Below, piece after piece: positions 1 to 64,000 of a DNA stretch of 64,000 bases. The first letter of the stretch is position 1; each line of letters starts with the position of its first letter. Origin of the DNA: Alphaproteobacteria bacterium (GTDB lineage: Bacteria; Pseudomonadota; Alphaproteobacteria; Micavibrionales; Micavibrionaceae); assembly GCA_016757515.1 (NCBI GenBank), contig JAERIN010000003.1:1-64000 (forward strand), given 5' to 3'. The position numbers and the translations under genes are program-made. The notes below the pieces were generated by a model, which worked only from the letters and a program-made list of their open reading frames with translations, did no database searches and was not told the origin of the DNA.

Positions 1-11
1 CGCCCGCGCCC

Positions 12-1787
12 ATGGGGGGGGACGAGGCCGCCCTCATCCGCGCGCGCGCCCAGGCCCTTTTGGACACCAAGGACTTCGCGGGGGCGAGCGAGCAGCTCCG
101 CGCCCTCCTCCTGGCCGGGCACGGCAACGCCGCCACCCTGAACACCCTGGCCAAGATCGCCCGCCTGCGCTTCGCCTACGCCGATGCCCGGGCCATCGCC
201 CGCGTGTCCATGGCCGCCGACCTGCGCGCGCAAGGGGTGGAGGCCCCCTTCCTGGCCGCCCGCAACGCGGCCAGCACCATCGCGGGCCCGCGCGACATCT
301 GGCCCTTTGTGCGCGCAGCAGCCCTGTCCATCGCGACAAAGCCCGACACCGTGACCTTCTGCACCATGACCCTAGAGCAGTACGACGACTACGCCGACCC
401 GGCGCCCCTCGCGGACCTGCTGGAGCGCACTGTGGCCCTGGACGGGTCCCTCACCGACCGCCGGGCCCAGGCCCTCATCGCCCTGAACCAGGCCGAGCGG
501 GCGGTGGAGGTTGTGGAACACATGTTGGAGGCCCCGGACGCGCCCAAGCAAAAACTGGCCGTGGTGTACTCTCAGGCCCTGTCCTTTATGGACGACCTGA
601 CCGGCGCACGCCGGGCGTCCGGCGCGGCCCTGGCCCTGGGCGAGAACGCCCTGTCCGTGCGCGAGGCCCTGCGCCTGTGCGTCTTAGAGGGGGACTACGC
701 CCGGGGCCTTGCCCTCCTCACCCACGCGCAGGAGTGCAAGATAGAGTTGGGCGATATGCTCCCCCGCAAGATGTACTTTGGGGCGCGAATGATCGGTGAA
801 GCTTTGAAAATGTTCGTAGAGATTCCGCATAAGGCGCCGCTCCAAGCACACTTCCGCGACAAATACTACGACTGCACGGACCCAGAGGCGCAGGCGGCGG
901 GGGGTCTTCTGGTCCTGCCCATCTTCGGCCCGGGGGATGAGCTACGCTTTGCGAGTATCTACAATCTCTTGCCAGACATTCTCCCGCACAAGTCCTTCAC
1001 CCTGGGGTGCGAGCCGCGCCTGCACGCCCTGTTCGCGCGCTCTTTCCCGCGCATCCCCTTTGTGTCCATCAAGCGCCTGCGCTTTGACCGCTTGGATCTG
1101 GCCGATTACAACACCCTGCCCGGATCAGACCTCATCGGCGTTCTGGACAACCGGGGCATGGCGGCCCTCCGGGAGGCGGATCAGGTCGCGCTCGTCACGG
1201 ACTTCCTGCACAAGGCCCTTCCGGACTATGATGCCTTTCCGGGCGCGGCCTACCTCACCCCCGATGCGGACGGGGCCCGTGCGTGGTCTGCACAGCTTCC
1301 CAAGGGCCCCCTTGTGGGCCTCTCGTGGCGGTCGTCCTTGACCACGCACTCGCGCAATGAGCACTATTTAACCGTTGAGGAGCTGGCCCCCCTGTTCGCC
1401 ATCCCCGGCGTGACCTTTGTGAACCTGCAGTACGATGACTGCGCGGAGGAACTGGCGTGGGTGGAGGCGCGCTAGCCAGGCAAGCTGTGGAACCCCCCCG
1501 ACTTGGATCAGTACAACGACCTGGACGGCGTGGCCGCCCTTATGGCTGCGCTCCCCCTCATCGTCGCGCCCGCCACCACGGTGGTGGAGCTGGCCGGCGC
1601 GCTCGGGCGGCCAACGTGGCTCCTGTCCAACTCGTCCGAGCTGCACTGGCGCAAGATTAACGACACGGGCACGGACGTCTGGCACCACTCCGTCACCCAC
1701 GTGGAGGGCGCGGTTTTGGGGGACAAGGCATCGCTGGTGGAGGCCCTGGTGGCGCGCCTCAAGGACTGGGTGGCGGTGCGTGGGTAA
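12..1787 (+). pseudogene. TPR-containing glycosyltransferase-like protein, interrupted by one in-frame TAG
   Basis: The reading frame runs from an ATG at 12 (it stays open upstream, so the true start may lie outside the window) to TAA at 1785-1787, broken only by TAG at 1473-1475. The N-terminal 250 or so residues are alanine- and leucine-rich helical repeats of TPR type. The C-terminal part resembles the heptosyltransferase/GT41-like domain found after TPRs: it has a WRSS segment before the stop and, after it, the segment from 1503 with LDQYNDLDGVAALMAAL and APATTVVELAGALG, typical of the nucleotide-sugar side of that fold. Homology therefore continues across the stop, which points to a Tyr-to-TAG point mutation or a sequencing error. 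The next gene starts 8 nt before the TAA. By position it probably glycosylates flagellin or another surface protein using sugars made by the pse operon; that is inference. If the stop is real, a 487-residue product without the end of the catalytic domain is made. Confidence 0.75.
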
Positions 1788-2835
1788 GGTTTTGTGCCTC
1801 ACCACCTGGCCGGCGCACAAGTCGGGGAATGTGGGGGATGCCCTGATCACGGCGTCGGCGCTGAAGCTCATACGGGCTCAGGCGCCAGGGTTTGCGCCGG
1901 ACGCCATGCTGTTCCGGGAGGAGGCCCTGGACGGCCGGTTTGCGAAGGGGGAGGTTCGAGCGGTCATCGCGCCGGGGTTCTCGGTGGCCGAGGGCACCTA
2001 CCCCACGTTGTTCCGCCTGTGGAGGGACATGGCGGGGGCGCCGCCGATCCACCCTCTGGGCTGTTCGTTCCAGGCGCCGTTCCCAGGGCGGGCGGCCTTT
2101 GACGAGCATGTGCACGGCCCGCAGACCCTGGACTTCCTGAAGGGCGTCGCAGACCGGACGGGGCCCCTGCCGTGCCGGGATGCCCTGATTGTAGAGGTAC
2201 TGGAGCGGCACGGGGTCCCGGCGGTCTACAGCGGGGACATGGCGCTCTATGACCCGGACGTCCTGGGCCGCTCTTTCGCTCCGCCGCCCGAGGTGCGCTC
2301 CGTTGCATTCACGGTAGGGCACCACCCACGCTATCAGGCGCAGGCCCTGGACCTCCTGGCGCGCATAAGGGGCGCCTTCCCGGGCGCGCGGCTCTTGTGC
2401 GCGTATCACTCAAAGCCGGGGCCCCACCCGTTGGCCGTGGGCGCGGCGGCGGGCGCCCTGGGGTACGAGGTGGCGGACCTCCACGGCTCGGCGGAGAATC
2501 TGGCCGCCTATGACGGCATAGACCTGCATATTGGCTACCGCCTCCATGGGCATGCAGCGTTCCTGCGGTCAAGGAAGCCCTCTGTCCTCCTCGTGGAAGA
2601 CGCCCGGGCCTATGGCATCGCGCGCACGCCGGGGATGGGGCTAGGATGCGTGGACGCATGGGACGAGGTGGCCGAGGTCGCCCGCCCTGAGGCCCCGGAG
2701 GAGGCCGTGGCCTTCGCCCTGACCCAGGCGCGCACGGGGTGGTCGGCCTACGCCTCCCTGTTCGCACACATAGACCGAACCTATACCCAGGTCATTGCCC
2801 CTACCATTTCCCGCTTGGCCCTGCGGCTGGTATAG
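1780..2835 (+). CDS. polysaccharide pyruvyl transferase family protein
   Basis: A 351-residue protein starting at a GTG that overlaps the end of the preceding glycosyltransferase frame by 8 nt. The start HKSGNVGDALI and the late segment DLHIGYRLHGHAAFLRS followed by PSVLLVEDARAYG are the signatures of the polysaccharide pyruvyl transferase family (PF04230), whose members transfer pyruvyl groups to glycans or act as related glycan enzymes. It sits directly upstream of pseB, so it may modify a pseudaminic-acid-containing glycan or a cell-surface polymer. The exact substrate cannot be read from sequence. There are no membrane segments, so it is presumably cytoplasmic. Confidence 0.75.
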   Translation: MGKVLCLTTWPAHKSGNVGDALITASALKLIRAQAPGFAPDAMLFREEALDGRFAKGEVRAVIAPGFSVAEGTYPTLFRLWRDMAGAPPIHPLGCSFQAPFPGRAAFDEHVHGPQTLDFLKGVADRTGPLPCRDALIVEVLERHGVPAVYSGDMALYDPDVLGRSFAPPPEVRSVAFTVGHHPRYQAQALDLLARIRGAFPGARLLCAYHSKPGPHPLAVGAAAGALGYEVADLHGSAENLAAYDGIDLHIGYRLHGHAAFLRSRKPSVLLVEDARAYGIARTPGMGLGCVDAWDEVAEVARPEAPEEAVAFALTQARTGWSAYASLFAHIDRTYTQVIAPTISRLALRLV

Positions 2836-5059
<2,224 letters not shown>

Positions 5060-5063
<4 letters not shown>

Positions 5064-5737
5064 ACATCTGCGTCATTCCGGCCCGCGGGGGATCCAAGCG
5101 CATCCCGCGCAAGAACATCCGGGACTTTGCCGGGCGGCCCATGATCGCCTGGCCCATCCAGGCCGCGCTGGACGCCGGGTGCTTTGCCCGCGTGGTGGTG
5201 TCCACCGAGGACGCGGAGATTGCACGAACGGCCCGCGCAGCGGGGGCGGAGGCGCTGGACCGCCCGGCGGAGATCGCGGACGACTACGCCACGACCCTGG
5301 ACGTCATGCGCCACGCGGCGGGTGCCCTGCCGGGGGCGGAGGTGCTGTGCTGCCTCTACGCCACGGCGGCCTTTACCACGCCGGGGGACCTCCTGGCGGG
5401 CAAAAAGGCACTGGAGGACGACCCGGACGCGGACTACGCCTTTTCCGTGGCGCCCTACCCCCACCCGGTGCAGCGGGCCCTGCGCCTGACACACGGTGGT
5501 CGTGTCGCCCCGTGTCACCCGGAGCACACCACCACGCGCACCCAGGACCTGGAGCCGCTCTACCACGACGCGGGGGCGTTCTACTGGGGCCGGGCGGCGG
5601 CCTGGGCCACGCAAAAGCCTGTCCACGGGCCCGGCTCCATCGCCCTGCCCCTCCCCCCGCACCGGGTGTGCGACATTGACACGGAGGAGGACTGGGCCCG
5701 GGCCGAGGCCCTGTTCAAGGCCCTGCGCGCGTCATGA
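5060..5737 (+). CDS. pseF: pseudaminic acid cytidylyltransferase
   Basis: A 225-residue CMP-sugar synthetase that activates pseudaminic acid with CTP, the last step before transfer to protein. The N-terminal ARGGSKRIPRKN motif (residues 8-19) is the CTP-binding signature of the NeuA/KdsB/PseF family. The ATG overlaps the pseC stop by 4 nt, and a GGAGG ribosome site lies just upstream. Assignment to PseF rather than NeuA rests on the surrounding pseBCGHI genes. Confidence 0.92.
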
Positions 5738-6765
5738 GGTTGGCGTTTCGCGTGGACGCGAGCGTCCAGATCGGCACAGGCCACGCGGTGCGGTGCCGGA
5801 CGCTGGCCCGGGCCCTGGCGGCGCGGGGGCACGAGGTCGCGTTCCTGTCCCGTCACTGGGTGGGGGCTGAGGACATCCCCCTTACGCGCCTGTCCCCGGC
5901 CATTACGGAGCCGGACGCCGACGGCCCGGCGCACGCGGGGTGGCTGGGCTGCGCATGGTCCGAGGACGCGCAGCATACGGCGCAGGCCTTGGCGCACAAC
6001 CCACCGGACTGGCTCATCGTGGACCACTACGCCCTGGACGCGCGGTGGGAGCGCGTGGTGGCCCCCCACGCTGCGCGCATCATGGCGATTGATGACCTAG
6101 CCGACCGGCCGCACGCGTGTGCGCTCCTTTTGGACCAGAACTTGGGGCGAGCAGAGCAGGGCTATCAGGGCCTCGTGCCCGCCGAGGCGCGCCTGCTCAT
6201 CGGCCCGCACCACGCCCTCCTGCGGCCGGAGTTCGCAGCAGCCCGCGAAGGGGCCCTGGCCCGGCGGGGTGGGCCCTTGCGCCACATCCTCGTCACCATG
6301 GGCGGGGTGGATAAGGGCAACGCCACCGGGGCCGTGCTGGACGCCATCGGCCCCCTGAGCCTGGACGTGACGGTCGTCATGGGCGCCGAAGCGCCGCACC
6401 TTAGGGCCGTGCGGGCACAGACCGAGCGCCTGGGCGCGCGCCTTGTCGTGGACACCCCGGACATGGCCGGCCTGATGGCCGCCGCAGACCTGGCCATCGG
6501 CGCCGTGGGCTCCACGAGTTGGGAGCGGTGTTGCCTGGCCCTGCCAACCCTGGCTTTGGTCATCGCGGACAATCAGCGCGAGGCCGCACAGGCCCTTGCC
6601 GCCGCCGGCGCTGCGGAGATTGTGGACGCGCCAACGGCCCTGCCCGCACGCCTGGCGCACTACCGGGACAGCCCAGCCGCCCTGGCCACCATGGCCGCTA
6701 GAGCCGGGGCCGTGACGGATGGACGAGGCCTGGAGCGCGTGGTAGAGGCCCTGGAGAGCGCATGA
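5734..6765 (+). CDS. pseG: UDP-2,4-diacetamido-2,4,6-trideoxy-beta-L-altropyranose hydrolase
   Basis: A 343-residue GT-B-fold enzyme that hydrolyses UDP from the diacetamido sugar before condensation with phosphoenolpyruvate. The N-terminal GTGHAVRC loop carries the His17 that is catalytic in Campylobacter PseG. A later GSTSWERCCLALPTL segment is the usual nucleotide-binding end of the fold. It starts in an ATGA overlap with pseF. In some bacteria PseG is fused to the PseH acetyltransferase; here they are separate but overlapping genes. Confidence 0.92.
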   Translation: MRLAFRVDASVQIGTGHAVRCRTLARALAARGHEVAFLSRHWVGAEDIPLTRLSPAITEPDADGPAHAGWLGCAWSEDAQHTAQALAHNPPDWLIVDHYALDARWERVVAPHAARIMAIDDLADRPHACALLLDQNLGRAEQGYQGLVPAEARLLIGPHHALLRPEFAAAREGALARRGGPLRHILVTMGGVDKGNATGAVLDAIGPLSLDVTVVMGAEAPHLRAVRAQTERLGARLVVDTPDMAGLMAAADLAIGAVGSTSWERCCLALPTLALVIADNQREAAQALAAAGAAEIVDAPTALPARLAHYRDSPAALATMAARAGAVTDGRGLERVVEALESA

Positions 6766-7247
6766 CCGCAGGAACCATCCGCCCGCTGGAGCCTGAAGAC
6801 CTCGCCACCATCCTGGCCTGGCGCAACAACCCGGCCACCCGGGCGGCCATGTTCACCCGACACGAGATCACCGCACAGGAGCACGGGGCCTGGTTCGCCC
6901 GCGCCCCCCGCGACCGCCACCTCTTATTATATGAGGAAGGTGGAGTGCCCCGGGGCTTTGCGCACCTCACAGGGGCCCGCGTGGCGGAGTGGAGCTTTTA
7001 CGCCGCCCCCGGCGCGCCCAAGGGCACGGGCACGCGTCTGGGCCGCGCAGTCCTGGCCCACGCCTTCAGGCCCCTTGGTCTGCACAAAGTGATCGGGGAG
7101 ATGATAGAGGGCAACGCCCCCTCTCTTGCCCTGCACGCCAAACTGGGCTTTGTGCGCGAGGGGGTTCGCCGTGCGCAGCACTGGGACGGCGCGGCCTGGC
7201 GGGACGTCGTCCTCTTTGGTCTTCTAGCAAAGGAGCACACATCGTGA
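6762..7247 (+). CDS. pseH: UDP-4-amino-4,6-dideoxy-N-acetyl-beta-L-altrosamine N-acetyltransferase
   Basis: A 161-residue GNAT-fold acetyltransferase that acetylates the 4-amino group using acetyl-CoA. It begins with the RimJ-like RPLEPEDLATILAWRNNP and contains the late-strand segment GNAPSLALHAKLGFVREGV typical of sugar-nucleotide GNATs. ATGA overlap with pseG and GTGA overlap with pseI place it in the same coupled operon, which is the main reason for choosing PseH over a generic GNAT. Confidence 0.9.
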   Translation: MTAGTIRPLEPEDLATILAWRNNPATRAAMFTRHEITAQEHGAWFARAPRDRHLLLYEEGGVPRGFAHLTGARVAEWSFYAAPGAPKGTGTRLGRAVLAHAFRPLGLHKVIGEMIEGNAPSLALHAKLGFVREGVRRAQHWDGAAWRDVVLFGLLAKEHTS

Positions 7248-8293
7248 CCTTCACCATCGCCGACCGGGCCATCGGGCCGGGGGAGTCGCCGTATGTGATT
7301 GCGGAGATGTCCGCGAACCACAACGGCTCCCTGGACGACGCGAAGCGCATCATAGACATGGCGGCGGAGGCCGGGGCGGACGCGGTGAAGATGCAGACCT
7401 ACACGCCCGACACCATCACCCTGGACGCCGACCGGCCGGAGTTCCAAATCAAAGGCGGCCTGTGGGACGGGGAGACGCTCTATAGCCTCTACCAAAAGGC
7501 CTACACCCCGTGGGAGTGGCACGCGCCCCTGTTTGACCACGCGCGCGCTGCGGGCGTCACGATCTTTTCCTCCCCCTTTGACCCCACGGCGGTGGACCTC
7601 CTGGAGGGCCTGGACGCGCCCGCATACAAAATCGCCTCGTTTGAGGCCGTGGACACCCCCCTCATCCGCTGCGCCGCCCGCACGGGCAAGCCCCTGATTA
7701 TCTCCACGGGCATGGCCAACGAGGCCGAAATCGCCGCCGCCCTGGCCGCAGCGCGGAAGGGCGGGGCGAAGGACGTCGTGCTCCTGCACTGCGTGAGCGG
7801 GTATCCCGCCCCGCCGGGGGACTATAACCTCGCCACCATCCCGGACATGGCCGCGCGGTTCGGCGTGCCCGTGGGCCTGTCCGACCACACCCTGGGCACC
7901 GCCACGGCCGTGGCCTCCGTGGCTCTCGGCGCATGCGTGATTGAAAAGCACGTGACCCTGGACCGGAGCCGGGGTGGACCGGACGACGCGTTTTCCTTGG
8001 AGCCTCCCGAACTCAAGGCCCTGGTGCGCGACGCTCGCATCGCGTGGGAGGCCCTGGGCCGCCCGAACTACGAGCGCACGGAGAGCGAAAAGGGCAACGT
8101 GCAGTTCCGTCGCTCTCTCTACTTCGTGCGGGACCTGCGCAAGGGAGAGGCCGTCACGCCGGACGCCGTGCGCTCCGTGCGCCCGGGCTTCGGCCTGCCC
8201 CCCGCCGCGTTGGACGAGATCATCGGGCGCACCGCCGCGCAGGACATCGCCGCGAACACGGCCGTGACGTGGGAGGCTCTGGGCGGGCAATAG
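7244..8293 (+). CDS. pseI: pseudaminic acid synthase
   Basis: A 349-residue NeuB-family enzyme condensing 2,4-diacetamido-2,4,6-trideoxyaltrose with PEP. It has an N-terminal TIM barrel (IAEMSANHNGSLDDA, then EKHVTLDRSRGGPDDAFSLEP) and a C-terminal SAF/antifreeze-like domain from about residue 285. The GTG start at 7244 overlaps the pseH stop and follows AAAGGAG. An ATG further upstream in this frame would run through pseH and is not credible. This completes the pathway from UDP-GlcNAc to CMP-pseudaminate, the usual donor for flagellin glycosylation. Confidence 0.93.
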   Translation: MTFTIADRAIGPGESPYVIAEMSANHNGSLDDAKRIIDMAAEAGADAVKMQTYTPDTITLDADRPEFQIKGGLWDGETLYSLYQKAYTPWEWHAPLFDHARAAGVTIFSSPFDPTAVDLLEGLDAPAYKIASFEAVDTPLIRCAARTGKPLIISTGMANEAEIAAALAAARKGGAKDVVLLHCVSGYPAPPGDYNLATIPDMAARFGVPVGLSDHTLGTATAVASVALGACVIEKHVTLDRSRGGPDDAFSLEPPELKALVRDARIAWEALGRPNYERTESEKGNVQFRRSLYFVRDLRKGEAVTPDAVRSVRPGFGLPPAALDEIIGRTAAQDIAANTAVTWEALGGQ

Positions 8294-8360
8294 CACCGGT
8301 AGAGTGGGTGCCAAACCCCGCTTGCCTGTGCAGTCTGGAGCAGCCTACGCTGCGCCCGCC

Positions 8361-8859
8361 GTGCCGACGCTCAAAACTGCCCTGACCCGCGATGCCCTGC
8401 TGGCCCTTGCGGGTCCGAAGTTCTTCGCCCGGGGGCAGGACTACTTTGCGCAAGACCTGGTAGAACTTGTGCTGCACACGGACGCCGATGTGGTGGCCAA
8501 GGTTCATGGCACGCACACCTACCTGGCGGAGATCACGGCGGGCCCCGAGGGGCTGGAGGTGGGGCCCGGCGATTGAGGACTGGGGGCCATGCAAGCACGT
8601 GGTCGCGGCGGGCCTGGCGGCCATTGCGGCGACGGGGCCCACGCACCCGGACGCGCGCCGCCTGCCGCTCAAGGCTCCCGCGCGAGGGGTGAAGCCCGCC
8701 CAGCCGCCCAAAACCCTGCGCGCCATACGGTTCATGCTCCTGACCTTCCAGCGCACGGGGGAGATGATCGGCGCACGGCCAGATACCCGGCCAGCCGAAT
8801 CCCAGGCCGCATGCTCGTTCATGCGCGCCCTGGAAGAGCCAATAATCGTGGCCAGTTAG
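8361..8859 (+). pseudogene. SWIM zinc-finger protein, frameshifted with internal deletion
   Basis: Reading frame 1 from GTG at 8361 (or ATG at 8304) encodes the family opening TRDALLALAGPKFFARGQDYF and ends at TGA 8574-8576. Homology resumes in another frame as IEDWGPCKHVVAAGLAA, ending at the TAG at 8857-8859. SWIM fingers have the form CxC...CxH. Here the second half (CKH) is present but the expected CxC before it is missing exactly where the frame changes (about 8560-8580), so a short out-of-frame deletion removed it. It follows pseI by only 67 nt but looks unrelated to it. Confidence 0.7.
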
Positions 8860-8997
8860 GCCAGTGGGGAGCCGACTGCGATCTCTCGCGTTGCCGATGT
8901 GGTTCCGGCTGGCGTCCTGCTACCGCTCGGCGAGCTGGGCACGCTTTTTATTTTAGGCGTCTTGGGTAATCCATCCTAGATGCCGTAGAGTCCCCAG

Positions 8998-10512
8998 ATG
9001 TCTCATGGGGCACAGGATTTGGTTGTACGCGTTGTTCTGGGCGACCAGCTGACACCGGACATCGCGGCCCTGCGCGGCGGGGACCGGGCCCGGGACGTGG
9101 TGTGCATGGCTGAGGTCGCGGGCGAGGCGGGCTACGTCCCGCACCACAAGAAGAAGCTGGCCTTTGTCTTTTCCGCGATGCGCCACTTTGCGCAAGAGCT
9201 CAAGGCGGACGGCTGGCGCGTGGACTACATGCGCCTGGATGCGCCCGGGAACACAGGCAGTCTGGCCGGGGAGATCGCCCGGGCGCGGGCGCGCCACAAG
9301 GCTGCGCGGGTTGTGGCCACCGCGCCGGGTGAATGGCGGGTGCTGGACGAGATGCGCGCTTGGGCCGACGAGATTCGGCCTGATGCACGCTTTTTGTGCG
9401 CTCCGGAGGACTTCGCGCGCTGGGCCAAGGGGCGCAAGCAGTTGCGTATGGAGCACTTCTACCGGGAGATGCGCCGGCGTCACGATGTTCTGATGGAGGG
9501 CGATGCGCCGGCCGGCGGGCGCTGGAACTTTGACGCGGACAACCGCAAGCCCTTGCCGCCCGATGTAGTCGTGCCGCGTCCTTTCGAGCAGGTGCCTGAT
9601 GCGACAACGCGCGGGGTCCTGGACATGGTCGCGCGGCGCTTCTCTGGGCATTTTGGGAACCTAGAGCCCTTTGCCTATGCGGTGACCCGTCCAGCGGCCC
9701 GGGCCGCGCTGGCGCAGTTCGTGGACGAGCGCCTGCCGCGCTTTGGTGTCTACCAGGACGCGATGGCCGCGGGCGACCCGTGGTTGTTTCACGCGCACAT
9801 CGGACTGTACCTCAACGCGGGCCTGCTCGCCCCCATGGAGGCCATTGACGCGGCGACCCAAGCCTGGGCTGACGGGCACGCGCCCCTGGCGGCGGTGGAG
9901 GGGTTTGTGCGCCAGATCCTGGGCTGGCGGGAGTTTGTGCGCGGGGTGTACTGGCACATGGGCCCGGACTACACGGGGGCCAACGCCCTGGGTGCCGATC
10001 GCCCGCTGCCTGCGTTCTACTGGACGGGGGACACGGACATGCGCTGCCTGGCGCACTGCGTGGCCGACACGCGGGCGCACGCCTACGCCCACCACATCCA
10101 GCGCCTGATGGTCTTGGGCAACTTCGCGCTGTTGGCGGGGTTGGAGCCGCGCGCTGTGCAGGACTGGTTCCTGGCGGTCTACGCCGACGCGTATGAGTGG
10201 GTGGAAGCCCCAAACGTCGTGGGCATGGCGCTGTATGCCGATGGGGGCGTGTTTGCCTCAAAGCCCTATGCGGCGGGCGGGGCGTACATCAACCGCATGT
10301 CGGACTACTGCGCCGGATGCGCGCACAGCCCCAAGAGCTGCCCCTTTACGACGCTGTACTGGGACTTCCTGGACCGCAACCGGGGCGCGCTGGGCGGCAA
10401 CCCGCGCATGGGCCTGGTCTATAAAAACTGGGACCGCCGCAGCGCGCAAGACAAGGACGCCATACGCGCGCGGGCCGCGGCGTTTTTGGCCTCATCGGTG
10501 ATGCGGGCTTAA
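8998..10512 (+). CDS. FeS-cluster bacterial cryptochrome/(6-4) photolyase family protein
   Basis: A 504-residue deoxyribodipyrimidine photolyase-related protein. Its N-terminal half is the antenna domain (VVLGDQL..., HHKKKLAFVFSAMRHFA). Its C-terminal half is the FAD domain, with the cluster cysteines expected in RCLAHCVADT and CAGCAHSPKSCPFTTLYWDF. Those spaced Cys residues mark the FeS-BCP/PhrB class, which repairs (6-4) photoproducts in light using FAD and carries a 4Fe-4S cluster. The ATG at 8998 was chosen because the conserved domain starts within ten residues. It appears monocistronic, with 138 nt upstream that hold no gene. Confidence 0.88.
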   Translation: MSHGAQDLVVRVVLGDQLTPDIAALRGGDRARDVVCMAEVAGEAGYVPHHKKKLAFVFSAMRHFAQELKADGWRVDYMRLDAPGNTGSLAGEIARARARHKAARVVATAPGEWRVLDEMRAWADEIRPDARFLCAPEDFARWAKGRKQLRMEHFYREMRRRHDVLMEGDAPAGGRWNFDADNRKPLPPDVVVPRPFEQVPDATTRGVLDMVARRFSGHFGNLEPFAYAVTRPAARAALAQFVDERLPRFGVYQDAMAAGDPWLFHAHIGLYLNAGLLAPMEAIDAATQAWADGHAPLAAVEGFVRQILGWREFVRGVYWHMGPDYTGANALGADRPLPAFYWTGDTDMRCLAHCVADTRAHAYAHHIQRLMVLGNFALLAGLEPRAVQDWFLAVYADAYEWVEAPNVVGMALYADGGVFASKPYAAGGAYINRMSDYCAGCAHSPKSCPFTTLYWDFLDRNRGALGGNPRMGLVYKNWDRRSAQDKDAIRARAAAFLASSVMRA

Positions 10513-10570
10513 ATCTTTTGTGCACGCTGGCTTATGGACTATCGGGCGGGGGAGCCCTATCTGAGGGCTC

Positions 10571-10948
10571 ATGCAAACACACAAAACCAATGTCCTGGGC
10601 CAGCCGCTGGAGGCCTGCTGCTTGGCGCCCAGGGCGGGCTATTTCCGCGATGGGTACTGCCATACGGATGAAACCGATCGGGGTCGACACGTGGTGTGCG
10701 CGCAGATGACTGCGGAGTTCCTGGCCTTCACGAAGGCGCAGGGCAACGATCTGTCGACCCCCAGGCCGGAAATGGACTTCCCCGGCCTCAAGCCCGGCGA
10801 CCGCTGGTGCCTGTGCGCCGTGCGCTGGCGGGAGGCCTGGGAGCAGGGCGCGGCCCCGCCGGTGATCCTGGAGGCCTGCGACCAGTCGGCCCTGGAGGTC
10901 ATCCCCCTAAAGGCGCTGCAAGAGCACGCGATCAAGGCGTTTCATTAG
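10571..10948 (+). CDS. DUF2237 family protein
   Basis: A 125-residue Cys-rich cytoplasmic protein matching the DUF2237 family from end to end: NVLGQPLEACC, the FRDGYC segment, HVVCAQMTAEFL, the diagnostic GNDLSTPRPEMDFPGLKPGD followed by RWCLCA. The function of the family is unknown. Only 4 nt separate it from selO downstream, so the two are probably cotranscribed. Confidence 0.85.
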   Translation: MQTHKTNVLGQPLEACCLAPRAGYFRDGYCHTDETDRGRHVVCAQMTAEFLAFTKAQGNDLSTPRPEMDFPGLKPGDRWCLCAVRWREAWEQGAAPPVILEACDQSALEVIPLKALQEHAIKAFH

Positions 10949-10952
10949 CCTT

Positions 10953-12398
10953 ATGCCCACGCACGGCCTCACCTTTGATACAACGTACACGGACCTGCCC
11001 CCGTGCCTGTATGCGCACCTGAACCCGGAGCCCGCGCCCGCGCCCCGGGTGGTGATCCTCAACCGGGATCTGGCGCAGTTCCTGGGCCTGGATTTTGATG
11101 GCCTGAGCGCCGAGGAGCAGGCCGCCATGTTTGCGGGCAATGCCCTGCCCAAGGGCGCTGCGCCCTACGCCCAGGCCTATGCGGGCCACCAGTTTGGTCA
11201 TTTCACCATGCTGGGCGATGGGCGGGCCCTGATGTGGGGGGAGCATATAGCCCCGGACGGCCGGCGCTGGGACATCCAGTTCAAGGGATCGGGCCGCACG
11301 CCGTATTCCCGCGGCGGGGACGGCCGCGCGGCGCTGGGCCCCATGCTGCGCGAGTATGTGATATCGGAGGCGCTGCACGCGCTGGGCATTCCCACAACGC
11401 GCGCCCTGGCCGTGGCCACGACGGGGCAGGCCGTGCACCGGGACGAGCCCTTGGATGGGGCTGTGCTTACGCGCGTGGCGCGCTCCCACATCCGTGTCGG
11501 GACGTTTCAGTATGCCGCCATGCAGGACGACCCCAGCGTGCTGCGCGCGCTGCTCAGCCATACCATCGCGCGCCATGACCCGGAGCTGGCGTGCAGCAAG
11601 AGCCAGGCCGAGGGCCTGCTCCACGCGGTGATCGCGCGGCAGGCCAGCCTGATCGTGGAGTGGATGCGCGTCGGGTTCATCCACGGCGTCATGAACACGG
11701 ACAACATGACCTTATCCGGGGAGACCATCGACTATGGCCCCTGCGCCTTCATGGACGCCTACAACCCGCAGACGGTGTTCAGCTCCATTGACCACGCCGG
11801 GCGCTATGCCTATGCGAAACAGCCGCACATCGCGCAGTGGAACATCGCGCGGCTGGCCGAGGCGCTCTTGCCCCTGATCGACGAGGACACCAAAAGGGCC
11901 GTGGTCAAGGCCAGGGAGGTTGTGGAGACCTTTGCCGGTGTTTTCCAAGGCAAGTGGCTGGCCATGATGCGGGCCAAGATAGGCCTTGCGGACGCACAAG
12001 ACGGAGATGCAGCGCTCATCGGCGACCTTCTGCGTTGGATGCAGACAAGCGGGACCGACTTTACCAAAACTTTCCGCGACCTCTCCCGGCCCGGCCTGCT
12101 CGTGGCACCAACAGCGCCGTACGACCACCCGGCCTTCCGGGGCTGGTATACACGGTGGCAGACGCGGCGCGCGCGCGACGGCGGGCCGTGCCCCATGCGG
12201 ACCAACAACCCGCGCATCATCCCACGCAACCACATAGTTGAGGAGGCCCTGGGCGCTGCAACGGCCGGGGATATGCAGCCCTTGCACGACTTGCTCGCCG
12301 CGCTCCAAGACCCCTATACCGATCGCCCAGGCCTAGAGCGCTACCAATCCCCGCCGCCTCCAAGCCGGCGGGTCTACCAGACATTTTGCGGGACGTAA
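10953..12398 (+). CDS. selO: protein adenylyltransferase SelO (YdiU family)
   Basis: A 481-residue pseudokinase-fold enzyme that transfers AMP from ATP to protein Ser, Thr or Tyr, linked in other bacteria to redox stress. Diagnostic segments are YAGHQFGHFTMLGDGRA, QFKGSGRTPYSRGGDGRA (nucleotide loop), REYVISEALHALGIPTTRAL and the metal-binding HGVMNTDNM. Length is normal. It follows DUF2237 by 4 nt and precedes a SOUL-family gene by 4 nt, forming a probable three-gene operon. Confidence 0.93.
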   Translation: MPTHGLTFDTTYTDLPPCLYAHLNPEPAPAPRVVILNRDLAQFLGLDFDGLSAEEQAAMFAGNALPKGAAPYAQAYAGHQFGHFTMLGDGRALMWGEHIAPDGRRWDIQFKGSGRTPYSRGGDGRAALGPMLREYVISEALHALGIPTTRALAVATTGQAVHRDEPLDGAVLTRVARSHIRVGTFQYAAMQDDPSVLRALLSHTIARHDPELACSKSQAEGLLHAVIARQASLIVEWMRVGFIHGVMNTDNMTLSGETIDYGPCAFMDAYNPQTVFSSIDHAGRYAYAKQPHIAQWNIARLAEALLPLIDEDTKRAVVKAREVVETFAGVFQGKWLAMMRAKIGLADAQDGDAALIGDLLRWMQTSGTDFTKTFRDLSRPGLLVAPTAPYDHPAFRGWYTRWQTRRARDGGPCPMRTNNPRIIPRNHIVEEALGAATAGDMQPLHDLLAALQDPYTDRPGLERYQSPPPPSRRVYQTFCGT

Positions 12399-12402
12399 CA
12401 CC

Positions 12403-12999
12403 ATGATGAGACACGCACGCATCGCGCCCTATATGCTTTTGGGCATCTCCACCTTGATCCTCGCCTGGAGTCCCCCCGTCATGAGCACCACCCAAACGCC
12501 AGCCTATGCGGTGATCGCCGCGCAGGGGAACATAGAAATCCGGCGCTACGCCCCCATGATCGTGGCGCAAGTGCAGGTCCAGGGCCCCCGCAAAGAGGCC
12601 ATCAACGCCGGGTTCCGCACCTTGGCCGACTACATCTTTGGGAACAACGCCCTGCAGGCGAAGGTGGCTATGACCGCGCCAGTGCAGCAGCAGCCCAGCG
12701 ACGGGGGCTGGGCTGTCAGCTTCGTGATGCCCCGGGCCTACACCATGGACACCCTGCCCAGGCCCAACACGCCCGATATTGCTTTGGAGGCCGTTCCTGA
12801 GACGACCTGGGCCGTCATCCGCTTTTCGGGCACGCACAGCGACGAGAATTTGGGAACACACGAGGCGGAGCTTAGGCAGCATATAGAGTCCCAAGGCATC
12901 GGTACCACCGGACCCCCCAAGTACGCCTTTTACAACCCGCCATGGGTCCTGCCCTGGATGCGCCGCAATGAGATTATGATGGAGGTGGCGGCAGAGTAG
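12403..12999 (+). CDS. SOUL heme-binding family protein, exported or membrane-anchored
   Basis: A 198-residue protein. Residues 1-30 form an N-terminal signal or anchor (hydrophobic IAPYMLLGISTLILAWS). The rest is a SOUL domain: AAQGNIEIRRYAPMIVAQV, then ADYIFGNN, KVAMTAPVQQQ, and FVMPRAYTMDTLPRPN. The family binds heme or is heme-related; the periplasmic role is unknown. Closely spaced behind selO, so probably the last gene of that operon. Confidence 0.88.
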   Translation: MMRHARIAPYMLLGISTLILAWSPPVMSTTQTPAYAVIAAQGNIEIRRYAPMIVAQVQVQGPRKEAINAGFRTLADYIFGNNALQAKVAMTAPVQQQPSDGGWAVSFVMPRAYTMDTLPRPNTPDIALEAVPETTWAVIRFSGTHSDENLGTHEAELRQHIESQGIGTTGPPKYAFYNPPWVLPWMRRNEIMMEVAAE

Positions 13000-13353
13000 C
13001 GCGCATCTCCGCAAGGGCGGCCTCCCATGTCCACACCCAAAAACATCTAAACCTTGTCTGCGCCAGGCTGGAGCAACGCAAACCCTGCCACGCTCCGCCA
13101 TTGGAACTTTAGGTGCCCAGAATAGGGCCGGGACTAAACTGCCCGACCACGGCCAGGAGGCTTAGGCCGCAGCGCGGCACCGCGCCGGAGGTGGTTACTG
13201 ACAGGTGTATACCCCCACAAGGCCAGGCGCGCCGGCACCCAGCCCTTTTGGCGGGCCCGTTATGGCGCTCCGATGCACGGGATCATCGTCGCCGTCGGTA
13301 TCTATGCCTATTGCCCCATTTTCCAAGACTTCCATTGCGCGTATACCGCACAC
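13000..13353 (+). other. 354-nt intergenic stretch without a recognisable gene
   Basis: I see no coding frame with family resemblance, no tRNA and no clear terminator hairpin with a T run. It lies between the SOUL gene and the Smr gene, on the + strand side of both. An open frame continues upstream from the Smr gene to 13273, but it lacks conservation to the Smr family before 13354. It may hold the Smr promoter. Confidence 0.4.
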
Positions 13354-13692
13354 ATGGACCCGGCGGACGCAGACCTGTGGCGGCGGGCGGTGGCGGATGT
13401 GGAGCCCCTGTCCGCCCCGCGTGTGCGCCCGCGTGCGTGCGCGGCAGAGCCGCCCCTGGCCCGCCTGGACCTACACGGCATGACCTTGGACCAGGCGCAC
13501 GCCGCCCTGACCCGCCTCTTGGCCCACACCTCTGCGAAAAGGGCCCTTATCATCACGGGCCGCAGCGGGGACCTGGCGCGGGAGGTCCCCCTGTGGCTGG
13601 AGACCCCGGACCTGGCCGGGCGCGTGCGCACTGTGGAGTCCGCTGGACTCGGAGCTATACTCTTGCGCCTGCGTGACACCAAAAAAAGCTGA
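13354..13692 (+). CDS. Smr/MutS2 C-terminal-domain protein
   Basis: A 112-residue protein using ATG 13354 (MDPADADLWRRAVADVEPL), which matches the usual start of small alphaproteobacterial Smr proteins. Frames starting earlier add unrelated residues. The Smr domain spans about residues 45-112 with LDLHGMTLDQAHAAL, LIITGRSGD (GxG loop), REVPLWLE and the late ESAGLGAILLRLR. Smr domains are nucleases or nucleic-acid binding modules acting in recombination or ribosome rescue. It is slightly shorter than average, and the typical GALY/HGG pattern is partly degenerate. Confidence 0.75.
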   Translation: MDPADADLWRRAVADVEPLSAPRVRPRACAAEPPLARLDLHGMTLDQAHAALTRLLAHTSAKRALIITGRSGDLAREVPLWLETPDLAGRVRTVESAGLGAILLRLRDTKKS

Positions 13693-13868
13693 TGTCTCTG
13701 TGCTGTATCTAGGCGGTGCGTGCTCTTGGTTTGCGCATAAGGCCGTTCCAGCGTTGTGTGGGTGCGCTCTCGTTGGCTCTCCCTGGCAGATCTGGGCGCG
13801 CCAAGCCGCCGACAGCGCAAAACAAGAGACCTGTACCGAAACGCGCGGAGGCGCTAGGTGTAGAACTT

Positions 13869-14774
13869 ATGACCCACAACATCACCATAGCGGGCGTGGG
13901 CCTGATTGGCTCCTCCCTGGCGCGGGCAGCGCGGGCGCGTGGCCTCGCGGGCAGCATCGTTGCGCTGGAAGCCACGCCGGAGCGGTGCCGGGAGGTGATA
14001 GACCTCGCCCTGGCGGACGCGGCGTACACAGACCCGGCCCGGGCCGTGCGCGGGGCGGATATGGTCGTCCTGGCCGTCCCCGTGGGGCAGATGGGCGCAG
14101 TCGCCGCGGCCATAGGCCCGCACCTGGCCCCAGGCGCGATCGTCACGGACACCGGCTCCGTCAAGCGGGCCGTGGTGGAGGCCGTGACCCCGCACATCCC
14201 CGCGCACGCGACCTTTGTCCCCGGGCACCCCGTGGCGGGAACGGAGAAATCTGGCCCCGCCGCTGGCTTTGCGGAGCTGTTTGCAGAGAGGTGGGTGGTC
14301 CTGACCCCCGCGCCGGAGACTCCCATCCGCGCTGTGGAGGCCGTGACGGCTTTGTGGGAGGCATGCGGCGCGCGCCTGGCCTTCATGGACTCAGAGCGGC
14401 ATGACCTTGTCCTGGCCATGACGTCCCACCTGCCGCAGCTCATCGCCTCCACCATTGTGGGCACGGCGGCGCACCTGTCCGCAGACCTGCGCGAGGAGGT
14501 CGTGCGGTATGCTGCAGGGGGATTTCGGGACTTTACGCGCATCGCCGCGTCGGACCCCACCATGTGGCGGGACATTTTTCTGGCGAATCGTTGGGCCGCC
14601 CTGGAGGTCTTGGACCGGTTTGAGACGGACCTGGCCGCCGCGCGGACGGCGATAGAGTCCGGGGACGGGCAGGCGCTCTATGACCTGGTGTCCCGGGGCC
14701 GCGCCATACGGGAAGGTGTTGTCGCCGCTGGGCAGGCCACGCCAGAAGAGGCCAAGAGGGGAGCAGCCTCGTGA
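13869..14774 (+). CDS. tyrC: prephenate/cyclohexadienyl dehydrogenase
   Basis: A 301-residue NAD(P)-dependent TyrA/TyrC-family enzyme for tyrosine synthesis, oxidatively decarboxylating prephenate or arogenate. The Rossmann motif GVGLIGSSLARAAR is at residues 8-21. The substrate-site segments TDTGSVK, FVPGHPVAGTEKSG and SHLPQLIA follow. ATG 13869 is placed directly before the Rossmann strand; the frame is open upstream to 13716 but that extension is not TyrC-like. The next gene starts inside its stop codon. Confidence 0.9.
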   Translation: MTHNITIAGVGLIGSSLARAARARGLAGSIVALEATPERCREVIDLALADAAYTDPARAVRGADMVVLAVPVGQMGAVAAAIGPHLAPGAIVTDTGSVKRAVVEAVTPHIPAHATFVPGHPVAGTEKSGPAAGFAELFAERWVVLTPAPETPIRAVEAVTALWEACGARLAFMDSERHDLVLAMTSHLPQLIASTIVGTAAHLSADLREEVVRYAAGGFRDFTRIAASDPTMWRDIFLANRWAALEVLDRFETDLAAARTAIESGDGQALYDLVSRGRAIREGVVAAGQATPEEAKRGAAS

Positions 14775-15652
14775 GTGCGGGGGCGGGGGTCCCCCTTCCT
14801 CATATGGCCTTGGCGTTCGTGGGGTTTACCCTCTGGACTGTGGGAGACGCCCTCGTCCACGCCCTGGAGGGCCGTCCGCCCGTGGCCGTGGCGTTTTGGG
14901 TTTCTGTGGCGGGTCTGGCGGCCCTCTTGGCCCTGTCCCCGCGGCTGGGAGGGCTGGCCCAGACCTTTCGCACCCCCTACCAGGGACTCCAGTGGGCCCG
15001 TGGTTTGGCCCTGGCGATCTCGGGCCTCCTGACCATATACGCCTTCATGAGCCTGCCCCTGGCCACGGCCTACGCTCTGGTCTTTGTTCAGCCCTTTTGC
15101 GCCAAGGCTCTGTCCGCCGTTCTGACGGGGGAGCGACCCCGTCCAGCGGCCTGGGCGGCCAGCGCGGTGGGCTTTGCCGGGGTCCTTATCGTCCTGCGGC
15201 CCGGCCTGGTGCCAATCTCTTGGCCCGCACTCGCGGCCCTGGGTTCTGCGGGGTTCTTCGCTCTGGGCTATGTCCTGACCCGGCACATAGGGCAGGCAAA
15301 CCAAACCACCTTGGGCACGGCCATATACCGCCATATTCTGAGTCTGGCACTGCTACCTCTGCTGGCCGGGGGTCCTGGGGGCCTGGCCCTGGTGCCCGCA
15401 GACCTGCCCTGGGTGGCGGTCATAGGGCTGTTCGGCGTGGGCGGCATTCTGACCGTCTCCCGCGCCTTTGCTGCGGCCCCGGCGGCCTATGTCTCGCCCG
15501 TGCATTACACGCAGATTCTCTGGGGCGTGGCCTTCGGGGCCCTGTTCTTCGGTGAGGTTCCAGACGCCTGGACCGTTGCAGGCGCAGCCGTTATCATCGC
15601 TGCTGGCCTGTGGCTCGCCAGCGGGGCCCGCACCAAGCAGGAGGCCCCATGA
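14771..15652 (+). CDS. DMT/EamA family drug-metabolite transporter
   Basis: A 293-residue inner-membrane protein with two EamA repeats and about ten hydrophobic segments. Family features include the [20 protein letters not shown] helix pair and [20 protein letters not shown] near the end. The substrate is unknown; relatives export amino acids or metabolites. The GTG start overlaps the tyrC stop (GTGA) and its own stop overlaps the guaA start, so tyrC, this exporter and guaA are translationally coupled. Export of an aromatic compound is a guess only. Confidence 0.85.
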
Positions 15653-17190
15653 CCCACCACGACCGCATACTCATCCTGGACTTCGGCTCTCAGGTGACAC
15701 AGCTCATCGCCCGCCGGGTGCGCGAGTCCGGGGTGTACTGCGAGATATGGCCGCACTTTAAGGCCCAGGGCCTAGCGACGTTCGCGCCGAAAGGCATCGT
15801 CCTGTCCGGCGGCCCGTCGAGCGTGCGAGAGGACGGCGCGCCCGCTCTGCCCCAGGTTGTGCTGGATACGGGCGTGCCGGTCCTGGGCATCTGTTATGGG
15901 CAGCAGCTTCTGGCCCAGGCGCTAGGCGGGCGCGTAGAGCCAGGCGCGCGGCGGGAGTTTGGGCACGCCTGGCTGGACATTTGCGGCGGGAGCCCGCTGC
16001 TGGAGGGCCTGGCTCTGCGGGAGCAGGTGTGGATGAGCCACGGGGACCACGTGGTCGCCCCCCCGCCGGGCTTCGCCGTTTTGGCCACGTCCGGGGGCGC
16101 GCCGTGCGCCGCCATCGCAGACGAAGGCCGGCAGATATACGGCGTGCAGTTCCATCCAGAGGTCGTGCACACACCCTGCGGCGCGGCGCTCCTGCGGAAC
16201 TTCACCCACGCCATATGCGGCTGCGGCGGCGACTGGACCATGGCGGCCTTCCGCGCGGAGGCCATAGAGCGTATCCGGGCCCAGGTGGGCGGGGAGAAGG
16301 TCATCTGCGGACTGTCCGGCGGGGTGGACAGCGCCGTGACGGCTGTCCTGCTGCATGAGGCCATAGGGGAGCAGCTGACGTGCATCTACGTGGACACGGG
16401 CCTCATGCGGGAGGGAGAGAGCGACGAGGTTGTGGACCTGTTCCGCGGGCACTATCACATCCCCCTTATCCATGAGGATGCCTCGGACGCGTTCCTGGGC
16501 GCGCTGGACGGCGTGGCGGATCCGGAGGCCAAGCGCAAAGCTATCGGGGGCCTGTTCATAGACACTTTTGAGCGCGTGGCCGCGCGGGCCGGGGGGGCGG
16601 CTTTCCTGGCGCAGGGCACGCTCTATCCGGACGTGATAGAGAGCGTCTCCCCCCTGGGCGGGCCGTCTGTCACCATCAAGTCCCACCACAATGTCGGCGG
16701 CCTGCCCGAGCGCATGAACATGCGCCTGGTAGAGCCGCTGCGAGAGCTGTTTAAGGATGAGGTCCGCGCCCTGGGCCGCACCCTGGGGATGCCCGAGGCG
16801 ATGGTTGCCCGCCACCCCTTCCCCGGCCCGGGCCTGGCCATCCGCATACCGGGGGCGGTGAGCGCCGAGAAACTGGCCATCTTGCGCCGCGCGGACGCGA
16901 TCTTCCTGGAGGAAATCCGCGCCGCCGGGCTGTACGACGCCATATGGCAGGCGTTCGCGGTGCTCCTGCCGGTCCGGTCCGTGGGGGTCATGGGCGACGC
17001 GCGGAGCTATGACTCCGTTGTGGCCTTACGCGCCGTCACGGGCCGGGACGGGATGACCGCAGACGTCTACCCCTTTGACCCGGCGTTCCTGACCCGCGTC
17101 GCGGGGCGCATCGTGGGAGAGGTCCGGGGCGTGGGCCGCGTGGTGTACGACGTCACCTCCAAGCCCCCTGGGACGATAGAGTGGGAGTAG
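15649..17190 (+). CDS. guaA: GMP synthase (glutamine-hydrolysing)
   Basis: A 513-residue two-domain enzyme converting XMP to GMP. The class I glutamine amidotransferase domain has the nucleophile in [15 protein letters not shown] and the His/Glu pair in GVQFHPEV. The ATP pyrophosphatase domain starts near residue 205 with the P-loop [14 protein letters not shown], and the dimerisation domain ends in KPPGTIEWE, the canonical C-terminus. ATG 15649 follows AGGAGG and overlaps the previous stop (ATGA). An in-frame ATG at 15610 lies inside the exporter gene and lacks support. Confidence 0.96.
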
Positions 17191-17195
17191 GCGCC

Positions 17196-17894
17196 GTGCG
17201 AGAAGACCCTGTTGTTCTGGGCGCGCAGGGGGTGGCCAAGGCCTACACCCAGGGCGACCGGCCTGTGGAGGTCCTGCGGGGCGTGGACCTCACCCTCCGG
17301 CGGGGGGAGATGGTGGCCCTCATGGGAGCCTCCGGCGCAGGGAAGTCCACCCTCTTGCACATCCTGGGCCTCTTGGAGCGCCCAGACGCGGGCCACCTGG
17401 TTATAGCTGGGCAGACCGTCACGGGCCTCACGGACCGGGCGGCCACGCGCCTGCGCCGCAGTACCATCGGCTTTGTCTATCAGTTTCACCACCTATTGCC
17501 GGAGTTCACGGCGGCGGAAAACATAGCCCTGGCCCAGATGATCGCCGGCGCGCCCCGCCGGGCGGCCCTGGATAAAGCCATGGACCTCTTGGGCTCGTTC
17601 GGTCTGGCGGACCGCGCGGGGCACCGCCCGGCACAGCTCTCGGGCGGGCAGGCGCAGCGGGTGGCCATCGCCCGCGCTCTGGCCAACGCCCCGGCCCTGC
17701 TCCTCGCGGACGAGCCCACGGGGAACCTGGACCCAGACACCGCCGCGCGGGTGCTCCAGGTTTTGGTAGAGCAGGTCCGGGCGCGGGGGCTCGCGGCTGT
17801 CATCGCGACGCATAACCCGGCTCTGGCGACCCAGATGGACCGGGTGGAGACCATGGCCGGCGGACGCCTGGAGGGGCACCGCCCCGCCGCATGA
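17196..17894 (+). CDS. lolD: lipoprotein-releasing ABC transporter ATP-binding protein LolD
   Basis: A 232-residue ABC ATPase of the LolD/MacB type that powers lipoprotein release from the inner membrane. Walker A is GASGAGKSTLLHILG, the Q-loop region YQFHHLLPEFTAAENI is the LolD hallmark, the signature is LSGGQAQRVAIARAL and Walker B is LLLADEPTGNLD. GTG 17196 is 8 nt after GGGAG at the end of guaA. The partner permease gene lolC/E, usually immediately upstream, is not in this window. Confidence 0.88.
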   Translation: MREDPVVLGAQGVAKAYTQGDRPVEVLRGVDLTLRRGEMVALMGASGAGKSTLLHILGLLERPDAGHLVIAGQTVTGLTDRAATRLRRSTIGFVYQFHHLLPEFTAAENIALAQMIAGAPRRAALDKAMDLLGSFGLADRAGHRPAQLSGGQAQRVAIARALANAPALLLADEPTGNLDPDTAARVLQVLVEQVRARGLAAVIATHNPALATQMDRVETMAGGRLEGHRPAA

Positions 17895-17934
17895 CGGTCT
17901 TGCGCGCACAGCGGTGGGGCGGTAGCGTGACCCC

Positions 17935-19116
17935 GTGCGCCTGGGCTTGTTCCTCATTCTGCTCCTCCTGCCCCTGCCGACCCTGGCCGGGGATAGGGAG
18001 CCCACGCCCGATGACCTGAAGTGGGGCCACTGGATGATGGCGTACCACGCCCGCAAGGATGTGGGGAGCGTGCCGGACTTTCTGGCGTATCTGGACCAAG
18101 GCACCATATGGGAATGGGAGAAGAATGACGACAGCGCCCACGACGCAACCATCACGCCCCGGCCCGGCTACACCTCCTGTCGCTACGCCATGGTCATGGG
18201 CTTCTTGGCCCCCATCTTCGCGCAGAACCCGGACAAGGTGGGGGGTTGGCTCATTGATGTCCTCTCCGAGGACACAAAGCGCGCAGCGGCTCTGGCTCTC
18301 GTGGCGGCGGGAATAGAGGACAAGGCCCCGCCGTCCTACGCGGCGCTCATGGCCGAGGCCAAGGCCGACGCGCCCTCTTTGGACGTCCCCGCCCTGCGCG
18401 CCTGCGACCTGGACATGTACTGGGGCGCCACCTTTGCCAGCGGGGATGCGCGGTATGTGGACAGGATCTTGGACGTCCTGGACCCCGCCTCGCCCCGGAC
18501 GGGTAACGACCTCTACGACATGGTGATGCGGCGGTCGGCGCAGTGGTCCTTGGGGTCCAACATGCGCTATGCCGTTGTGGAGCGGGCCGTGGCCCAGCGG
18601 CGGGAGGCGGCCACGGGGGACCTCCGCCGGGCCCTGGACGAGGTGTGGGCCGCGTACGAGAAGAACAAGGCCGCCGCCCGCCTGCCCGTCCACGACGGGG
18701 ACTTCTCGGCCCTCCTGGCCATTGTGGACGCGAGAGAGATAGCCAAGGCCGTGGAGGCCCCCTCCTACGCGGGGCTGGGGATAAGGCCCCTCAAGACGGC
18801 CCGGCGAGGGGACGTGGTGACGGCCCACCTGATCACCTCGGGCATGGGCCTGGACGACAGATTCTCTGCCGATGTGACCTATAGTGTCCGGCTGCTCTAT
18901 CCGGACGGACGGGTCTATGGGGAGTTCAAGGACATTGAGGCCACGCGGGGAGGACCGATTGTGCGGCGCTTTGACGCCTGGTCCGCCAGAGGACACTTAG
19001 ACATAGAGTTTGTGCCCGACGACCCCCTGGGCACCTACACGGCGGAGGTGATCGTGCGGGACAACGTCTCGGGCAAGGCCCTGACTCTGACGAATGCGAT
19101 AGATCTGGTGGAATAG
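17935..19116 (+). CDS. exported protein of unknown function
   Basis: A 393-residue protein with a clear Sec signal peptide (GTG start, then LGLFLILLLLPLPTLAG, likely cleaved near residue 19). The mature part is rich in Asp, Trp and Tyr, with helical repeats in the middle and a C-terminal beta-rich portion (about 280-393) that reads like an immunoglobulin-like domain: AHLITSGMGLDDRFSADVTY, LLYPDGRVYGEF, PLGTYTAEVIVRDNVSGKALTL. I do not recognise a family. Its own signal peptide and its distance from lolD (40 nt) suggest independent expression or the end of the guaA-lolD unit. Confidence 0.65.
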   Translation: MRLGLFLILLLLPLPTLAGDREPTPDDLKWGHWMMAYHARKDVGSVPDFLAYLDQGTIWEWEKNDDSAHDATITPRPGYTSCRYAMVMGFLAPIFAQNPDKVGGWLIDVLSEDTKRAAALALVAAGIEDKAPPSYAALMAEAKADAPSLDVPALRACDLDMYWGATFASGDARYVDRILDVLDPASPRTGNDLYDMVMRRSAQWSLGSNMRYAVVERAVAQRREAATGDLRRALDEVWAAYEKNKAAARLPVHDGDFSALLAIVDAREIAKAVEAPSYAGLGIRPLKTARRGDVVTAHLITSGMGLDDRFSADVTYSVRLLYPDGRVYGEFKDIEATRGGPIVRRFDAWSARGHLDIEFVPDDPLGTYTAEVIVRDNVSGKALTLTNAIDLVE

Positions 19117-19162
19117 CCGACTGGGGTACCCCCGCCCCCGGCCATGGTGTACAACGCAGGGC

Positions 19163-19198
19163 ATGACCCAGGACCTACAGACCGCCATTGACGCCGCG
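19163..19198 (+). pseudogene. relic of the original dapD 5' end
   Basis: ATG 19163 opens MTQDLQTAIDAA, which is the normal start of an alphaproteobacterial DapD, then loses resemblance at about 19199 and stops at TAA 19232-19234. The intact dapD 1 kb downstream repeats this segment as [13 protein letters not shown] at 20283 onward. Over the 27 nt that align, 21 are identical. The reading is that a cassette carrying the SDH protease gene entered here, separating the native start from the gene. Confidence 0.75.
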
Positions 19199-19214
19199 CG
19201 AGGAAGACTAACTC

Positions 19215-20204
19215 TTATCTCCCAACCGGGATAATGTCGGCAGTTTTTCGCGTCCTTTTATCTCCGCTAGCCTGCGCAATATGCGCATCGTCTCCTGGTC
19301 CTTTTTCCTCTCGAACTCCTCCCTCTTCTTGATAAGACTCGGACTTATGAGATACATCATGACAATTTCCCCCTTTCTCTGCTTCTAGGCCATATATTTT
19401 TCTAATTACAGTCTCTCCTGGATATGTTAAGCACTCCTCGTATACTTTAGCGATGCACTCAATCTCTCTTATTGGTTTTTTCACATTTCTAAATATCTCT
19501 AGCGCCTCCCCATAATCTATGACGAAGCCATGATCGGGGTATCCGCCTACCAACATAAGAAGAGACTCCTCTTTTTTCTTTAAGTTTCCTCTTCCCGACT
19601 TCGCCAATCTGTCTCCGTATGCGTAAGCAATATTTATAGCTCTCTGTGTTTCACCAAGGCGAACAGGGTTAATCTGTGACATTATCGGAGCAACAAACTG
19701 TATTGCCATTATAGACGCTACATCCGCAGCCATTTTCGTTGATATACCTGCACCGTTTGTTAGTTCCATAACCATATCTCTAAAAAATGACTCAACTCTC
19801 TCTCTCAAGAAAAGGATAGATTCTGGTATGTTGAGACCAGAACCGAACCTGGCAATCTCGTCCTTGTCCTTCAACTGCACGTCAAGCGGTCCAAACTCCG
19901 CCATTTCCTCCATCATAATTTCATCCGAACCAATGGCCAAAAAGGTTCCCGCACTCTTGCAATACCCATACACGTATAGGATAACCTTTTTATACCGATT
20001 CTGCAACATCCTCGCGATCTTAAAGGCAGCGTCTGGGTCTCCCCCCTGCGTACATAAGGCCAACAGTACAGTCTTAGCCCTTGGTCCGTCAGTGATTTTT
20101 GCCATCTCATGGGCTCCCCCTCGGAAAATGGGCCCGCTATAGATGATTATGTCCGCCTCCAGTTTTTTTGCTAAAGCCTGGATTGCCGTGTCTGCTTCTT
20201 CCAT
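19215..20204 (-). CDS. SDH-type serine protease (ClpP/SppA fold), horizontally acquired
   Basis: A 329-residue protein of the serine dehydrogenase proteinase family (PF01972). The core is LLALCTQGGDPDAAFKIARML, then YVYGYCKSAGTFLAIGSDEI, in which the Ser of KSAGT is the expected nucleophile, followed by EFGPLDVQL. No signal peptide or membrane segment is evident, so it is probably cytoplasmic. It is strongly AT-rich compared with both neighbours, uses AGA, ATA and TTT codons freely, and has a GGAGGT ribosome site before its ATG. It lies between a dapD relic and dapD, divergent from dapD across 48 nt. A role in defence or stress is possible, but only because of the accessory setting. Confidence 0.85.
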   Translation of the reverse strand: MEEADTAIQALAKKLEADIIIYSGPIFRGGAHEMAKITDGPRAKTVLLALCTQGGDPDAAFKIARMLQNRYKKVILYVYGYCKSAGTFLAIGSDEIMMEEMAEFGPLDVQLKDKDEIARFGSGLNIPESILFLRERVESFFRDMVMELTNGAGISTKMAADVASIMAIQFVAPIMSQINPVRLGETQRAINIAYAYGDRLAKSGRGNLKKKEESLLMLVGGYPDHGFVIDYGEALEIFRNVKKPIREIECIAKVYEECLTYPGETVIRKIYGLEAEKGGNCHDVSHKSESYQEEGGVREEKGPGDDAHIAQASGDKRTRKTADIIPVGR

Positions 20205-20252
20205 GATATGCCACCTCCTACATAGCGTTCCGGAGATATATCATACGAAGCA

Positions 20253-21080
20253 ATGCATTTACACCCCCCTTCTTTCCCTCTATCTGACCTGAAATCCGCC
20301 GTTGAGGCCGCGTGGGAGGGGCGGGAGGCGCTCACCCCCGCCACGCAGGGCCCCGCTCGGGACGCCGTGGAGGCCGCGATTGCGGGCCTGGACGACGGGT
20401 CTTTGCGCGTGGCGGAAAAGCAGGGCCAAGCCTGGGTGGTGCACGCGTGGCTGAAGAAGGCCGTGCTCCTGTCCTTCCGCCTGGAGGAGAGCCGCCCCAT
20501 GGCCGGCGGGTGGGACAAGGTGCCCCTGAAGTGGGCCGCTTGGGGGCCGCAAGAGTTTGAGGGAGCCGCTTTTCGCGCCGTGCCCGGTGCCGTCGTGCGC
20601 CGGGGGGCGCACATCGCGCCCGGCGCGGTCCTTATGCCCAGCTTCGTGAACATCGGGGCCCGCGTCGGCCCCGGCACCATGGTGGACACCTGGGCCACCG
20701 TGGGCTCCTGCGCCCAGATCGGCGCGAACTGCCACATCTCCGGCGGCGCCGGGATCGGCGGGGTGCTGGAGCCGCTCCAGGCCGCCCCGGTGATCATAGA
20801 GGACAACGTGTTCGTCGGCGCACGGAGCGAGGTGGCCGAGGGCGTCATCGTGGGCGAGGGCGCGGTCCTGTCCATGGGGGTGTTCCTGGGCGCGTCCACC
20901 AAGATCGTGGACAGGGCGACCGGGGAGGTCACCCGGGGCCGCGTGCCGCCCTACGCCGTCGTCGTGCCCGGAGCCCTGCCCGACCCGGCCGGCGGCCCGA
21001 GCCTGGCGTGCGCGGTCATCGTCAAGCGCGTGGACGCCCAGACGCGGGCCAAAACGGCGGTGAACGATTTGTTGCGGTAG
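20253..21080 (+). CDS. dapD: 2,3,4,5-tetrahydropyridine-2,6-dicarboxylate N-succinyltransferase
   Basis: A 275-residue left-handed beta-helix (hexapeptide) acyltransferase of the succinylase branch of lysine/diaminopimelate synthesis. Characteristic segments are [26 protein letters not shown], then hexapeptide repeats from [24 protein letters not shown] onward, and [20 protein letters not shown]. The N-terminus is atypical: [11 protein letters not shown] replaces the native MTQ-type start seen in the relic at 19163. The nearest GGAG is 17 nt upstream of the ATG, so translation initiation may be weak or use another signal. The promoter must now lie within the inserted cassette or its divergent intergenic region. 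Confidence 0.92.
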
Positions 21081-21087
21081 TCCTTAT

Positions 21088-21372
21088 TTAAGGACATAAA
21101 AAACCACGGCACCCCGGATTGTTCTTATGGTCCGGCAGCACATAGGGGTCCGCAGCCTGTCCGTCGGCAAGCACAGCAGGCTTTATCTTGTTCTGCGCAC
21201 GCGCAGCCTTATGGGCCGCGTCAAAAGCCTCCGGATCGCCCAGGTAAGAATGCACCGTGTCCTGGGCGCGGTCAATAGACCGCATCAAACTGTGTGTATG
21301 CTGGGACAAAGGCACCAAGGCATCGGCCGCGGCACCCCCTGGATTCAAAACCCACCCCAGAACGTTTCCCAT
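21088..21372 (-). CDS. small hypothetical protein
   Basis: A 94-residue frame starting at ATG 21372, 8 nt after GGGAG. An upstream in-frame TTG is less likely. Sequence is soluble, with a Gly/Ala N-terminus and a His/Asp-containing middle (HTHSLMRSIDRAQDTVHSYLGDPEAFDAAHKAARAQNK). No family recognised. It converges on dapD, with the stop 7 nt after the dapD stop. Confidence 0.5.
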   Translation of the reverse strand: MGNVLGWVLNPGGAAADALVPLSQHTHSLMRSIDRAQDTVHSYLGDPEAFDAAHKAARAQNKIKPAVLADGQAADPYVLPDHKNNPGCRGFLCP

Positions 21373-21591
21373 GCGCAAAGCTCCCAAAGACCCCTTTCTA
21401 TAATCATATCAGGGAAAGTGCTGAGCCGCCAGTTTTCAATCCAGGAGACCAAGGGAACATCATGCATCAATGGCCCGCGCCCGCGTCTTTGGCGCGCTGA
21501 CCCCCAGCGGGCGGTAGCAGAAGGGCCGAAATGGCAGGGCCGCACGCCCCGCCTAGCCCCGCCGCGCAAAACGCGCTAAAGTTGCGCCCCG

Positions 21592-23271
21592 ATGAACAGT
21601 TTTCTAGACACCCTCAGGCAGTTTGGCCCCATGCGCTTGGCCGTTATGGCGGCGATTGTTCTGGGGATGCTCATGTTCTTCGCGTTTGTCATGCTGCGCA
21701 TATCGGAACCGGGTCTGCAGCTTCTCTATACCGACCTCACCCCCAACGACTCTTCCGCCGTCGCCGGCGCGCTGGAGGAGGCGGGCATACCCTATCAGAT
21801 CTCTGCTGATGGAGCGCGGGTAATGGTCTCGGCCTCTGTCGTGGGTCGGGCGCGGATGCTCCTGGCGGAGAAGGGCCTGCCTGACGGCGGGGCCTCCATG
21901 GGCTATGCCCTGTTTGATGAGCGCCAGAGCTTTGGCGAGACGGAGTTTGTGCAGAACATCCGCCAGGTCCGCGCCCTTGAGGGCGAGTTGGCCTGGACCA
22001 TCGGCTCTCTGGACGCCGTGCGGGCGGCGCGGGTGCACCTTGTGCTGCCCAAGCGGGAGCTGTTCTCGCGGGAGCGCACGCGGGCCAAGGCCAGCGTCCT
22101 GGTGGAGGCACAGCCTGGGATGCGCCTCACGGCGGATCAGGCCCGGACCATCCAAAACCTCGTGGCGGGGGCTGTGCGGGACATGGCGCCCGAGGCCGTG
22201 ACGGTGGCGGACACGAACAATACCGTCCTGGCCGAGGGGCGCGAGGGCGGGTCGGACGCTGTCACGGCCTACCGCGCCGAAGAAGCCCGGCGGGCGTATG
22301 AGGACGAGTTGGCCCGGAAGGTGCGGGACATCGTGGGGCGCGTGGTGGGCTTTGACAAGGTGGACGCGCAGGTGACGGTGGAGATGAGCTTTGACCGCGT
22401 GCGCACGCAGGAAGAGATATACGACCCCGAGGGCCAGGTTGTGCGCTCTGCCCAGACAACGCAAGAAACGGGCAAAGAGCTAACAGCGCCGCGCGTGGAA
22501 GTCTCTGTGGCGAACAACCTGCCGGGTCTGGGCACTCCAGACGGCCCGGGCGGTGGCCTCCCGGGATCAGAGAACGCCCGGACGGAGGAGGTGACGAACT
22601 TTGAGATCTCAAAGACTGTCCGCTCCACAGTGAACGAGGGGGGCCAGGTCAAGCGCCTGTCCGTTTCTGTTTTGGTGGACGGGAACTATCTCCCGCCCGC
22701 CGATGGACAGAGGGAGCCAACGTACGCGCCGCGCTCAGAGGAAGAGCTGGAGCGTATTGGAGCGCTGGTGCGTTCAGCCATCGGGTTTGATGAGTCGCGG
22801 GGGGACGTCCTGGAGGTTGTGAACATGCGCCTGGCCACCTTATCCATCACCGATGTGGCAGAGGCAGAAGCCGGGATACTGGGCACGGGCCTGACCTGGC
22901 AGGACATCTCCGGCCCTCTGAACAGCGCCATACTTGCTGTGGTGGCGATTTTGGTGGTTCTCCTCGTGGTCCAGCCGATGATCACCCGCCTGGTCTCCGC
23001 CGAAGGGGCCTTGCCGGAGGAGGAATCAGAGGCAGATCTTCTGGCGGCGGTGCAGCCCCTGCAGGCCCTGCCCCCGATTGAAGAGACCCCGCCCCCCGAG
23101 GAGGAGGAGGAGCCGGAGGAAAGCCTCATCAACATTGCCGGCGTGGAGGGGAAGGTGAAGGCCTCTGCCCTGAAGAAGGTGGAGGAAATCGTCCAGAACT
23201 ACCCCAACGAGGCCGTGTCGGTCATCCGGAGCTGGATGACCCAGGACACAAGCAGCAGAGGCGGAGACTAA
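21592..23271 (+). CDS. fliF: flagellar MS-ring protein FliF
   Basis: A 559-residue inner-membrane protein that forms the MS ring of the flagellar basal body. A TM helix lies at about residues 15-37, followed by the secretin-like ring-building motifs (LLYTDLTPNDSSAVAGALEEAGIPYQ, ALEGELAWTIGSLDAVRAARVHLVLPKRELF). A second TM lies at about 443-462. The C-terminal tail binds FliG: INIAGVEGKVKASALKKVEEIVQNYPNEA and VIRSWM. An acidic linker (PPPEEEEEPEE) precedes the tail. fliG does not follow; rnpB lies immediately downstream on the other strand. Confidence 0.96.
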   Translation: MNSFLDTLRQFGPMRLAVMAAIVLGMLMFFAFVMLRISEPGLQLLYTDLTPNDSSAVAGALEEAGIPYQISADGARVMVSASVVGRARMLLAEKGLPDGGASMGYALFDERQSFGETEFVQNIRQVRALEGELAWTIGSLDAVRAARVHLVLPKRELFSRERTRAKASVLVEAQPGMRLTADQARTIQNLVAGAVRDMAPEAVTVADTNNTVLAEGREGGSDAVTAYRAEEARRAYEDELARKVRDIVGRVVGFDKVDAQVTVEMSFDRVRTQEEIYDPEGQVVRSAQTTQETGKELTAPRVEVSVANNLPGLGTPDGPGGGLPGSENARTEEVTNFEISKTVRSTVNEGGQVKRLSVSVLVDGNYLPPADGQREPTYAPRSEEELERIGALVRSAIGFDESRGDVLEVVNMRLATLSITDVAEAEAGILGTGLTWQDISGPLNSAILAVVAILVVLLVVQPMITRLVSAEGALPEEESEADLLAAVQPLQALPPIEETPPPEEEEEPEESLINIAGVEGKVKASALKKVEEIVQNYPNEAVSVIRSWMTQDTSSRGGD

Positions 23272-23299
23272 GCCGCGCCGGCTGGTTGGCACGGGCCCG

Positions 23300-23690
23300 G
23301 TCCAGCAGGGGGCCTGTAAGCCGGGTTCTGTCCCCGCCCGGGGGCGGGGGGCGGCCATTCCTCTCTCGGGCCCGGTCGCCCGGAGCCCTCATCGCGGCCC
23401 ACCCGGGGGGCAGTGGGCGCGGAAGACCGCCACATACGCCCCCCCTATTTGGCCTCGCTTGCGGCGGGGTTTGCCATCGCCGCCCCCGTTGCCGGGGGCG
23501 CGGTGCGCTCTTACCGCACCTTTTCACCCTTACCCCTGGGCCTTTGGCCCGCAGGCGGTGTCCTTTCTGCTGCACTCTCCGTGGGCTCGCGCCCCCCGGG
23601 GGTTACCCGGCGCCGTTCTCCCGTCAAGCCCGGACTTTCCTCCCGCGTGCATGCACGCGAGCGGCCGCCCGGCCCCCTGCTGGTGGGGGG
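23300..23690 (-). ncRNA. rnpB: RNase P RNA (type A)
   Basis: Read on the minus strand the segment contains the conserved core elements of bacterial RNase P RNA: GAGGAAAGTCCGGGCT near the 5' end, then GTAAGGGTGAAAAGGTGCGGTAAGAGCGCACCGC, AGAGTGCAGCAGAAA, CAAATAGGGGG and the terminal ACAGAACCCGGCTTACAGG. P1 is formed by CCAGCAGGGGG at the 5' end and CCCCCTGCTGG at the 3' end, which fixes the ends to within a few bases. GC-rich helices are in keeping with the genome. It faces fliF tail to tail. Confidence 0.95.
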
Positions 23691-23753
23691 CAGCCTACCC
23701 CATATACCCCGCAGCGGAAAGCACCCCGGACACAACAAAAATGAAAATATTCC

Positions 23754-23782
23754 TTGACAGGGGCTCTTGTTCCTCGTATGTT
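23754..23782 (+). promoter_or_regulatory. sigma70-type promoter upstream of hemN
   Basis: TTGACA at 23754-23759 and TATGTT at 23777-23782 are separated by 17 nt, close to consensus. Transcription would begin near 23789, leaving a leader of about 195 nt before hemN. Within the leader a GGGGGCCTTTCCCCC hairpin lies at about 23866-23880. The region also holds the upstream side of rnpB on the other strand. Confidence 0.6.
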
Positions 23783-23985
23783 CCCGCATAGAGGCAGTGA
23801 GGACGCGGTGGCCACCGTTTGCTGACCTTGTGCGCCTATGAGGTAGGGGCGCCTGGAGCGGGTGGGGGCCTTTCCCCCAGTGCCCAAGAGCCAGACCCCA
23901 CATGCCAGACCCCATGCCAGACCGGCCCGCCGGGCGCACCCGCGCGCCCTGGCCCTGGCGGCGGCAGGGGTGCATACTCGTATCC

Positions 23986-25302
23986 ATGGACCTGCCCGCC
24001 CTTCTTGCCAAGTACGACCGCCCTGCCCCGCGCTACACCAGCTATCCGCCTGCGCCCTTTTTCCGCGATGCGCCCACGCAAGAGCAGGCCGCCGCCCGTT
24101 TGGCCGCCCTGCCCGACGCGCCGGTGAGCGTGTATGTCCACGTGCCCTTTTGCCGTGGCCTGTGCCTGTACTGCGGCTGTCACACGCAGGCCGTGCGCGG
24201 CGACGGGCCGGTGGCGCGCTTTGTGCCCCTGCTTATCAGAGAGATAGAACGCGTGGCCGCCCTTGTGCCCCGGGGCCTGCCCGTAAGCCATATCCACCTC
24301 GGCGGCGGAACGCCTAACATCCTGCCTCTGCCCGCGCTAGCGCAGGTTATGGCCGCTTTGCAGTCCGCGTTCACCCGCCAGGGGGACACGACAGTCGCCA
24401 TGGAGTGCGACCCGCGCTTGCTGGACGCAGCCTACATCCGGGGCCTGGCGCGCCTGGGCTTCACGCGCGTGAGCCTGGGGGTACAGGACTTTAACACCCA
24501 GGTGCAGGCCGCCACAGGGCGGGTGCAGCCCTTTGCCATGGTGCAAGACCAGGTCCGCGCCCTGCGGATGGAGACCATAGAAGCGATCAACGTTGACCTG
24601 ATGGTGGGTCTTCCGGGGCAGACGCCGGACAGCGTGGCAGCCACAGCGCACCGCGCGGCGGATTTGGCCCCCAGCCGCCTGGCCGTCTTTGCCTATGCCC
24701 ACGTGCCATGGATGAAGCGTCACCAAAAACTGCTGGAGCCTCATGGCCTGCCGGGGCGCGAGGCGCGGTTCGCCATGGCCCGGGCGGTGGAGGCAGTTTT
24801 GGCAGAGCGCGGCTACACGCCCATCGGCATAGACCACTTCGCCGCGCCGGGGGACGCCCTGCACGCGGCCTTCCGCGCGGGGCGCATGCGCCGCAACTTC
24901 CAGGGCTACACGGAGGACGCCGCGCGGGTGCTGCTGGGCTTTGGCCCCTCGGCCATCAGTGCCCTGCCCGGCGCGTATCAGCAAAACACACCCGACATGG
25001 CCTCCTGGGCCCGCGCTGTGGAGGGCGGAGATCTGCCCGTGGCACGGGGGTGTGTGTTGCACCCAGAGGACCAGACGCGCGCCGCCGTGATAGAGGAGGT
25101 CATGTGCACCGGCGCGGCGGTGGACGCAGGCTTGGCCCACGCAGCCCGCCTGGAGGAGCTTGTGGCCGACGGCCTGGCCGCGCGCGTGGGCGCGGGGGTG
25201 CGCGTGACACAGGCGGGGAGGCCCTTCACCCGCCTCTTGGCCGCGTGCTTTGACGCCTATTACGCCCCAGAGGTCACAGCCCGACATGCAAAAGCCGTGT
25301 GA
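23986..25302 (+). CDS. hemN: oxygen-independent coproporphyrinogen III oxidase
   Basis: A 438-residue radical SAM enzyme converting coproporphyrinogen III to protoporphyrinogen IX without oxygen. The cluster motif is Cys56-x3-Cys60-x2-Cys63 in PFCRGLCLYCGCH, the extra Cys of the HemN class. The opening YDRPAPRYTSYPPAPFF and the glycine-rich HLGGGTPNIL are diagnostic of true HemN rather than HemW. ATG 23986 is chosen because the frame upstream (to 23902) lacks family similarity. A promoter with a long leader lies upstream. Confidence 0.94.
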   Translation: MDLPALLAKYDRPAPRYTSYPPAPFFRDAPTQEQAAARLAALPDAPVSVYVHVPFCRGLCLYCGCHTQAVRGDGPVARFVPLLIREIERVAALVPRGLPVSHIHLGGGTPNILPLPALAQVMAALQSAFTRQGDTTVAMECDPRLLDAAYIRGLARLGFTRVSLGVQDFNTQVQAATGRVQPFAMVQDQVRALRMETIEAINVDLMVGLPGQTPDSVAATAHRAADLAPSRLAVFAYAHVPWMKRHQKLLEPHGLPGREARFAMARAVEAVLAERGYTPIGIDHFAAPGDALHAAFRAGRMRRNFQGYTEDAARVLLGFGPSAISALPGAYQQNTPDMASWARAVEGGDLPVARGCVLHPEDQTRAAVIEEVMCTGAAVDAGLAHAARLEELVADGLAARVGAGVRVTQAGRPFTRLLAACFDAYYAPEVTARHAKAV

Positions 25303-25320
25303 CTGGGCTATGCTGGTCGC

Positions 25321-26670
25321 ATGAGGCCGCTGCTCACCCCCGCCCAGATGGCCGCCGCAGACGCCGCCACCATCGCCGCCGGCACGCCGCAGGGCGTTTT
25401 GATGGAGCGGGCCGGACGGGCCGTGCGCGACGGCGTGGTGCGCAATTTTGCGGTACGACCGGTTTGCGTCTTGGCCGGGCCAGGCAACAACGGCGGAGAC
25501 GGCCGCATCGCCGCGCGCCTCTTGGCTGAGGCCTGTTGGCCCGTGGAGGTTTTTGGCCTGGACGCGCTGGAGGCCGCCGTCTTCACGCCCGAAACTCTGG
25601 TCCTGGACGCCCTGTTCGGCACGGGCCTGGCCAGGCCTTTGTCCGGTCCGGTGCGGTCCGCACTGCAAAGGGCCCGCGCGGCGGGGAGCGCGGTCTTGGC
25701 CGTGGACATCCCCAGCGGGGTGGACGGGGCCACCGGGGCGGCGGACCCAGGAACCCTGCCCGCCGAACGGACGGTCACCTTTGCGGCCAAGAAGCTGGGG
25801 CACGTTCTGCATCCCGGCTCTGCGCTCTGCGGCGCGGTGGAGGTGGCTAACATCGGCATTCCCACGCCCCACGCCGCCGCGCGGGAGAACGGCCCAGACT
25901 TGTGGGCCCTGCCGTCCCCGGCACCCGGCGGGCATAAGTATGACCGGGGGTACGTGGTGATTTTTGGCGGGGCCCAGATGACGGGCGCGGCCCGCCTGGC
26001 CGCCGCCGCTTCTGCTCGCTCTGGCGCAGGGCTGGTGAGCGTGGTGTCCGCACCCCGCGCGGCGCAGGTCTATCGCACCACCTTGCCGCCACATATTCTC
26101 TATGAGACCTTGGGGGATGACCCCGCCGTCCATATTGCCGACGCAAGGCGTAACGTATGTCTCATAGGCCCCGGCGCCGGGGACATGGCCCGGTGCGCTC
26201 TGCCCCTCCTGGCCACGGGCAAGCCCGCCGTATTGGACGCAGATGCCCTGACGTACTGTGAAAACGAACCAGAGCGCTTCTTGTGCGCCCTCCACCCGGC
26301 TTGCGTCCTCACACCGCATGAGGGCGAGGCCCGGCGCCTGTTTGGCCCTCTTCCTGGCTCTAAGGTGGAGCAGGCCCAAGGGGCCGCCGACCGCGCAGGC
26401 TGTGTTGTGCTGCTCAAGGGGCCGGACACAACCATCGCCGCGCCCGGCCAGACGCCCGTGGTGAACACCACCGGCACGCCCCACCTGGCGACTGCGGGCT
26501 CCGGAGATGTGCTCGCGGGCGTTATCGCCGGCCTCATGGCCCAGGGCATGGACCCCTTCCACGCTGCCTGTGCGGGGGCCTTCCTCCACGGACGGGCGGG
26601 CCAGGCCTTGGGCCCCGGCCTTGTCGCGCCGGACCTCATAGACGCTCTGCCCCTCGCGGTGTTATCCTAG
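25321..26670 (+). CDS. nnr: bifunctional NAD(P)H-hydrate epimerase/ADP-dependent dehydratase
   Basis: A 449-residue repair enzyme for damaged NAD(P)H hydrates. The YjeF_N epimerase domain (about 1-205) carries LAGPGNNGGDGR and the VDIPSGVDG loop. The C-terminal ribokinase-like dehydratase domain (about 210-449) carries LIGPGAGD, LDADAL, LTPHEGEARRL, LLKGPDTTIA and the active-site TAGSGDVLAGVIAGLMAQG. ATG lies 19 nt after the hemN stop, so the two are probably cotranscribed. Confidence 0.93.
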   Translation: MRPLLTPAQMAAADAATIAAGTPQGVLMERAGRAVRDGVVRNFAVRPVCVLAGPGNNGGDGRIAARLLAEACWPVEVFGLDALEAAVFTPETLVLDALFGTGLARPLSGPVRSALQRARAAGSAVLAVDIPSGVDGATGAADPGTLPAERTVTFAAKKLGHVLHPGSALCGAVEVANIGIPTPHAAARENGPDLWALPSPAPGGHKYDRGYVVIFGGAQMTGAARLAAAASARSGAGLVSVVSAPRAAQVYRTTLPPHILYETLGDDPAVHIADARRNVCLIGPGAGDMARCALPLLATGKPAVLDADALTYCENEPERFLCALHPACVLTPHEGEARRLFGPLPGSKVEQAQGAADRAGCVVLLKGPDTTIAAPGQTPVVNTTGTPHLATAGSGDVLAGVIAGLMAQGMDPFHAACAGAFLHGRAGQALGPGLVAPDLIDALPLAVLS

Positions 26671-26677
26671 TCAGACC

Positions 26678-27337
26678 ATGCCGCAGAGCCCCGCGCAGCA
26701 GTATATGATCTTGGCGCTGTTCGTCATCCTGCTGGCCTTTTTTGTGTTCCTAAACACGCTCACACGCCTGGACACGGGCAAGGCCGGGGCGGTGGCCCAG
26801 TCCCTAGAGGACGCCTTGGCCCTGCCACTCTCGCCGTCTGAGGAAGGCGCGGAAGCTGAGGGTCCGCCTCTGCCAACAGGGGTCGGGGGCGGGCAGGACA
26901 AGGGCCGGGGGGACGTCCCACAGCGCTTGGAGGCTCTGGAGGCCGTCTTCCGGGCGCAGGTGCCAGGCCTGGGCCCAGCCGAGCGGAGCCACGGGGGCAC
27001 CCAGATGCGCCTAGAGGGGGATGCGGTGTTTTTTGAGGGAGCGCTGGCGCGCGCGGCGCGGGAGCAGGAGTCGCCCCTGGGCCGCCTGCTGACTGTGCTT
27101 CTGGCTTCGGGTGCGGACGGGCCGGCCCTGGAGATCACCCTAACCCTCGGCACCGGGTCCCCGCCGGCCGTCCTTCGGCCAGAGGCCGCGCGGGGCGCTG
27201 CGCTGCGCGTGGCGGCTATGGCGCGGGGGCTTGAGGCTCTGGGCCTGGAAGAGGGTTTTGTCCTCGCGGGCCTGGACTCCAGGCCCGCCGGTCGCCTGGA
27301 GATCACCCTGCGGCCTGCGGAGGAACGCGCCCCGTGA
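26678..27337 (+). CDS. single-pass membrane protein paired with a MotB-like protein
   Basis: A 219-residue protein with one TM helix at about residues 9-27 (MILALFVILLAFFVFLN), similar in layout to the N-terminus of MotB-type stator proteins, but without an obvious plug or OmpA domain. The rest is periplasmic by topology and has a low-complexity Glu/Gly stretch (about 52-85). It overlaps the next, MotB-like gene by 4 nt, which supports a joint role in a flagellar stator or related proton channel. Function not established. Confidence 0.6.
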   Translation: MPQSPAQQYMILALFVILLAFFVFLNTLTRLDTGKAGAVAQSLEDALALPLSPSEEGAEAEGPPLPTGVGGGQDKGRGDVPQRLEALEAVFRAQVPGLGPAERSHGGTQMRLEGDAVFFEGALARAAREQESPLGRLLTVLLASGADGPALEITLTLGTGSPPAVLRPEAARGAALRVAAMARGLEALGLEEGFVLAGLDSRPAGRLEITLRPAEERAP

Positions 27338-28083
27338 TCCGCAATCTCCCCCCTGAGCGCCGCGCGCCGGGCCGTAGCCTGTGGCTCTTGACCTTCACGG
27401 ACATCATGGCCCTGATGCTAACGTTCTTTGTGATGCTCTTTTCCATGGCCGAGCGCCCCGAGGAGCCCACCTGGGAGGGTGCGCGGCGGGCCCTGGCCCT
27501 TGGGCTCGCGCGGTGGCAGGGAGAGGGCCCCCACCATGGCGGGCCTCAGGACATCCCCGGCATCCCAACCCGTTGGCCCCCCGCGCCGTACCTGGACCTG
27601 GGCTACCTCGGCACCCTCTTGGCGGAGAAAGTCCGCACAGAGCCTGTTCTGGACGGCATCCGCGTCGCGCCAGGGCCGCAGGGCCTGGTGCTCTCCCTGC
27701 CTGCGGACCTGCTCTTCGCCCCCGGCTCTGCGGCGCTGTCCCCGCGCGGGCGGGCAAAGGCCGCTGCTCTGGCTGGTGCCCTGGGGCGCCTCACAAACCG
27801 CATCGCCCTCATCGGGCACACGGACCCCAGGCCTATAGAGGTCGCCCGCGCCGGCGGGGCTGTCTGGCCGTCCAACCGCGCTCTGTCCGTCGCCCGCGCA
27901 CTGTCCGTCGCGCGCGCGCTGCACAAGGCCGGGTGCCCCGCGCCCATAGAGGTCTGGGGCGCAGGCTCTGGGGGCTACGCGGCCCTGGACCCGGCCCTGC
28001 CCGAAGAGACCCGCATGGCCGCCGCCAGACGGGTGGACATTGTGGTCCTGCCCGAGGGGCGGCCCCCCGCACGAACACCCTAA
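27334..28083 (+). CDS. MotB-like protein with OmpA-family peptidoglycan-binding domain
   Basis: A 249-residue protein. The single TM segment LWLLTFTDIMALMLTFFVMLFSM (split here as LWLLTFTDIM and ALMLTFFVMLFSM) at about residues 16-38 holds Asp23 in the position of the proton-carrying Asp of MotB. Residues about 125-245 form an OmpA/MotB C-terminal domain (LIGHTDPRPIE, NRALSVARAL, AGSGGYAAL, AARRVDIVV) that would grip peptidoglycan. The GTG start overlaps the preceding gene (GTGA). No MotA-type partner is in the window. The gene converges on mlaE with overlapping stops. Confidence 0.78.
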   Translation: MIRNLPPERRAPGRSLWLLTFTDIMALMLTFFVMLFSMAERPEEPTWEGARRALALGLARWQGEGPHHGGPQDIPGIPTRWPPAPYLDLGYLGTLLAEKVRTEPVLDGIRVAPGPQGLVLSLPADLLFAPGSAALSPRGRAKAAALAGALGRLTNRIALIGHTDPRPIEVARAGGAVWPSNRALSVARALSVARALHKAGCPAPIEVWGAGSGGYAALDPALPEETRMAAARRVDIVVLPEGRPPARTP

Positions 28084-28859
28084 GAGAACAACACCTGTGT
28101 GAGGAGGTAATTGGCCAGCAAGATCAAGATGGACGCCGACACGACGGCGTTCATGGTGGCGGTGCCCACGCCCTGCGCCCCGCCTGCGGCGTGGTACCCG
28201 TGGAAGCACCCCAACACGGCCACGAGGAAGCCAAAAACCGCGGCCTTCACCAGGCCAGAAATAACGTCCATGCGCTCCAACGCATCCCACATTTGGGTCA
28301 CAAAGGAGCCAGAGCCAAAGCCCAGGTCGTACACGCCCACGAGGAACCCGCCCCACAGGCCGATGATGTCCCCCACGAGGACGAGGAGGGGGAGCATGGC
28401 GGTCGCGGCCAGGACGCGCGGGGCGATGAGATAACGGAACGGGTCCACGGACAGCGTGCGCAGCGCGTCTATCTGCTCCGTGACGCGCATGGTGCCCAGC
28501 TCTGCAGCCATGGCGGCCCCCACGCGCCCGGCGACCATCAGGCCCGCCAGGACGGGGGCCAGCTCGCGGGTGATGGAGATGGCCACAATGGTGGCCACCG
28601 CGCCCTCCGCGTTCATGCGGGCGAAGCCCGTGTGGCTCTGCAGGGCGAGGACCATCCCCGTGAACAGCGCCGTGAGGGCCACCACGGGCAGGGAGAAGTA
28701 GCCAATCTCGACGGCCTGCCGGGCGAGTTGGCCGGGGAAGAAGGGGGGCGTGACCGCCGCGCCCACGGCCCGCCCCGCGAAGGCCGCGCTGCGCCCGATG
28801 CGGGCCAAGAACCCCGCCGCCCCGCGCCCCACCGCGCCTATAGGCTCCGTCACCGCCAT
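28080..28859 (-). CDS. mlaE: MlaE-family ABC transporter permease
   Basis: A 259-residue inner-membrane permease of the Mla (phospholipid/outer membrane lipid asymmetry) type. It has about five TM segments and family motifs EIGYFSLPVVALTALFTGMVLALQS, SITRELAPVLAGLMVAGRVGAAMAAELG, and the late AVFGFLVAVLGCFHGYHAAGGAQGVG. ATG 28859 (MAVTEPIGAVGR) is preferred over an upstream in-frame ATG at 28955 because the extra residues are Pro/Gly-rich and unlike the family. The usual neighbours mlaF and mlaD are not in the window on this side. Confidence 0.9.
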   Translation of the reverse strand: MAVTEPIGAVGRGAAGFLARIGRSAAFAGRAVGAAVTPPFFPGQLARQAVEIGYFSLPVVALTALFTGMVLALQSHTGFARMNAEGAVATIVAISITRELAPVLAGLMVAGRVGAAMAAELGTMRVTEQIDALRTLSVDPFRYLIAPRVLAATAMLPLLVLVGDIIGLWGGFLVGVYDLGFGSGSFVTQMWDALERMDVISGLVKAAVFGFLVAVLGCFHGYHAAGGAQGVGTATMNAVVSASILILLANYLLTQVLFS

Positions 28860-28936
28860 GGGACACGGGCGTAGCAGAAAGCCCCCGCCCCCGCCAGGGG
28901 CTCCCGCCCGGGCGGGACATGTGCTATCACGCGGGC

Positions 28937-29467
28937 ATGGAGATGCCGCTGACAACCAAAGGGAAGATAGAGGAATACGCAGCCCGGTACGATGCCGCGA
29001 ATACCGCCCACGCGCAGGATGAGCTGGACCTTATGGCCCGTATGCGCGCGGCGGGACGGCGGGGGCACATGGATAAATCCGACCTGATCGCCCTTGCCGC
29101 GTGGAAGTGGCGGGGCGGGGCAGTGCGCCGCCTGTGTGAGCACAACACGCAAGACGAGGTGCGCGAGATCAGCGCCACGGCGTTCTCGGCCCGGTCGGAG
29201 CGCCTGCGCATCGGGGCTCTGATGGCCCTGTCCGGCGTGGCCTGGCCCATGGCGAGCGCGGCCCTGCACCTGGCGGAGCTGCCGGGTGGCGGCTACCCCA
29301 TCCTGGATGTCTGGGCCATGCAGGCCGTTGAGGGGAGCACCGCCTACACCCTGGGGCGCTGGTTGACGTACACAAAGATGTGCCGCGATACCGCCCGCGA
29401 CTGCGGCGTGGATATGCGCACCCTGGACAAGGCCCTGTGGGCCTTCGGGAAGTTCGGGATAGCGTAA
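28937..29467 (+). CDS. hypothetical protein with a helix-hairpin-helix-like segment
   Basis: A 176-residue soluble protein. The middle region GALMALSGVAWPMASAALHLAEL followed by GGGYPILDVWAMQAV has the layout of a helix-hairpin-helix and the PILDxR-like motif of DNA-glycosylase-fold proteins, but the usual catalytic Asp region cannot be confirmed. ATG 28937 is used; an earlier ATG at 28919 adds six residues only. It is divergent from mlaE. Confidence 0.5.
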   Translation: MEMPLTTKGKIEEYAARYDAANTAHAQDELDLMARMRAAGRRGHMDKSDLIALAAWKWRGGAVRRLCEHNTQDEVREISATAFSARSERLRIGALMALSGVAWPMASAALHLAELPGGGYPILDVWAMQAVEGSTAYTLGRWLTYTKMCRDTARDCGVDMRTLDKALWAFGKFGIA

Positions 29468-29505
29468 TACCCCGCGTGGCCCTGGCTGTCTGGCCTCTGC
29501 GTGCT

Positions 29506-29766
29506 ATGCTCGCGCGCGTGTACGCAGACCCCTTGAAGTTCTACGGCCTGGACTGGGCTGCCATGGCGTGCGTGTTCGCGGCCTATACCCTCCTGGGCAA
29601 CAAGAACAAGTGGGGCTTTGTGGCGGGGATGAGCGGCAACGCCCTGTTCGCCGCGATAGCCGTAATGATCGGCTCCGCGCCCATTCTGGCCGCGAATATC
29701 GCCTTTATCGCCATAAACGCCCGCGGCTTTTGGAAGTGGTGGCGTCAAGGCAATCCCCCGGCCTGA
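29506..29766 (+). CDS. small membrane protein
   Basis: An 86-residue protein with three hydrophobic segments (WAAMACVFAAYTLLGN; GFVAGMSGNALFAAIAVMIGS; ILAANIAFIAINARGFWKWW). The layout resembles small nicotinamide-transporter-like (PnuC-like) membrane proteins, but that is weak. ATG 29506 or GTG 29518 could be the start. It follows the preceding gene by 38 nt. Confidence 0.6.
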   Translation: MLARVYADPLKFYGLDWAAMACVFAAYTLLGNKNKWGFVAGMSGNALFAAIAVMIGSAPILAANIAFIAINARGFWKWWRQGNPPA

Positions 29767-29783
29767 CAATGCCCAAGAGGCAT

Positions 29784-30353
29784 TCACGCCCCTTGCCAGC
29801 GCACAAGGAGGCGCTCCACCACGCCTGCCAGGAACTGGGCCTGGTCCGTGGACTGGCCGGGGGCAAAGGCCTGCGGATCGCGGGAGCCGAAGGCCAAGAC
29901 GCCGGGCGTGCCGGGCGGGGTGACCCTGAGCAGAATCTGGGACCGCACGAGGGCCGCCCCGCCGCCGTAGAGGGCCTCAGAGCCTGTGATGTCCCCGTGG
30001 AGCGCGAAGGCGGCGTCGCCCAGCCAGGCCTGGACCGTTCCAGGGGGCAGGAGGCGCAGCGGGCCGTTTGGGATGAGCGGTATGGGGCCAGAACCCGACT
30101 CCATGGCCAGGGCCGCCGCGTCCACGTCCAGCCAGGCCAGAGAGTCCAGCGTAAGCGCCTGAAAGAACCCCGCGCCGTCCTGCGCGTCCAGGAGGCGGAG
30201 CACCAGGCCGTGGACCCGCGCGGCATTGTTTGCGTTCGCCCGCGTGGCCTCCACCACGGCCTGCGCCGCGTCGTCCGCTGCGGCCTTCTCCTGGCGCAGA
30301 CGGGCGATGAGGTGGGCCTGGAAGTCGGCCACGGGGGGGGCAGAATCGGGCAT
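29784..30353 (-). CDS. DUF484 family protein
   Basis: A 189-residue protein matching the DUF484 family, a GAF-like domain common near xerC in proteobacteria: an N-terminal coiled helix (ADFQAHLIARLRQEKAAADDAAQAVVEATRANAN is split here as ADFQAHLIARLRQ and KAAADDAAQAVVEA), then DSLAWLDVDAAALAMES, LLRVTPPGTPGVLAFGSRDPQAFAPGQ, and the final TDQAQFLAGVVERLLVRW. No role known. xerC is not adjacent here. Confidence 0.8.
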   Translation of the reverse strand: MPDSAPPVADFQAHLIARLRQEKAAADDAAQAVVEATRANANNAARVHGLVLRLLDAQDGAGFFQALTLDSLAWLDVDAAALAMESGSGPIPLIPNGPLRLLPPGTVQAWLGDAAFALHGDITGSEALYGGGAALVRSQILLRVTPPGTPGVLAFGSRDPQAFAPGQSTDQAQFLAGVVERLLVRWQGA

Positions 30354-30442
30354 GGGCGTATCTTGGGCGTTTTTCCGGCCCGGTCAAGGCGGCCCCCTGG
30401 GGCATATGGAGGCCGGCGGGCTGCTGTGCGTAGAATGCCCTT

Positions 30443-31609
30443 ATGATTCGGGGCAGGCGCACAACGGTCCTCCAGGTGATACCGGAGCTGTCCGCCGGCG
30501 GGGCGGAGCAGGGCTGCGTGGACGTGGCCGCAGCCCTGGCGGAGGCGGGCTGCCGGGCCCTAGTGGCCTGCCGGGGGGGCACGCGCCTGCATGAGCTCGT
30601 CCGTGTGGGGGCGGAGCACGTGCCCATGCCCGTGCACGCCAAAAATCCGCTGACCATATGGTCCAACGCCCGCCGCCTGGCCGCCCTCGCCCGCGCGGAG
30701 GGGGTGGACATTCTGCACGCACGCTCCCGAGCGCCGGCCTGGTCCGCCTTTTACGCCGCGCGCTGGGCCGCGATGCCCTTTGTCACCACCTGCCACGCGC
30801 CCTACCCCTGCCAGAGCGCGGCCAAGCGGGCCTACAACGCCGTCATGGCCCGGGGGGAGCGGGTCATCGCCATATCCCACTACGTAGCCCGGCACGCGGT
30901 GGAGGCCCTGGGGGCGGACCCTGCCGCCGTACGCGTGGTGCCCCGGGGGATAGCGGTGGAGCGCTTCCACCCCAACGCCGTATCGCCCGAGCGGATGATA
31001 GACCTTGCCCGCCGCTGGCGCGTGCCGGACGGGGCGAACATAGTGCTTATGCCCGCGCGCCTGACGCGGTGGAAGGGGCACGCCGTCTTGATAGAGGCCC
31101 TGGCCCTGCTGCGCCGCCCGGACGTGTGCGCCGTCCTGGTGGGCGACGCGCAGGGGCGAGGCAAGTATGTGGCGGAGCTGGAGGCACTCATAGCGCAAAG
31201 GGGCCTGTCTGGCTCTGTGCGCCTGCCCGGCCCGTGCGCGGACATGCCCGCCGCCTACGCCCTGGCGAGTGTGGTCGTGGCCCCCTCCACGGAACCGGAG
31301 GGGTTTGGCCGCGTGCCCGTGGAGGCGCAGGCCATGGGCAAGCCCATCGTGGCGGCGGACCACGGCGGGGCGTGCGAAACCATAGAGCGGGGGGAGACCG
31401 GGTGGCTGGTGGAGCCGGGGGACGCCGCAGCCCTGGCCGAGGGCGTGCGGCAGGCCCTGGCCCTAACGCCCCGCGCGCGCGCGATGCTGGCCACCCGGGC
31501 CATGTCGCGGGTGGCGCAGCACTTCACCCGCGAGACCATGGCCGCGCAGACCCTGTCCGTCTATGGCGAAGTCCTGGGCCGGGCGATACCTACGCCGCTA
31601 TCTGTATGA
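30443..31609 (+). CDS. glycosyltransferase family 4 protein
   Basis: A 388-residue GT-B enzyme. The N-terminal domain has the glycine-rich QVIPELSAGGAEQGCVDVAAAL and HARSRAPAWSAFYAARW. The C-terminal domain carries the GT4 donor site: PARLTRWKGHAVLIEAL, and APSTEPEGFGRVPVEAQAMGKPIVA with the EGFG and Glu of the E-x7-E pattern. Acts in the cytoplasm on a lipid-linked or LPS core acceptor that cannot be identified here. Alphaproteobacterial relatives sit in LPS loci. Confidence 0.88.
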   Translation: MIRGRRTTVLQVIPELSAGGAEQGCVDVAAALAEAGCRALVACRGGTRLHELVRVGAEHVPMPVHAKNPLTIWSNARRLAALARAEGVDILHARSRAPAWSAFYAARWAAMPFVTTCHAPYPCQSAAKRAYNAVMARGERVIAISHYVARHAVEALGADPAAVRVVPRGIAVERFHPNAVSPERMIDLARRWRVPDGANIVLMPARLTRWKGHAVLIEALALLRRPDVCAVLVGDAQGRGKYVAELEALIAQRGLSGSVRLPGPCADMPAAYALASVVVAPSTEPEGFGRVPVEAQAMGKPIVAADHGGACETIERGETGWLVEPGDAAALAEGVRQALALTPRARAMLATRAMSRVAQHFTRETMAAQTLSVYGEVLGRAIPTPLSV

Positions 31610-31812
31610 TCTCTCGCCATTACACGCCGCTAAAGCACCCGTGCGATCGCGGTGCCCCATAACGTTGCCTACCCCCTTACTCTTTTAGACGTCGGCCTTG
31701 ACGCCGTGAGGCTGGGGGTGGCAGGGTTGCGGACCCTGACAACAAACGGAGGGCCCCGGCCATTCCTACCACCGCTGCCCTGGCACCGCCCCACGTCCTC
31801 GGTGCCGAAGAG

Positions 31813-32133
31813 ATGCGGGCCACCGCCCTGCGCGTCCTCGTGGACGGCAAGGCCCAGGACGTCGTCACCATTGACCTCACGGGGCGCATGCCCCTGGCGG
31901 ACACGATGCTCGTGGCCTCGGGCACCTCTGCCCGGCACGTATCGGCCCTGGCCGAGAAGCTAGCAGAGGCCCTGAAGCCCTGCGCCGTGGGCCCCGTGCG
32001 GACGCACGGACTTGCGCAGGGGGACTGGGCCCTGGTGGACGCGGGGGACGTGATCGTCCATGTCATGCGCCCAGAGGTCCGGGCCTTTTACGCGATTGAG
32101 GACCTGTGGGGCACAGAGACGTGCCCAAGATAG
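31813..32133 (+). CDS. rsfS: ribosomal silencing factor RsfS
   Basis: A 106-residue RsfS/Iojap protein that binds ribosomal protein L14 (uL14) and blocks subunit joining. The family segments are DVVTIDLTGRMPLADTMLVASGTSARHV, then DWALVDAGDVIVHVM and REV-like RAFYAIEDLW. It overlaps rlmH by 13 nt, the standard pairing. The usual nadD upstream is absent; the 203 nt before it (31610-31812) show no gene. Confidence 0.93.
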   Translation: MRATALRVLVDGKAQDVVTIDLTGRMPLADTMLVASGTSARHVSALAEKLAEALKPCAVGPVRTHGLAQGDWALVDAGDVIVHVMRPEVRAFYAIEDLWGTETCPR

Positions 32134-32519
32134 ACCTCATCACCGTGGGCAAGGCACCTAGGGGGGCCCTCGCAGACCTGTGCGCAGAGTACGAGAAGCG
32201 AATCACCTGGCCCCTGGCCGTCCTGGACACGGCGGACGCGGCCAAGCAGCTGAAGGATGGGGCTTTTGTCATTGCCCTGGATGAGTCCGGCCAGGCTCTG
32301 TCCTCGCGGGCCTTTGCGGACCTCTTGGCTGCGTACAGCCGCGTACAGATATGCATCGGCGGCCCTGACGGGCACGCGCCCGCCGTCCGCGCGCGGGCGG
32401 ACGCCGTTGCTGCCTTCGGCCCACAGACCTGGCCCCACCGCCTTGTGCGCCTTATGGCCCTGGAGCAGGTCTACCGCGCGCAGCAGATCCTCGCCGGCCA
32501 CCCCTACCACCGGGCGTGA
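32121..32519 (+). CDS. rlmH: 23S rRNA (pseudouridine1915-N3)-methyltransferase RlmH
   Basis: A 132-residue SPOUT methyltransferase. The SAM-binding loop CIGGPDGH and the C-terminal LVRLMALEQVYRAQQIL followed by GHPYHRA are invariant family features. GTG 32121 gives the usual start (PKIDLITVGK); an ATG at 32106 adds five residues inside rsfS. Translationally coupled to rsfS. Confidence 0.94.
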   Translation: MPKIDLITVGKAPRGALADLCAEYEKRITWPLAVLDTADAAKQLKDGAFVIALDESGQALSSRAFADLLAAYSRVQICIGGPDGHAPAVRARADAVAAFGPQTWPHRLVRLMALEQVYRAQQILAGHPYHRA

Positions 32520-32543
32520 GGCGGCCCTTTAGGCGAATGTCGC

Positions 32544-32572
32544 TTGATTTGTGCGCGGGAAGGCGCTATAAG
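32544..32572 (+). promoter_or_regulatory. sigma70-type promoter of rplY
   Basis: TTGATT at 32544-32549 and TATAAG at 32567-32572 with a 17-nt spacer lie 36 nt before the rplY ATG; a start near 32579 would leave a short leader carrying AAGGAG. Confidence 0.6.
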
Positions 32573-32607
32573 CCCGGCCCTTGACGCACGCACTAAGGAG
32601 CCGAACC

Positions 32608-33252
32608 ATGGCCAAGACCTATGCCCTCGCCGCCACGACCACCACCACCACGGGCAAGGGGGCCGCGCGGGCTCTGCGCCGCTCGGGCCGCCTGCCCGCG
32701 GTGCTTTATGGTGGCTCTGAAGGGTCTGTGCCCCTTTCCGTGGACGAAAACGCAGTGAATGTGGAATACCTGCGGGGGCACATGCTCACCACCGTGTGCG
32801 CCCTAGAGGTGGACGGCGCGGCGCAGAAGACCCTGGTGCGGGACGTGCAGCGTCACCCGGTGACGGACCGCGTGATCCACGTGGACTTTGTCCGCGTGAC
32901 GGACCGGACCATGGTCTCGGTGCCCGTGCCGGTGCGGTTTATCAACGAAGACAAGTGCCCCGGCCTGGAGCAGAAGGGGACGTTGGCCGTCGTCCGGCGG
33001 GAGGTGGAGATCCTCTGCCGCGCGAACGCCATCCCGGACGTGATAGAGGTGGACCTTGAGGGGGTGGAGAACGGGGAGTCCATCCATGTCTCTCGCGCCC
33101 ATCTGCCCGAAGGCACGCGCCCGACCATCACGGACAGAGACTTCACCATCGCCACGCTCCAGGCCCCGCGCCGGGCGGAGGCTGTGGAAGAGGAGGAGGC
33201 CGAGGCCGAGGTGCCTGCCGCAGAGGCCGACGAAGAGGAGGAGGCCGCTTAG
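32608..33252 (+). CDS. rplY: 50S ribosomal protein L25/general stress protein Ctc
   Basis: A 214-residue two-domain L25 that binds 5S rRNA. The N-terminal domain has GKGAARALRRSGRLPAVLYGG and the TL5/Ctc C-terminal domain includes HVDFVRV and EVEILCRANAIPDVIEVDL. The acidic tail (EEEEAEAEVPAAEADEEEE) is common in alphaproteobacteria. The ATG at 32608 has AAGGAG 9 nt upstream. An ATG at 32581 in the same frame is less likely. Confidence 0.95.
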   Translation: MAKTYALAATTTTTTGKGAARALRRSGRLPAVLYGGSEGSVPLSVDENAVNVEYLRGHMLTTVCALEVDGAAQKTLVRDVQRHPVTDRVIHVDFVRVTDRTMVSVPVPVRFINEDKCPGLEQKGTLAVVRREVEILCRANAIPDVIEVDLEGVENGESIHVSRAHLPEGTRPTITDRDFTIATLQAPRRAEAVEEEEAEAEVPAAEADEEEEAA

Positions 33253-33945
33253 ATGGCCCAGATGACCCTCTTTGTCGTCCTCTTCGCCCTGCTCCTGCCC
33301 GTTGCGCCCGGCGCCTTGCCCATGGCGAGGGCGGCGGCCTCTGTCCCCCCACCCGCGCAGGAGGAGACGCTCACCCCAGACCAACTGGCCACTGCAACGG
33401 CCCCGCGCACGCTCGGCAGCCCCGACGCGCCCGTGACGCTCGTAGAGTACTCCTCCCTGTCGTGTTCCCACTGCGCGCAGTTCCACGCGGAGGTCTTCCC
33501 GCAGATCAAAGCGGCCTACATAGACACCGGCAAGGTTCGCTTCGTCTTCCGCCATCTGCCCACCAGCGCCCCGGCCATGGGCGCGGCCATGGGCGCGCTC
33601 TGTGCTGCGCCAAACGACGAGGGGGCCACCACGCAGGGGACGGGCCCAGACTATTTTGCGCTCCTGGACGCGCTGTTCGCCAGCCAGCGGGACTGGGCCT
33701 TCACCCGCGCCTGGCGGGACAAAATGAAAGCGCACATACCCTTGACGCCCGCCGCGCTGGAGGCCTGTCTGGCAAGCCCCGGCCTCAAGGCCTTTGTCGT
33801 GGGGGACGTCGAAAAGGCCGGGCAGGACTATGCCATAGACGCCACGCCCAGCTTTGTCGTGAACGGCGAATCGGTCATCCGGGGCGCCCAAGACTATGCA
33901 ACCTTTGCCGGTGCCCTGGATGCGGCGCTGCGCGCCGCCCCATAG
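33253..33945 (+). CDS. DsbA-family thioredoxin-fold protein, periplasmic
   Basis: A 230-residue exported protein. A signal peptide covers about residues 1-28 (TLFVVLFALLLPVAPGALPM). The thioredoxin domain has SPDAPVTLVEYSSLSCSHCAQFH with the CSHC active site, and the cis-Pro loop ATPSFVVNGE. The fold and CxxC suit a DsbA or BdbD-like periplasmic oxidase. Starts immediately after the rplY stop, so probably cotranscribed. Confidence 0.88.
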   Translation: MAQMTLFVVLFALLLPVAPGALPMARAAASVPPPAQEETLTPDQLATATAPRTLGSPDAPVTLVEYSSLSCSHCAQFHAEVFPQIKAAYIDTGKVRFVFRHLPTSAPAMGAAMGALCAAPNDEGATTQGTGPDYFALLDALFASQRDWAFTRAWRDKMKAHIPLTPAALEACLASPGLKAFVVGDVEKAGQDYAIDATPSFVVNGESVIRGAQDYATFAGALDAALRAAP

Positions 33946-33999
33946 AGCACGCACGTCGCGCTGGACACGCCCGCCAACGCGGGGTAAGAAGGGCCCACA

Positions 34000-34875
34000 A
34001 TGGCTGTACTCGTGGACAAGAACACCAAGGTCATCTGCCAGGGCTTCACCGGGACCCAGGGGACCTTTCACAGCGAGCAGGCGATTGCCTACGGCACGCG
34101 CATGGTGGGGGGCGTGACGCCCGGCAAGGGGGGCACGACGCACCTGGGCCTGCCCGTCTTTGACACGGTGCGGGAGGCAAAAAGCCAGACGGGCGCGGAC
34201 GCGAGCGTCATCTACGTCCCCCCGCCCTTCGCGGCGGACGCCATCTTGGAAGCCGCAGAGGCCGGCATAGGGGTCATCGTGTGCATAACGGAGGGCATCC
34301 CCGCCCTGGACATGGTCCGCGTAAAGCGCTCTCTATGCGGGAGCGCTTCCGTCCTCATCGGCCCAAACTGCCCCGGCATCATCACACCCGGCGCGTGCAA
34401 GATCGGCATCATGCCCGGCCCCATACACGCGCGCGGGAAGGTTGGGATCGTCTCCCGCTCTGGCACCCTGACCTACGAAGGGGTGGCCCAGACCACCGCT
34501 GCAGGCCTGGGGCAGTCCACCTGCATCGGCATCGGGGGAGACCCGGTGGAGGGCTTCTCGTTCACGGAGTGCCTGGAGCTGTTCCTGGGCGACCCGGAGA
34601 CAGAAAGCATCTTGATGATCGGAGAGATCGGCGGCACGGCGGAGGAAGAGGCGGCAGAGTTCTACAAAAACGCCCCCATCAAAAAGCCCGCAGCGGCCTT
34701 CATCGCCGGGGCCACCGCCCCGCCGGGCAAGCGCATGGGACACGCCGGGGCCATCATCGCCGGGGGGCAGGGCACCGCAGCGTCCAAAATCGCCGCCCTG
34801 CGAAACGCCGGGTTCGTTGTCGCGGACTCCCCCGCCGCGCTGGGCGACGCCGTACTCCAAGCCATGGCGGCCTAA
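34000..34875 (+). CDS. sucD: succinyl-CoA synthetase subunit alpha
   Basis: A 291-residue alpha subunit of the TCA-cycle enzyme forming succinate and ATP. Motifs: [17 protein letters not shown] (CoA site), [26 protein letters not shown], and the phosphohistidine loop [25 protein letters not shown] (split as [15 protein letters not shown] and [10 protein letters not shown]). The family is always made with SucC, whose gene normally precedes sucD. It does not here; the upstream gene is a DsbA-like protein. Confidence 0.94.
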
Positions 34876-34900
34876 AGCCCGGCGTGATAGAACGGGCCCC

Positions 34901-35446
34901 ATGTCCTTCCTTGACGCCCTCACACCCGCACAGCAGACTCTCCTCACACGCCTGCCGTACCGGGCGGGCCTTTATGTCTCGCGCGCGGACGCGACTGGGG
35001 GGGAAGAGGCCGACGCGCGGGAGATGGCCGCCCTGGCGGGCATAGTGGAGGCCTTCGCAACGGAGGTTTTTGGATGCGAGACGGGGCAACACATCATCAC
35101 GCAGACTGTCGCGCGTAAGGCCGAGTGGCCCCGGTGGGGCGATGCGCTGTCCAACGTGCCAGAGGAGTGCCGCCGCGCGCGGAGGCTCTTGGCCGGACGG
35201 GTGGATGAGAAGGAAGTCCACGGCTTTACGGGCCACCTCTTGGAGATCGCGCAAGCCGTGGCCCTGGCCTACTGCGAGTATGGGGATCGGCCGAGCCTCT
35301 GGGGCCGCATCAGCCTTATGATCACGTGGTACGGGGAACGCGCGCGGCGCACGCGCCTGGGTGCCCTAGGCTTTGCCACCTTCACCCATGTGAGCCCTGC
35401 GGAGCGCCGGGCCCTGCGCGCCCTGGCGTGCGCACTGGAGGCCTAG
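34901..35446 (+). CDS. hypothetical protein
   Basis: A 181-residue soluble helical protein (LTPAQQTLLTRLPYRAGLYVS; AALAGIVEAFATEVFG; TGHLLEIAQAVALAYCEYGD). No family recognised. It starts 26 nt after sucD and ends overlapping the dotO stop on the other strand, so it may be a distal member of the sucD unit. Confidence 0.55.
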   Translation: MSFLDALTPAQQTLLTRLPYRAGLYVSRADATGGEEADAREMAALAGIVEAFATEVFGCETGQHIITQTVARKAEWPRWGDALSNVPEECRRARRLLAGRVDEKEVHGFTGHLLEIAQAVALAYCEYGDRPSLWGRISLMITWYGERARRTRLGALGFATFTHVSPAERRALRALACALEA

Positions 35447-38427
35447 GCTTCAGACTCCGACTTGGCCACGAGTTCGGCCACGATTTCCTCTATCACCTGC
35501 CCGATGAGGGCCGCGCGGGTACTCTTGTCCTCGCTGCGCGCCAAGACGCGGCGGCGGATGTCGTCCCGGGCGGAGCCGCCGGGGTACGCCCTGCCCAGGG
35601 CCTGGCGGGCCGGTCCCGCGCCCAGGCGGGTGTACAGGCGCGAGCGAATGGCCACGTCCTCCACAGACGTGGACAGGGCCCACAGCTCCGCTGGGCCCAG
35701 GGTGTTGTAGAGGTGCTGCTCAAACCGCCCCTCGGTCGTCCCCAGGACCAAGAGGCACGGCGCGCCCCGCTTCGTCGGCCCGGTGAGGTGGTTGCGGATA
35801 ACCTCCCGCGCGGTGGCGGAGAGACCAAACCGGTCCACCACGTCGTCCACGGCCTTGTCCGAGACCGCTGTGCCCATTACCCAAACCCCGGTGGCCAGGT
35901 CCACCATGTCCTTGGAGAAGTCGTCCAAAAGCTGTGAGGACAAGGCAATCTGCACCCCGCGCTTGCGGCCCTCTCTTACATCCCGGATGATCTGCGCCCG
36001 CACCGGGCCGGAGCGCGAAGTTCGGTGGAACTCATCATAGCAAAGCCTCTTGGGGCTCTCGGACAGCTCTTGCAGCCGGGCGGCGTGGTAGTCTTGGTAC
36101 TTCTCTGGCACGCCGATGAGGGCATCTGTGCTGATCCACCAGCTGCGCACCAGGGCATGTCGCGCCAGCATGTACATGAGGGACGTCTGCCGGTCTGCGC
36201 TCGCATCCCCCTGCGGGGCCACGTCCATCAGGTCCAGGGCGCACAGCCGGGCCCCCGCGATGTCAAACTGTGTAACAGAGGACAAAATGGGGAACTCCCG
36301 TATCGCCGACGTCACCATGCGCTCAAAAGCGTTGATGACGCTCTCCGTGCTCACGCCGATGGAGGTCTGTTCTAGCAGACTCCGTATCTGAGGCCGGCGG
36401 GCCGCCGTGATGGCGTCGCCCAGTATGGGCACCGCATGCCGCTGGGCCAACTCGGCTATGTGGACCTGGCCCAGATCAAACATTTTGTCCACAATGTCCC
36501 ACCAATAGGGGTCGTTCGGCAGATGCACATTGTGCTTGGACAGCGCCTCGTCAACCTCTGGCTCCAGCCGGGGGAGGTAGGGTCGGGGCTCCGCGTTCCC
36601 TCCCGTGTCTGCCCGCCAGCGGTACATCTCATCCACCACCAGGCCCGCAAGCTGCGTGATGCCATCATAGGGCTTATCCTGCCCCGGCGGTGTGCAGAGC
36701 AGGGTGAACAGCTCCACAAGGTAGGCCCGCTCGTCCAAGAGGGGCTGCCGGCACCCCAGCTGTGTGTCAAAAGGGTTTATGGCGTATTGGTGCGCCATTT
36801 GAAGGCGGTAGTACGCGGCTTCGTGCTGTCGCCCGGGGGGCAAAGCCTCTTTGATGAGAGAGATGAGGCCCGAAGAGGACGGGCCGATGTCAATGATGGC
36901 GATGAGGGGGAGCTTGGACAGGCCCGGCGTGAGGACGGTGGACAGGTTCTGCGTGTTCAGCATCACAGACTTGCCGGCCCCCGGCTGGGCGAAGATGAGG
37001 TCAAACCACGTTGTGGTGACGTTCGTGCCCGTCTGATACGGCCAGGGCTTCCCGTCTGGACTGCGCATGATGAGCGCGCCCCTCTGGAAAGGGCTGGACG
37101 GCCTCTGCCAGGGCAGGAGCTTCATCACCTCAAACATGGGGGCCACGGCCATGGGCGCCGTCCCCGCACAGTGGATGCCGAGTGCGGAGGACATCACGCA
37201 GTCCAGAGGGTCCCCGGAGAAGTCCGAAACCTGGCAATAGCCCCAGCCCTCCACGGCCTGCATGAGGATGGACAGCTGGTCTAAGATCTTGCCCCGCTCC
37301 TCCGCCCGACACCAAGTGGCGAAGGACACGCGCAGGCGGACCACTGGCTCCCGCCGGGCCATGCGCTGCAGAGCCTCCAGGGAGTATTTGACCTGCTTAT
37401 TTACGGCGCTGGTCGCGCCCAGCATGGTGGCCAGGGAGGCCTTGAACTGCATGCCCACTGTCCCGCCGCCCTCCACGAGAAAAGATATGCGAAAGGGGAT
37501 GCCCGCCTCCACAAAGCGCTTCAGAAGAACATCAAAGCTCGTGGCCTCCATGGGTGCGAGGGTCATGTCTGCCCCAGCCCACAAGAGGCCCCCTATGCGC
37601 ACAACAGAGCGAGTCATCACGCGCGCGTCTGCGGCCATGATCTGGTCCGGGAGGCTGGGCCACAGGAGGTCAGACTTGTCCACGCGGCTCTTGGGCGCGC
37701 GGGGCGGTATCGGGTCCCCCGGCAGACAGGCACGCCACGCCTCGTTCGCGCGGTCTGGGAACAGAGAGGCGCGCACGCGCCGCAGCGCCTCGTGCACCTC
37801 CAAGACCTCCGCCCGCAGGCCCAGCTCGTCCAACGCGGTGGTTATGGCCGCAACAAAACTCTTGTGCCGGGTCCGCAGCTCATCCAACCCGCGCAGGGGG
37901 TCTTGCGCCTCGGCCCTGTGCCGCAGCGGAATCCAGCCCTTGTTCCTCTCTTCGGCTTCTGCCAGGGCCCGCTTGCGCTCTGTCGGGGTCAAGAGAATAG
38001 GGTGAGTCCACAGGACAAAGTAGGACTCCTCCTTGGCCAGGAAACCCCTCAGGTGTTCTGCGCGCCCTTCCAGAACATCGTCCATGTCCAGGCCTATGCT
38101 CTCTGCCGCCCCACGGGCGGGCTGCACAAAGCCCTCCACCATCTTGCCCACATCCACAGGGTCGCGGGCAAAGTGGATTTGCAGAGCATGCCCGGGGCGA
38201 TCAAAGCGGGCCCCTATCTTTATGGTCGCGCTCTCCACGATCCGCGCGTACTCCTCCTCCCCCACGATCTGCCGGGTGCCGTCAATCCGCACGAGGGAGA
38301 TGAGGGAGCCGTCCGTGGAGACAAGGGTCGTGGAGCCATCCGCCGTCTCCAGACGGACAAAAGAGGAGAGGGAGGCCTTCAGGGCCTTTTGCACGGGGAC
38401 AAAAAAGCGGGCAATGGCGTCCATCAT
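35443..38427 (-). CDS. dotO: DotO/IcmB-type secretion ATPase
   Basis: A 994-residue VirB4-like cytoplasmic ATPase of type IVB (Dot/Icm-like) secretion systems. Walker A is AQPGAGKSV at about residue 475-485. The second helicase-like region contains LCYDEFHRTSRSGPVRAQIIRDV, whose DE provides Walker B, followed by RKRGVQIALSSQLLDDFSKDM. The N-terminal half is the characteristic DotO domain (QIVGEEEYARIVESATIKIGARFDR). The length matches Legionella IcmB/DotO at about 1000 residues. No other dot/icm genes are in this window, so the role in secretion here is inferred from homology alone. The start has tandem ATGs at 38427 and 38424. Confidence 0.85.
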   Translation of the reverse strand: MMDAIARFFVPVQKALKASLSSFVRLETADGSTTLVSTDGSLISLVRIDGTRQIVGEEEYARIVESATIKIGARFDRPGHALQIHFARDPVDVGKMVEGFVQPARGAAESIGLDMDDVLEGRAEHLRGFLAKEESYFVLWTHPILLTPTERKRALAEAEERNKGWIPLRHRAEAQDPLRGLDELRTRHKSFVAAITTALDELGLRAEVLEVHEALRRVRASLFPDRANEAWRACLPGDPIPPRAPKSRVDKSDLLWPSLPDQIMAADARVMTRSVVRIGGLLWAGADMTLAPMEATSFDVLLKRFVEAGIPFRISFLVEGGGTVGMQFKASLATMLGATSAVNKQVKYSLEALQRMARREPVVRLRVSFATWCRAEERGKILDQLSILMQAVEGWGYCQVSDFSGDPLDCVMSSALGIHCAGTAPMAVAPMFEVMKLLPWQRPSSPFQRGALIMRSPDGKPWPYQTGTNVTTTWFDLIFAQPGAGKSVMLNTQNLSTVLTPGLSKLPLIAIIDIGPSSSGLISLIKEALPPGRQHEAAYYRLQMAHQYAINPFDTQLGCRQPLLDERAYLVELFTLLCTPPGQDKPYDGITQLAGLVVDEMYRWRADTGGNAEPRPYLPRLEPEVDEALSKHNVHLPNDPYWWDIVDKMFDLGQVHIAELAQRHAVPILGDAITAARRPQIRSLLEQTSIGVSTESVINAFERMVTSAIREFPILSSVTQFDIAGARLCALDLMDVAPQGDASADRQTSLMYMLARHALVRSWWISTDALIGVPEKYQDYHAARLQELSESPKRLCYDEFHRTSRSGPVRAQIIRDVREGRKRGVQIALSSQLLDDFSKDMVDLATGVWVMGTAVSDKAVDDVVDRFGLSATAREVIRNHLTGPTKRGAPCLLVLGTTEGRFEQHLYNTLGPAELWALSTSVEDVAIRSRLYTRLGAGPARQALGRAYPGGSARDDIRRRVLARSEDKSTRAALIGQVIEEIVAELVAKSESEA

Positions 38428-38476
38428 AACGCGGCGCAGTCTACACGGGCCACCGCGCGGGCGCTAGACTGCCAGG

Positions 38477-39199
38477 ATGGACATCCTCGCGGCGGATATC
38501 GGCAATACGTGCGTCGCGGCGGCGCGGTGGGCCGGGGGGCAGTTCGGGCAGGTCTGGCGGGTGCCCACGGGCCAGGCCCTGCCCCGCGCGGCGTTCTCTG
38601 GTGCGCAGGTTATGGCCCTCGCAAGCGTGGTGCCGCAGGCAGAGGCGGCCTTTTTGCGTGACTGCGCCCGCTGGGCCCCGGAGGCGCGGGTGGCCCTGGC
38701 GAGCGCGCAGACCGTTCCCGTCAACGGCCCCGCCGGGGCGGGCGCGGACCGACTGGTGAACGCTCTAGCCGCCGCGCGGGGCCCCTGGCCCCTGCCTGCA
38801 GTGGTGGTGGACGTGGGCACGGCCACAACGGTGGACCTGGTGGACGCGGCGGGGCGCTTTCGCGGCGGGGCGATCCTGCCCGGGCCTGCGGCGGGTCTGG
38901 CGGGGCTCCGCCAGGCTGTGGCGGCGGGCCTGCCCCAGGTCCCCCTGGCCCGCCCGGACAGCGCCGTGGGGCCTGACACGGCAGGGGCCCTGACCGCCGG
39001 CGCGTACTGGGGCCATATCGGGGCCATACAGGGCGTGATCGCGGCCATGGCGGCGGAGATCGGGGCGCAGCCCTATAGCATCGCCACCGGCGGCCTGGCC
39101 CCCGCGCTCGCCCCAGACCTGGCCCCGGACGCCCTCGTCCCGGACCTGACCCTGCGCGGGCTGGTGGCCATGGCGCGCCTTGGGGCGGCGGGGCCGTGA
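38477..39199 (+). CDS. coaX: type III pantothenate kinase
   Basis: A 240-residue ASKHA-fold kinase catalysing the first step of CoA synthesis. ATP and metal motifs: AADIGNT at residues 5-11, GADRLVNALAA, and VDVGTATTVDLVD. The C-terminal TGGLAP closes the fold. It is divergent from dotO and convergent on the ilvB-mrr region. Confidence 0.93.
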   Translation: MDILAADIGNTCVAAARWAGGQFGQVWRVPTGQALPRAAFSGAQVMALASVVPQAEAAFLRDCARWAPEARVALASAQTVPVNGPAGAGADRLVNALAAARGPWPLPAVVVDVGTATTVDLVDAAGRFRGGAILPGPAAGLAGLRQAVAAGLPQVPLARPDSAVGPDTAGALTAGAYWGHIGAIQGVIAAMAAEIGAQPYSIATGGLAPALAPDLAPDALVPDLTLRGLVAMARLGAAGP

Positions 39200-39211
39200 C
39201 CCCCCTGCCCT

Positions 39212-39269
39212 ACACCAAGCTCTTATCAAACATCGCGGCGTCGGCGGCGAGGATCATCTCGTTGTGCGC
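39212..39269 (+). repeat. left copy of a 58-bp direct repeat: displaced native ilvB 3' end
   Basis: This segment is 55/58 identical to 40134-40191, at an offset of 922 bp. Read on the minus strand it encodes HNEMILAADAAMFDKSLV and the stop TAG, the last codons of an ilvB gene. It is the copy far from ilvB, so it is the likely original terminus left behind when the mrr cassette entered. The repeat ends exactly at the stop codon. Confidence 0.85.
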
Positions 39270-39277
39270 TCTTCATG

Positions 39278-40132
39278 TCAAATCTTGGCAAACCAGGCGG
39301 CATCCACCTGTACCCTCTCCACAACGCCCAGGCCGCGTTCTTTTAACAGGTCGCACAGGGTGTCGCCGTCTATCAAGTCTATAAAAGGCGCGGCCCGCGT
39401 GGCCTCCCTACGCGCCTCAGCGGTAAAACTGCCCGTAGTGATGAAGAGTCCTTTATCCGCGCGACCTATCATCGCACCCCGAAACCCCCGCACCTGTTCC
39501 GGTGTTATGCTCCCTTGGTAACGCTTGCACTGGAAGACGATAGGGAAGGACACAAGCCCCATGCGCAGGATGCCCACGCCGTCAATGCCGCCGTCCCCGC
39601 TCTTGCCTGTCACATTGACGTCAATGAACCCGCCCTCGCGCAGCAGGCGTTGAGCCAGGCGCTCAAAGGCGTCCGGGGCCATGTCACGCAGAACGCGCAG
39701 CAGGCCATCCCTCCAATCATCTTCCTGGGGTTGTGCGTCAAGTATCTCTTTTTGCCCCTTCCGTTCTGGCGCGAATTTCTTGTTTTTGTTTTTATTGTCT
39801 TCTTTGTTCGCCCTCTTTATATTATTTATTATCTTTTCTTCATCTCCGTCCAGTGTTTTCTGTCCCTTTTCTAGCAAGACCCACAGTCCGCGCGAGGGGT
39901 TGTCTGCATATCCCCCCTTCTTGAGGTTAGTCCTGGCCCACGCGCTGCGGTAGGCCAACTTTGTTTGTGTGCCATTCGGCATTAACTCGGCCTGCAAGAC
40001 CTCAGAATAGCCCTCCAATTCGACAATCTTTTCGTTTATCTCTCCGATGGTCCCGGACCCGCCAAGCTCCTTCAAGGCCTTTATGGTCGGCCATATCAGC
40101 GCTTCATCACACGGAACCGCATCCTGCTCCAT
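39278..40132 (-). CDS. mrr: Mrr-like type IV restriction endonuclease
   Basis: A 284-residue protein with an N-terminal Mrr winged-helix domain (about 10-88: LIWPTIKALKELGGSGTIGE and the end of domain GGYADNPSRGLWVLLEKG) and a C-terminal Mrr catalytic domain (PD-(D/E)XK fold: FERLAQRLLREGGF, then KSGDGGIDG and VFQCKRYQG with the active-site Gln-x-Lys at about 201-203). The linker (about 93-138) is Lys/Asn-rich and AT-rich DNA. The family cuts foreign methylated DNA. The ATG at 40132 overlaps the ilvB stop (TGATG), so the gene is translationally coupled to ilvB. GC content is well below the neighbours. Confidence 0.88.
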   Translation of the reverse strand: MEQDAVPCDEALIWPTIKALKELGGSGTIGEINEKIVELEGYSEVLQAELMPNGTQTKLAYRSAWARTNLKKGGYADNPSRGLWVLLEKGQKTLDGDEEKIINNIKRANKEDNKNKNKKFAPERKGQKEILDAQPQEDDWRDGLLRVLRDMAPDAFERLAQRLLREGGFIDVNVTGKSGDGGIDGVGILRMGLVSFPIVFQCKRYQGSITPEQVRGFRGAMIGRADKGLFITTGSFTAEARREATRAAPFIDLIDGDTLCDLLKERGLGVVERVQVDAAWFAKI

Positions 40133-41871
40133 CACACCAACCCCTTATCAAACATCGCCGCGTCGGCGGCGAGGATCATCTCGTTGTGCGCCTTGCCGGA
40201 CGGGATCATGGGGAAGCAGTTTTCCTTCTGGTCCACGCACACGTCCACGATGGTCACGCGGTCTGTTTTGAGCATCTCGGTGATGACGCCATCCAGCTCC
40301 GCCGGCGTCTCGGCCCGCAGGCCCACGCCGCCGTACGCCTCGGCCAGCTTCACGAAGTCCGGCAGGCTCTCGGTATAGCTCTCTGAGTACCGCTCGCCGT
40401 GGAGCAGCTCTTGCCACTGGCGCACCATGCCCATCCACTGGTTGTTCAGGATGAAGATCTTAACGGGCAGGCGGTACTGCACCGCCGTGGACATCTCCTG
40501 TATGTTCATAAGGATGGAGGCCTCGCCCGCCACGTCGATCACGAGCGCGCCGGGGTGCGCCATCTGCGTGCCGATGGCGGCGGGCAGGCCGTAGCCCATG
40601 GTGCCCAGGCCGCCGGAGGTCATCCACCGGTTCGGCTGCTCAAAGGGCAAGAACTGCGCGGCCCACATCTGGTGCTGGCCCACCTCGGTCGTAATGAACA
40701 CGTCGTCGCGGCCCTTCAGGGCCTCCCGCAGGCGCTCCAGGGCGTACTGCGGCTTGATGATGGTGTCCGAGGGACGGTAGGCCAGGCAGTCCTTCGCCCG
40801 CCAGGCCTCTATCTCCGCCCACCACGGGGCGAGGTTCGGCGCGGCGCGGCCCCCCCAGGCCGCCACCAGGGCCTCCAGCGCACTCCCGGCGTCCGCCACG
40901 ATGGGCAGGTCTACGTGGACATTCTTGTTGATGGACGAGGGGTCTATATCAATGTGGATCTTGCGCGAGCCGGGGGAGAACGCGTCCACCCGCCCCGTCA
41001 CCCGGTCGTCAAACCGCGCGCCCACGGCAATCATCAGGTCGCACCCGTACATGGCCTTGTTGGCCTCATACGTCCCGTGCATCCCCAGCATCCCCAGCCA
41101 CGCCCGCCCGCTGGCCGGGTATGCCCCCAGGCCCATGAGGGTGCTTGTCACCGGGAAGCCCGTCTTGCCCGCCAGGGCGCACAGGGCGGCGGACGCCCCC
41201 GGCCCGGCGTTGATGATCCCGCCCCCGGTGTAGAGCACGGGCCGCCGCGCCTCCGCCATCATCGCCACGGCCTGCTCTATGGCCGCCGGGTCTGGCTCCG
41301 TGCGCGGACGGTAAGACCGGCGGGGCGTGTAGTCCTTCGGCCCCATGTACGGCGCGTGGGCGAACTGCACGTCCTTCGGGATGTCCACCACCACCGGGCC
41401 GGGCCGCCCCGCCTTGGCCAGATAAAACGCCTCGTGGATGGTCTCGGCCAGGCGCCCTGGGTCCCGCGCGAGGGCCCCGTGCTTTGTGCAGGCGCGGGTG
41501 ATGCCCGTGGTGTCGGCCTCTTGGAACGCGTCAGTGCCGATGAGGAAGCTGGGCACCTGCCCCGTGAGGCACACGAGCGGTATGGAGTCCATCATCGCGT
41601 CCGCCAGGCCCGTGACCGCGTTCGTCGCGCCCGGCCCAGAAGTCACCAGGGCGACGCCCACCTTGCCCGAGGAACGGGCGTAGCCCTCCGCCGCGTGCAG
41701 GGCCCCTCCCTCCTGCCGCACCAAGACGTGGCGGATCTTGTCCTTCCTGTGGAACAGCTCATCATAAATGGGCAGGACCGCCCCGCCCGGATAGCCGAAC
41801 ACGACCTCCACACCCTGATCGATCAGGGCCTGGACCACCACCTGCGCGCCGGTCTTGGGCGTGTGCGCCAT
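40132..41871 (-). CDS. ilvB: acetolactate synthase, large subunit
   Basis: A 579-residue thiamine-diphosphate enzyme for branched-chain amino acid synthesis. The catalytic Glu lies in RQEGGALHAAEGYARSSG, the Rossmann middle domain includes VGARFDDRVTG, and the C-terminal domain has GYGLPAAIGTQMAHPGALVIDVAGEAS and LNNQWMGMVRQWQELLHG. The reading frame is complete, but its last 19 residues lie in the right copy of a 58-bp repeat that flanks mrr. The regulatory subunit gene ilvN, usually next to it, is not in the window. Confidence 0.95.
   Translation of the reverse strand: MAHTPKTGAQVVVQALIDQGVEVVFGYPGGAVLPIYDELFHRKDKIRHVLVRQEGGALHAAEGYARSSGKVGVALVTSGPGATNAVTGLADAMMDSIPLVCLTGQVPSFLIGTDAFQEADTTGITRACTKHGALARDPGRLAETIHEAFYLAKAGRPGPVVVDIPKDVQFAHAPYMGPKDYTPRRSYRPRTEPDPAAIEQAVAMMAEARRPVLYTGGGIINAGPGASAALCALAGKTGFPVTSTLMGLGAYPASGRAWLGMLGMHGTYEANKAMYGCDLMIAVGARFDDRVTGRVDAFSPGSRKIHIDIDPSSINKNVHVDLPIVADAGSALEALVAAWGGRAAPNLAPWWAEIEAWRAKDCLAYRPSDTIIKPQYALERLREALKGRDDVFITTEVGQHQMWAAQFLPFEQPNRWMTSGGLGTMGYGLPAAIGTQMAHPGALVIDVAGEASILMNIQEMSTAVQYRLPVKIFILNNQWMGMVRQWQELLHGERYSESYTESLPDFVKLAEAYGGVGLRAETPAELDGVITEMLKTDRVTIVDVCVDQKENCFPMIPSGKAHNEMILAADAAMFDKGLV
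40134..40191 (+). repeat. right copy of the 58-bp direct repeat: current ilvB 3' end
   Basis: Matches 39212-39269 with three mismatches. As coding sequence of ilvB it ends in DKGLV and TGA, while the other copy reads DKSLV and TAG. One difference is synonymous (third base of the AAD-to-A Ala codon), one gives Ser/Gly. This pattern fits a replacement terminus brought by the inserted cassette. Confidence 0.85.
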
Positions 41872-41956
41872 ACTCTAAGGAAATAGCCTACCCAAGGCCG
41901 GAGGGCAAGGGTGCCGCCTCAAGCGCGGCGGCGGCGGCGCTGGACGCTGTCGGGGG

Positions 41957-42168
41957 CTAGGCCGTGGCAGGCGCAGCCTCACTCATCTCCGCGCGTTGTT
42001 CTGCACGCTTCTGTCTTTGTTGTTCGGTGCGCGCATCCTCAACCTGCATAAGTATGCCCAAGGCGCGAGCCGCGTCATCGGACTCTGAGTCAATAGACCG
42101 TTATCTTTTTATGCGCATTGTTCTTCTATCTCTGTTAACACTTCTCTAAAAGATATTTCTGACATCAT
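41957..42168 (-). pseudogene. decayed small gene overlapping the secA stop
   Basis: The first ATG at 42168 overlaps the secA TGA (ATGA). It encodes [19 protein letters not shown] and then stops at 42109-42111. A second frame continues as an acidic, Glu/Gln/Arg-rich segment (DSESDDAARALG, MQVEDARTEQQRQKRAEQ) to TAG at 41957-41959, with a TAA between. The 5' part is AT-rich. It reads like a frameshifted accessory gene once coupled to secA. Confidence 0.45.
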
Positions 42169-44804
42169 GAGACCCTCCCATGGCAATGCTTATATTTCTT
42201 GCCCGAGCCGCAGGGGCACGGGGCGTTGCGGGGCGTTTTGGTCCAGGTGGCGGGGTCTGCAGGGTCAAAGCGGTGGCGGACGGTCTCGGGCCGCTGGGCT
42301 GCGGCGCGGGCCGCCGGGTCCTCACCCCGCCCCTCGTGCACCGGGCCTGTGCGTGCGCGGGGCACCGGCGGCGGGGCACCCACGGACACCTCCACCACAG
42401 ACAGGGTCTGCGTCACGCTCTCGCGCAGAGCGTCCAGCATGGCCTCAAACATCCCAAAGGCCTCGGTCTTGTACTCATTGAGCGGGTCCTTTTGCGCGTA
42501 GGCGCGGAGGTTGATCCCCTGCCGCAGGTGGTCCAGGGCCAAGAGATGGTCTTTCCAGTGCTGGTCCAGAAGTTGCAGCAAGAGGGATTTCTCCACCCCG
42601 CGCCACACGGGCAGGCCCACACCGGCGGCCTTTGCGGCCATCTTCTCGTCCGCTGCCGTGCGTAGCCGCTGGGCCACCGCTTCGGGCGTGATACCCTCTT
42701 CGCCGAACCACGCCGCCGCGTCGACCTCTAGGGCCAGGAGGCGCTGCGCTCCAGCGGACAGACCCTTGGCATCCCACTTTTCTGGGTACGTCCCCGCGGG
42801 CGCGACGTCCGCCACCAGGGCGTCCGCCACGTCGTGGCGCATGTCGCGCACAATGTCCTCCACCTCGGGCGCAGCCATGATCTCCCGCCGCTGCTCATAG
42901 ATGACCTTGCGCTGGTCGTTCATGACGTTGTCAAACTTCAGGAGGTTCTTGCGGATCTCAAAGTGCATGGCCTCCACCTTGCCCTGGGCCCGCTGCAGCA
43001 TTTTGCTGATGAGGGGGTGCTCCAGGGCCTCCCCCTCGCGCAGGCCTATGCTGGGGTTGGCCAAGAGGGCCTCCAGCCGATCCCCGGCGAACACGCGCAC
43101 AAGGTCGTCCTCCACGGACAGGAAGAACATGGTGGCCCCTGGGTCCCCCTGCCGACCGGAGCGCCCGCGCAGCTGGTTGTCAATGCGCCGCGATTCGTGC
43201 CGCTCTGTGCCGATGACGTACAGGCCCCCCGCAGCCAGGACCTTGGCTTTTTCCCCCTCCACATCCCAGGTTGCGCCCTCGGCCATCTCGGGGTTGCCGC
43301 CCAGTTGTATGTCCGTGCCGCGCCCGGCCATGTTGGTGGCGATGGTGACGGCCCCCAGGCGGCCAGCCTGGGCGATGATGGCGGCCTCCCGATCGTGGTG
43401 GCGGGCGTTCAGGACATTGTGCCGGACCTTGGCCTTTTTCAGTGCCGCAGAGAGCTGTTCGGACTTGTCTATAGACACCGTGCCCACAAGCACCGGCTGC
43501 CCCCGCGCGTGGCAGTCCTTGACCAGGGCGATGACGGACTCCTCCTTCTCGCGCAGGGACTTATAAATCTTGTCGTCGTGGTCCGTACGCGCCACCGGGC
43601 GGTGCGTGGGGATGTCCACCACGGGTAGGTTGTATATCTCCGCAAACTCGGCGGCCTCTGTCATGGCCGTGCCCGTCATCCCGGCCAGCTTGGGGTACAG
43701 GCGGAAGTAGTTCTGGAAGGTGATGGAGGCCAGGGTCTGATTCTCGCTTAAGACCTGGGCGCCCTCCTTGGCCTCCAGGGCCTGGTGGAGCCCCTCGGAC
43801 AGGCGCCGCCCGTCCATCATCCGGCCCGTGAACTCGTCAATCAAGACGACCTTCCCGTCCTTGACGATATAGTCCGTGTCCCGGGCGTACATTTTGTGTG
43901 CGCGCAGGGCCTGGGACACGTGGTGCACCAGGTCTATGTTCTGGATGTCGTACAGGCCCCCGTCGGGCATCAGGCCTGCTGCGCGCAGCAGAGACTCCAC
44001 GTGCTCCACGCCTTCCTCGGTCAGGGTGATGTTCTTTTGCTTTTCGTCCTTCTCATAATCCGCCTCTACCAGGTCCGGGATGACCCGGTCCACCTTGCCG
44101 TAGAGATCCGTAGAGCCCTCGGCGGGCCCGGAGATGATAAGGGGCGTGCGCGCCTCGTCTATGAGGATGGAGTCCACCTCGTCCACGATGGCGTAGTGGA
44201 ACTCCCGCTGGACCATCTGCTCCAGGGAGAACTTCATGTTGTCGCGCAGATAGTCAAACCCAAACTCGTTGTTTGTGCCGTAGGTCACATCAGCGGCGTA
44301 GGCCTCCCGCCGCTCGTGGTCCTTCAGCCCCGCCACGATGCAGCCCACGGACAGGCCCAGGAAGCGGTAGACCTGCCCCATCCACCCCGCGTCCCGCTGG
44401 GCCAGGTAGTCGTTGACCGTCACTACGTGCACCCCCTGGCCGGTCAGGGCGTTCAGGTACACCGGCAAGGTGGCCACCAGGGTCTTACCCTCGCCCGTGC
44501 GCATCTCGGCGATGCGGCCCTCATGCAGGGCCACGCCGCCGATCAGCTGTACGTCAAAGTGCCTCTGCCCCAGGGTCCGCTTGGCGGCCTCCCGCACTGT
44601 GGCGAAGGCCTCCGGGAGGAGGGCCTCCAGGGTCTCGCCCTTGGCCAGGCGCGCGCGCAACGCAGCCGTCTGGGCCCGCAGGGCGTCGTCCGATAGGGCC
44701 TCCATGCGCGGCTCCAACGCGTTGATGGTGGGAACGTGCCGCGCGAGGCGCTTGACCGCGCGGGCGTTCGCGGAGCCGAATATGCGGGAGAGCAGGGCGA
44801 GCAT
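42165..44804 (-). CDS. secA: preprotein translocase ATPase SecA
   Basis: An 879-residue motor that drives proteins through SecYEG. Walker [23 protein letters not shown] (split as [13 protein letters not shown]), the motif [20 protein letters not shown], and [16 protein letters not shown] of the second helicase domain are all present. The C-terminal zinc motif [17 protein letters not shown] shows a complete C-tail. ATG 44804 ([17 protein letters not shown]) matches the family; upstream extension to 45011 overlaps hemH and is not SecA-like. Confidence 0.97.
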
Positions 44805-44874
44805 TGCGGCCCCAGGGTGTACGCCCAGAGGCCCAGATTGGCAAGGGGCGGGGACCCGCACTGCAATAGGGGCG

Positions 44875-45834
44875 CTATCCGGCGGAGTGCCTGCCTGCGT
44901 CGTGCGCCCGCCGGGCCAGGTCTGCCAGGGCGGCGATGAATGCCGGGTGCGTGCCCACGGTCTGTGCGCGGACGTACCCCGGTACGCCCAGGGCGTGGGC
45001 CTTGTGCGCATACTCTATGTCCAGCTCCACCAGGGTCTCTATGTGTTCCTGCGTGAACGCGTGGGGGAAGACCACCACCGGCACGTTGTCCGCCGCCGCG
45101 CGTGCCAGGGCCTCTTCCACGCTCGGGCCGATCCACTTCAGCGGCCCCACGCGGGACTGATAGCACTCGGCCCAGTCTTTGAGGCCTAAGGCCCGTACGA
45201 TCGCCTGCGCCGTGGCCGTGCACTGGGCTTGGTAGGGATCCCCCCGCCGGATCTCCCGCTCGGGCAAGCCGTGGGCGGAGAACAGGACCCGTGCGTTGGC
45301 CGGGCTTTGCTCTAGCGCTGCAGCCACGCGGTCCGCGCAGGCCTGGATAAAGCCTGGGTGCGTGGGGTAGCAGCGTGGGCCCTGTGCCGGGATGTCCGGC
45401 GCAGCGGCGGCCCATGCGGCCAGGGCAGAGCCGGTGGTCGCCCGCGCAAACTGTGGATAGAGAGGCAGAAGAACAACCCTATCGGCACCCCAGGCCCGGG
45501 CCTGCGCGGCGACCTCCGCCGCCATGGGATGCCAGTAGCGCATGCACACAAAGACGCGCCAGCCTGCGCCAAGCGCGGCCTCCAGGGCCTGGGCCTGGGC
45601 CCGTGTGTTGGCCAGGAGTGGAGAGGCCCCGCCCAGCGCCGCATACGCCTCCCGCGCTGCGCCGCGTGCGCGGCGGTGGGCGATAAGCGCGGCCAATGGG
45701 CGACGGAGCAGCCCTGGCAGGGGCAAGATCGCCGGATCAGAAAAAAAGTTGCGCAGGAACGGCTCTATGTCCTCCGGCGCGCTCGGCCCGCCCAGGTTCA
45801 GAAGCGCAACAGCGGTGCGCGCCCCCGCCGACAC
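44875..45834 (-). CDS. hemH: ferrochelatase
   Basis: A 319-residue enzyme inserting ferrous iron into protoporphyrin IX. Family segments are [50 protein letters not shown] and the active-site [20 protein letters not shown]. Its start overlaps the end of the next upstream gene by one base, so the two are cotranscribed. Follows secA on the same strand across 70 nt. Confidence 0.95.
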
Positions 45835-46505
45835 TACGCGATGGGGGAGTTGACACGGGTGGGCAGGTCCTCCACCAGGCGCTGGTCAGAGAGCATCTCT
45901 ATCATGCCGCCGGGCTGGACGGCGAAGTTGGCCAGGAAGAGGCCGTCTGAGTAGAACACGACCGCGTCACACAAAAAATCCCCCTTGTCGTTCATGCCCT
46001 CATACGACGCGGGGCGCACCGCGCCCTCAATCACCGCCCGGGTGGCCTCCTCCATATCCTTGGGCATAACGGGGTCGTCCATGGTCTCGGCCAGGTAAAA
46101 CGGCCCCTCCTCCCCCCGGACGAAGTAGCAGAAAAACCGGAGGTAATCCAGGACGTTGTCTTCTGTTATGTCTATCGGTGCCTTGGCGTTGATCTCGTGT
46201 ATCGGGGGTGATGTGCCGTTGAGGGGATACGGCGTGCCCTCGTCCGCGAGGTGGTAGAGCGTTAGGTCCGGGTTGCCCCAGGCCGGGTCGCGCATGCGAA
46301 TCAAGACCACCTGCTCATAAAACGGCAGAGGCCGCCACGCGACCTCCGTGGTCTCTGTGGAAACCTTGTACCGGCCATAGACAGGGCCCACCATGTCCAA
46401 GAAGCCCTCTGCCTCCTCCCCCTCCACGGGGTGCCAGGGCCCGGCCAGAAAGGTGGAGCCGATGGCCCCCTCGCCCTCGCCTTGTGTGTCATCGTCCTCG
46501 GACAT
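45834..46505 (-). CDS. hypothetical protein
   Basis: A 223-residue acidic soluble protein (opening SEDDDTQGEGEGAIGSTFLAGPWHPVEGEEAEGF). Regions such as EVAWRPLPFYEQVVLIRMRDPAWGNPDLTLYHLADEG (split here as EVAWRPLPFYEQVVLIRM and NPDLTLYHLADEG) and DNVLDYLRFFCYFVRGEEGPFYLAE look well folded. No family recognised. Cotranscribed with hemH by a one-base overlap. A 7-bp perfect inverted repeat (46543-46558) lies upstream and could be a regulatory site. Confidence 0.55.
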   Translation of the reverse strand: MSEDDDTQGEGEGAIGSTFLAGPWHPVEGEEAEGFLDMVGPVYGRYKVSTETTEVAWRPLPFYEQVVLIRMRDPAWGNPDLTLYHLADEGTPYPLNGTSPPIHEINAKAPIDITEDNVLDYLRFFCYFVRGEEGPFYLAETMDDPVMPKDMEEATRAVIEGAVRPASYEGMNDKGDFLCDAVVFYSDGLFLANFAVQPGGMIEMLSDQRLVEDLPTRVNSPIA

Positions 46506-46665
46506 GGGGTGTGTTTAGCCGCCTTTGGGGGAGTTTTCAAGAAGACTCCGGGGAGTCTGCCACAGAACGGACCCAGGGGGAAGACGGCCTGGCCCCAAGA
46601 TTCATCACAGCCACCAGATGACCGTGGAGGCCGTGCCCTTACGCGCCGTGCATAGCGTGCGCGGC
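46506..46665 (-). other. intergenic stretch with a short inverted repeat
   Basis: The only structure noticed is AGACTCC/GGAGTCT with a 2-nt loop at 46543-46558, 38 nt upstream of the start of the gene at 46505. No T run follows, so it is more like an operator than a terminator. Confidence 0.3.
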
Positions 46666-46974
46666 TTAGTTCTGTGCGTGGAGGGCGACGAAGAGGGCGA
46701 TAAGGGCCACGGCTGCGCTCACAACAGAGCCAACCGCGCTCCAGAACGCGGCCCCGGCCGTCTTATTCATGCGCTTTTCCTGCGCCTTGGCGGCTTCCTG
46801 GTCGGCAACCCACTCCTTGATATAACCCTGAGAACGTATTTTCTCGCCACCGCCGAAAGACTCTCCTCGCTCAAGCCGGGCCTTTGTTCCATCTGGCCCA
46901 TAAAGTCCATAATGTGCACACGTTGCGCGCACGCTCTCTAGGGGATTCGCCTCGAGTGGTCTCAACCATAACAA
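46666..46974 (-). CDS. small single-pass membrane protein, possibly truncated at the island boundary
   Basis: A frame of 102 residues. The C-terminal TM helix (SAVGSVVSAAVALIALFVALHA, about residues 80-101) is clear, preceded by a basic Lys-rich segment (EWVADQEAAKAQEKRMNK). The frame start at 46974 uses TTG, and an internal GTG is possible. No credible ATG or ribosome site is seen, and upstream DNA becomes AT-rich at the putative attachment site. The N-terminus may have been cut off by integration. Confidence 0.4.
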   Translation of the reverse strand: MLWLRPLEANPLESVRATCAHYGLYGPDGTKARLERGESFGGGEKIRSQGYIKEWVADQEAAKAQEKRMNKTAGAAFWSAVGSVVSAAVALIALFVALHAQN

Positions 46975-46990
46975 TGCTCTTTTTTACATA

Positions 46991-47007
46991 ATGATGCCAG
47001 GAGAGGA
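46991..47007 (+). other. candidate left attachment site, degenerate copy of the tRNA-Leu 3' end
   Basis: TGATGCCAGGAGAGGA matches TGGTGCCCAGGAGAGGA at 59301-59317 with one substitution and one missing C, in direct orientation. 11 bp (CCAGGAGAGGA) are exact. The imperfection could reflect decay. Confidence 0.45.
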
Positions 47008-47063
47008 TACACATTTGGCGATTAAATGCTTGATAGAAAAAGGTTTTCTAAATTAGTCTTTCC

Positions 47064-47086
47064 CTGTTGCCCCCAAAATTGCCCCC
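47064..47086 (+). promoter_or_regulatory. two arm-type repeat copies, left end
   Basis: GTTGCCCCC at 47066-47074 and ATTGCCCCC at 47078-47086, 12 nt apart. They match four copies near the integrase gene (59137-59195). Confidence 0.5.
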
Positions 47087-47108
47087 AGATGGTTTTGCGG
47101 CCCCGCCT

Positions 47109-49691
47109 TCAGGCCGCCTCTCTTTCTGTAAGGAGGCTGTCCATGCGGGCCCGCCAGTCGTCCTCCATCACCATCTCAAAACTGTAGCACGGGCCCTGGG
47201 GCGTATCTATCTCCATGGTGCCCACGGGCGCGGCACCCGCGCTTTGGGTCAAGAGGTCAAAGAGCGCGCGCTTGTATGCTGTATCGGGATTTTCCAACTG
47301 ATTGCCCTTGGTCTCCAACACCACAACGCGCCCGCCGTGCAGGCACACCAGAAAATCGGGGTACACCTTGTCTTTTTTCCAGCCTTGCAGAGCATAGGCC
47401 CCCGTGCTGCGCTCGGCCATCTTGTGCCACCATGTCACGGCCTCATCTTTGTTTGCCAGATACATGGCCAGTTTTCGCTCCAGGCCGTTTACATCGGCCT
47501 CATACACGGCCCCATAGAGCGTGTTTTGGGGTAAATCGCCGTCTTCGCGGCGGATTTTGGGGTCATCTGGCCGCGCGCGTATTTCTATTTCCTGCAAAAG
47601 TTTAAAGTTCAAGTGCCCATAGGGGGCCGTCGTAAGGTGAAAACGCAGCGTGCCCCGGGCCAGTTTTTCCCGAAAAATGGCCTCGGCCCGTTCATGCACC
47701 ACCGCCTTGATCTTGCCCTTCATATCGTTCAGCAGGTCAAGGCGCATGGCGTAAAGCTCGCCCTCGCTCTTGCCCTCGGCCCGCAGGCGGGCCAGCGCCT
47801 CCCCCCAAATACGCGCGGCCTGCCACGGGTTGGGCACAATGTCCGAAAGCGGAGCGCACAGGCCCGCCACATCCACCGCGCCGCCCTCCAGCGCCACAGA
47901 TACAGGGGCGCTTTCATCCCAAAGCACCCCTTGCCGGTCTTTGTCCCGCGTAAAGGTAAGGCTCTTTGTGCGCTCCACAAGGCCGCCAGCCAAAAAAGGC
48001 ACGGGGTCATAGGTCAGGTCGCTCCACGGCACGGCGGCCAGAATATCGTGGCCATACTCCACGGCCCGCCAGCCACCCGTACCATCGGCGTGGAGCACAC
48101 GGGGCAGAAATATCTCCAGCCCCTTAAAGCGCGGGTTGCGGCCCAGCTTGCGCTTCGGGGCCTGCCCCGCTTGCCCGTCCGCGCCGCTGCTATCCGCCTG
48201 CACAAACGCGCCCAGGTCGGCCATGCCCTCGCCCTCCAGGCCCTTTTTCACGGCGTCTATCGCATCGCCCACTTTTTGGTTGTGGCAGAACACATAACAG
48301 GCGTTCAGGGCCTCGCACCCAGTGGCCCGCGCATGGGGCTGGCGCAGCACGCGGCCCACCATCTGCGTCATGGCCGTGCCCGCCGTGGTATTGTCCAAAA
48401 GGGCCAGGACATAGGCAAAGGGGCAATCCCACCCCTCCTGCAGCGCGGACTTGGTAATCACATACCGCACGGGGCACAGCGGGCTTAGCAAATCCGTATC
48501 GCGCAGGCCGTCATCCTCGGCGGACTTTATCCGTATCTCCTCGGGCCGCGCACACAGGCGCTCAATCAAATACGCCTTGGCATCCTCCGCGTGCACGCGC
48601 TTGCCGTCCCTTTGGTCCTTGCCCGTGCGCTCCACCCGCACCACCATGATGGGGCGGATATAGCGGCCCTCGGCGGCCTCCACCTCACGCGCGGCCGCCT
48701 CCAAATCCGCCAGCTTCCCATGCGCGCGGTCCAGCGTGCCCTGCCAATCGCCCTTGTTCAGCGCACTGATATGGATGGGCAGCTTGATCATCTGCGCGTC
48801 CTTCAAATCCGTGCCCAGCACATCCACCAGGATATTGCTCACCCGCGCCTTCACATTCGGCGTGGCGGTCAGCTCCAGCACAAAGGACGGGTTAAAGCCG
48901 TTCAGCGCCTCGCGCGTGTTCTCCGAATAGGCCTTGTGCCCCTCGTCAATCACCACCACGGGGCGCACCATCTTCAGCACATTCACCAGGCTTTGCTTCA
49001 CCGACACATTCGGGATGGCCCCGGCATCGGCCAAATCGTGGCGCTCCAAATCCCCGTGCGCCTGCAGCAGGGCGTTGTTTTCCAAATAATCATCCACGGG
49101 CGGGAAAAAGCTGCGATACCGCCCCGCATCGCGGAAAATACGCAAAAACTCCTTACTCTTATTGCGGTTTGTGGCCGCCAGGCGCACCAGCATCACGCAC
49201 AGGTAATTGTCCACATCCGCGCGGCACAGCGCGTCATCCTTGTACACAATCTTGACCCGCCCGCCCGACGCGCGTTCCAGCACCTGCCGGTACGGGTGCG
49301 TGCGATCGCGCAGAGCCTTATCCGTTTGGTCAAATATCTGGCATGAGGGCATGACCCACAGCACAAGCCCCACCTGCCGCCGCAGGAAGTCCGTCTGCAC
49401 CCGCCCCACGCACTCGGCGGCCAGCAGCGTCTTGCCCCCGCCCGTGGGCACCTTCAGGCACACATGCGGTATAGACCGCCCCGCCGCATCGCGCCGCTCC
49501 ACATACGGCGGCACGATCAGCGGCCCGTCCCTGCCCGCCTGCACGCGGGGCAGCACCCCCTTAACCTTCGGGTCGTCCCACGCCTCCCGCGCCATGTACT
49601 TCTCTGGCACGGCCTCCCGCGCGCGGGCCAGCGCGGCCAGGTACCCCTCAAACCGCGTGATGACCCGCCCCTGATACTCCTTAAGCTCCAT
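47109..49691 (-). CDS. res: type III restriction enzyme, Res subunit
   Basis: An 860-residue superfamily 2 translocase plus nuclease. Walker A is VPTGGGKTLLAAE at residues 81-93, DEAD-like VIDEGHKAYS at about 245, helicase motif LTATPNVKARV, motif VI region TQMVGRVLRQPHARATG, and the PD-(D/E)XK endonuclease YPDFLVCLHGGRVVVLETKG at about 775-795. ATG 49691 (MELKEYQGRV) overlaps the end of mod by 11 nt. It cuts unmodified DNA when complexed with Mod. Sequence is complete with no break. Confidence 0.9.
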   Translation of the reverse strand: MELKEYQGRVITRFEGYLAALARAREAVPEKYMAREAWDDPKVKGVLPRVQAGRDGPLIVPPYVERRDAAGRSIPHVCLKVPTGGGKTLLAAECVGRVQTDFLRRQVGLVLWVMPSCQIFDQTDKALRDRTHPYRQVLERASGGRVKIVYKDDALCRADVDNYLCVMLVRLAATNRNKSKEFLRIFRDAGRYRSFFPPVDDYLENNALLQAHGDLERHDLADAGAIPNVSVKQSLVNVLKMVRPVVVIDEGHKAYSENTREALNGFNPSFVLELTATPNVKARVSNILVDVLGTDLKDAQMIKLPIHISALNKGDWQGTLDRAHGKLADLEAAAREVEAAEGRYIRPIMVVRVERTGKDQRDGKRVHAEDAKAYLIERLCARPEEIRIKSAEDDGLRDTDLLSPLCPVRYVITKSALQEGWDCPFAYVLALLDNTTAGTAMTQMVGRVLRQPHARATGCEALNACYVFCHNQKVGDAIDAVKKGLEGEGMADLGAFVQADSSGADGQAGQAPKRKLGRNPRFKGLEIFLPRVLHADGTGGWRAVEYGHDILAAVPWSDLTYDPVPFLAGGLVERTKSLTFTRDKDRQGVLWDESAPVSVALEGGAVDVAGLCAPLSDIVPNPWQAARIWGEALARLRAEGKSEGELYAMRLDLLNDMKGKIKAVVHERAEAIFREKLARGTLRFHLTTAPYGHLNFKLLQEIEIRARPDDPKIRREDGDLPQNTLYGAVYEADVNGLERKLAMYLANKDEAVTWWHKMAERSTGAYALQGWKKDKVYPDFLVCLHGGRVVVLETKGNQLENPDTAYKRALFDLLTQSAGAAPVGTMEIDTPQGPCYSFEMVMEDDWRARMDSLLTEREAA

Positions 49692-51429
49692 CGCCCCCCT
49701 CCATCCGCCGGTGCAGGGCATAGGGCAGCTGCGCAAAGGTGATCCCCAGCGGGGTCAGCGCGTCCTGCCCCATAAACTTGTGTGTGGCAAAGACCAGCGC
49801 GCCCTTGCCCGCCTCCTTCGCCGCCGCGCCAATCCGCTCCGCCAAAGGCATGGACAGCGCACTATCGCCAGAGCGTAGGAAGTCCAGATCGGGGCGATAG
49901 ATAAGGTGTAGGCGCTGCGTGGCCGTCTCCCCGATAAAATAGTCCTGGCCCCCCGCCCCCGGCGGCGCGGATAGTGTCGCGCCCGTGGCCGTGTGGAACA
50001 CATAGGCGCTAAGCTCCGCATAGCTGGGCAGGTTTTGCCCTTTAAGCAGATTGTCCACATCCATCGCCGCGCCAAGTTCGCAAAAGGTGAAGGTGCCGCC
50101 CAGGCCCGCTTGCAAGGCCGCGTCCTTGGCCCCTGGCACGCCGCGTATTACGCGCCGCACACGCTCGGCCGTGATGGTGTCGGCATAGTCCTCACACTCC
50201 ACCAAGATAAACTTGCGATTGCCCCCGTCCTCCTTATTCAGGGCAAGCACCGCATGGGCCGTGGTGCCAGAGCCCGCGAAGGAGTCAAGGATGATGTCAT
50301 CTTTTTCGGTGGCGAACTCCAAAATAGACTGTATAACATATTCATCTTTTGGATGAGAAAATACATCTCCATTCATCAAAGAGCGCAATCTTTTAGTCGA
50401 AGAGCGCCCATCTTGATAGAAAACAGAATAGGGGACTTCTTCTTCTCTGTCTTTTAGATAAGATTTTATGCAAGGTACATAATTTTCATCTAATCCAAAA
50501 TGCACCCTATTGTTATCTATCGCGTCTTGCATTGTTTCTGGCTTAGAGAACATCCAGCCCCTTGATGGAACCTTGCAAGGTTTATTGGTTTTGGGGTGCA
50601 AGACTTCATATGTCGGCCCACCGCCGCCAGGCCAGGATATGTTATCAGGAAAATATATCCCTACATCATCCATACAAGAGAAATGCTTATGTCTTTTTGC
50701 AGGATTAGAATCATCCATATCCGAAAACCATTTTCTTAATTCTTTTGTGGCCCCCTCGCAGTCCTCTCCATATTTTCTCTTTAATTGTTTTTCTTTTTTA
50801 TAAATATCCTCAATGCCCTTTTTTCTGTTTCTCCATTGAACTTTTTGGTCCTTCATTCTCATTATATTTTTTGCATAGCAAAGAAGATACTCGTGTGATA
50901 CAGAGACCAATGTTGAGTCATTTTTTCGTCCAGATGCCCAGATCATTTGTGCTATGAAGTTCTCTTCCCCAAACACCTCATCCATAATCATGCGCAGGTG
51001 GTGCACCTCGTTATCATCTATACTCACAAATATCACGCCGTCATCGGCCAATAATTCCCGCAATAATTGTAAACGCGGCCACATCATGCACAGCCATTTG
51101 TCGTGGCGCTCTAAGTCCTCTTTGTCCACGGGGTTTGCGGAGTCTTTCAGCCACTCGCGGATAAGCGGCGCGTTGACGGCGTCGTTATAGCACCAGCCCT
51201 CGTTGCCCGTATTGTAGGGCGGGTCAATATAAATGCACTTCACGCGGCCCGCATAGCGGGGGAGCAGAGCCTTTAGCGCGTGCAGGTTATCCCCGTGGAT
51301 AATCAGGTTTTCGTCCAGGTGCGGTGCGGGGCTGGCGGACTTGGCCGCGTTCACCTCCAGCGTGCGGTAGGGCACGGCCAGGTGGTGGGCGTAGACAAAG
51401 GGCTTTCCCTTGAACTCCAGTGTGGGCAT
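49681..51429 (-). CDS. mod: type III DNA-methyltransferase, Mod subunit
   Basis: A 582-residue beta-class N6-adenine methyltransferase. The catalytic DPPYNTG lies at about residues 69-75 and the SAM motif DSFAGSGTTAHAV at about 378-390, the order of the beta class. The middle of the gene (about 50300-50960), between these motifs, is much more AT-rich than the rest and probably encodes the target-recognition domain. It overlaps res by 11 nt. A GC-rich palindrome lies 41 nt upstream of the start. Confidence 0.9.
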   Translation of the reverse strand: MPTLEFKGKPFVYAHHLAVPYRTLEVNAAKSASPAPHLDENLIIHGDNLHALKALLPRYAGRVKCIYIDPPYNTGNEGWCYNDAVNAPLIREWLKDSANPVDKEDLERHDKWLCMMWPRLQLLRELLADDGVIFVSIDDNEVHHLRMIMDEVFGEENFIAQMIWASGRKNDSTLVSVSHEYLLCYAKNIMRMKDQKVQWRNRKKGIEDIYKKEKQLKRKYGEDCEGATKELRKWFSDMDDSNPAKRHKHFSCMDDVGIYFPDNISWPGGGGPTYEVLHPKTNKPCKVPSRGWMFSKPETMQDAIDNNRVHFGLDENYVPCIKSYLKDREEEVPYSVFYQDGRSSTKRLRSLMNGDVFSHPKDEYVIQSILEFATEKDDIILDSFAGSGTTAHAVLALNKEDGGNRKFILVECEDYADTITAERVRRVIRGVPGAKDAALQAGLGGTFTFCELGAAMDVDNLLKGQNLPSYAELSAYVFHTATGATLSAPPGAGGQDYFIGETATQRLHLIYRPDLDFLRSGDSALSMPLAERIGAAAKEAGKGALVFATHKFMGQDALTPLGITFAQLPYALHRRMEGGDGA

Positions 51430-51469
51430 GGGCGCGGGCTTTCTGTTGGGGTGTGCTCCCCGCCTGTGT

Positions 51470-51481
51470 ACCCGCGCGGGT
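51470..51481. promoter_or_regulatory. 12-bp palindrome upstream of mod
   Basis: ACCCGCGCGGGT is perfectly symmetric and lies 41 nt before the mod ATG in the 72-nt gap between mod and the next gene. Possible operator; no evidence of a terminator T run. Confidence 0.35.
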
Positions 51482-51501
51482 GAGCGGGCGCAAGGACGCG
51501 C

Positions 51502-52059
51502 CTACCCCTCCACCCCCTCCAGGTACCCCTCCACCATCTCTTGCCACTGGGCGACCTGGGCGGGGTCGGGCTCCACGCAAGGCAGGGGCGGGGGCTCGCC
51601 GGTGGCGGCCTCGTAGCCCTCCATGTCGTCCAGGTCCAGGGCGCGGACTTTCTCGGCGGTGTCCAGGAAGAAGGCCACGAAGGGGTCGCGGATGGGGGCC
51701 GCCATGCGCTCGGCCAGGGCGAAATCCAGGCCCTTTGCGGCGAAGGCCTGGGCCCAGGCGGTGTGGAGGGTGAGCATATTGCGCAGGAAGGCCGCGCGCG
51801 TGCCGTGCTTTTGCCACGAGGCCACGGCGGCGGCCAGGGCGATGCCGCGCAGCTCCATCTCCAAAAAAATAACTAGCATCGTGACGGTGCGCATGGTGTA
51901 GGAATAACGCTCGTCCGTGGCGCGGTAGGTGTGCTTTGGGCAGGTGTCCACGAGCCGCCGCACCTCGGCCTGGTCGTCCCGCGCCTCGGCCTCCAGCGTG
52001 GCGATGACGCGCTGTTTGGGCGTCAGGGCCTCGTACACCATGGGCTTGATTGTCTTCAT
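51502..52059 (-). CDS. phage-type hypothetical protein
   Basis: A 185-residue helical protein. TRDDQAEVRRLVDTCPKHTYRATDERY and the MAAPIRDPFVAFFLDTAEKV-like middle are present (split as given). No family recognised. Overlaps the next gene by 4 nt (ATGA), so it belongs to the island operon. Confidence 0.55.
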   Translation of the reverse strand: MKTIKPMVYEALTPKQRVIATLEAEARDDQAEVRRLVDTCPKHTYRATDERYSYTMRTVTMLVIFLEMELRGIALAAAVASWQKHGTRAAFLRNMLTLHTAWAQAFAAKGLDFALAERMAAPIRDPFVAFFLDTAEKVRALDLDDMEGYEAATGEPPPLPCVEPDPAQVAQWQEMVEGYLEGVEG

Positions 52060-52508
52060 GCCTTGGCCCCCTTCATCGCCCGCTCCAGCGCCTCCAGCCG
52101 CTCCCGTAAACTCTCCACCTCCTCCACCCGCGCCGTGGTGCCGAGAGCCTGCACCAGCTGCGCCGCCACATCCGGCGCGACCTCCCCGGCCAGCGCAGCC
52201 TCCACCAAAGCCCGGGCCTGCCCCGTGAGGCTATTGGCCCCTTGCGTATCCACCGCCACGCACGGCGCAACACTCTTGAGGCCCGGCACCACCCGCTCCA
52301 GGCACAGCCGCAGCGCCGTGACATCCCCGACCTTGGCCAGTTCCACCGCCTTGCGCGCAATCCCCTCCGCCTCCCCCTCCAGCAGCGCCTGCGCCGCCAG
52401 CGTGGCCTTGTTGCGCGCGCCTTTGGGCTTGCCCTTTGGATTGCCGGATTGGCCGGGCCGGAAGCGCCCGTCCGCCTGTATCGCGCCTGTATTTTCAGGT
52501 TTTGTCAT
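52056..52508 (-). CDS. DUF5681 domain-containing protein
   Basis: A 150-residue protein. The N-terminal GRFRPGQSGNPKGKPKGARN (residues 14-33) is the DUF5681 signature found in phage and island proteins near packaging or terminase-like genes. The rest is helical. It overlaps its neighbours on both sides. Confidence 0.75.
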   Translation of the reverse strand: MTKPENTGAIQADGRFRPGQSGNPKGKPKGARNKATLAAQALLEGEAEGIARKAVELAKVGDVTALRLCLERVVPGLKSVAPCVAVDTQGANSLTGQARALVEAALAGEVAPDVAAQLVQALGTTARVEEVESLRERLEALERAMKGAKA

Positions 52509-53106
52509 GGGTGTACCTCCCTCTCACATCCTCCAGCGCCGCAGCAAAGGCGGCGTCCAGGGTGGGGTATTCAGGGGCCTCGCGCATGACGGCCACGCGC
52601 TCGGCCAGGGCGTCCAGGGCAATCAGGGCACCCTCGGCCCGCAGGCGCGCGCAGTGGTGTCTATCCAGCGCCTCCAGGGGGATTGCGGGGGGTACACCGT
52701 GGGCGGTCAAAGCCGCGCGGGCCCGCGATAGGCGCTCTTGGCACTCTTCCTCCGTGTAGGTCCCCACCGGCGGGTCGTTGTCCGCAAGCCAGTCCCACGC
52801 GGTGCGGATATGGGCCGTTGCGACCAAAACCTCCCCGGACACAAACGCCACGGCCCTGTCCCCCACAATCGCGGCCACATGCCCCGCATAGCGGTGGGGC
52901 CAGGAGGTGGGCCCTGCCCCGTGCGCGTGGCGCGCCTTCAGGGCCGCGATGATCTCCGGCTTGCGGGCGCGGAGGGTGGGCAGGTGGCGCTCCAGGGCCT
53001 CTTTGGGCCCCTCGGCGTGCAAGCGGGCGTCCGGTGTCACGGACAGCGCCACGCCCTGCCCCGTGGCCGCGCGGATGACCTCCAGGACGGGCGCGGGTGC
53101 GGTCAT
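52495..53106 (-). CDS. hypothetical protein with a TubC-like N-terminal docking segment
   Basis: A 203-residue protein. Residues about 10-60 (ATGQGVALSVTPDARL, then LPTLRARKPEIIAALKA) resemble the TubC_N docking fold. The remainder (AWDWLADNDPPVGTYTEEEC and later helices) has no recognised match. Overlaps the DUF3631 gene by 4 nt and the DUF5681 gene by 14 nt. Confidence 0.5.
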   Translation of the reverse strand: MTAPAPVLEVIRAATGQGVALSVTPDARLHAEGPKEALERHLPTLRARKPEIIAALKARHAHGAGPTSWPHRYAGHVAAIVGDRAVAFVSGEVLVATAHIRTAWDWLADNDPPVGTYTEEECQERLSRARAALTAHGVPPAIPLEALDRHHCARLRAEGALIALDALAERVAVMREAPEYPTLDAAFAAALEDVRGRYTHDKT

Positions 53107-54602
53107 AGCGTCACCCCCACTCTATACCCTTGCCCTGTCCACCCCCCTGCGTCCGCTACACCGCTATATCCATTATTTTCCAATGGCTTAGGCGTAGCGC
53201 AAAGGGTCAGGGAGGGAGCGGGGTTTGGGTCGCGCGCTACGCCGCAATCCTTTGTTTTGTCTGGGGTTTTGTCCCCCTGTAGCGGTGTAGCGGCCCCTTC
53301 CCCCGCCTCCGGGGCGCAGGGGATAAACCGGGCGAAGGCGTCCGCGCAGTCGGCCAGGAGGTAGCCCTTCACCACGCCCCCGCTCGGCAGGCGCATGTTT
53401 TTGGGCGCAATCCCGTACTCGCCCAGGCGCTTGGCAATCTGGCGCTGCGATATGGGCTTGCCCCGGTTGTAGCCCGCCCAGGGGGCCATATCGTCCGCGC
53501 ACAGGTGCTCCAGGAGCGCGGCGCTGGGCAGGCGGTCCGTCCCCTTTTCTGCAAAGGCGTCGCGCAGGTCGGCAAGCAATTCCCCAGAAGCCGAGGGGGA
53601 GTCCTGCATCCCGCCGCACAGGGCCAGGGCGGCCTTGCGGGCGGTATCCCCCCAATGGCCCCCGGCGTGGTCGGCGATGGCCAGGAGGGCCTCCCAGTTG
53701 TCCTGGGCGCGGTCGTCCAGGGCGTCAGGCAGGGCCGGGCGACCAGCGCCTATGGCGGAGCCATTGTCCTGGGCCCAGCGGGCGAGTTGCGCCGCTAGGT
53801 GGGCGAAGAGCGCGGGGTCCGCGTGGCGCAGGCGCTCCACCCGTTCCGTTTTCAGTTTCCGCCGCAAAGACAGCACGATAGCCCGGCTCATCAGGGTGTC
53901 GGGCAGGTGCCCTATCCCGCACAGCGCCTTGGCCCCCCAGGTGGTGAAGTGCGTGGGCGTGTGGTCGTCCCCCACATTGCGGATGACAAAGGCCGTATCG
54001 CGCGTGTGGCCGGAGTTCAAAATGCCCCGCGCCTCCTCGTTGTCGCGCAGGAAGGTTTCGGCCTCGTCTATCAGAAGTGTAGGCCCGTGGGCCTCCACCA
54101 CGCGAAAAATGGCGGAAGGGGAGATGTTGGACGCGGGCAGGGCCCGGCGCACCAGCTTGCCTATGAAGGCCAAAAGCGTGGACTTCCCGCACCCCTTTTC
54201 CGGCGCGGTGATGACGGCCAGCGGGGCGACCTGCGCGTGGTCTATGACCCAGGTGAAGGCGATCCACAGCGTCGCCGCCACGGCCACGGGGGCATCGCAC
54301 ACCACATAGCGCTTCAGGGACACGTGTATATCATCCAGCAGCGCTGCGCCGCCCACGGGCTCGCCCCAGGACTCTATGTCCGCGCACAGCGCTTTGGGCC
54401 CCGCCGTGACCTTGTCCTGCGTGCGCCTCGCGGCCACCTCCGCGTCCAGGGTGGCCTTGCGCACGCCCAGTTTATCGGCCTCCGCCTCCCGCACGCGGTC
54501 GTACTCCAGGGGTGCCAGCGCGGCCAGCCGCACCACAGCCGCGTCCAGGGACTCGGGGACAGGTTCGGCCCTGTCTACAGTGTCGGCAACGGGGTGTGTC
54601 AT
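53103..54602 (-). CDS. DUF3631 domain ATPase
   Basis: A 499-residue P-loop protein with Walker A APEKGCGKSTLLAFIG at about residue 130-145 and a Walker B-like TLLIDEAETFL. The downstream DUF3631 domain (DTRD... ILNSGHTRDTAFVIRN) is typical of islands and phages in alphaproteobacteria, where it pairs with Toprim proteins as a replication module. ATG 54602 overlaps the Toprim gene stop by 4 nt. A longer frame upstream is an extension without family similarity. Confidence 0.8.
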   Translation of the reverse strand: MTHPVADTVDRAEPVPESLDAAVVRLAALAPLEYDRVREAEADKLGVRKATLDAEVAARRTQDKVTAGPKALCADIESWGEPVGGAALLDDIHVSLKRYVVCDAPVAVAATLWIAFTWVIDHAQVAPLAVITAPEKGCGKSTLLAFIGKLVRRALPASNISPSAIFRVVEAHGPTLLIDEAETFLRDNEEARGILNSGHTRDTAFVIRNVGDDHTPTHFTTWGAKALCGIGHLPDTLMSRAIVLSLRRKLKTERVERLRHADPALFAHLAAQLARWAQDNGSAIGAGRPALPDALDDRAQDNWEALLAIADHAGGHWGDTARKAALALCGGMQDSPSASGELLADLRDAFAEKGTDRLPSAALLEHLCADDMAPWAGYNRGKPISQRQIAKRLGEYGIAPKNMRLPSGGVVKGYLLADCADAFARFIPCAPEAGEGAATPLQGDKTPDKTKDCGVARDPNPAPSLTLCATPKPLENNGYSGVADAGGWTGQGYRVGVTL

Positions 54603-55468
54603 GCGGCGGCCCTCCCGTCCTTGGCCAGGGCCAGCGCCCAGTCGTTGAAGTCGTTGTATGGGGCAGGCGGGAAGCACAGGGCCGCGCCTATGGCAGCGGC
54701 GGCTTCGGCGGCCTTCACGCGCCCGATATTGCGCTCCAGGTGCCGGTCGTCGTCCCCGCATAGGGTGATGGGCCGGGCGGGGTACTTGGCCCGCAAAGCC
54801 AGCGCCACGGGCAGGAGATTGCCCGCGTTGCGCGCCACGGCCACGCAATGCCCCGTGGAGGCCCGCAGGCTTGCCCCGGTGCTATACCCCTCACAGATCA
54901 GGAGCGCCCCGCCCTCGCGCCCAAGGACCCCAGGGATGGGAAAGTACAGGCCCGTGACCCGCCCGCCGGGCAGGGTGCGCTTGGTGCCGTCATCCGCAAC
55001 GCGCTCCAGGTTCCACAGCGCCCCGCTTGCATCATAAAGGGGCATCATCGCCCGCCCGTCGGGGGCCCGGCGCAGGCCATAGCTCTTGACCCCCTTGCGC
55101 CGCAAATGGGCGTGACAAAACAGCGGCGGCGCGGCCTGCCATAGCCGCACGGCCTCCCCCTGGGCCCTGGCATGACGCGCGGCCTCCTCCGCCTCCCGCG
55201 CGGCCTTATCAGCGGCTATTTGCACGGCAAAGGCTTTGCGCTGGGCGGGGGTAAAGTTTGCACCACTGCCTGCGCACCACTTCTCGGATAGGCCGCTTTT
55301 CCAGTGCCCAAAAGCCCCGGCCAAGGGATCGGGGAACAGGACATACCAGCCATTGCGCGTGCCCGCCCGGTCGCCCTTCACATGGCAGCGGTGGATGCGG
55401 CCGTCGGCCACGGGCTCGCCCTTCAGGACAAAACCCGCAGCGCGCAGGGTGTGCGCGAAGTTAGGCAT
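54599..55468 (-). CDS. Toprim-domain primase-like protein
   Basis: A 289-residue protein. Its N-terminus resembles the primase zinc-less DUF7146-type domain (HRCHVKGDRAGTRNGWYVLF). The C-terminal Toprim segment has LLICEGYSTGASLRASTGHCVAVARN with the catalytic Glu and ITLCGDDDRH with the DxD. It probably primes island replication together with the DUF3631 ATPase, with which it overlaps. Confidence 0.75.
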   Translation of the reverse strand: MPNFAHTLRAAGFVLKGEPVADGRIHRCHVKGDRAGTRNGWYVLFPDPLAGAFGHWKSGLSEKWCAGSGANFTPAQRKAFAVQIAADKAAREAEEAARHARAQGEAVRLWQAAPPLFCHAHLRRKGVKSYGLRRAPDGRAMMPLYDASGALWNLERVADDGTKRTLPGGRVTGLYFPIPGVLGREGGALLICEGYSTGASLRASTGHCVAVARNAGNLLPVALALRAKYPARPITLCGDDDRHLERNIGRVKAAEAAAAIGAALCFPPAPYNDFNDWALALAKDGRAAA

Positions 55469-55664
55469 GGCTTTGGTTCTCCCCCCTTGCGGCGGCGATA
55501 CGCTGGGCCAGCCAGGCGTTCACCTCGGCCTCCAGCCACCCCACGGCGCGGGGCCCTAAGGCCACTTGCGCGGGGAATTGGCCCCTGGCCATGCGGGCGT
55601 AGAGGGTGGAGCGCGAGAGGCCCGTGCGGGCCTTGACGGCGGGAAGGCGCAGGATGGTGTGCAT
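55461..55664 (-). CDS. alpA: AlpA family excisionase/regulator
   Basis: A 67-residue helix-turn-helix protein: ILRLPAVKARTGLSRSTLYARMARGQFP, then VALGPRAVGWLEAEVNAWL. This is the compact AlpA/phage excisionase fold. The ATG at 55664 has AAAGGA upstream. It probably activates or excises the island. Overlaps the Toprim gene by 8 nt. Confidence 0.85.
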   Translation of the reverse strand: MHTILRLPAVKARTGLSRSTLYARMARGQFPAQVALGPRAVGWLEAEVNAWLAQRIAAARGENQSHA

Positions 55665-55902
55665 TGCTCTTGTCCTTTCTGGGCCGGTTTCGGATGACCC
55701 AGGAGCCAGGATAGGTGGGCGCTTTTTTGAGGAAAGAGCGATTTGCGCCCAGGGCGCGCCGCGCAGAGCGCTGATAAACAATGGTTTTTAACACGGACGC
55801 AGCGCGCCCGCGCAGCGCCCAGGCCACCCGCGCAACGGGGCCAAAAGCCCAGAAATCCGGGGTTTTGGGGGGGACAAAACCTGGGCGCGTTTTTTGGCCC
55901 AA
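55665..55902 (-). other. intergenic stretch between alpA and the unknown module
   Basis: No gene recognised. The minus-strand side would hold the promoter of the alpA operon. No clear hairpin or promoter consensus was identified by eye. Confidence 0.3.
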
Positions 55903-56685
55903 CTATTTTCGGCTCCGCAGGATTTTTCGGATGGTCTCTGCCTTCAGCACGCCCTTCCATGGGGCCATCGCGGCCAGTTGTCCGGCGTACCAAGGCTGGG
56001 ACATGCCGGGCTTACGTCTGCGCAAGGCGAGGTAGTCCTGGCGCACTCGGTCGTGCCTGGCTTGTGTTTCTGCTGCCCGCTTTTCCTGCTGCGACAGAAT
56101 AGAGGACGGGCGCGCATCGCCCGTAGCCGCGTCTATCATGCGCTGCACATGGGCCGTGTCCAGGGCCAGGGTCCCGTCGGCCAGGGTTACAAGGTCGGCC
56201 AAGGGCACGCGCTCCGCGCCTATCAAAAGGCCCAGGTCATCGCCAAAGGCCAGGCAGAGCATTCTTGATTGCTTGGCCCCCATGGCCGCGCCGATTTGCA
56301 TGAGGCGCTCTGGCTCCCGCCACGTGCCCGTAAACCGCGCGCCCGTGGCCTGCGCCACAAAGCGCCCTATGGCCTCCGGGCTCACCTGCCACTGCGCCAC
56401 CTCATCGGGGCGGATGGGAAAGCGCACGCCACAATAGGTGGTCTCGCACCGCACATGCGCGTGCGCCGAGGCCGCGTCCAGCAGGGGCATGGTGCAGCGC
56501 TCCTCACACCCCGGACACTCCGCGCTTGTGGCACGCGGGCCCTTGGCCAGAACCTCGCACGCCTTCAGCGCCGCCACCGCCTCGGCGGGCCACTGGGCCA
56601 CCTCCCGCGCTGTAAAAAGGGCCGCGTCCCCGCGCAGGTACGCCACGCGGTCGCACACATCGGCAAACACATCGCCCGGCGTCAT
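55903..56685 (-). CDS. unknown protein, second gene of the island module (Cys-rich segment)
   Basis: A 260-residue protein. A Cys cluster (CPGCEERCTMPLL with a later CETTYC; about residues 56-85) looks like a zinc ribbon. The middle has WQVSPEAIGRFVAQATGARFTGTWREPERLMQIG. The C-terminus is basic and helical (QEKRAAETQARHDRVRQDYLAL and LKAETIRKILRSRK), fitting nucleic acid binding. It overlaps the upstream gene by 4 nt. I do not recognise a named family. Confidence 0.6.
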   Translation of the reverse strand: MTPGDVFADVCDRVAYLRGDAALFTAREVAQWPAEAVAALKACEVLAKGPRATSAECPGCEERCTMPLLDAASAHAHVRCETTYCGVRFPIRPDEVAQWQVSPEAIGRFVAQATGARFTGTWREPERLMQIGAAMGAKQSRMLCLAFGDDLGLLIGAERVPLADLVTLADGTLALDTAHVQRMIDAATGDARPSSILSQQEKRAAETQARHDRVRQDYLALRRRKPGMSQPWYAGQLAAMAPWKGVLKAETIRKILRSRK

Positions 56686-57887
56686 GCCTCATCCTTCGGC
56701 AGGCGTGGCTCAATCCCCGAATCCGCCAACATGGCGCGCAGTTTTAGGCCCAGATCATCATAGGGCAGATTGCAAGAGTTGGGGTGGCCCAGGCGGATGG
56801 GGATGGTCTTTTCCTTCCCGTCCCCCGTGGGCACATAGGCCGTCATCTCCGCATAGGTGATGGGATAGTGACGGCGCGGGAAGGCTTTCGCGGACTGGTC
56901 CAAAAGGTCATAGATCGCCTGTGGGCCCTTGCCACTGTCAGCTTCCAGCATAATGCGCTCTCCGCCCCTGGCTTTGATCTTTCCTTTGACCTTGGCCGAT
57001 AGGCGCAGCTTGTGCAGCACCACGCGCTCCACGCCCTCGCACGGCGCAAAGACAAAATCCCGGTTGCCCAGGGGGGTCAGGTCATACACGCGCCCGTCCT
57101 TTGGGTCCGGGGGCAATTCGGCAAGGCCCAGGATGACCCTGGCAAACATATCTTGCAGGGGCTCTATGGCCTTTGTGTTGCCGCTATAGTTCAGGTCCAG
57201 CTTCCCCTGGGCCTGGTCGTACAAAAACACCACCTCAAAGGCGGGGGTGTGCGGGCGGCGGTCAAGTTGCCCATTCTGCCACTCTATAATTTGGTTTGCG
57301 TAGTCCTCCGGGTAGGCGAAGAAATAGTCCAGATTGCCGCGCCGGAACGCCTCCACCTTGCAATTTGCGCCTCGCCCCTCGGCCTTGTGGAAGTAATGGC
57401 CGATTTGCCGTGCGAATTCGCCCCTATGCGGCTCATGCACCCGCGCCGGACTGTGGTCCATGTTCTGGCGCTTGCGCCAGTATGACAAGCTATCGGCATG
57501 GAAAAACTTCGTGGCTCCGCGCCACAATTCGCGATGGTCCAGATAGACCGTCATAGCCCTGTTCTGATGGCTATCCAGGGCAGATAGGGCCGCCACAATG
57601 TCATCGCAGGCCTTTGGATTTTCGCGCATTTGATAGCGGGCCTCATCCACAATGGCGATAAAGCCCTTTGGGCATCCCATATCAAAGATTTCTTGAAAGG
57701 CTGCGCCCGTTTTTTTGACCTCATCATCCGGCAAGGCCTTCCAAGCCTCAAAGAGGGGGTCTATTTTCCGGGGCTTCAGGGCGTCAAAGTCAAAGTCCAG
57801 GAGCAGGTCGCGCGCGTGGAAATAGCGCTTCAAAAGGGCGTTGTCCGTTTGGCGGAAAAAACTGGGGGCGGTGTAGTGGCGGGTCAT
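56682..57887 (-). CDS. unknown protein, first gene of the island module
   Basis: A 401-residue protein. N-terminal TRHYTAPSFFRQTDNALLKRYFHARDLLLDFDFDALKPRKIDPLFEAW (split here as TRHYTAPSFFRQTDNALL and KRYFHARDLL). Other blocks are YRQ-like HRELWRGATKFFHADSL, DYFFAYPEDYANQ, HTPAFEVVFLYDQAQGKLDLNY, and the C-terminal LGHPNSCNLPYDDLGLKLRAML followed by GIEPRLP. No catalytic signature is obvious. Homologs with this layout are familiar to me from islands, but I cannot name a function. It sits between the integrase (52 nt away) and the Cys-rich partner. Confidence 0.6.
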   Translation of the reverse strand: MTRHYTAPSFFRQTDNALLKRYFHARDLLLDFDFDALKPRKIDPLFEAWKALPDDEVKKTGAAFQEIFDMGCPKGFIAIVDEARYQMRENPKACDDIVAALSALDSHQNRAMTVYLDHRELWRGATKFFHADSLSYWRKRQNMDHSPARVHEPHRGEFARQIGHYFHKAEGRGANCKVEAFRRGNLDYFFAYPEDYANQIIEWQNGQLDRRPHTPAFEVVFLYDQAQGKLDLNYSGNTKAIEPLQDMFARVILGLAELPPDPKDGRVYDLTPLGNRDFVFAPCEGVERVVLHKLRLSAKVKGKIKARGGERIMLEADSGKGPQAIYDLLDQSAKAFPRRHYPITYAEMTAYVPTGDGKEKTIPIRLGHPNSCNLPYDDLGLKLRAMLADSGIEPRLPKDEA

Positions 57888-57939
57888 GGCGTGGGGTCCT
57901 TATGCTGGGGGTTGTGAAGGGGCCGGACGGCCCTGGACT

Positions 57940-59136
57940 TTATAACACACCACCACCGCACCGAAGTCCAGCCTTTTCCAAGTATTGTCCCCACCAATCC
58001 ATCATCTCCCGCCGCTCGGAAAGGTATTGCGCGTGGTTGTACGCGGCGCGGACGCCGTCGCGCTCCCCGTGGGCCAGTTGCCGCTCAATAACATCGGCGC
58101 GAAAGCCGTGCTCGTTCAAAATGGTGGAGGCCGTGCCCCGCACGCCGTGGACTGTGGCGCGGCTATGATACCCCATGCGATACAGCGCCCCGATAAGAGT
58201 GTTGTTGCTCAAGGGCTTTGCGTGCGTCCACACGCTGGGGAAGAGGAGGGGCCCGCCGCCGGACAGGGCGCGTATGTCGGCCAGCACGGCCAGGGCCTGG
58301 GGGGACAGGGGCACGATATGCTCCTCGTCCATTTTCATGCGGGCCGCCGGGATGCGCCACTGGGCCTTGTCCAGGTCAATCTCCGCCCAGCGGGCGTGCA
58401 ACAACTCCGAAGTCCGCACGAAGGTCAGGAGCATGAGTTTCCAGGCCAGCTTGGTGATAGGCTCGCCCTGGTAGTCCTCCAGACACGCCAGGAAGGCGGG
58501 CAGCTCGGCCTCGGCAAAGCGGGAGCGGTTTTGCACCTTGCGCGTCTTGAACACGCCCTTCAGGTCGGCGGCCACATTGCGCTCCGCCCGGCCCGTGGCG
58601 ATGGCGTAGGCGAATATCTGCGTGGCGTACTGGCGCGTGCGGCGCAGGAGGTCCAGGGCCCCGCGCCCCTCCATCTTGCGCAGCGTGGCCAGGAGCACGG
58701 GGGCGGTGATTTGGGCGATGGGCACCTTGTCCAGGTCGGGCAGGAGGTCCAGCTCCATCCGGCGCATGACGGCGGCGGCGTAGGGGGCATCCCACCGCTC
58801 GGCCCTTTGTGCGTGCCACTCGCGGGCGATGACGCCGAAGGTGTTCGCGTTCGCGGTCCGGCGCTCGGCCTTGGCCCGTTGCTTCTCCGCCGAGGGGTCC
58901 AGGCCCTGGGCCAGCGCGCGCTTGGCCGCCTCCCGCCGCTCCCGCGCGTCGGCCAGGGTGATGGTGGGAAACGCGCCGATGGATAGAGTCTTTTCCCGCC
59001 CGTCCACGCGATATTTCATCTGCCACAACTTGCCCCCGTTCGGACGACACAAGAGGTAGAGCCCCCCGCCGTCAAAGAGTTTGTACTGCTTTGCGCGGGC
59101 CTGGGCGTTTTTGATTTGGGTGTGGGTCAGGGGCAT
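57940..59136 (-). CDS. int: site-specific tyrosine integrase (DUF4102/P4 type)
   Basis: A 398-residue integrase. Residues 1-95 form the DUF4102 arm-binding domain (KLFDGGGLYLL, KYRVDGREKTLSIG), then the SAM-like core-binding domain and the catalytic domain: Arg in TFVRTSELLHARW (about 240), HGVRGTAST with the His-x-x-Arg at about 330-335, LAHGERDG and the nucleophile Tyr in AYNHAQYLSERR (about 365). All catalytic residues are present, so it is likely active. It lies next to the tRNA-Leu 3' end. Confidence 0.92.
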   Translation of the reverse strand: MPLTHTQIKNAQARAKQYKLFDGGGLYLLCRPNGGKLWQMKYRVDGREKTLSIGAFPTITLADARERREAAKRALAQGLDPSAEKQRAKAERRTANANTFGVIAREWHAQRAERWDAPYAAAVMRRMELDLLPDLDKVPIAQITAPVLLATLRKMEGRGALDLLRRTRQYATQIFAYAIATGRAERNVAADLKGVFKTRKVQNRSRFAEAELPAFLACLEDYQGEPITKLAWKLMLLTFVRTSELLHARWAEIDLDKAQWRIPAARMKMDEEHIVPLSPQALAVLADIRALSGGGPLLFPSVWTHAKPLSNNTLIGALYRMGYHSRATVHGVRGTASTILNEHGFRADVIERQLAHGERDGVRAAYNHAQYLSERREMMDWWGQYLEKAGLRCGGGVL

Positions 59137-59195
59137 GGGGGTAATGGGGGCAACAGTTCAGGCGATACCCCCCGATATTACCCCCTATTACCCCC
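59137..59195 (+). promoter_or_regulatory. four arm-type 9-mer copies near the integrase
   Basis: Inverted GGGGGTAAT (59137-59145) and GGGGGCAAC (59146-59154), then direct ATTACCCCC at 59177-59185 and 59187-59195. They share the consensus RTTRCCCCC with the pair at the left end (47066-47086). Placed between the integrase ATG and the tRNA, they are the natural candidates for integrase arm sites. Confidence 0.5.
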
Positions 59196-59300
59196 GGCTG
59201 TCAAGGGACGCCCCCGGACGCTACGGGAAGGAAAGGGGGCTCAAAACCCCGTGTTTCCGCCGTTCTCTCGGATGGTGCTGGACAGTGTGGGAAGAAAAAA

Positions 59301-59386
59301 TGGTGCCCAGGAGAGGACTCGAACCTCCACGGGGTTGCCCCCACAGGCACCTGAAGCCTGCGCGTCTACCATTCCGCCACCTGGGC
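59301..59386 (-). tRNA. tRNA-Leu (CAG anticodon)
   Basis: An 86-nt gene with encoded CCA. Acceptor GCCCAGG pairs with CCTGGGC, D-arm GGCGGAATGGTAGACGC, anticodon stem CAGGC/GCCTG around loop TTCAGGT (anticodon CAG at 59351-59353), long variable arm GGGGGCAACCCC-type, and T-arm GGAGGTTCGAGTCCTCTC. The 3' end (59301-59317) faces the island, which therefore reconstitutes it on integration. Confidence 0.95.
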
Positions 59387-59457
59387 CCGGGGCCGCTTTG
59401 ACAGCCGGGGCGGGCAGGTGTAGCGTGGCCGCCGCGCTTTGTCAAAGGGGGGGACGC

Positions 59458-60069
59458 ATGGCCGTGCACCTGCACCAAAACGACCTGCCGGGGGGCCTGG
59501 ACCTGGGGCCGGCGGTGGCGGTGGACACGGAGACCATGGGCCTGGCGCACGGGCGGGACCGGCTGTGCCTGGTGCAGCTCTCGGCGGGGGACGGGGACGC
59601 GCACCTGGTGCAGATCGCGCCGGGGCAGCGCGACGCGCCGGGTCTGCGGGCGCTGCTGGAAGACACCAAAACGCTCAAGCTGTTCCACTTCGCGCGGTTT
59701 GACCTGTGCGCCCTGCGCGCCGGGCTGTCCATCGTGTGCGCCCCGGTGTATTGCACCCGCACGGCCAGCCGCCTGGCGCGGACGTACAGCGACAAACACG
59801 GCCTGAAGGAGCTGTGCAGAGAGCTTCTGGGTGTGGACATCAGCAAGCAGCAGCAAGCCTCGGACTGGGGCGCGGCGGTGTTGACGCCGGAGCAGCAGGC
59901 CTATGCGGCGGGGGATGTGCTGCACCTGCACGCACTCAAGGAGAAGCTGGACGCGATGCTGGCGCGCGAGGGCCGGGCCGGCCTGGCGCAGGCGTGCTTT
60001 GACTTCCTCCCGCACCGGGCAGCGCTGGACCTGGCCGGCTGGGCGGGGGAAGACATTTTTGCGCACTAA
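59458..60069 (+). CDS. rnd: ribonuclease D
   Basis: A 203-residue DEDD exonuclease trimming tRNA 3' ends. Exo I is VDTETMGL, Exo II is HFARFDL, Exo III is in QAYAAGDVLHLHAL. It is the short alphaproteobacterial form without an HRDC domain. It overlaps lpxI stops tail to tail. Confidence 0.93.
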   Translation: MAVHLHQNDLPGGLDLGPAVAVDTETMGLAHGRDRLCLVQLSAGDGDAHLVQIAPGQRDAPGLRALLEDTKTLKLFHFARFDLCALRAGLSIVCAPVYCTRTASRLARTYSDKHGLKELCRELLGVDISKQQQASDWGAAVLTPEQQAYAAGDVLHLHALKEKLDAMLAREGRAGLAQACFDFLPHRAALDLAGWAGEDIFAH

Positions 60070-60926
60070 GGGCAGGCTTGGGTTGGGGGCTGCGCCCTTT
60101 CGGGTCTGGCTGCACAGCCCCAGAGGAACAGACCCTCGGCGTCCGCGGCGGCCACGGTGTGCGCGAGGTCCGCGATGAGGACCCCCCCGGCCTCCACCGC
60201 TATGCCCGAGAGACCCGCATTGGCGCACGCGGCCACGGTGTCTGGCCCTATGGTCGGCAGGTCCAGGGCCCGGTCCTGTCCCGGCTTGGCCCGCTTGGCC
60301 AGGACGCCCGCGCACCCAAAGCTCCCCACACGGGCCACCATCCGGGTGGTGCCCTCCGCGCCCTCAAGAGCCAGAACGCGCCCACACGCCGCCACGGCGG
60401 CCTGCCCGATGTCCAGGGCCCCCAGGGCCTTTGCAGCCTCCATAGCCTTGGCCGCATCCGCCATCTCCGCGCTTGTGGGCGCACGGCGGGTCAGCACGCC
60501 CTCCGGTGCCAGGAGGTCTGGGAGAAAGTCCTGCACGGGGCGGACGGTGAGGCCCTGAGCCTCTAGGACCCTTTTCAGGGCCGTGAGGAGCGCGTCGTCC
60601 CCCCCCCTCCATGCCGCGCGGCCCAAGCGCCACAGGAGGCGCAGGCCTGTGAGGTCTGGGCGAATCTCGGCCAGGGAAGGCCTGCGAACAGCGCCTATCA
60701 ACACAAGGTCGCGCACTCCCTCGCGCCGGAGAGCGTCCAAGATGGCCCCCGCTGCGCCGAGCCGGGCCCACAGGGTGCAACGAGGGCGCAAGAGCGGGTC
60801 CGCGTGGCCCGCAAGGCCGATAAGCACAGGGGTCAAGCCCAGAGCTGGGCAGGCGTCTGCCAGAGCAGCGGGCAGCGCACCCCCACCCGCGATTACGCCC
60901 AGTGTGCTCTGTTGTGCTTCACGCAT
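60066..60926 (-). CDS. lpxI: UDP-2,3-diacylglucosamine pyrophosphatase LpxI
   Basis: A 286-residue LpxI/DUF1009 protein, the alphaproteobacterial replacement for LpxH in lipid A synthesis. Motifs: GVIAGGGALPAALADAC, LVLIGAVRRPSLAEIRPDL, and TIGPDTVAACANAGLSGIAVEAGGVLI. The ATG at 60926 lies within a predicted divergent promoter of pilB. Confidence 0.93.
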   Translation of the reverse strand: MREAQQSTLGVIAGGGALPAALADACPALGLTPVLIGLAGHADPLLRPRCTLWARLGAAGAILDALRREGVRDLVLIGAVRRPSLAEIRPDLTGLRLLWRLGRAAWRGGDDALLTALKRVLEAQGLTVRPVQDFLPDLLAPEGVLTRRAPTSAEMADAAKAMEAAKALGALDIGQAAVAACGRVLALEGAEGTTRMVARVGSFGCAGVLAKRAKPGQDRALDLPTIGPDTVAACANAGLSGIAVEAGGVLIADLAHTVAAADAEGLFLWGCAARPERAQPPTQACP

Positions 60927-60939
60927 GACATGCTATGCT
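60912..60939 (+). promoter_or_regulatory. possible promoter of pilB, overlapping the lpxI start
   Basis: TTGTGC (60912-60917), 16-nt spacer, TATGCT (60934-60939). It precedes the pilB ATG by 44 nt and overlaps the lpxI coding start on the other strand. Confidence 0.4.
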
Positions 60940-60983
60940 ACACGTTGCATCAGCGCGTCGCCATACACACACGGAATCCTCAC

Positions 60984-62834
60984 ATGAGCAAAGAGATCGT
61001 CCCAAGCTATAGACACATCGCGCAAAAAGCGAAGCCCTCAGACCGCCGGGATGATAGTCCTGCGGACATGGGCACTCTCGCTCGCCGTGCGGGCGCGAAA
61101 GAGATTATGGACCGCCTCAAGAATTTTGAGGAGGACCCGGCCACGGGCCGCCGGACCCGGATTGGGGAACGTCTCGTGGCCCTGGGCGTCATCACGGAGG
61201 ACCAACTTAACGTCGCGCTGCAGGAGAAAAAGACCTCTAAAAAACTCCTCGGTGCCATCATGGTGGAGCTGGGCTTCCTGGATGAAGGAACTCTAGCGGC
61301 CTTCTTGGCCAGCGCGTCTGGGAGAGAGGTGTTTGACCCCAAGTCCACCATCGCGGACGGGGATGCGCTGGACCTGATAGACAAGAAAACCGCCCTGCGG
61401 CACCAGATGCTGCCCTTGTCTATCCGGGATGGCTGGGCCACTGTGGCCATGGCTGATCCATATGACGTTATGGCTCTAGACACCCTGCGGCGCTTCCTGC
61501 CCAAGGGTACGCGCATCCGGCCTCTAGTGGCCACGCCGGGCGTTTTGGCAAAGTTCGTAGACGCCTCTTACGGTTATGCCTCTTCCATTAAAGCCATCCT
61601 GGCAGAGCTGGAAGAGGGTGATGTGGACGAGGACGTCGCCCTTCTGGATGAGGAGCAGGCCCACGCACACCCCATTGTCCGCTTGGTCAACGCGTTTCTG
61701 ACCGACGCCGTCAAGGGTGGCGTGTCTGACCTCCACTTTGAGCCAGAAGAGAACTTTGTGCGGTTGCGCTACCGGCTAGACGGGGTGCTCTACACCGCCA
61801 AGATCCTCCACAAAAAGCACTGGAACGGTATATCACAGCGCATCAAGATCTTGGCCAGCATGAACATCGCGGACAAGATAAATCCCCAGGACGGGCGCAT
61901 TGACCTGATCGTGGGGGGGCACAGCGTGGACTTCCGCGTTTCTTGTTTGCCAACTGTGCACGGAGAAAACATTGTCCTGCGCGTTCTGGACAAGCAGGCC
62001 TCTATCATGCCCCTTACAGGCCTGGGCTTTAGCGCTGAAAACCTGGAAAAGATCCACAACGCCCAAAAGCGTCCAGAGGGGATCATTATCGTCACGGGCC
62101 CCACGGGCTCGGGGAAGTCCACAAGCCTCTACTCCATGCTGGCCGAAATCAACTCTGTGGAGGTGAACATCCAGACTATGGAGGACCCGGTGGAGTACTC
62201 CCTGCCCATGATTCGGCAAACCCCTGTGCGAGAAGGCATTTTGGACTTTGCCGACGGCATTAAAGCTCTGATGCGCCAGGACCCGGACATCATTTTTCTG
62301 GGGGAGGTGCGCGACCCTGTGACAGCAGAGATGGCCCTGAAGGCCGCGATGACGGGGCACCAGGTCTACACCACACTGCACACAAACGACTCCTTTGGGG
62401 CCATCCCGCGCCTTCTAGACCTGGGCCTGAAGCCAGGGATGATTGCGGGGGCAATCATCGCCGTATTCGCGCAGCGCTTGACGCGCCGCCTGTGCCCCGA
62501 GTGCAAGGAGGCCTACACCCCCACGGAAGAAGAGTGCGTGCAATACCTGGATGTGGACCCGGCGAATCCCCCCACAATATACCGCGCGCGTAAGGGGGGC
62601 TGCCCGGCCTGCAATGGCAAGGGGTACAAGGGCCGCGTGGCCGTGGCAGAGATTTTGACGCTAGATGAGGACATGGACGAGATTTTGGCTGAGGGGGCCT
62701 CTAAGGCTGCCCTCAAGGCTCTTGCCTATAAAAAGGGATTCAAGGATCTCCGGCACGACGGTATACTTAAGGTTCTGGAGGGCATCACGAGCCTAGAGGC
62801 CTTGGCCAGGGTTGTGGATATAAGGAAGCGATAA
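60984..62834 (+). CDS. pilB: type IV pilus/type II secretion ATPase PilB (GspE family)
   Basis: A 616-residue hexameric ATPase that powers pilus or pseudopilus extension. The N-terminal T2SSE-N domain (about 45-170) has RIGERLVALGVITEDQLNVAL. The ATPase has GPTGSGKSTSLYSML (Walker A), then GEVRDPVTAEMAL and TGHQVYTTLHTND. A tetracysteine zinc site is CPEC and CPACNGKGYKGR. ATG 60984 is used because the upstream frame is unlike PilB. Confidence 0.94.
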   Translation: MSKEIVPSYRHIAQKAKPSDRRDDSPADMGTLARRAGAKEIMDRLKNFEEDPATGRRTRIGERLVALGVITEDQLNVALQEKKTSKKLLGAIMVELGFLDEGTLAAFLASASGREVFDPKSTIADGDALDLIDKKTALRHQMLPLSIRDGWATVAMADPYDVMALDTLRRFLPKGTRIRPLVATPGVLAKFVDASYGYASSIKAILAELEEGDVDEDVALLDEEQAHAHPIVRLVNAFLTDAVKGGVSDLHFEPEENFVRLRYRLDGVLYTAKILHKKHWNGISQRIKILASMNIADKINPQDGRIDLIVGGHSVDFRVSCLPTVHGENIVLRVLDKQASIMPLTGLGFSAENLEKIHNAQKRPEGIIIVTGPTGSGKSTSLYSMLAEINSVEVNIQTMEDPVEYSLPMIRQTPVREGILDFADGIKALMRQDPDIIFLGEVRDPVTAEMALKAAMTGHQVYTTLHTNDSFGAIPRLLDLGLKPGMIAGAIIAVFAQRLTRRLCPECKEAYTPTEEECVQYLDVDPANPPTIYRARKGGCPACNGKGYKGRVAVAEILTLDEDMDEILAEGASKAALKALAYKKGFKDLRHDGILKVLEGITSLEALARVVDIRKR

Positions 62835-62835
62835 C

Positions 62836-64000
62836 GTGCCTAGATACAACTATAAGGCAATAAGCCATAGAGGACGATCGTCCCGAGGTGTCATAGAAGC
62901 CTTAAACGAGGCGGACCTGTATGAGCAGCTGCAGCGCGCGGGCATGGAGCTCATCTCGTGCAGCCCTATTAAAGAGGGGAAGGTGCGCCTGTCCCTCCCC
63001 CTGCCGGGACAGGGGATCAAAACGCGCCACCTTATACGGCTTTTTGTTCAACTGGAGCAGATGCAGGGCGCGGGTGTGCCCCTCCTGTCCGCTCTGGCGG
63101 ACGCCCGCTTAGCCTCCGAGAGCCCCAAGATGCGCGATGTGATGGGCGCTGTTTACCAGGCCGTGTCTGATGGCGCTTCGCTTTCTGAGGCCATGGTGGT
63201 CCACCCGGACGTCTTTAAGCCCCTGTATCTTTCCCTCATTCGCGCCGGGGAAAACACGGGAGATCTTGTCTTTGCTTACAAGCAACTGATAAAATACCTG
63301 AAATGGCTAGACAACTTGCAGCGCATGGTCGCTAAGGCAACGCGCTACCCAATGATTCTATGCCTCGCCGTCATAGTGGTTGTGGTTGTTATGATGACCT
63401 TGGTCGTGCCCGAGATTGTGGCGTTTGTCAGGGACGACATGGACGTCGAGTTGCCCTTTGTTACGATTAGCCTCATCGCCACATCTGACTTTTTTAGGCA
63501 AAACTGGCTGTCTATCCTGATAACTCCCTTCTTGGTCTATTTTTCTTTCAGGGGCCTCATGCGCGTGTCAGAAGGTTTTGCGACCTTTGTGGATCGGCAG
63601 ACCCTGGCCATGCCCATTATCGGCATCCTCATCCGCAAAATCTCCATCGCTCGTTACGCGCAAACCTTTGGGGCTATGTTCGCGGGCGGGATTAACGTCC
63701 TTAAATCCCTGCGCGCAGCGGGGGAGACCGTTATGAATCGCGTGCTGGCCCAGGCCGTTCTGACCGTAGAAAAACAGGTGAAGGAGGGCGCCCCTTTGTC
63801 GCAAGCCTTCAACGAGAGTGGGGAATTTCCGGCCCTCGTGATTCATATGTTGCGCGTGGGGGAGGAAACAGGGAACCTGACCACTGTCTTGGATCAGGTG
63901 TCGGAGTTTTATGCGCAGGACGTCAACGATACAATTGAGTCCGGGATGGCCTTGATAGAGCCTATTTTGATAAGCGTTATGGGCGGACTCATGCTATGGA
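62836..64000 (+). CDS. pilC: type IV pilus/type II secretion inner membrane protein PilC (GspF family), partial
   Basis: A GTG start (62836-62838) lies 1 nt after the pilB stop; it runs 388 codons and off the window end. It opens PRYNYKAISHRGRSSRGVIEA, the T2SSF start, with TM segments at about 170-200 and 215-240, and the family repeat GGINVLKSLRAAGETVMNRVL / GEETGNLTTVLDQVSEFY. The last residues (LIEPILISVMGGLMLW) match the C-terminal TM of GspF, so only the tail is missing. Codons are less GC-biased than usual here. Confidence 0.9.
   Translation, partial: MPRYNYKAISHRGRSSRGVIEALNEADLYEQLQRAGMELISCSPIKEGKVRLSLPLPGQGIKTRHLIRLFVQLEQMQGAGVPLLSALADARLASESPKMRDVMGAVYQAVSDGASLSEAMVVHPDVFKPLYLSLIRAGENTGDLVFAYKQLIKYLKWLDNLQRMVAKATRYPMILCLAVIVVVVVMMTLVVPEIVAFVRDDMDVELPFVTISLIATSDFFRQNWLSILITPFLVYFSFRGLMRVSEGFATFVDRQTLAMPIIGILIRKISIARYAQTFGAMFAGGINVLKSLRAAGETVMNRVLAQAVLTVEKQVKEGAPLSQAFNESGEFPALVIHMLRVGEETGNLTTVLDQVSEFYAQDVNDTIESGMALIEPILISVMGGLMLW

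Follow-up and report, generated by a model that had tools for sequence, protein, structure and literature searches.

Temperate elements have repressor and early regions of the S24/LexA-like type or of the type that combines an HTH protein with ImmA/IrrE. In known systems, LexA-like S24 and M78 repressors respond to DNA damage, and immunity genes are often located in the repressor regions of such elements. The gene pair considered here, called P1 and P2, is found directly beside such repressors and ahead of the early genes, but it falls outside all S24/LexA-like and HTH plus ImmA/IrrE families and comes as a two-subunit or fused unit. A second described system is that of the Gram-negative PICI/P4-like satellites. 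The window, by which we mean the whole stretch of 64,000 nucleotides analysed, shares with them the order integrase, AlpA, primase, but it differs in having P1-P2 between the integrase and AlpA, in its type III restriction cargo and in that no helper phage is known.

At the protein level, P1 of the window matches the phage protein family phrog_37634, but this family carries no function name and does not cover P2. In CENP-N, a helical domain at the N-terminus precedes an antiparallel sheet of six strands that is placed between helices (PMC5777823), a layout that the P1 model shares. The yeast CENP-N/L orthologs have been reported to be similar to RdgC and TBP (PMC4080450). Unlike RdgC and CENP-N, P1 has an extra partner, P2, and a mobile-element context, and to RdgC (PF04381) it has no sequence or profile similarity; the global TM-scores of the fold matches are below 0.36.

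The gene pair and its island

P1 (56682..57887, minus strand, 401 aa) and P2 (55903..56685, minus strand, 260 aa) share a 4-nt stop/start overlap in the ORF check, just as an earlier sequence-only reading of the window had described them. P1 keeps its full length across 40 aligned homologs, and the window P1 is recovered at E 1.8e-38 by a profile built from distant relatives alone; the P1 groups are homologous to each other in profile comparison (100%, E 3.6e-43). For P2, the window-type group is homologous to the other groups of this broad family with a probability of 97.5% (E 7.8e-12, residues 13-208). The kept length of P1, its distant-profile match and the match between the P2 subgroups indicate that both genes are coding.

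The pair is previously unnamed and absent from Pfam and NCBIfam. Neither window P1 nor window P2 has a match in Pfam, NCBIfam or PADLOC, in line with the earlier description of the module as unrecognised, and no account of it was found among the literature results listed for the terms tried. In PHROGs, phrog_37634 is matched by window P1 at E 9e-12 and by 38 of the 40 aligned P1 proteins (best 1e-90). P2 had been called Cys-rich, and it indeed has 8 Cys in total, with a cluster C57-x2-C60-x3-C64...C80 near the N-terminus that is conserved in the seven closest P2 relatives, window P2 counted among them. Its C-terminus is basic and helical, with a pI of 11.5 for the last 66 residues (195-260). 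The sequence-only reading could name no catalytic signature, and none was found; the P1 alignment has no conserved catalytic residues, its near-invariant positions (L, G, P, Y, W, F, R and similar) being scattered.

That the pair shares its island with an integrase, AlpA and a type III Mod/Res pair, as had been proposed, agrees with the profile matches. A P4-type tyrosine integrase (57940..59136, minus strand; Pfam Arm-DNA-bind_3, Phage_int_M and Phage_integrase) lies 52 nt upstream of P1 on the same strand, and just outside it ARAGORN places a tRNA-Leu(CAG) gene (59301..59386, minus strand), which is the likely integration target of the island. Downstream of P2, and all on the minus strand, are an AlpA-type excisionase/regulator (55461..55781; Pfam Phage_AlpA E 7e-19), a Toprim_3 primase-like protein (54599..55468; Pfam Toprim_3; phrog_2249 DNA primase E 2e-57), a DUF3631 protein (53103..54602; Pfam E 6e-49) and a DUF5681 protein (52056..52508; Pfam E 2e-14). 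The type III restriction-modification genes Mod (49681..51429, minus strand; PADLOC MTase_III E 2e-180) and Res (47109..49736, minus strand; PADLOC REase_III E 3e-237) are carried as cargo. With an integrase, AlpA and a primase at a tRNA gene, the island has the gene set of a PICI/P4-like integrative satellite. The 3' end of the tRNA gene is not repeated at 13 nt or more within the window, which was the range of the att search, the best repeat being 12 nt and at chance level; the far end of the island could be beyond the window.

From the integrase through a 185-aa gene at 51502, all genes have the same direction and are separated by short gaps or overlap, which makes a single operon plausible. 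The gap before AlpA is 121 nt long and contains an imperfect palindrome (55841..55868; 13-nt arms, 2-nt centre) that came from a repeat search and is a possible operator.

Some other features of the window were also observed. The G+C content is 0.454 at 50001-51000, inside the type III Mod gene, compared to ca 0.65 in the adjoining kilobases, as an exchange of the target-recognition part would produce. At 19001-20000 there is a lone dip to 0.475, the surrounding region having ca 0.67. At 39278-40135, directly after an acetolactate synthase large-subunit gene and overlapping it by 4 nt, there is a gene for a Mrr-type (type IV) restriction-like protein, whose identity was assigned by reading alone.

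Distribution and gene order

Profile searches find P1 in 41 of 398 sampled Pseudomonadota genomes, with up to 4 copies per genome, in 12 of 385 genomes of the class when a narrower profile is used, and in 5 of 142 genomes of the order. A P2-type gene is located directly downstream of P1 in nearly every locus with enough contig. In three genomes (L032, L103 and L104) the two are fused in one intact frame, both halves of which are recognised by the P1 and P2 profiles, and a fourth fusion, L106, is frameshifted. Among annotated phages and plasmids (DNA and protein, tblastn), window P1 matches neither and window P2 matches no phage; with a more typical family member as query, a plasmid copy of P1 was found in Candidatus Tenderia electrophaga. 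A scan of genome contigs gave one locus only, already found otherwise.

The genome of the window has a second, divergent P1-P2 copy (L007, 118-2236) on a 5.4-kb contig, C61, without clear mobile-element marks. At L109 (4084-6469), a DUF3800 protein follows P1 in place of a recognisable P2. The P1 proteins of L006 (6312-7490), whose genome belongs to the same family as the window, and of L071 (830-2008), whose genome is from outside its class, are equal in length and identical in profile score, and in neither locus was an intact P2 frame found after P1. The L071 copy may be contamination, since its genome is listed at 8% contamination.

At least 53 of the 57 P1 loci have mobile-element marks; these loci are not independent of each other, as some sequences among them are related or duplicated. 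The other four are a plasmid (L035), a locus with a phage-type primase and an excisionase (L028), and two contigs of 3 kb (L033) and 5 kb (L007). The commonest layout is a large serine recombinase with DUF2924, then a repressor, P1 and P2 in this order, and then AAA_24, a helicase, an exonuclease and a primase. The repressor near P1 is of the HTH plus M78 peptidase type in 24 of the 57 loci and LexA-like S24 in 11, and in L092-L094 and L095 there is a 4-nt overlap between the S24 gene and P1. No recognised repressor is present between DUF2924 and P1 in the fusion loci, L030 and L101. The recombinase, DUF2924, M78, S24, AAA_24 and helicase families were checked with Pfam on representatives, while the nuclease, DUF669-like and HTH labels were assigned by reading.

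The order integrase-P1-P2-AlpA-primase of the window recurs in other islands, where the adjoining restriction systems differ. In L078 and L081, close relatives of the window, a tyrosine integrase precedes the pair and P2 is directly followed by an AlpA-like gene, as in the window. Genes of the primase type come next in the window, L078 and L028, and AlpA/excisionase and integrase/primase genes flank the pair in all four of these loci. Another carrier, L021, is an inovirus contig with a replication protein, an RstB-like protein and Zot. P1 and P2 are thus coupled, co-conserved and sometimes fused, and they keep a fixed place in the core of mobile elements, at the junction between the repressor and the early genes.

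At L098 (10577-12890), HTH and M78 genes are divergent from P1, and a DinB-type DNA polymerase IV-like gene, identified by reading, comes next. Replication-initiator names given by eye to proteins of L005 and L029 were confirmed by neither Pfam nor PHROGs, and they were dropped as evidence together with the name of an L090 protein, given by eye alone.

DUF2924 elements occur in 36 of 40 P1 genomes, compared to 76 of 398 genomes overall (Fisher p 2e-25, a descriptive value only, as the genomes are related). DUF2924 is within 10 kb of P1 in 41 of 63 P1 loci, at a median distance of ca 2 kb, but P1 is within 10 kb at only 41 of 149 DUF2924 loci, which means that it is an optional part of these elements. 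L135 and L144 belong to the same element class without P1-P2, and they have a CI-like repressor and an unrelated HTH protein (identities by reading) between DUF2924 and AAA_24. This suggests that P1-P2 occupies an exchangeable control slot. The slot protein of L135 and L144, beside DUF2924, has 231-242 aa and an HTH-like stretch at its start, and it is matched by neither the P1 nor the P2 profile.

Predicted folds

The AF2 model of P1 (mean pLDDT 88.1, pTM 0.73) has a helical N-terminal domain (1-132), followed by the sheet of six strands between helices and then by a second alpha/beta domain. The top Foldseek matches in the PDB are the CCAN kinetochore chain 7qoo_N, E. coli RdgC and CENP-N, with probabilities of 0.80, 0.97 and 0.91, respectively. 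A viral library gave an uncharacterised siphovirus protein as first match, and its seven highest-ranking matches include two phage RdgC proteins, with probabilities of 0.84 and 0.80. For the RdgC fold, the probability of 0.97 is yet accompanied by an E-value of 4e-3 and TM-scores of 0.26/0.33, and over all the fold matches the E-values are 5e-4 to 8e-2 and the TM-scores 0.21-0.35. The hhalign comparison of P1 with a profile of 25 RdgC sequences gives a probability of 0.2%, and the RdgC Pfam family (PF04381) has no match in 45 P1 proteins. The P1 model thus weakly resembles RdgC and CENP-N, and because of the weak E-values and low TM-scores we treat this likeness as a lead only.

Structure prediction had been proposed as a check on both proteins, and it gave a weak match of this kind for P1 and none in the PDB for P2, whose AF2 model has a pLDDT of 89.1. 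Profile searches for PDB relatives returned nothing for P1 and one chance-level match for P2 (E 0.96). Trans_reg_C is found by Pfam in 2 of 40 P2 proteins (best E 1.5e-6), and some P2 relatives end in winged-helix domains, others in other basic domains. Window P2 itself has no Pfam HTH match and lacks the Trans_reg_C domain of the OmpR/PhoB-type winged-helix regulators.

Possible roles of the pair

The best explanation, which we put forward tentatively, is that P1-P2 could be a two-subunit DNA-binding control module in the core of integrative mobile elements. It is favoured by the position of the pair, its exchange with other regulators and the presumed DNA-binding C-termini, and we infer that the two proteins form a complex, bind DNA and regulate. 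P2 would read element-specific DNA via an exchangeable basic, helix-turn-helix-type C-terminus, and P1, with its loosely RdgC/CENP-N-like fold, would associate with P2 and form a clamp or a dimer on the DNA. Together they would set the timing of the early operon (AlpA, primase and DUF3631 in the window), acting alongside the SOS-type repressor that adjoins them in relatives, or replacing it. Against this explanation, window P2 has no Pfam HTH or PDB fold match, and the RdgC/CENP-N match of P1 combines TM-scores of 0.21-0.35 with no profile-level support; the pair is also an optional part of the DUF2924 elements.

The sequence-only reading had suggested a second anti-phage or satellite function; the satellite part is close to the explanation we favour, whereas the anti-phage part is not supported. 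In the anti-phage reading, P1-P2 would be an anti-phage or superinfection-immunity module of the element, sensing or blocking incoming phages or competing elements. The spread of the pair over unlike elements and the common location of immunity genes in repressor regions fit such a role, as do the restriction systems of nine islands (the window, L078, L080, L005, L030, L090, L103, L104 and L106) and AbiEii in three more (L022, L026 and L100). However, recognised restriction or Abi genes, differing in type, are within ca 10 kb at only 12 of the 57 loci, and the pair does not act like cargo carried beside defence genes. Conserved catalytic residues are absent, the core position is fixed and not variable as in cargo, and PADLOC 2.0.0 has no match for P1, P1 relatives or, for P2, the window member alone. 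The fixed place and the lack of any defence match make defence unlikely, and since nearly all copies of the pair are located at the control end of a mobile element, it more likely helps run the element than kills phages.

We consider it about equally improbable that P1 modulates RecA or recombination in the manner of RdgC, with P2 targeting it to element DNA; it would then shield element DNA that is excised or replicating, or damp the cleavage of the element's repressor driven by RecA. The Foldseek matches to E. coli and phage RdgC, the S24 or M78 repressors adjoining P1 and the recombination-type genes downstream are consistent with this, but the TM-scores are low and the RdgC profile and Pfam comparisons negative. 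It is less probable still that the pair initiates replication of the element or serves in its partition. Primase and helicase genes adjoin the pair, the Candidatus Tenderia copy is on a plasmid, and the folds are possibly DNA-binding; the carriers, however, have unlike replication modes and include primase-bearing satellites as well as the inovirus contig, which encodes Zot and a replication protein of its own, and this variety disfavours an initiator. The earlier statement that the two are not a known replication gene pair holds.

Returning to the control module, there is a slim chance that P1 acts in bacteria as a DNA clamp of the RdgC/CENP-N type for which P2 reads the sequence, the two forming a new kind of mobile-element switch tied to the DNA-damage response, where P1-P2 might, for example, control the RecA-dependent inactivation of the neighbouring repressor. 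If true, one fold would serve both bacterial mobile elements and eukaryotic centromeres.

P1-P2 is common to satellites, serine-recombinase elements, an inovirus contig and a plasmid, occurs in ca one tenth of the sampled Pseudomonadota genomes, and is placed where elements choose between a quiet and an active state. Knowing its role would keep such pairs from being called defence by neighbourhood alone, and its function, once known, would explain how a large class of islands that carry defence genes is controlled.
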